Assembly: GCA_028276365.1 (NCBI GenBank)
Contig: JAPYWL010000027.1
Span: 1 to 16,790 of the forward strand
DNA: 16,790 nt
Origin: Deltaproteobacteria bacterium
GTDB lineage: Bacteria; DRYD01
Direction of reading: 5' to 3'
Part shown: in pieces, positions 1 through 16,790 of the stretch
Numbering within the stretch: position 1 is the stretch's first letter
Layout of the letters: each line of letters opens with the position of its first letter
Program-made: the position numbers and the translations under genes
The notes under the pieces: generated by a model
Told to the model about the DNA's origin: nothing
Database searches by the model: none
What the model saw: the letters and a program-made list of their open reading frames with translations, nothing else

Positions 1-756
1 AGTAAATATTTAGGCATAAATGCTGTAAAGATCAGCAAAACAACAGTAGATTATATAAATCATTTTAAACAAGATTTAGATAAAGTTTTCGAAAATGAAG
101 ATTTAAAAAAAAATTTTAGATGAATTAAATAATTTTTGTACCGATGATATAGATACGATTTCAGATTTTGTAACTAATTCTAACAGTTTTTGTAGCAGCT
201 TAATTAATGCTTTTCAATGTAAAGAAGAATTTGCTGAGTTATTAAAAATATACAAGGAGCTAAATCCTAAAGTTGTTTTAGGAATAGGGAGCTACAGAGG
301 TGGAACTTTATTTTCCTTCATTAAATTAGCTCCTAATGATTCTATTTTTATTAGTATTGATTTACCATTTTGGGGAATTGAAAATTATGATAAAATTCAA
401 AAATATGAAGGATATATAAACATTTTGTTTAATTAATTTTTAAAAGAAAATCAAAAGCTTTACCTTATTAGAGATAGTTCTATATTGAAAAAACTTTTAA
501 TAAAGTTAAAGAAATATTGGATAATAAAACAATAGATTTTTTATTTATAGATGGAGATCATTCTTATAAAGCAGTTAAGTCAGATTTTGAAAATTATTCT
601 AAATTTGTTAGGAAAGGTGGAATAATTGCTTTTCATGATATTATTTATAGTGAAGGCGTAAATAGAATTTGGAATGAAGTTAAAAATAAAGGAAAATCTT
701 ATAGAGAATTAATCAAAGATTCTAATTCACTTGGAATAGGAGTTTTATATTTATAA
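1..756 (+). pseudogene. Broken class I SAM-dependent methyltransferase (Methyltransf_24 / CmcI-like), 5' end outside window
   Basis: The remains of a methyltransferase are spread over two frames. Frame 1 is open from base 1 and ends in TGA at 121. The sequence continues in frame 2 from about 107, once one A is dropped from the A9 run at 105-113. That frame carries a SAM-binding glycine loop (KVVLGIGSYRGGTLF) and a downstream acidic ISIDLP. An in-frame TAA interrupts it at 434-436. Near 479-483 the frame returns to frame 1, which holds the second family block (FLFIDGDHSYKAV, then GGIIAFHDI) and ends at TAA 754-756. The motif order is that of the cephalosporin-hydroxylase/Methyltransf_24 group, often found in polysaccharide or secondary-metabolite loci. 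The adjacent glycosyltransferase fits that setting. Three lesions make a functional product unlikely. The 79-residue TTG-started reading of 517-756 is only the C-terminal piece. Confidence 0.82.
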
Positions 757-772
757 ATTAATATAAATAATA

Positions 773-1954
773 ATGGTAGTTCTATTTCTGAATAAATGGT
801 ATCCTAATTTGGAAAATCCTAATAGTTCTATTTTTGTTAGAAAACATGCTAAAGCAGTTTCCTTTTTTGCCAAAGTTATTTCTTTCCATATATCTCCCTC
901 TACTAAAATTAAATCTATTTTAAAAATAGATAATTTCCTAGATGAAAATATTGATACTATTATCATTTATTATAAAAAATCAAATTTTGTTTTTGATTCC
1001 TTTCTTTACATTATTTGTCTTATTATTGGAACTTTTATTATACTAAGGAATTATAAAAAAATTGACTTGATACAAGTTAATATAACCGCATCATTAATGT
1101 TATTTATTGCTTTATTTTTTAAATTATTTAAAAATGTAAAATTTATAACTTTAGAACACTCAACTTTTTATCTACAAATTATAAATAAATTGGATAAATT
1201 AGATTTAATAAAAAAAATTCTTTTGTTTTTTATAAAAAAAATGATTTTATTTTCTAATGGAATTATTTGTGTAAGTGAATCTTTAAAAGAATCTATGAAA
1301 AAATTAGGATTTAATAATAAATTTTATGTTATTCCAAATGTGGTTTTTGAAGGATTTGAGAATATTAAAATTAAACAAAGTTTTGAAGATAATATTATAA
1401 AAATTATTTCAGTTTTTAATTTAAATGATAAAACGAAAAATATAAGTGGCTTATTGATAGGATTTAAAAAATTCTTAGATACCTATAAAGAAGAATTTAA
1501 AGATAAAGATATTATACTTGATATTTATGGAGATGGTAAAGATAAAAGAAAATTAACAAATTTAGCTTCTGAATTAAATTTATTAAATAAGAATGTGTTT
1601 TTTAAAGGAGTAATGGATAATAAAGTTTTAAAGGATTTAATGAGTGATTATGATTTTTTTGTCCTGTTTAGTAGAGTAGAGACTTTTTCAGTTGTTACTT
1701 TAGAAGCTATGTTATGTGGATTACCTGTTATAGCTACTAGATGTGGAGGTCCCGAAGAATATCTTAAACCAGAATATGGGATTCTAATTGATAAAGAAGA
1801 TATTGAACAATTAGTCAATGCTTTTTATTTCATGTGTAGAAATTACAAAAATTTTGATAGAGAAAAGATCTCTGAATTTGTCAAAGAAAACTACTCTTAT
1901 AGTAAAATTTCTAATAAATTTAAAGAGTTATATCAAGAAATATTAAATATTTAG
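773..1954 (+). CDS. Glycosyltransferase family 4 (GT-B fold)
   Basis: This 393-residue protein is a retaining GT4 enzyme, expected to move a sugar from a nucleotide-sugar donor to a cytoplasmic-face glycan or lipid acceptor. The N-terminus (LFLNKWYPN, then IFVRKHAKAVS) is typical of exopolysaccharide GT4 proteins. The linker CVSESLKESMKKLGF leads into the C-terminal Rossmann half, where DIYGDGKDKRKL matches the donor-binding GDG region. The EX7E motif is intact (E303 and E311 in ETFSVVTLEAM), followed by CGLPVIATRCGGPEEYL. Its length is normal for the family. It starts 16 bp after the broken methyltransferase, so the two were probably one polysaccharide operon. No Shine-Dalgarno sequence precedes the ATG, which is supported by the conserved N-terminus. 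Donor and acceptor cannot be told from sequence. Confidence 0.93.
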   Translation: MVVLFLNKWYPNLENPNSSIFVRKHAKAVSFFAKVISFHISPSTKIKSILKIDNFLDENIDTIIIYYKKSNFVFDSFLYIICLIIGTFIILRNYKKIDLIQVNITASLMLFIALFFKLFKNVKFITLEHSTFYLQIINKLDKLDLIKKILLFFIKKMILFSNGIICVSESLKESMKKLGFNNKFYVIPNVVFEGFENIKIKQSFEDNIIKIISVFNLNDKTKNISGLLIGFKKFLDTYKEEFKDKDIILDIYGDGKDKRKLTNLASELNLLNKNVFFKGVMDNKVLKDLMSDYDFFVLFSRVETFSVVTLEAMLCGLPVIATRCGGPEEYLKPEYGILIDKEDIEQLVNAFYFMCRNYKNFDREKISEFVKENYSYSKISNKFKELYQEILNI

Positions 1955-2032
1955 TTAAAGCGTTATTTAAGTTAAAATATTAAAAAAAATATGAAGGTTT
2001 TAGGTAGATTTTATAGAATATAAGAAGTAAGG

Positions 2033-2105
2033 GGCGGCATAGCTCAGTGGTTAGAGCAAGGGAATCATAATCCCTGGGTCCGAGGTTCAAATCCTCGTGC
2101 CGCCA
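2033..2105 (+). tRNA. tRNA-Met (CAT anticodon; tRNA-Ile2 not excluded)
   Basis: The full cloverleaf can be folded by hand. The acceptor GGCGGCA (2033-2039) pairs with TGCCGCC (2098-2104) and the discriminator is A2105. The D arm is GCTC/GAGC, the anticodon stem AGGGA/TCCCT with loop ATCATAA (CAT at 2066-2068), and the T arm CGAGG/CCTCG with loop TTCAAAT. It is not the initiator: position 1-72 is paired and the three G-C pairs are not next to the anticodon loop. A CAT anticodon also occurs in the lysidine-modified tRNA-Ile2. I lean to elongator Met on general resemblance only. The 3' CCA is not encoded. The HD-GYP gene starts 20 bp downstream. Confidence 0.93.
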
Positions 2106-2125
2106 AATCCATATCACCCTTAATT

Positions 2126-3280
2126 ATGCTTGATTTTTTAATTTTTACTACTTTAATTTTTTTATCTAATTTCTTTTATCTTCTTACTCCTTATAGAATG
2201 TATAACATAAGATTAACAGAAGCTTTTTATTTATATTCATTTGTCTCTTTTTTTTACCAAACTAATTTTTTTCTTTCTACTTTAGCTATTATATTTTCTA
2301 AATTGCTATTTTCTTTTATTGAATATAAAGATTTAAAAAATAAGCAAATCTATTTTTATCTATTATTTATTGAAAATATACCGATCTTTGTTCTCTTTAT
2401 TTTGTTTAAGTTGTTTTTTATTAAAACTAGTTCTCTTATTTTCTTACTTCCTCAAATATTAGTTTTTAACTTTATATTTTATTTAGTTAATTATTTACTT
2501 ATAGAGATTATTAATATGTTTTTTAACGTAAAATCCTTTATAGATGTTAGAAAGTTTATTTTATTTTTTAGTTTTAGAAATTTGATTATAAATTTAATAT
2601 TGAATTTAATATTATTTAAACTATTAATAGATTTGAAATTAGTTTTATGGAGTTATATTTGGTTAGTTGTTTTATTACCAATAGTTTTAATTGGTAAGAA
2701 TTATAATTGGTTGATAAATGCTGCGAAATTGACTATAGAGAATATTTCTAAGATAGTTGATAATAGGAATCCTTATGGGATTAATCATAGTTTAAAAGTA
2801 GCTGAATTAGCTAAAGAATTAAGTATAAAATTAAACTTAAATTATGAAGAAATAGATAAGATTTACCATGCTGCCAAGATAATGAATATAGGATATATAT
2901 CTATTCCTGAATATGTATTTTCAAAAAATAAACCTCTAAATGAAAACGAGAAAGAATTAATACAAAAGCATCCACTTATTGCTGCTAATATTTTAGAAAA
3001 ATTAAATTCATATTCTGAAATAGTATCTATTGTTAAGCATCATCATGAGAATTGGGATGGGTCTGGATATCCTGATAAACTTCAATCCAATCTTATACCT
3101 TTGGGTTCTAGAATTATTAGAATTTGTGATGTATTTGTTGCATTAATTAGTGATAGAGCTTATAGAAAAGCTTATTCAGTTCAAGAAGCTATTAATATTA
3201 TGAAAGAAAACCAAAATCAATTTGATCCTAATATATTACCCGTTTTTTTTGAACTTATAAAAGAAAAAAACATGTTATAA
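2126..3280 (+). CDS. Membrane protein with degenerate HD-GYP (cyclic-di-GMP phosphodiesterase-like) domain
   Basis: This is a 384-residue protein. Roughly residues 1-195 are strongly hydrophobic, with perhaps six membrane segments, and residues about 205-384 form a cytoplasmic HD-GYP domain. Active HD-GYP enzymes hydrolyse cyclic-di-GMP at a metal centre. Many landmarks are present: H221, H282, the H306-H307-E308 stretch, DGSGYP at 311-316 and D335. The defining HD pair is not. Where the family reads HDIGK, this protein reads M253-N254-I-G-Y257, so both metal/catalytic residues and the following Lys are replaced. The frame is intact and the rest is well kept, which argues for a maintained non-catalytic role such as ligand sensing rather than decay. 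It begins shortly after the CAT tRNA and lies 31 bp before the MFS gene, probably in one transcript. No clear Shine-Dalgarno is visible. Confidence 0.9.
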   Translation: MLDFLIFTTLIFLSNFFYLLTPYRMYNIRLTEAFYLYSFVSFFYQTNFFLSTLAIIFSKLLFSFIEYKDLKNKQIYFYLLFIENIPIFVLFILFKLFFIKTSSLIFLLPQILVFNFIFYLVNYLLIEIINMFFNVKSFIDVRKFILFFSFRNLIINLILNLILFKLLIDLKLVLWSYIWLVVLLPIVLIGKNYNWLINAAKLTIENISKIVDNRNPYGINHSLKVAELAKELSIKLNLNYEEIDKIYHAAKIMNIGYISIPEYVFSKNKPLNENEKELIQKHPLIAANILEKLNSYSEIVSIVKHHHENWDGSGYPDKLQSNLIPLGSRIIRICDVFVALISDRAYRKAYSVQEAINIMKENQNQFDPNILPVFFELIKEKNML

Positions 3281-3311
3281 TTACTTTTATATTAAAGTGG
3301 GATAATAAATA

Positions 3312-4496
3312 ATGCTTAATTATTCAATAGCAAAGAATAATCTAAAAAAAAGAGATTTCATTTTAGGTTATCTTGTTATGATTTATTTTTCTTTTTTTTC
3401 TACTTTGTATCTTTATTTACCGCTAATTATTAAAAATTTAGGAGTTGATAATAGTTATATTGGTATCTTAGGGACTTTTTACTCTTTAGGTTCTGTATTA
3501 TCTGGTTTTTTGATATCTCCTAAAGTAGATAAATACAAAAAATATACTTCAATTTTTATAAGAATTGCTATTATTATACAGTCAATTTTAATTCTTTCTT
3601 TATTCTTTAACAATAATCTTTATTATTATATTTTCAGTTTATTATTAATCGGATTAACTGGTGCTTTTTATATTGGTACTTGTTTCTCTTTATCTAATAA
3701 TAGAGGTATAACTGTATCTATTTCTTCTATTGGTTTTTTAATTGGATATTTTCTTGGCTCTGTTATTAATAACTATAAAATTATGTTTATTCTTATATTT
3801 ATTTTGTATATCTTAGGTTTTATATTTTCTTTTCTAATTATATTAAAGAAAAATGAAATTACTAACAAAGGGGTTGAAAATTCAGATGATACTAATTCAT
3901 TAAAAGTTTTTGTTAAAAATATCAATATTTATTTACCATTAGTTTTTAGGCATAGCGGGGCTGCTATGATATGGTTATTCTTTACCTATATTTTACTTAA
4001 CCATTATCATATGGATTTAAAAGCTATAGGGATTTTAAATGCAATTAATATAATAGTTCAAACTTTTTCTAATCCTATTTTAGCTATATTTGCTTATAAA
4101 ATAAATAAAAGATTAGCTTCTTTTATATTGGTAAGCTTAGGATATTTTTTATCTTCTTTATATTTTTTACTTTTTTATTTTACAAAGGATTTTCATTTAT
4201 TGGTTCTATTACAGATAATCTTAGGGTTATCTTTTACCGCTTTATATTTAGGAAATATAGAAGCTCTTATACTAAATAATGAGAAAGAAAAAGTTACTGC
4301 TTTAAGTTTGCTATCTTCTATTATGTCACTATCTAATTTAATTGGTTCGTTTTTGGGAACAGTTACTTTTAAGTTTGGATATAAGTTTATGTTTTTTTTA
4401 GCTTTTGTTTTAGCTTTTTTAGCTTTCTCTTTTTATATATTAAGTAATTATAAAATTTTATTAGATTTTCTTAAATATAGGGAGGAGAAATTATGA
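3312..4496 (+). CDS. MFS transporter, substrate unknown
   Basis: This 394-residue, highly hydrophobic protein has about 12 membrane segments in two groups of six, separated by a charged cytoplasmic loop at about residues 179-203. That layout and length are typical of the major facilitator superfamily. After the second segment the stretch GFLISPKVDKYKKYTS (65-80) sits where MFS motif A (GxLaDrxGrr) belongs, but it is weakly conserved. No motif points to a substrate; drug, sugar or amino-acid export are all possible. Its stop codon overlaps the start of the cation exchanger gene in ATGA at 4493-4496, so the two are translationally coupled and may act on related ion or solute stress. The ribosome site upstream is weak (GTGGGA about 10 bases before the ATG). 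Confidence 0.85.
   Translation: MLNYSIAKNNLKKRDFILGYLVMIYFSFFSTLYLYLPLIIKNLGVDNSYIGILGTFYSLGSVLSGFLISPKVDKYKKYTSIFIRIAIIIQSILILSLFFNNNLYYYIFSLLLIGLTGAFYIGTCFSLSNNRGITVSISSIGFLIGYFLGSVINNYKIMFILIFILYILGFIFSFLIILKKNEITNKGVENSDDTNSLKVFVKNINIYLPLVFRHSGAAMIWLFFTYILLNHYHMDLKAIGILNAINIIVQTFSNPILAIFAYKINKRLASFILVSLGYFLSSLYFLLFYFTKDFHLLVLLQIILGLSFTALYLGNIEALILNNEKEKVTALSLLSSIMSLSNLIGSFLGTVTFKFGYKFMFFLAFVLAFLAFSFYILSNYKILLDFLKYREEKL
4480..4487 (+). promoter_or_regulatory. Strong Shine-Dalgarno for the cation exchanger gene
   Basis: GGGAGGAG lies 5 bases before the ATG at 4493, inside the 3' end of the MFS gene. It fixes the start at the ATGA overlap and shows that this start is read by direct ribosome recruitment as well as by coupling. 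Confidence 0.8.
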
Positions 4497-5584
4497 TTGA
4501 GTATATAAAAAAATTACCTAAGATATCTATTTTAAGTTTATTAGTTTTTATATTAATTTTATTTAAGTTTTTATCAATTAGTGGGGTAAGTGTCTTTATT
4601 GTATCTGCTTTAGCTATATTAGGTATTGTTGTTATAATAGGTAAGGCTACTGAAGAAATTTCTTTATATTATAATCCTGTTGTAGCTGGTGTTATTAACG
4701 CTACTTTTGGGAATATAACTGAACTTATAATAAGTGTTATTGCATTAATAAAAAATGAAGTAGAAGTGGCATTAGCTTCTATTATTGGTTCTATGTTAGC
4801 TAATTTATTATTGTTATTAGGATTGTCTATGATAGCAGGTGGTACTAAATATAGTGAGCAAAAAATAGGTTATCAAGCTACTCAATCTAATATTACTTTA
4901 CTTGCTATTATCTTATTATATTTAACTATCCCATCTATTATTCCTTTATCTCCTATATTTGATAAATCTATTACTCCTGATTTAGCTAATAAAATATTAC
5001 TAAATATTAGTTTTTATTTTTCTGTTATTATTTTAATAACATATATTTTTGCATTAATTTTTCAATTAAAGACGCATAAATCTATATTTATACCAGAAGG
5101 AGAGAAATTAACTGAAAAGCCAGAGTGGCCCTTAGGTTTTTCTATAATAGTTTTACTAATATCTACGGTAGCTGTTGCTTTTAGTAGTCACATGTTTGTA
5201 GATTCTATAGAGGAAACCCATAAGATTTTAGGGTGGTCAAAGTTTTTTATTGGTGGTATTATTGCTGCTGTCGTTGGTAATGCAGCAGAAGGTGCAGTTG
5301 CTATTTGGGTTGCTAGAGATAATAAAATTTCCCTTAGTTTTCAAGTAGCTATTAGTTCCTGTAATCAGGTAGGATTACTTGTTGCCCCTTTATTAATAAT
5401 CATTGGTAAATTTTTAGGTTTAGATGTAGCTCTTAATTTTAATTTATTTGAAATAGTTGCTATGTTTTCTGCTTTTATTATCGCTTTTGCTGCCTTAGTT
5501 GATGGTAAAACTAATTGGTTTGAAGGTGTCGTTTTTGTTATTACTTACGTCATGATATCTATTTTATATTTTCTACATCCCTGA
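4493..5584 (+). CDS. Calcium/proton exchanger (Cax/ChaA-type, CaCA superfamily)
   Basis: This 363-residue membrane protein has about 11 segments and should exchange cytoplasmic Ca2+ (or another divalent cation) for protons. Both signature repeats are intact. The first, FGNITELIISVIAL, has G73-N74 and E77; the second, VVGNAAEGAVAIWVA, has G262-N263 and E266. The acidic residue in each repeat coordinates the transported ion in this family. Repeats in opposite halves fit the inverted-repeat architecture. Between them, at about residues 190-215, is a hydrophilic loop with acidic and basic residues, where many Cax proteins carry an acidic stretch. The length is normal. The start is fixed by a strong ribosome site and the ATGA overlap with the MFS gene. 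Confidence 0.95.
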   Translation: MIEYIKKLPKISILSLLVFILILFKFLSISGVSVFIVSALAILGIVVIIGKATEEISLYYNPVVAGVINATFGNITELIISVIALIKNEVEVALASIIGSMLANLLLLLGLSMIAGGTKYSEQKIGYQATQSNITLLAIILLYLTIPSIIPLSPIFDKSITPDLANKILLNISFYFSVIILITYIFALIFQLKTHKSIFIPEGEKLTEKPEWPLGFSIIVLLISTVAVAFSSHMFVDSIEETHKILGWSKFFIGGIIAAVVGNAAEGAVAIWVARDNKISLSFQVAISSCNQVGLLVAPLLIIIGKFLGLDVALNFNLFEIVAMFSAFIIAFAALVDGKTNWFEGVVFVITYVMISILYFLHP

Positions 5585-5590
5585 AAAATT

Positions 5591-5616
5591 AAATTTATAT
5601 AAAAAATTTATATAAA
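5591..5616 (+). repeat. Perfect 13-bp tandem duplication
   Basis: AAATTTATATAAA occurs twice back to back (5591-5603 and 5604-5616), between the exchanger stop and the relic carbonic-anhydrase-like gene. It contains TATAAA-like -10 sequences, so it may mark the old promoter or simply be slippage in AT-rich spacer. Confidence 0.75.
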
Positions 5617-5636
5617 AAAGGAAGTTATAATACATA

Positions 5637-5990
5637 ATGAAATTTATAACTGCATTAAACTGTATGGATGGAAGAACTATTAAACCAATACTGAAATATT
5701 TTCAAAAAAAATTAAACCTAAACGATTTATATATAGATATGATTACAGAACCTGGAATGGATGGATTCTTAAAAAAACAAAGAAAATATTTATAAATTAG
5801 AACAAAAAATAAGAATATCATTAATTAATCATGATTCAGATTATATTATAATTGCTGGACATTATAACCTTGCAGAGAACCCCATTAGTGACAAACAACA
5901 TAATAATGAATTATTAATATAGATGGAGTTTATATAGATAAAAATTACTAAGTAGAGGAAGTAATTAATATTGAAATAGATAATGCGTAA
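5637..5990 (+). pseudogene. Decayed small carbonic-anhydrase-like gene
   Basis: From ATG 5637 the reading begins MKFITALNCMDGR and continues to DMITEPGMDGFL, matching as I recall it the short beta-carbonic-anhydrase-like family, whose CMDGR holds the first zinc Cys. The frame ends at TAA 5793. Dropping one A from the A7 run at 5771-5777 restores a frame giving RISLINHDSDYIIIAGHYNL, which ends at TAG 5920. In the second zinc motif (GHYDCAGNP in relatives) Asp-Cys has become Asn-Leu, so a ligand is also lost. A third piece in the first frame (IDGVYIDKNY, TAA 5952-5954, then VEEVINIEID) resembles the family C-terminus, with roughly 14 residues deleted between. The relic stop at 5988-5990 overlaps the LptF/G start, so the genes were once coupled. 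No function is expected. This relic fills the 398-bp gap between the exchanger and permease genes. Confidence 0.75.
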
Positions 5991-7059
5991 AACATTATTT
6001 TTTTATTTATCAAAGGAAATGATTTTACCTTTTTTTATTGGGTTAATTGGATTTATTATATTTATGATATCAGAGATGTTATTTATTTTAGTAGATCAGG
6101 TAATATCTAAGGGTTTGGATTTAGGTAGTTTTATAAAGATAATAATTTATAGAATCCCTGCTTTTTTAATTATTGCTATACCTGTAGCTAATCTATTTGC
6201 TATTATAAATTCCATTACTAAGTTAGAATCTAATTTTGAAATAACTTCTTTAAGAATATTAGGAATTAGGTTTTATTTTATAATACTTCCTTTTTTAGTT
6301 ATAGGTTTATTTTTGAGTTTAGTATCGTTCTTTTTAAATGAAACAATAGTTCCTTTATCTATGAGTGCTTCTGAGAAAATTGTTAAAGAAAAAATAATAA
6401 AAGCTCCTTTAGCTTTCCTACAAACTAATGTATTTTTTAAATTACCCGATGGTAAAATTATTATAATTAAAGAAATAGATAAACAAAAAGGGGAAATGAA
6501 TTATATTACTTTAATAGATAATAATACAGGTTTTTATCCAAGGATAATAACTGCTTCTAAAGGAGTAGCTAAAGATTTCAAAATAATTTTATATAATGGT
6601 TTTATTACTGACATATCTTATAAAGGGTTTATAAAATCTCAAGCTAAATTTGAAAAATTAATTATTCCTTTAGATATATCTGTAGACAAAATAACAGAGG
6701 AATTAAAAACTCCTTGGGAAATGAAGTATTCAGAACTAAAAGAAAAAGTAAATGAAATTGAAAAAATAGGGTTAAAAGATAATTATTTAAAAACCCAGTT
6801 ATATTTAAAATTTAGCTTACCTTTATCTAATATAATTCTGATTTTATTATCATTACCATTAGCAGTAATGTTTGCAAGGAAAGGTCGGTTTATCGGATTA
6901 TTTCTAAGTGTATTTTTAATATTTTTTTACTATAGTAGTTTTTCTTTTTTTGTAGCATTAGGGAAAAATAATATATTGAATCCTTTTTTAGCAGCTTTTT
7001 TAGCTAATTTTATTATGTTATTTGCTGGAATTATTTTGATATATATTCTTGAAAAGTAG
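5983..7059 (+). CDS. LptF/LptG-family permease (YjgP/YjgQ)
   Basis: This 358-residue protein has the classic LptF/G layout: three N-terminal membrane segments (about 12-33, 49-74, 96-117), a periplasmic beta-rich domain of about 150 residues, then three C-terminal segments (about 276-355). LptF and LptG form the membrane half of the LptB2FG ABC transporter, which extracts lipopolysaccharide from the inner membrane and feeds it to the LptA bridge. The family length is about 350-370 residues. I cannot tell LptF from LptG here, and neither the partner nor LptB is in the window. The start at 5983 lies inside the relic carbonic-anhydrase-like gene. The nearest Shine-Dalgarno-like GAGGAAG is about 21 bases upstream, so initiation may once have depended on coupling. 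This is the strongest sign that the host is a diderm. Confidence 0.93.
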   Translation: MRKTLFFYLSKEMILPFFIGLIGFIIFMISEMLFILVDQVISKGLDLGSFIKIIIYRIPAFLIIAIPVANLFAIINSITKLESNFEITSLRILGIRFYFIILPFLVIGLFLSLVSFFLNETIVPLSMSASEKIVKEKIIKAPLAFLQTNVFFKLPDGKIIIIKEIDKQKGEMNYITLIDNNTGFYPRIITASKGVAKDFKIILYNGFITDISYKGFIKSQAKFEKLIIPLDISVDKITEELKTPWEMKYSELKEKVNEIEKIGLKDNYLKTQLYLKFSLPLSNIILILLSLPLAVMFARKGRFIGLFLSVFLIFFYYSSFSFFVALGKNNILNPFLAAFLANFIMLFAGIILIYILEK

Positions 7060-7085
7060 CTTATAAAAGTATAAAAGTAGCTGAT

Positions 7086-7094
7086 AAAGGAGGT
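7086..7094 (+). other. Orphan Shine-Dalgarno-like AAAGGAGGT
   Basis: This is a near-perfect ribosome site 27 bp after the LptF/G stop. No ATG, GTG or TTG that opens a reading frame of any length follows within 40 bases, and tRNA-Trp begins at 7130. It may be left over from a deleted gene or be a chance purine run. Confidence 0.5.
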
Positions 7095-7129
7095 ATAAGA
7101 TTAAAAATATAGAATAGTAAAGGTGGGGT

Positions 7130-7203
7130 AGGGCGGTAGCTCAGTTTGGTAGAGCGGTGGACTCCAAATCCATTGGTCGGGGGTTCAAATCCTCTCCGCC
7201 CTG
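7130..7203 (+). tRNA. tRNA-Trp (CCA anticodon)
   Basis: The acceptor AGGGCGG (7130-7136) pairs with CCGCCCT (7196-7202), with discriminator G7203, the base expected for bacterial tRNA-Trp. The D arm is GCTC/GAGC. The anticodon stem GTGGA/TCCAT closes the loop CTCCAAA, with CCA at 7164-7166. The T stem GGGGG/CCTCT includes two G-U pairs and closes loop TTCAAAT. The 3' CCA tail is not encoded. The CCA anticodon fits UGG-only Trp decoding, in line with TGA stops elsewhere in the window. Confidence 0.97.
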
Positions 7204-7261
7204 CCTATTCTTATTATATTCCAAAGGAGACTTAAAAAATAAGTAGTATTTTATTATTAAA

Positions 7262-7438
7262 ATGTATTTTTTTAGGAAAAACATGTTAGAAAATTTCTAT
7301 AATGTAAATCAAGGAATAAATATATCAAGCAAAAAAAAATATTTAAGTTATAAATCTTTAATATTTATTATCTCTTCATTTATTCCTATTGCCCTTAAAA
7401 CAAACAATATTATTCAAAAAATAAATTATAATTATTAA
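7262..7438 (+). CDS. Possible 58-residue hypothetical protein, overlapping the next gene
   Basis: An open frame of 58 codons runs from ATG 7262 to TAA 7436-7438. The product has a basic N-terminal half and one hydrophobic segment (SLIFIISSFIPIAL) near the C-terminus. Its stop shares a base with the start of the DUF5693 gene (TAATG), the geometry of coupled genes, which is the main reason to list it. A ribosome-site-like AAAGGAGA at 7223-7230 is too far away (31 bases) to serve this ATG well. I recognise no family. It may be a real small membrane protein, an upstream peptide used for coupling, or the tail of a deleted gene. AT-rich DNA yields such frames by chance. Confidence 0.4.
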   Translation: MYFFRKNMLENFYNVNQGINISSKKKYLSYKSLIFIISSFIPIALKTNNIIQKINYNY

Positions 7439-9360
7439 TGAGATATTTTATATTTTTTTTAGCTTTAATATATTTTATTTTTAAATTCTTATTTGACAAA
7501 ATTTATTATACCTTAATCCCTAACTATTTAGTAATAGATTATAACGATTACGTTAATTTTAGTTCTAATTATGTTTATAATTACAAAGAATTATTAGATA
7601 ATGAAATTCTAAATTATGTTAATGGTATTTCTTTTAAGTTATTAAGTTTAAAAGAGTTAAAAAATAATAATATTATTGATTTAATTTCTAAAAAAGAATT
7701 AGCTATAAATCCCAAATTTTGGATAACTTATTTAAGTAATGATATAAAATCAAATGATATTAATACTACTTTCATTTATACGAATGATAGCTATTATTTA
7801 GATAGTATTTATTCAATTTTGAATAGATTATTTCAAAATAAAGTTTATAAATTAGGCTTAGTTATTAAAGTTGATATAGATTATGATTATATTAGTTCTT
7901 TAGAAATATTTCCTTTAAAAGAAGTAGAATATTATAGATTAAAAACTAAAACTATTGTTTGGAGGGTTAGTTCCTATTTTTATCAATTAGATAAATTAGA
8001 TTTTATAAGAAATAATGATATAATTATTTTTAATGGGTCATTTATTAGTGGATATCCTTTTTATTTAAAAGATTTAAAAGAATTTTTTATTAATAAAAAC
8101 CTTATTTTTGGGGTTTTAGAATACTATAATGTTAAAAATATTCAAAGAGGTTCTAAGGAATTAGCTAATTTGCTTCCTTTAGAAAATAAAATAAAAGTAT
8201 TTAGTACCCTAACTATTAAAGACAAATCTCCTAATTCCATTATTAATTCCGTAGACTTGGCGTTTAATGAAAGAAATTGTAAATTAATATTTTATCGATT
8301 TAATGATAATCTTGATTTTAGACAAAATATAGATTTAATTAAAGAGATATCTAAGAATATTTTAAAAATAAATAATCATATTTATAAAAATAAAGAAATC
8401 AATAAAAATTATAATTTAATTTTTTATTTAAAATTGATTGGGATTTTAGGTTTAATTCTCTTTATTATTTATTCTTTTGCTTCCATTAACTATTACTATG
8501 ATTACTTAATAAGTCAAAACTATAACGTTTCTAATAGATTATTTTTTATTCTTAGTATTTCAGGACTATTTTTGCTTATTTTCTCATTTATTTTTAAAAT
8601 TAAATTTATTTTTAATGTTTTAGTTTTATTATTTAGTAGCTTTATTATTGCTGTATTTATATATAGGGAAATCTTTGAAAAATTAATTGATCAAAATATG
8701 AAATTTAATTTCATTTTAGCTTATTTTAAATTAATCTTGTATTTAATTTTATTTGCTTTATTTATTCAAAGTGTTATATTAGCTTTTGATATTAATAATA
8801 ATTTAAATTTATATTTAGGGATAGATAAGGTAGCTGGTATCAAACTGATTTTAATTTTACCTATTATTTTAAGTATTTTTATGGTATTTAATTATAGAGA
8901 GATAAGGTATTGGTTATTAAGTAGGATGAAAGTTATGGATTTTATTATTATTTTAACCTTAGTTGGCTTAAGTGGATTTTATTTATTAAGGAGTGGGAAT
9001 ACTGGTTTTACTTTGCCTTTTGAAAATGAAATTAGAAATATATTAGATACCATTTTTATTGCTCGTCCAAGATTTAAAGAATTCTTAATAGGAAATCCTA
9101 TATTGTTATCCCTTTTATATTTTGTATATTTAAAAATAAATAGTCCTAATGTTATAAGTAACAGTGTTTTTAGAATTATTCAGTTTTTATTTGTTCTTTC
9201 ATTTATAACATTTAGTGATATAATAGATACGTTTTTACATATCCATAGTTTTGTTATATACGGTGTAATAAGAACAATAACAGCAGCTTTATTAGGATTA
9301 ATTGTTTTTTATATTTTATTCCTTATTTTAGATAAAACAAAAATAATTAAGTTTAAATAA
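7438..9360 (+). CDS. DUF5693 family membrane protein
   Basis: This 640-residue protein begins with one hydrophobic segment (about 1-18), then about 310 hydrophilic residues expected outside the cytoplasm, then 10 or more membrane segments to the end. The block at 518-551 is characteristic: RSGNTGFTLPFENEIRN, then ARPRFKEFLIGNP, very close to the RSGNT and RPRTKEFLIG stretch I know from DUF5693. The family has no settled biochemical function. From memory its members often lie near cell-surface polysaccharide genes, including pyruvyl transferases, in Firmicutes and some diderms. A role in envelope glycan handling is therefore only an inference. The start overlaps the stop of the preceding small frame and no Shine-Dalgarno is seen. 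It lies directly upstream of the pilin region but is separated by a 163-bp spacer. Confidence 0.82.
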   Translation: MRYFIFFLALIYFIFKFLFDKIYYTLIPNYLVIDYNDYVNFSSNYVYNYKELLDNEILNYVNGISFKLLSLKELKNNNIIDLISKKELAINPKFWITYLSNDIKSNDINTTFIYTNDSYYLDSIYSILNRLFQNKVYKLGLVIKVDIDYDYISSLEIFPLKEVEYYRLKTKTIVWRVSSYFYQLDKLDFIRNNDIIIFNGSFISGYPFYLKDLKEFFINKNLIFGVLEYYNVKNIQRGSKELANLLPLENKIKVFSTLTIKDKSPNSIINSVDLAFNERNCKLIFYRFNDNLDFRQNIDLIKEISKNILKINNHIYKNKEINKNYNLIFYLKLIGILGLILFIIYSFASINYYYDYLISQNYNVSNRLFFILSISGLFLLIFSFIFKIKFIFNVLVLLFSSFIIAVFIYREIFEKLIDQNMKFNFILAYFKLILYLILFALFIQSVILAFDINNNLNLYLGIDKVAGIKLILILPIILSIFMVFNYREIRYWLLSRMKVMDFIIILTLVGLSGFYLLRSGNTGFTLPFENEIRNILDTIFIARPRFKEFLIGNPILLSLLYFVYLKINSPNVISNSVFRIIQFLFVLSFITFSDIIDTFLHIHSFVIYGVIRTITAALLGLIVFYILFLILDKTKIIKFK

Positions 9361-9364
9361 ACTA

Positions 9365-9394
9365 TTGTTATCAAGGTATAAAAATTATGATAAT
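9365..9394 (+). promoter_or_regulatory. Candidate sigma70-type promoter for the pilin gene
   Basis: TTGTTA (9365-9370) and GATAAT (9389-9394) are separated by 18 bases and lie just after the DUF5693 stop. Transcription from here would give a 5' leader of about 120 bases before the pilin ATG. AT-rich DNA produces such pairs often, so this is tentative. Confidence 0.35.
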
Positions 9395-9507
9395 ATGTAA
9401 AAAAATTAAAATAAAGATAAAAAAAATTGATAAAAGTCAATAAAAATGAAATAGATTTTAGGGGACATTTTATAAAAAAGTGGGTATAAAAATAGTGAGG
9501 AGAGAAA

Positions 9508-9516
9508 AAGGAGGTG
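9508..9516 (+). promoter_or_regulatory. Near-consensus Shine-Dalgarno of the major pilin-like gene
   Basis: AAGGAGGTG lies 7 bases before ATG 9524 and is the best ribosome site in the window; many neighbouring genes have none. It decides the start and predicts very high translation. Confidence 0.88.
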
Positions 9517-9523
9517 AAAAAAT

Positions 9524-9991
9524 ATGAAAAAAAGAAAAAAAGGGTTTACATTAATAGAATTGATGATCGTTATAGCTATTATAGCAATATTAGCAGCAGT
9601 ATTGGTACCTAACTTTATGAGAGCAAGAGAAGCATCCAGATTAACCGCTTGTAAATCTAACCTAAAAAATATATCTACTGCAGTTGAAACCTATTCTAAC
9701 GACAACGATGGCATATATCCTGGAGATACTAACTTTAAAGAAATTAAGAGTGGCGAAACTTTGGGAATAGGTACATTAGCTAGTACCTATATTGGGAAAA
9801 CTCTCAATTGTCCAGCAGCAGCAAAGCCTTACACATATAGATTAGCTACTGCTTCAGGAGCAGGATACTGGATATATTGTCCAGCAGCTCCCGGTAGTGG
9901 GGCTAGTGGTGTTTCTAGAAAGCATCGTAAGAATAATAATGATGGTGGCCCAATTTTTGATTCCGCAACTGGTATTCAAGAAAAATTTTAA
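9524..9991 (+). CDS. Type IV pilin-like preprotein, probably the major subunit
   Basis: This 155-residue preprotein has a short basic leader (MKKRKKG) cut before F8 by prepilin peptidase. The mature N-terminus FTLIELMIVIAIIAILAA carries the Glu at mature position 5 and the hydrophobic spine that packs into a pilus or pseudopilus. A globular part of about 110 residues follows, with three cysteines (C43, C96, C119) and a K133-H134 pair. Similar tri-Cys proteins (ACKSNLKNI at the first Cys) occur, from memory, in several uncultured diderm phyla. The near-consensus ribosome site and its own terminator point to strong expression. Base composition also stands out: 9841-9900 is 50% G+C by count, while 10621-10680 is 10%. 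No pilus assembly ATPase or peptidase gene is in the window, so pilus versus secretion pseudopilus is open. Confidence 0.93.
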   Translation: MKKRKKGFTLIELMIVIAIIAILAAVLVPNFMRAREASRLTACKSNLKNISTAVETYSNDNDGIYPGDTNFKEIKSGETLGIGTLASTYIGKTLNCPAAAKPYTYRLATASGAGYWIYCPAAPGSGASGVSRKHRKNNNDGGPIFDSATGIQEKF

Positions 9992-10012
9992 TAAGAACAT
10001 ACTTTTTATATA

Positions 10013-10038
10013 GGGGAGGGGTTTTTATCCTCCCCCTT
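10013..10038 (+). terminator. Intrinsic terminator after the major pilin-like gene
   Basis: GGGGAGG (10013-10019) pairs with CCTCCCC (10029-10035) around a 9-base loop. CTTAATTTATTT follows, so the U-tract is weak. A pure GC stem in such AT-rich DNA is unlikely to be chance. It lies 21 bp after the pilin stop and should insulate, or partly attenuate, the downstream pilin paralogue. Confidence 0.75.
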
Positions 10039-10092
10039 AATTTATTTACTAAGGTATTGAAAATATAAAAGAAGTTTTAAAAGGTATGGAAA

Positions 10093-10533
10093 ATGAGTGA
10101 AAAAAATAATGTAAAAAATAAAAGAGGTTTTACTTTATTAGAATTAATGATAGTAATCGCTATAATATCTATATTAGTGATGGTTTTGATCCCTAATTTT
10201 GTGGGAGCTAGAAATGCTGCTAAGTTAACAAGTTGTAAATCTATAATAAAAAATATTTCAATAGTTCTAGAGATTTATTCTCAAGATAATGGTGGAGTTT
10301 ATCCAAATGTTGATATTGCTGAAATAAAAATGTCAGGTAATCCTTTAGCTGCTTATATTGGTAAAGAATATAAGTGTCCTGTAGCTAATAAATACTATGA
10401 ATATAAAGAAAATAGTTCTAACTACTATATTTATTGTCCTACTTATAGTACTTCTTTGAAGCATAAAAATAGAACAACTATAATAACAAAGCTTGCTTTT
10501 TCTCCTAAAGAAGGGTTTATTACTCAATATTAA
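10093..10533 (+). CDS. Type IV pilin-like preprotein, diverged paralogue of the upstream pilin
   Basis: This 146-residue protein has the prepilin cleavage site KRG^FTLLE (cut after G12, Glu at mature position 5). It then follows the upstream pilin closely: SCKSIIKNIS versus ACKSNLKNIS, YSQDNGGVYP versus YSNDNDGIYP, YIGKEYKCP versus YIGKTLNCP, and IYCP in both. The three cysteines (C48, C95, C115) and a K123-H124 pair are retained. The two genes look like a tandem duplication. This copy has ordinary AT-rich codon use and only a weak ribosome site (AAAAGG), and it lies beyond the terminator, so it is probably a minor subunit. There is no terminator before the YfhO-family gene 41 bp downstream, which suggests co-transcription. 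The leader is longer than in the first copy. Confidence 0.92.
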   Translation: MSEKNNVKNKRGFTLLELMIVIAIISILVMVLIPNFVGARNAAKLTSCKSIIKNISIVLEIYSQDNGGVYPNVDIAEIKMSGNPLAAYIGKEYKCPVANKYYEYKENSSNYYIYCPTYSTSLKHKNRTTIITKLAFSPKEGFITQY

Positions 10534-10574
10534 TTATTTTTTTCACTTTTCATATTTATATTATTTATTTTTCT

Positions 10575-13500
10575 ATGTTTACAAGTAGTAGGAAAATAGA
10601 AGAGATATTTTTTTACTTATTCTTTATAATAATTCCTTTTATATTTTTTATTTATTTTTTATATAGTAATAAATTGATAGGTTTTATAGACGCTTCTAAT
10701 CAATTTTTTCCATATAGGTATTTTTTAGCTAATAGTGTATTAAAAGGAGATTTACCGTTATGGTGGCCATATACAGCTTTGGGTTATCCATTTATTGAAA
10801 CTCTTCAATCTGCAGTGTTCTATCCATTAAATTACTTATTTGTATTTTTATATAAAAGTAATCCATTCTTAGCTTATAATTTAGGAATAATATTTCATAT
10901 AATATTATTACTTATAGTAAGCTATAGGTATTATCTATTTTTATTGGGAAATAGATATGTATCTTTCATAAGTAGTATATTATTTTCTTTAGGAGGTACG
11001 GCAGTAATATATAGTGATTATGCTAATTTCCATGCCTCAATTATATATTTACTATTGTGTTTATATAACCTACATTTAATTATATATAAATTGAAAAATA
11101 AGAAAGATATAAAAATAAATATACTTATATATAGTTTATCATTTGGATTATTAGTACTAGTGGGACATCCAAATATGATAGTTTATACCTTATTATATTC
11201 ATTTATATATGTTTTAGGAGTTTTATTTATAGAAAAAGAATTATTTTTTAAAGTATTATTTTATTGGTTAATATCTTTATTTTTATCTTTTTTAATATGG
11301 GGACTACAATTTGTAATATTTAAGGAATATGATAGTGTAAGAAAATTAATTGCTAAAGAGGCTTTTAATTTAGGTTCTTATGATTTAAACCTTTTTTTAT
11401 CTTATTTATTACCTTTTATTTATAAAAAAAACTATATAATATATTTATCTACAGAAAGCAGCACTTTATATTTTGAAATTATTCATTATATATTTGTTTT
11501 ATCAATATTTAGTTTAATTTATTTTTATTATAGTTTTTTTGAAAATATAAAAGAAAAAAAGAATTACTACAATAAGTATGTATATATTCTAATTTTGTCT
11601 ATATTATCTTTTTTATTATCATTAGGTAAATATACGATATTTCATTATATAGCTATGTTTTTCCCAGGATATGCTGATGTTAGATTACATTGGAGAAACT
11701 TAATTTTATTTGATTTTACATTAGCATTTTCCTTAGGATTTATGCTAAAAGATTTACTTTTTAATCCTAAATACTTTGTAAACATTTTAAAGAAAGTTTT
11801 AAAAATATTTTTGTTTTTTATTGTAGGCATTGTTTTGCTATCTTTTATTTTTGTTTATTTTACATATCAAGAAAATTTAGTAAATCTTTTTGATTTTAAT
11901 TATAAATATTTATTAAATAATTTACCTTTTATAATAATAAGCATTTTATTCTGTATTTTAGGTTTAGTTATTTTGAAAAATAGAAAAATTTTTAAAAGAT
12001 ACTTTTATTTAGTTTTAGGAATTTTGGTAATGTTAATCTTAACAAATAACATTTTTTATTATTATACTATTTATAAAGAACAACCTGGTAAGAGTACTAC
12101 TATTAATTTTTCAAATTATTTATTTTTTTATAACAACATAGCTAATAATATAAAAGAAAATAGTAATTTTTGGATAGCTTTCAAGCATTTAAAAAATAAC
12201 ATAGTTCAGCCTGCAAATATAAATAATATAGCAATTAATAGTAATAAAATATTTTTTGATTATTATGATCCTTTTTTATCTTTTGAAAAATGGTATTTAT
12301 TAGAGAAAAATCTAAGTAATATATTTTTTCTCCATAGATTTAATTATATTTTGTCATTATTTGGTTTTAAATATTTATTTCATTATAATTCATTTTATTC
12401 AGATTTTGATAAAATCGTTATTAATGATTTATATAATATAAAGAGTATTGAAATAAATAAATATAAGCTAAATAATATTTTTATGGTACCTGTATATAAA
12501 AAAAATTCAAAAAATGAATTAATAGAACAAGCTCAAATAAATAATAATAGAATAACTTTATCAAATGATAACCCAATTATTTTCTATTTACCTTATTTTA
12601 AAGAATATAATAACTTATGTTTAGGATTGAAGATAAAAAAAACAAAAAAAGAAAATAATTTTAATAAATTTTATAGCTCTTTAATAGATATACCCAATGA
12701 TATTTATTTAGCTATAGAAAGAAAGGATAATAATTTAATTGGCTTAGGAAATTTTTATACATTTTTTGTTCCATATGAAGAATATAGATATATAATGATT
12801 CCATTTAGTTTAGTTGGATTGACTATTCTTAAGCACAATTTAGATAATTTTATTTACACTTTTAATAATCAAAAATTTCTAAGATTTGCTATTGGTAGTA
12901 ATTCTATCATTGAATATGAAATAGAAGGAATAGATATTTATTATTACCCAGATTATTATAATCCAGGAGTTTATGATAATAAAGAATACTTAACTTATGA
13001 GAAAATAGTAACTAATAGAATACCTTTAGCTTCAGGAAGAGCATTTGAGACTTTTATATATAAAAATAATAACTCAATGGAAATAATAGATAGTGTAGTA
13101 AAATTGGGAATAAGCAAAGATATATTTGAACTAAAAAAAGACATATTATTAGTTAATTTTAATTTTAAGGAAGAAGCAAAAATATATCCCGAATACATTC
13201 AAAAATTAAAAGAATATTCAAATATAAATAAACTAAAATATCAAAACAATTATGCTAACATAACACAAAATAATATAAGTAATTTAAACTTTGTAAGATC
13301 AAAAATAACTGATAAAGAAATATTTAAAAAAAATAATGAAATAAGTTTTAAAGTAAAAAGTGAGGGAGATAGTTTTATTGTAATTAATCACTCTTATTAT
13401 AAATATTGGAAAGGATATATAGATAATATAGAGGTACCTGTATTAAAAGTAAATGGTATAGTAATGGGGATAATAGTACCTAAAGGTGAGCATAAAGTAG

Positions 13501-13604
13501 TATTAAAATATGAACCTTGGTATGCTAGATTCTTTTTTGTTCCTTTTTTTGTAATTACTATTTATTTCATTATTATAATGATATTACTAAATCGTAAAAA
13601 TTAA
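10575..13604 (+). CDS. YfhO-family large membrane protein (GT-C-like)
   Basis: This 1009-residue protein has about 12 or more membrane segments in residues 10-510, a long hydrophilic region (about 520-980) and a final membrane anchor. The first outer loop has the family signature: IDASNQFFPYR with D39 and Q43, then GDLPLWWPYTALGYPF, then the AVFYPLNYLF stretch. D39 is where GT-C enzymes keep their catalytic Asp. The C-terminus (HSYYKYWKGYIDNIEVPV, then VPKGEHKVVLKYEPW) is the typical YfhO ending. In Gram-positives YfhO is linked to glycosylation of teichoic acids; other members are uncharacterised. I infer transfer of a polyprenyl-phosphate sugar to a surface polymer or protein. Its place 41 bp after a pilin gene makes pilin glycosylation an idea to test. 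No Shine-Dalgarno is seen, but only this ATG precedes the conserved N-terminus. Confidence 0.88.
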   Translation: MFTSSRKIEEIFFYLFFIIIPFIFFIYFLYSNKLIGFIDASNQFFPYRYFLANSVLKGDLPLWWPYTALGYPFIETLQSAVFYPLNYLFVFLYKSNPFLAYNLGIIFHIILLLIVSYRYYLFLLGNRYVSFISSILFSLGGTAVIYSDYANFHASIIYLLLCLYNLHLIIYKLKNKKDIKINILIYSLSFGLLVLVGHPNMIVYTLLYSFIYVLGVLFIEKELFFKVLFYWLISLFLSFLIWGLQFVIFKEYDSVRKLIAKEAFNLGSYDLNLFLSYLLPFIYKKNYIIYLSTESSTLYFEIIHYIFVLSIFSLIYFYYSFFENIKEKKNYYNKYVYILILSILSFLLSLGKYTIFHYIAMFFPGYADVRLHWRNLILFDFTLAFSLGFMLKDLLFNPKYFVNILKKVLKIFLFFIVGIVLLSFIFVYFTYQENLVNLFDFNYKYLLNNLPFIIISILFCILGLVILKNRKIFKRYFYLVLGILVMLILTNNIFYYYTIYKEQPGKSTTINFSNYLFFYNNIANNIKENSNFWIAFKHLKNNIVQPANINNIAINSNKIFFDYYDPFLSFEKWYLLEKNLSNIFFLHRFNYILSLFGFKYLFHYNSFYSDFDKIVINDLYNIKSIEINKYKLNNIFMVPVYKKNSKNELIEQAQINNNRITLSNDNPIIFYLPYFKEYNNLCLGLKIKKTKKENNFNKFYSSLIDIPNDIYLAIERKDNNLIGLGNFYTFFVPYEEYRYIMIPFSLVGLTILKHNLDNFIYTFNNQKFLRFAIGSNSIIEYEIEGIDIYYYPDYYNPGVYDNKEYLTYEKIVTNRIPLASGRAFETFIYKNNNSMEIIDSVVKLGISKDIFELKKDILLVNFNFKEEAKIYPEYIQKLKEYSNINKLKYQNNYANITQNNISNLNFVRSKITDKEIFKKNNEISFKVKSEGDSFIVINHSYYKYWKGYIDNIEVPVLKVNGIVMGIIVPKGEHKVVLKYEPWYARFFFVPFFVITIYFIIIMILLNRKN

Positions 13605-13743
13605 TTATAATTTTATACTTTTTTTACTCATTTGGAATTCTATAGGATTATTTTAAATTTTTTTTAAATAAATAATAGAAAAAGTAATTAAAAATTTTAA
13701 AGTTTATTAAATTTTATTTAGAATTCTAATTTATAATAAAGTG
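13605..13743 (+). other. AT-rich spacer with palindrome TTAGAATTCTAA and repeated GAATTCTA
   Basis: No gene is seen here. GAATTCTA occurs at 13635-13642 and again at 13721-13728; the second copy is the core of a perfect 12-bp palindrome (13718-13729), 14 bp before the GNAT-like start. This could be an operator or chance. No convincing terminator for the YfhO-family gene is visible. Confidence 0.4.
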
Positions 13744-15027
13744 ATGAAAAAAATTAAAGAGATTTTTAACGAATTAGAACAAGGAAATTTTATAAGAATA
13801 GGTAATTTAAAAGATATAGTAGATTTTGATATTCCTGAATTAATTCTAAATTTTAAAATAAGGAAAGCTAATATTCAAGACAAAAATTATATTAAAAATC
13901 TATATAAAGAAGTTTATGGATATAATTATTCCTTACCTGAAGTAACTGATGAGGATTTATTAAATGAAATCCTACTAAATCCTGAAAATATATGGTTATT
14001 AGTGTATGATAATGAAAATAAAATCTGTGGATCTTTATTATTTAGGATCGATAAAAAGAATCTACTAGCTAAAGCTTTAGCAGCGGTCGTAAAAGAAAAA
14101 TATAGAAATAACAAAATATTTGAATTACTATTTCATTTGGGATTTAATTATTCTATTCTTAAAGCAGAAGCAGTATATGCTTTAGCTAGAACCATAACAA
14201 TAGGTCCTCAAAAAGTACTTTTTAAAAATAATTTCATACCTGCTGGAATATTCCCTAATGTCAGAAGAGTATTAACTTATGAAAATCACGCATTGTTTAT
14301 ATACTTAACCCAAAAAGGACTTAAAAAACGTGAAAAGATAACCAAAATGAACATACTTGTTAATGAAATATACCAAATCCTACAAAAATATTTAATCAGA
14401 TTAATCTATAAAGAAAATAAATTAAATTTAAATGCTTCTGAATTTTTTAAAGAAAAATATCAAAAAGTACTAATCCAAAAACTAAATTTTAAACCTATTA
14501 TTTTGGATAATATAAATATAATAATAGATAATGTTGAAAAAGAATATAATGAAAAACTTAATAAATTAAGATTTAAATTTATGCCGTTTCATAAACCAAA
14601 TTTTAAAATAAAAACATCACTTGGCTCTATTTTTTTACATTTTAATTATATAGATAAACACTGTGCTATAATGGGATTAGAAGTAGAAGATGACTTGGAA
14701 AAAATCTATAACATTTTTTATAATATCCCATTTATAGTAGATAAATTAGATGCTAGATATTTAGAAGTCTTATCAAAAGCTGAAAATTATTTTTATCATA
14801 ATATACTAATAGACATAGGATTTATACCGTGCGCTTATTTCCCAATTATGCTAAAAGAAAATAATAAAAGAAAAGATGTAGCAGCATTCTTTTACCCCTT
14901 TAATTTCCCCAATCTAAAAAATATGATAGTACCTGATATATTTAAAGAATACCTAAAAGTAATATACTCATTTTTAGTAAATAAATTACAAGAAGAAATA
15001 GAATTAATAGAAACTTTTAAAATATAA
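13744..15027 (+). CDS. Two-part GNAT-like acetyltransferase family protein
   Basis: This protein of about 427 residues has an N-terminal GNAT domain (about 38-185), beginning FKIRKANIQDKNYIKNLY, with the central strand ICGSLLFRI. The acetyl-CoA loop, usually R/QxxGxG/A, reads YRNNKIFELL and lacks both glycines, so binding or activity may be altered. The second half (about 285-390) ends in a block like that closing the first: GFIPCAYFPI (near 360) echoes NFIPAGIFPN (near 165). This suggests an internal duplication with two GNAT-like folds. The substrate is unknown. ATG 13744 is chosen over the GTG directly before it at 13741; neither has a ribosome site. The gene ends 4 bp from the stop of the convergent uppP gene, so the two 3' ends probably overlap in RNA. 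Confidence 0.72.
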   Translation: MKKIKEIFNELEQGNFIRIGNLKDIVDFDIPELILNFKIRKANIQDKNYIKNLYKEVYGYNYSLPEVTDEDLLNEILLNPENIWLLVYDNENKICGSLLFRIDKKNLLAKALAAVVKEKYRNNKIFELLFHLGFNYSILKAEAVYALARTITIGPQKVLFKNNFIPAGIFPNVRRVLTYENHALFIYLTQKGLKKREKITKMNILVNEIYQILQKYLIRLIYKENKLNLNASEFFKEKYQKVLIQKLNFKPIILDNINIIIDNVEKEYNEKLNKLRFKFMPFHKPNFKIKTSLGSIFLHFNYIDKHCAIMGLEVEDDLEKIYNIFYNIPFIVDKLDARYLEVLSKAENYFYHNILIDIGFIPCAYFPIMLKENNKRKDVAAFFYPFNFPNLKNMIVPDIFKEYLKVIYSFLVNKLQEEIELIETFKI

Positions 15028-15031
15028 AATA

Positions 15032-15817
15032 CTACCAAAATTTTATAAAAAATCCAGTATAATAACTTAAAATTAAACCTAATATGATATTATATATTAT
15101 AAAAAACTGTAGTTTTCTTTGTTTTATAAAATTATCAAGGATTTTAAGTGCTATTATTCCAAAAATAAATGAAAAAACAATAGCTATAATAATACCTACT
15201 AAATTTATATCCTCTTGTAAATAAACTTTATTTTTAATAAATTTGAATAACTCATATAAGAAAGCAAGGGCAATAGTAGGGATAGAAACTATAAAAGAAA
15301 ATCTGAAAGCTTCATATGGATTAAGTTTAGCTAAAATAGACCCAAAAATAGTGCTACCACTCCTTGATAAACTCGGGATCGCTGATAACCCCTGTAAAAA
15401 ACCAATAACAAATAAATCACTTATTTTAAGATCTTGAACAGATTTATTTAATTCCGTTTCATTTTTTAATTTATTATTAATAATAATTAAAAAAATAGCA
15501 TTAACAAATAAAAAAACACTTAATAACTCCATTTTTGAAAAATAATCTATTTTATCTATTATTAAAGCAATTGGGCTTGTAAAAATTACTGTCCAAAAAA
15601 TCTGAATAAAATACTTTTTACTATAATCTAAAATTATATCTTTAAAGTATATAATTGTAGCTAATAATGTTCCTAAATGTGCAAATATATCTAAGGTAGT
15701 AGAGTAGGGGAGTTTTAAAAGAATTTCTACTAATTTTAAATGAGCTGTACTACTAATAGGTAAGAACTCTGTTAAAGCCTGAACTATCCCTAAAAAAACA
15801 TATTTTATATAATCCAT
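15032..15817 (-). CDS. uppP: Undecaprenyl-diphosphate phosphatase (UppP/BacA)
   Basis: This 261-residue integral membrane enzyme removes a phosphate from undecaprenyl diphosphate. It recycles the lipid carrier for peptidoglycan and other surface polymers, and is associated with bacitracin resistance. Both family motifs are intact. The (E/Q)xxxE motif is Q13-A-L-T-E17, followed by FLPISSTAH with H26; the second motif, PSLSRSGST, has S151, R152 and T156. About eight membrane segments and the length fit the family. A good ribosome site (GGAAGG, complement of 15828-15833) lies 10 bases before the start. It converges on the GNAT-like gene and diverges from the third pilin-like gene. With the Amj-type gene to the right it forms a small lipid-carrier neighbourhood. 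Confidence 0.96.
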   Translation of the reverse strand: MDYIKYVFLGIVQALTEFLPISSTAHLKLVEILLKLPYSTTLDIFAHLGTLLATIIYFKDIILDYSKKYFIQIFWTVIFTSPIALIIDKIDYFSKMELLSVFLFVNAIFLIIINNKLKNETELNKSVQDLKISDLFVIGFLQGLSAIPSLSRSGSTIFGSILAKLNPYEAFRFSFIVSIPTIALAFLYELFKFIKNKVYLQEDINLVGIIIAIVFSFIFGIIALKILDNFIKQRKLQFFIIYNIILGLILSYYTGFFIKFW

Positions 15818-15987
15818 TAGAATTATTCCTTCCTAAATTATTTTAAAAGATTATAATTTATAATTATAAATATTTATTTTTTTACCTCTTTAATTTGAAG
15901 GTATATATAATAAAAAAGTTTAAAATATATAAAGGGATAGTTAAATTGATTAAAAAATTAGAAACTCACAAAAAATGCTATAAAATT

Positions 15988-16527
15988 ATGAAATTAAATA
16001 AAACTATTGAAGAGAAAATAAAAATTAAAAAGGGATTAACAATAATAGAAGTTGTTATTTCTTTTAGTATAGCTATAATATTATTATTATCTATGCTAAT
16101 TGTAGTCTATTGGGGATCAAATATAAGTACTATTAATCAAAAATTTATAGATATTTCTAATATACTTAATTTTATTTCTTATGAATTACAAAATAATACA
16201 GCTAAATACTTTTATATCAATAACTTAAATAATGAACTAACTTTAAGAACTGATGCAATCAATAACTTAGAACAAACAATTAAAAGTTATAACTACAAAA
16301 TAGGTAATTCCTATGATTACCATATTGATTCCATTAACTATTCTAAGTATTCTAATTCTAATACTCTTTATGAAGTAAGAGTTAAGCTATCTTATATTCA
16401 TAAAGGTACAAAAAGAATAAGTGAAATATCTACTCTAATTTCAACTACTAATTTAGAAATAAGAGCAATAAATAATAATTTTCCACCAAACGATATAAAC
16501 CCAACTGATATTACTTCCGTTCCATAA
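15988..16527 (+). CDS. Type IV pilin-like / minor pseudopilin preprotein
   Basis: Near the N-terminus is a prepilin-type site, KIKKG^LTIIEVVISFSIAI, with Glu at mature position 5 and one hydrophobic spine segment. A polar region of about 140 residues follows, rich in Asn, Ser and Tyr, ending in a Pro/Asn-rich tail. Starting at ATG 15988 gives a 16-residue basic leader and a protein of 179 residues. The frame is open to a TTG at 15895, which would give an unusual 47-residue leader. I prefer the ATG because prepilin leaders are normally short, though neither start has a ribosome site. It lacks the cysteine pattern of the other two pilins and looks more like a minor pilin or type II secretion pseudopilin. 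It is divergent from uppP. Confidence 0.8.
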   Translation: MKLNKTIEEKIKIKKGLTIIEVVISFSIAIILLLSMLIVVYWGSNISTINQKFIDISNILNFISYELQNNTAKYFYINNLNNELTLRTDAINNLEQTIKSYNYKIGNSYDYHIDSINYSKYSNSNTLYEVRVKLSYIHKGTKRISEISTLISTTNLEIRAINNNFPPNDINPTDITSVP

Positions 16528-16551
16528 ATAAAAAAAATATTTAAATAAAAA

Positions 16552-16790
16552 TTAGAAATTGGCAACTAATTTAGTAATAAAAGCGATTACAATAGCTCCT
16601 GGTTTTAAAACAAATTGAGCTAAAATAGTACCTAATAATGTAAAAACAAGCATTAAAAATACCGCATTATACAAAAATTTTATATCTTTTTGATTATTAT
16701 AAACTTTATCAGTTATATGTGCTATTATTGGATCTAAAAATATAGTAAATAAGATAGTAGCTATTCCATTAACTATACCTGATAAAATGG
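16552..16790 (-). CDS. amj: C-terminus of an Amj-type (DUF2837) lipid II flippase, cut by window edge
   Basis: On the minus strand the frame reads from the window edge (first whole codon at 16788) to TAA at 16552-16554, giving the last 78 residues. It contains ILSGIVNGIATILF, FLDPIIAHITDKVYNNQ and TLLGTILAQFVLKPGA. These match the C-terminal pattern of Amj proteins as I remember them (SGxxNGIATILL, then DPxxAxITD, then LLGTLLAQ). Amj is the alternative lipid II flippase found in Bacillus beside MurJ; it moves the peptidoglycan precursor across the membrane. Two membrane segments are visible here, and the N-terminal part lies outside the window. It converges on the third pilin-like gene with a 24-bp gap and shares the undecaprenyl-carrier theme with uppP. 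Confidence 0.72.
   Translation of the reverse strand, partial: ILSGIVNGIATILFTIFLDPIIAHITDKVYNNQKDIKFLYNAVFLMLVFTLLGTILAQFVLKPGAIVIAFITKLVANF

Follow-up and report, generated by a model that had tools for sequence, protein, structure and literature searches.

A membrane-anchored HD-GYP protein without its HD pair: a candidate cyclic dinucleotide receptor retained across a bacterial phylum

Introduction

What role is left for an HD-GYP protein once its HD pair is gone? The question is raised by a gene in the window, the whole stretch of 16,790 nucleotides that was analyzed from a Deltaproteobacteria bacterium (contig JAPYWL010000027.1). Positions 2126-3280 of the forward strand hold an uninterrupted frame for 384 amino acids, a multi-pass membrane part followed by an HD-GYP domain, with the coordinates that the original prediction had given for an open frame. 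That prediction regarded the protein as a membrane-anchored receptor and not an enzyme. The active site, the orthologs, known degenerate proteins, the membrane domain, and the gene neighborhood all bear on this reading.

The gene and its domains

The gene can be divided as follows:

2126..3280 (+): whole gene, membrane domain plus an HD-GYP domain that is probably catalytically dead; open frame, orthologs in 6/7 genomes of the phylum
2126..2701 (+): multi-pass membrane domain, residues 1-192, from hydropathy and AlphaFold2 helices; fold tentatively like an ECF S-component (RibU)
2642..2764 (+): continuous stalk-like helix, residues 173-213, running from the membrane domain to the HD-GYP domain, from AlphaFold2 secondary structure
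2744..3235 (+): HD-GYP domain, residues 207-370; Pfam HD_5, with DvhD, PmGH, and PA4781 as top structure matches

Residues 207-370 match Pfam HD_5 at 4e-41 (141 bits against a curated cut-off of 27.2) and cover positions 3-170 of the 170 in the profile. The AlphaFold2 model of the whole protein has a pLDDT of 86.6. Its best structural match is DvhD (Z 25.1, rmsd 3.6, 198 residues), followed by PmGH and PA4781.

Lost and retained residues of the active site

PmGH of Persephonella marina (4mcw), whose active site holds three irons, hydrolyzes c-di-GMP as a phosphodiesterase (PMC4159591). It shares with the window protein the HD-GYP fold, the GYP side, the histidine cluster, and the substrate contacts. 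Alignment of the two gives these positions:

2768..2770 (+): N215, replacing the aspartate PmGH D183; N in five orthologs and T in one (n=6)
2786..2788 (+): H221, retained metal ligand (PmGH H189); 6/6 orthologs
2882..2896 (+): M253-N254-I255-G256-Y257, replacing HDxGK; N254, I255, G256, and Y257 invariant, M or Q at 253 (n=6 orthologs)
2969..2971 (+): H282, retained metal ligand (PmGH H250); 6/6 orthologs
3041..3046 (+): H306-H307, retained metal ligands (PmGH H276/H277); 6/6 orthologs
3056..3073 (+): D311-GSGYP316, retained GYP motif; D311, G312, G314, Y315, and P316 in 6/6 orthologs
3128..3130 (+): D335, retained metal ligand (PmGH D305); 6/6 orthologs
3137..3139 (+): V338, replacing PmGH D308; V, I, L, or G in orthologs, D in 90% of HD-bearing homologs
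3155..3166 (+): R344, Y346, and R347, retained c-di-GMP-contacting positions (PmGH R314/K317, DvhD R650/Y652); 6/6 orthologs

The MNIGY at 253-257 and the kept H221, H282, H306, H307, D335, and DGSGYP are present in the translation as predicted, and the spacing, said to be like that of active proteins, is the same as in PmGH. In this alignment PmGH H221/D222 fall on M253/N254, and H189, H250, H276/H277, and D305 fall on H221, H282, H306/H307, and D335. The PmGH residues D183, E185, H221, D222, K225, and D308 become N, Y, M, N, Y, and V, although a tyrosine at the E185 position is found in many active HD-GYPs as well. The earlier statement that one metal position is lost is thus right about the HD pair but too mild, since the equivalents of D183, K225, and D308 (N215, Y257, and V338) are also gone. 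Read from the sequence, the site keeps its GYP side, whereas its HD side is lost together with D183/K225, which has been proposed as an acid pair.

The same division appears when 134 distinct HD-bearing homologs are compared with the six orthologs. There are 32 columns that are at least 85% conserved in the HD-bearing homologs. Six of these are lost in every ortholog, namely 215 (D183), 218, 253 (H221), 254 (D222), 257 (K225), and 338 (D308). The 26 that are kept include the equivalents of PmGH H189, H250, H276, H277, D305, Y285, and R314. Column 215 is D in 92% of the HD-bearing homologs that have a residue there. Replacing H221, D222, D183, K225, or D308 with alanine abolishes PmGH activity, whereas mutation of G284, Y285, P286, I294, R314, or K317, in the GYP motif and among the nucleotide-contacting residues, does not (PMC4159591). 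Five of the six lost columns therefore fall on positions at which alanine inactivates PmGH; the chance of at least five such columns among six is about 0.003-0.006, with nine or ten PmGH activity residues counted among the 32 columns. The D308 column alone is not decisive, because VCA0681 is active without D308.

The comparison table has 134 other distinct HD-GYP domains and every one of them carries HD (134/134), so the HD-less state of the six orthologs is far from chance. Many of the outside homologs were chosen by the pattern [KR][SH]HHE[SNR]WD, and the conservation table is thereby biased at columns 304-311; columns 215, 253-257, and 338 are unaffected. Two proteins were left out of the table. 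One is an isolated HD-GYP protein from a Thermoleophilia MAG (L123, ORF stretch from 6948), which has LSDVGK instead of LHDVGK and is the sole other full homolog in the comparison that is missing the HD histidine. The other is a tandem HD-GYP protein (L139, G005 C119 9000-11500) that was matched as its first half, cut off from the rest. This half is degenerate (ECLDEHWDGRGSP), in an arrangement like that of V-cGAP3.

Orthologs, selection, and descent

An ortholog was found in six of the seven genomes examined for the phylum, and the seventh genome is just 71% complete. The six represent three genera of this single phylum. The same-genus ortholog (78% identity) and three same-family orthologs (38-39%) read AKIMNIGY, AKIMNIGYISIPEY. 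The same-order ortholog (34%) reads AKLQNIGY, AKLQNIGYVVIREG. Histidine at 253 occurs in 0/6. It had been proposed that homologs be aligned to see if Met-Asn is kept: N254 is present in 6/6, with M or Q before it. Close relatives carrying HD would have counted against the original prediction, and all six orthologs are HD-less.

Between the two congeneric genomes, the dN/dS of the HD-GYP domain is 0.068. Five pairs of catalytically intact HD-GYP paralogs from the same two genomes have values of 0.023-0.082. Purifying selection acts on the HD-less domain much as it does on its intact paralogs.

These data bear on the possibility that the gene is decaying or is a sequencing artefact. Nothing beyond the missing motif speaks for it. 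The same state in six independent assemblies, the dN/dS, and the open frame speak against it, and this explanation was rejected as having next to no probability. The six HD-less orthologs and the dN/dS show that the gene is not a single decaying allele, in line with the earlier remark that the loss came without general decay.

A quick tree built from 142 domains groups the six orthologs in one clade (SH-aLRT 98). DvhD is placed far from this clade on a branch of 1.5 with weak deep support, and its long branch makes its position unsure. HDIGK is kept in those further HD-GYP domains of the genome that were read, a set that leaves out one short match on contig C100 whose frame is interrupted. One paralog in the same genome (L036, G000 C58 7000-13000, domain at about 3974-4492) keeps HDIGK and has lost GYP (KYHHLYPNI--EN), and is a mirror image of the window protein. 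Further members were sought beyond the phylum with the pattern K[IL][MQ]NIGY[IV]. Among the matches listed (80 loci), only the already known same-order genome was found.

Comparison with degenerate HD-GYP proteins

The nearest known system is DvhD (DVU1020) of Desulfovibrio vulgaris (PDB 9rbz/9rc0). It binds c-di-GMP and does not hydrolyze it, and binding splays the stalk helices that lead to the membrane (PMC13090378). Both proteins are membrane-anchored, lack the HD pair, and have lost the equivalent of D308 (C644 in DvhD). Six of the eight residues of the canonical DvhD site are identical in the window protein: Y523, L577, K582, Y621, R650, and Y652 correspond to Y217, L271, K276, Y315, R344, and Y346. 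The position of K582 is K within the genus only and K, M, or W across the orthologs. Y315 also corresponds to PmGH Y285, and the tyrosines of both known proteins contact a c-di-GMP phosphate (PMC13090378, PMC4159591). Of the remaining two residues, L340 for M646 is conservative, and N362 differs from E668, which reads guanine in DvhD (PMC13090378).

In other respects the two are nearly complementary. DvhD has SQ in place of HD, keeps the HDxGK lysine (K563), has lost HH (MN) and D305 (N641), and binds without metal. The window protein lacks this lysine but has HH and D335, both of which are invariant. Since its histidine cluster is kept, unlike that of DvhD, the window protein may still bind metal. 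DvhD carries dCache and PAS domains, where the window protein has a multi-pass membrane domain instead.

Other proteins can be compared by description only. PA2572 of Pseudomonas aeruginosa (YN-GYP) also has N for the HD aspartate and keeps GYP, and it is reported to be c-di-GMP-inactive (PMC3774798); the residue before this N is tyrosine in PA2572 and methionine in the window protein. VC1087 and VCA0895 of Vibrio cholerae, ECA3548 of Pectobacterium, and NosR of Burkholderia, likewise compared by description, do not have an intact HD motif, and their domain architectures differ from that of the window protein. VC1087 and VCA0895 are inactive, and the ECA3548/NosR group is inactive or predicted to be so (PMC4212101, PMC12570481). 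Bd1817, another degenerate HD-GYP protein, did not bind c-di-GMP in vitro (PMC3774798). Together with DvhD, these show that degenerate HD-GYP proteins are already known. What appears to be new is a phylum-wide lineage with its own residue pattern, apparently separate from DvhD.

The membrane domain

The membrane domain alone matches no Pfam family. Its predicted fold tentatively resembles an ECF S-component. In the full model, residues 1-171 match RibU with Z 10.3 over 149 residues, and VIA-align of two models of the membrane part gives RibU at Z of about 10 over 147-157 residues, although values below 13 can arise by chance for helical bundles. When the N-terminal part was modeled alone, the five best matches were all to RibU and ThiT (Z 10.0 to 6.3), ahead of the next at 6.0. 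This model has a pLDDT of 54, and the likeness is only tentative for that reason. Transport by an ECF module is unlikely, since PF02361 (EcfT/CbiQ) was found in 0/7 genomes of the phylum (71-90% complete) and in 10/14 controls.

Folds of the S-component type also occur in receptors (PMC11109136). The LytS-type 5TMR receptors described there have a six-helix S-component-like membrane domain fused to a cytoplasmic signaling domain, as predicted models tentatively suggest for the window protein; the membrane domain of the latter differs in having no Pfam match. HD-GYP is not mentioned in the text of PMC11109136. The membrane part evolves faster than the HD-GYP domain (dN/dS about 0.18 against about 0.07) and has few invariant residues.

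Gene neighborhood

A glycosyltransferase gene precedes the gene in the window genus, and the congener has a methyltransferase gene between the two. MFS, Na/Ca exchanger-type, and LptF/LptG genes follow. The MFS transporter gene begins 31 bp after the gene in the window and overlaps it in the congener; this adjacency did not suggest a function. A scan for sigma-70 promoters and terminators gave no more than chance.

In three genomes of the sister genus, the gene comes first in a compact cluster, ahead of genes for an ABC_sub_bind protein, a GGDEF cyclase, and a TonB-plug protein:

L032 4559-9921: HD-less HD-GYP, ABC_sub_bind, GGDEF, TonB-plug
L033 3314-8756: the same genes
L034 2297-7738: the same genes

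The cyclase has an intact GGEEF motif and an RNTD that is like an I-site. The cluster looks like a sensing and signaling unit around an outer-membrane receptor. The GGDEF and ABC_sub_bind orthologs are located elsewhere in the window genome and its congener, and the neighborhood is different in the same-order relative. A conserved operon was rejected as a clue to a partner, because the GGDEF cluster occurs in the sister genus only and is dispersed in the window genus.

Other genes in these regions were recorded. The window contains two consecutive pseudopilin-like genes (9524-9991 and 10093-10533), the first of which matches the type IV pilin N-methylation motif. They are followed by genes for a 1009-aa protein (10575-13604) and a 428-aa protein (13741-15027), both without a Pfam match; the N-terminal half of the latter is acetyltransferase-like by eye. 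At L035 5557-6069, a 170-aa ORF that matches only the first 38 positions of the GGDEF profile has a serine hydroxymethyltransferase gene on one side and, on the other, a large gene resembling DNA polymerase III alpha.

Discussion

The preferred reading, held with slightly better than even confidence, is that the protein is a catalytically dead, membrane-anchored receptor of c-di-GMP or a related cyclic dinucleotide. Its parts are of different strength. The sequence state, its conservation and age, the purifying selection, and the single clade of the orthologs are shown by the data. The PmGH mutants and the natural HD-less proteins argue strongly for catalytic inactivity. The ligand, the metal, and the direction of signaling can be proposed only tentatively. 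The HD-GYP domain has given up residues needed for hydrolysis, which comprise the HD pair together with D183/K225 and D308. Its fold and GYP loop are retained, as are most of the residues that contact the nucleotide and the histidines clustered next to GYP. A cyclic dinucleotide such as c-di-GMP would most likely be bound uncut, perhaps with one metal. Judging from the homologous site, H282, H306, and H307 would hold this metal on the GYP side. There is a parallel in PmGH, where a subunit with only the GYP-side iron was crystallized with uncut c-di-GMP (PMC4159591). The bound or unbound state would be relayed through helix 173-213 to or from the membrane domain of six to seven helices, like the stalk of DvhD.

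The signal c-di-GMP itself is expected to be present, given the GGDEF cyclases, PilZ proteins, and EAL protein of the seven genomes. Some points weigh against this reading: N362 stands where DvhD has E668, and the K582 position varies among the orthologs. Bd1817 illustrates that lost catalysis does not imply retained binding, and the nucleotide contacts are kept in active enzymes too and are not specific evidence for a receptor. The conserved HD-less state, the purifying selection, and the DvhD precedent nonetheless support the original prediction of a receptor as an inference.

The dead domain could instead act without a nucleotide, using its GYP loop to touch another signaling protein such as a GGDEF diguanylate cyclase. 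This is considered unlikely, but the sister-genus cluster, in which the gene comes first ahead of an intact cyclase in three genomes, keeps it alive. The literature offers precedents in RpfG with GGDEF proteins, in the HD-less ECA3548 with possible direct contacts, and in a hypothesis for NosR. However, the linkage is not kept in the window genome, its congener, or the same-order relative, and a pure contact role would not require invariant nucleotide-contacting and histidine positions. The invariant histidines in a dead enzyme could also reflect residual metal chemistry. An enzyme with altered chemistry, in which one metal at H282/H306/H307 together with N254 and Y257 hydrolyzes a phosphate ester or nucleotide (pGpG or another cyclic nucleotide), would explain why none of the remaining metal ligands varies among the six orthologs and why N254 and Y257 are invariant as though functional; DvhD, by contrast, is additionally without the HH pair and D305. 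Such an enzyme is improbable given that PmGH is inactivated by an alanine at H221, D222, D183, K225, or D308 and that the natural HD-less proteins VC1087, VCA0895, PA2572, and DvhD are inactive.

A still more doubtful alternative makes the protein primarily a small-molecule sensor, with an external ligand taken by the S-component-like membrane domain and the dead HD-GYP as a dimerization or docking module. Both models of the membrane part do match ECF S-components best (RibU Z of about 10, ThiT 6.3), above unrelated proteins, and with EcfT/CbiQ in none of the seven genomes and S-component folds known from receptors, a sensor would fit better than a transporter. Yet it is the membrane domain that evolves faster, has few invariant residues, and yields the low-pLDDT model, and no ligand is suggested. 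A bolder form of the receptor reading, to which a low probability is given, combines several of these elements. It would be a separately arisen class of metal-dependent c-di-GMP receptor, in which the GYP-side metal holds the nucleotide uncut and the S-component-like domain couples an external small molecule, a two-input switch fixed across an uncultured phylum.

Receptors of c-di-GMP are well known among degenerate GGDEF and EAL domains. For a degenerate HD-GYP receptor, the literature compared here holds mainly one solved case, DvhD (2026). The residues N/T215, M/Q253, N254, and Y257, together with the absence of D338, provide a signature with which further members can be found. A second, apparently separate lineage, in which other residues are lost and kept than in DvhD, shows where an HD-GYP site may serve binding and where cutting. 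The window protein would be a receptor that, unlike DvhD, possibly still carries a metal.
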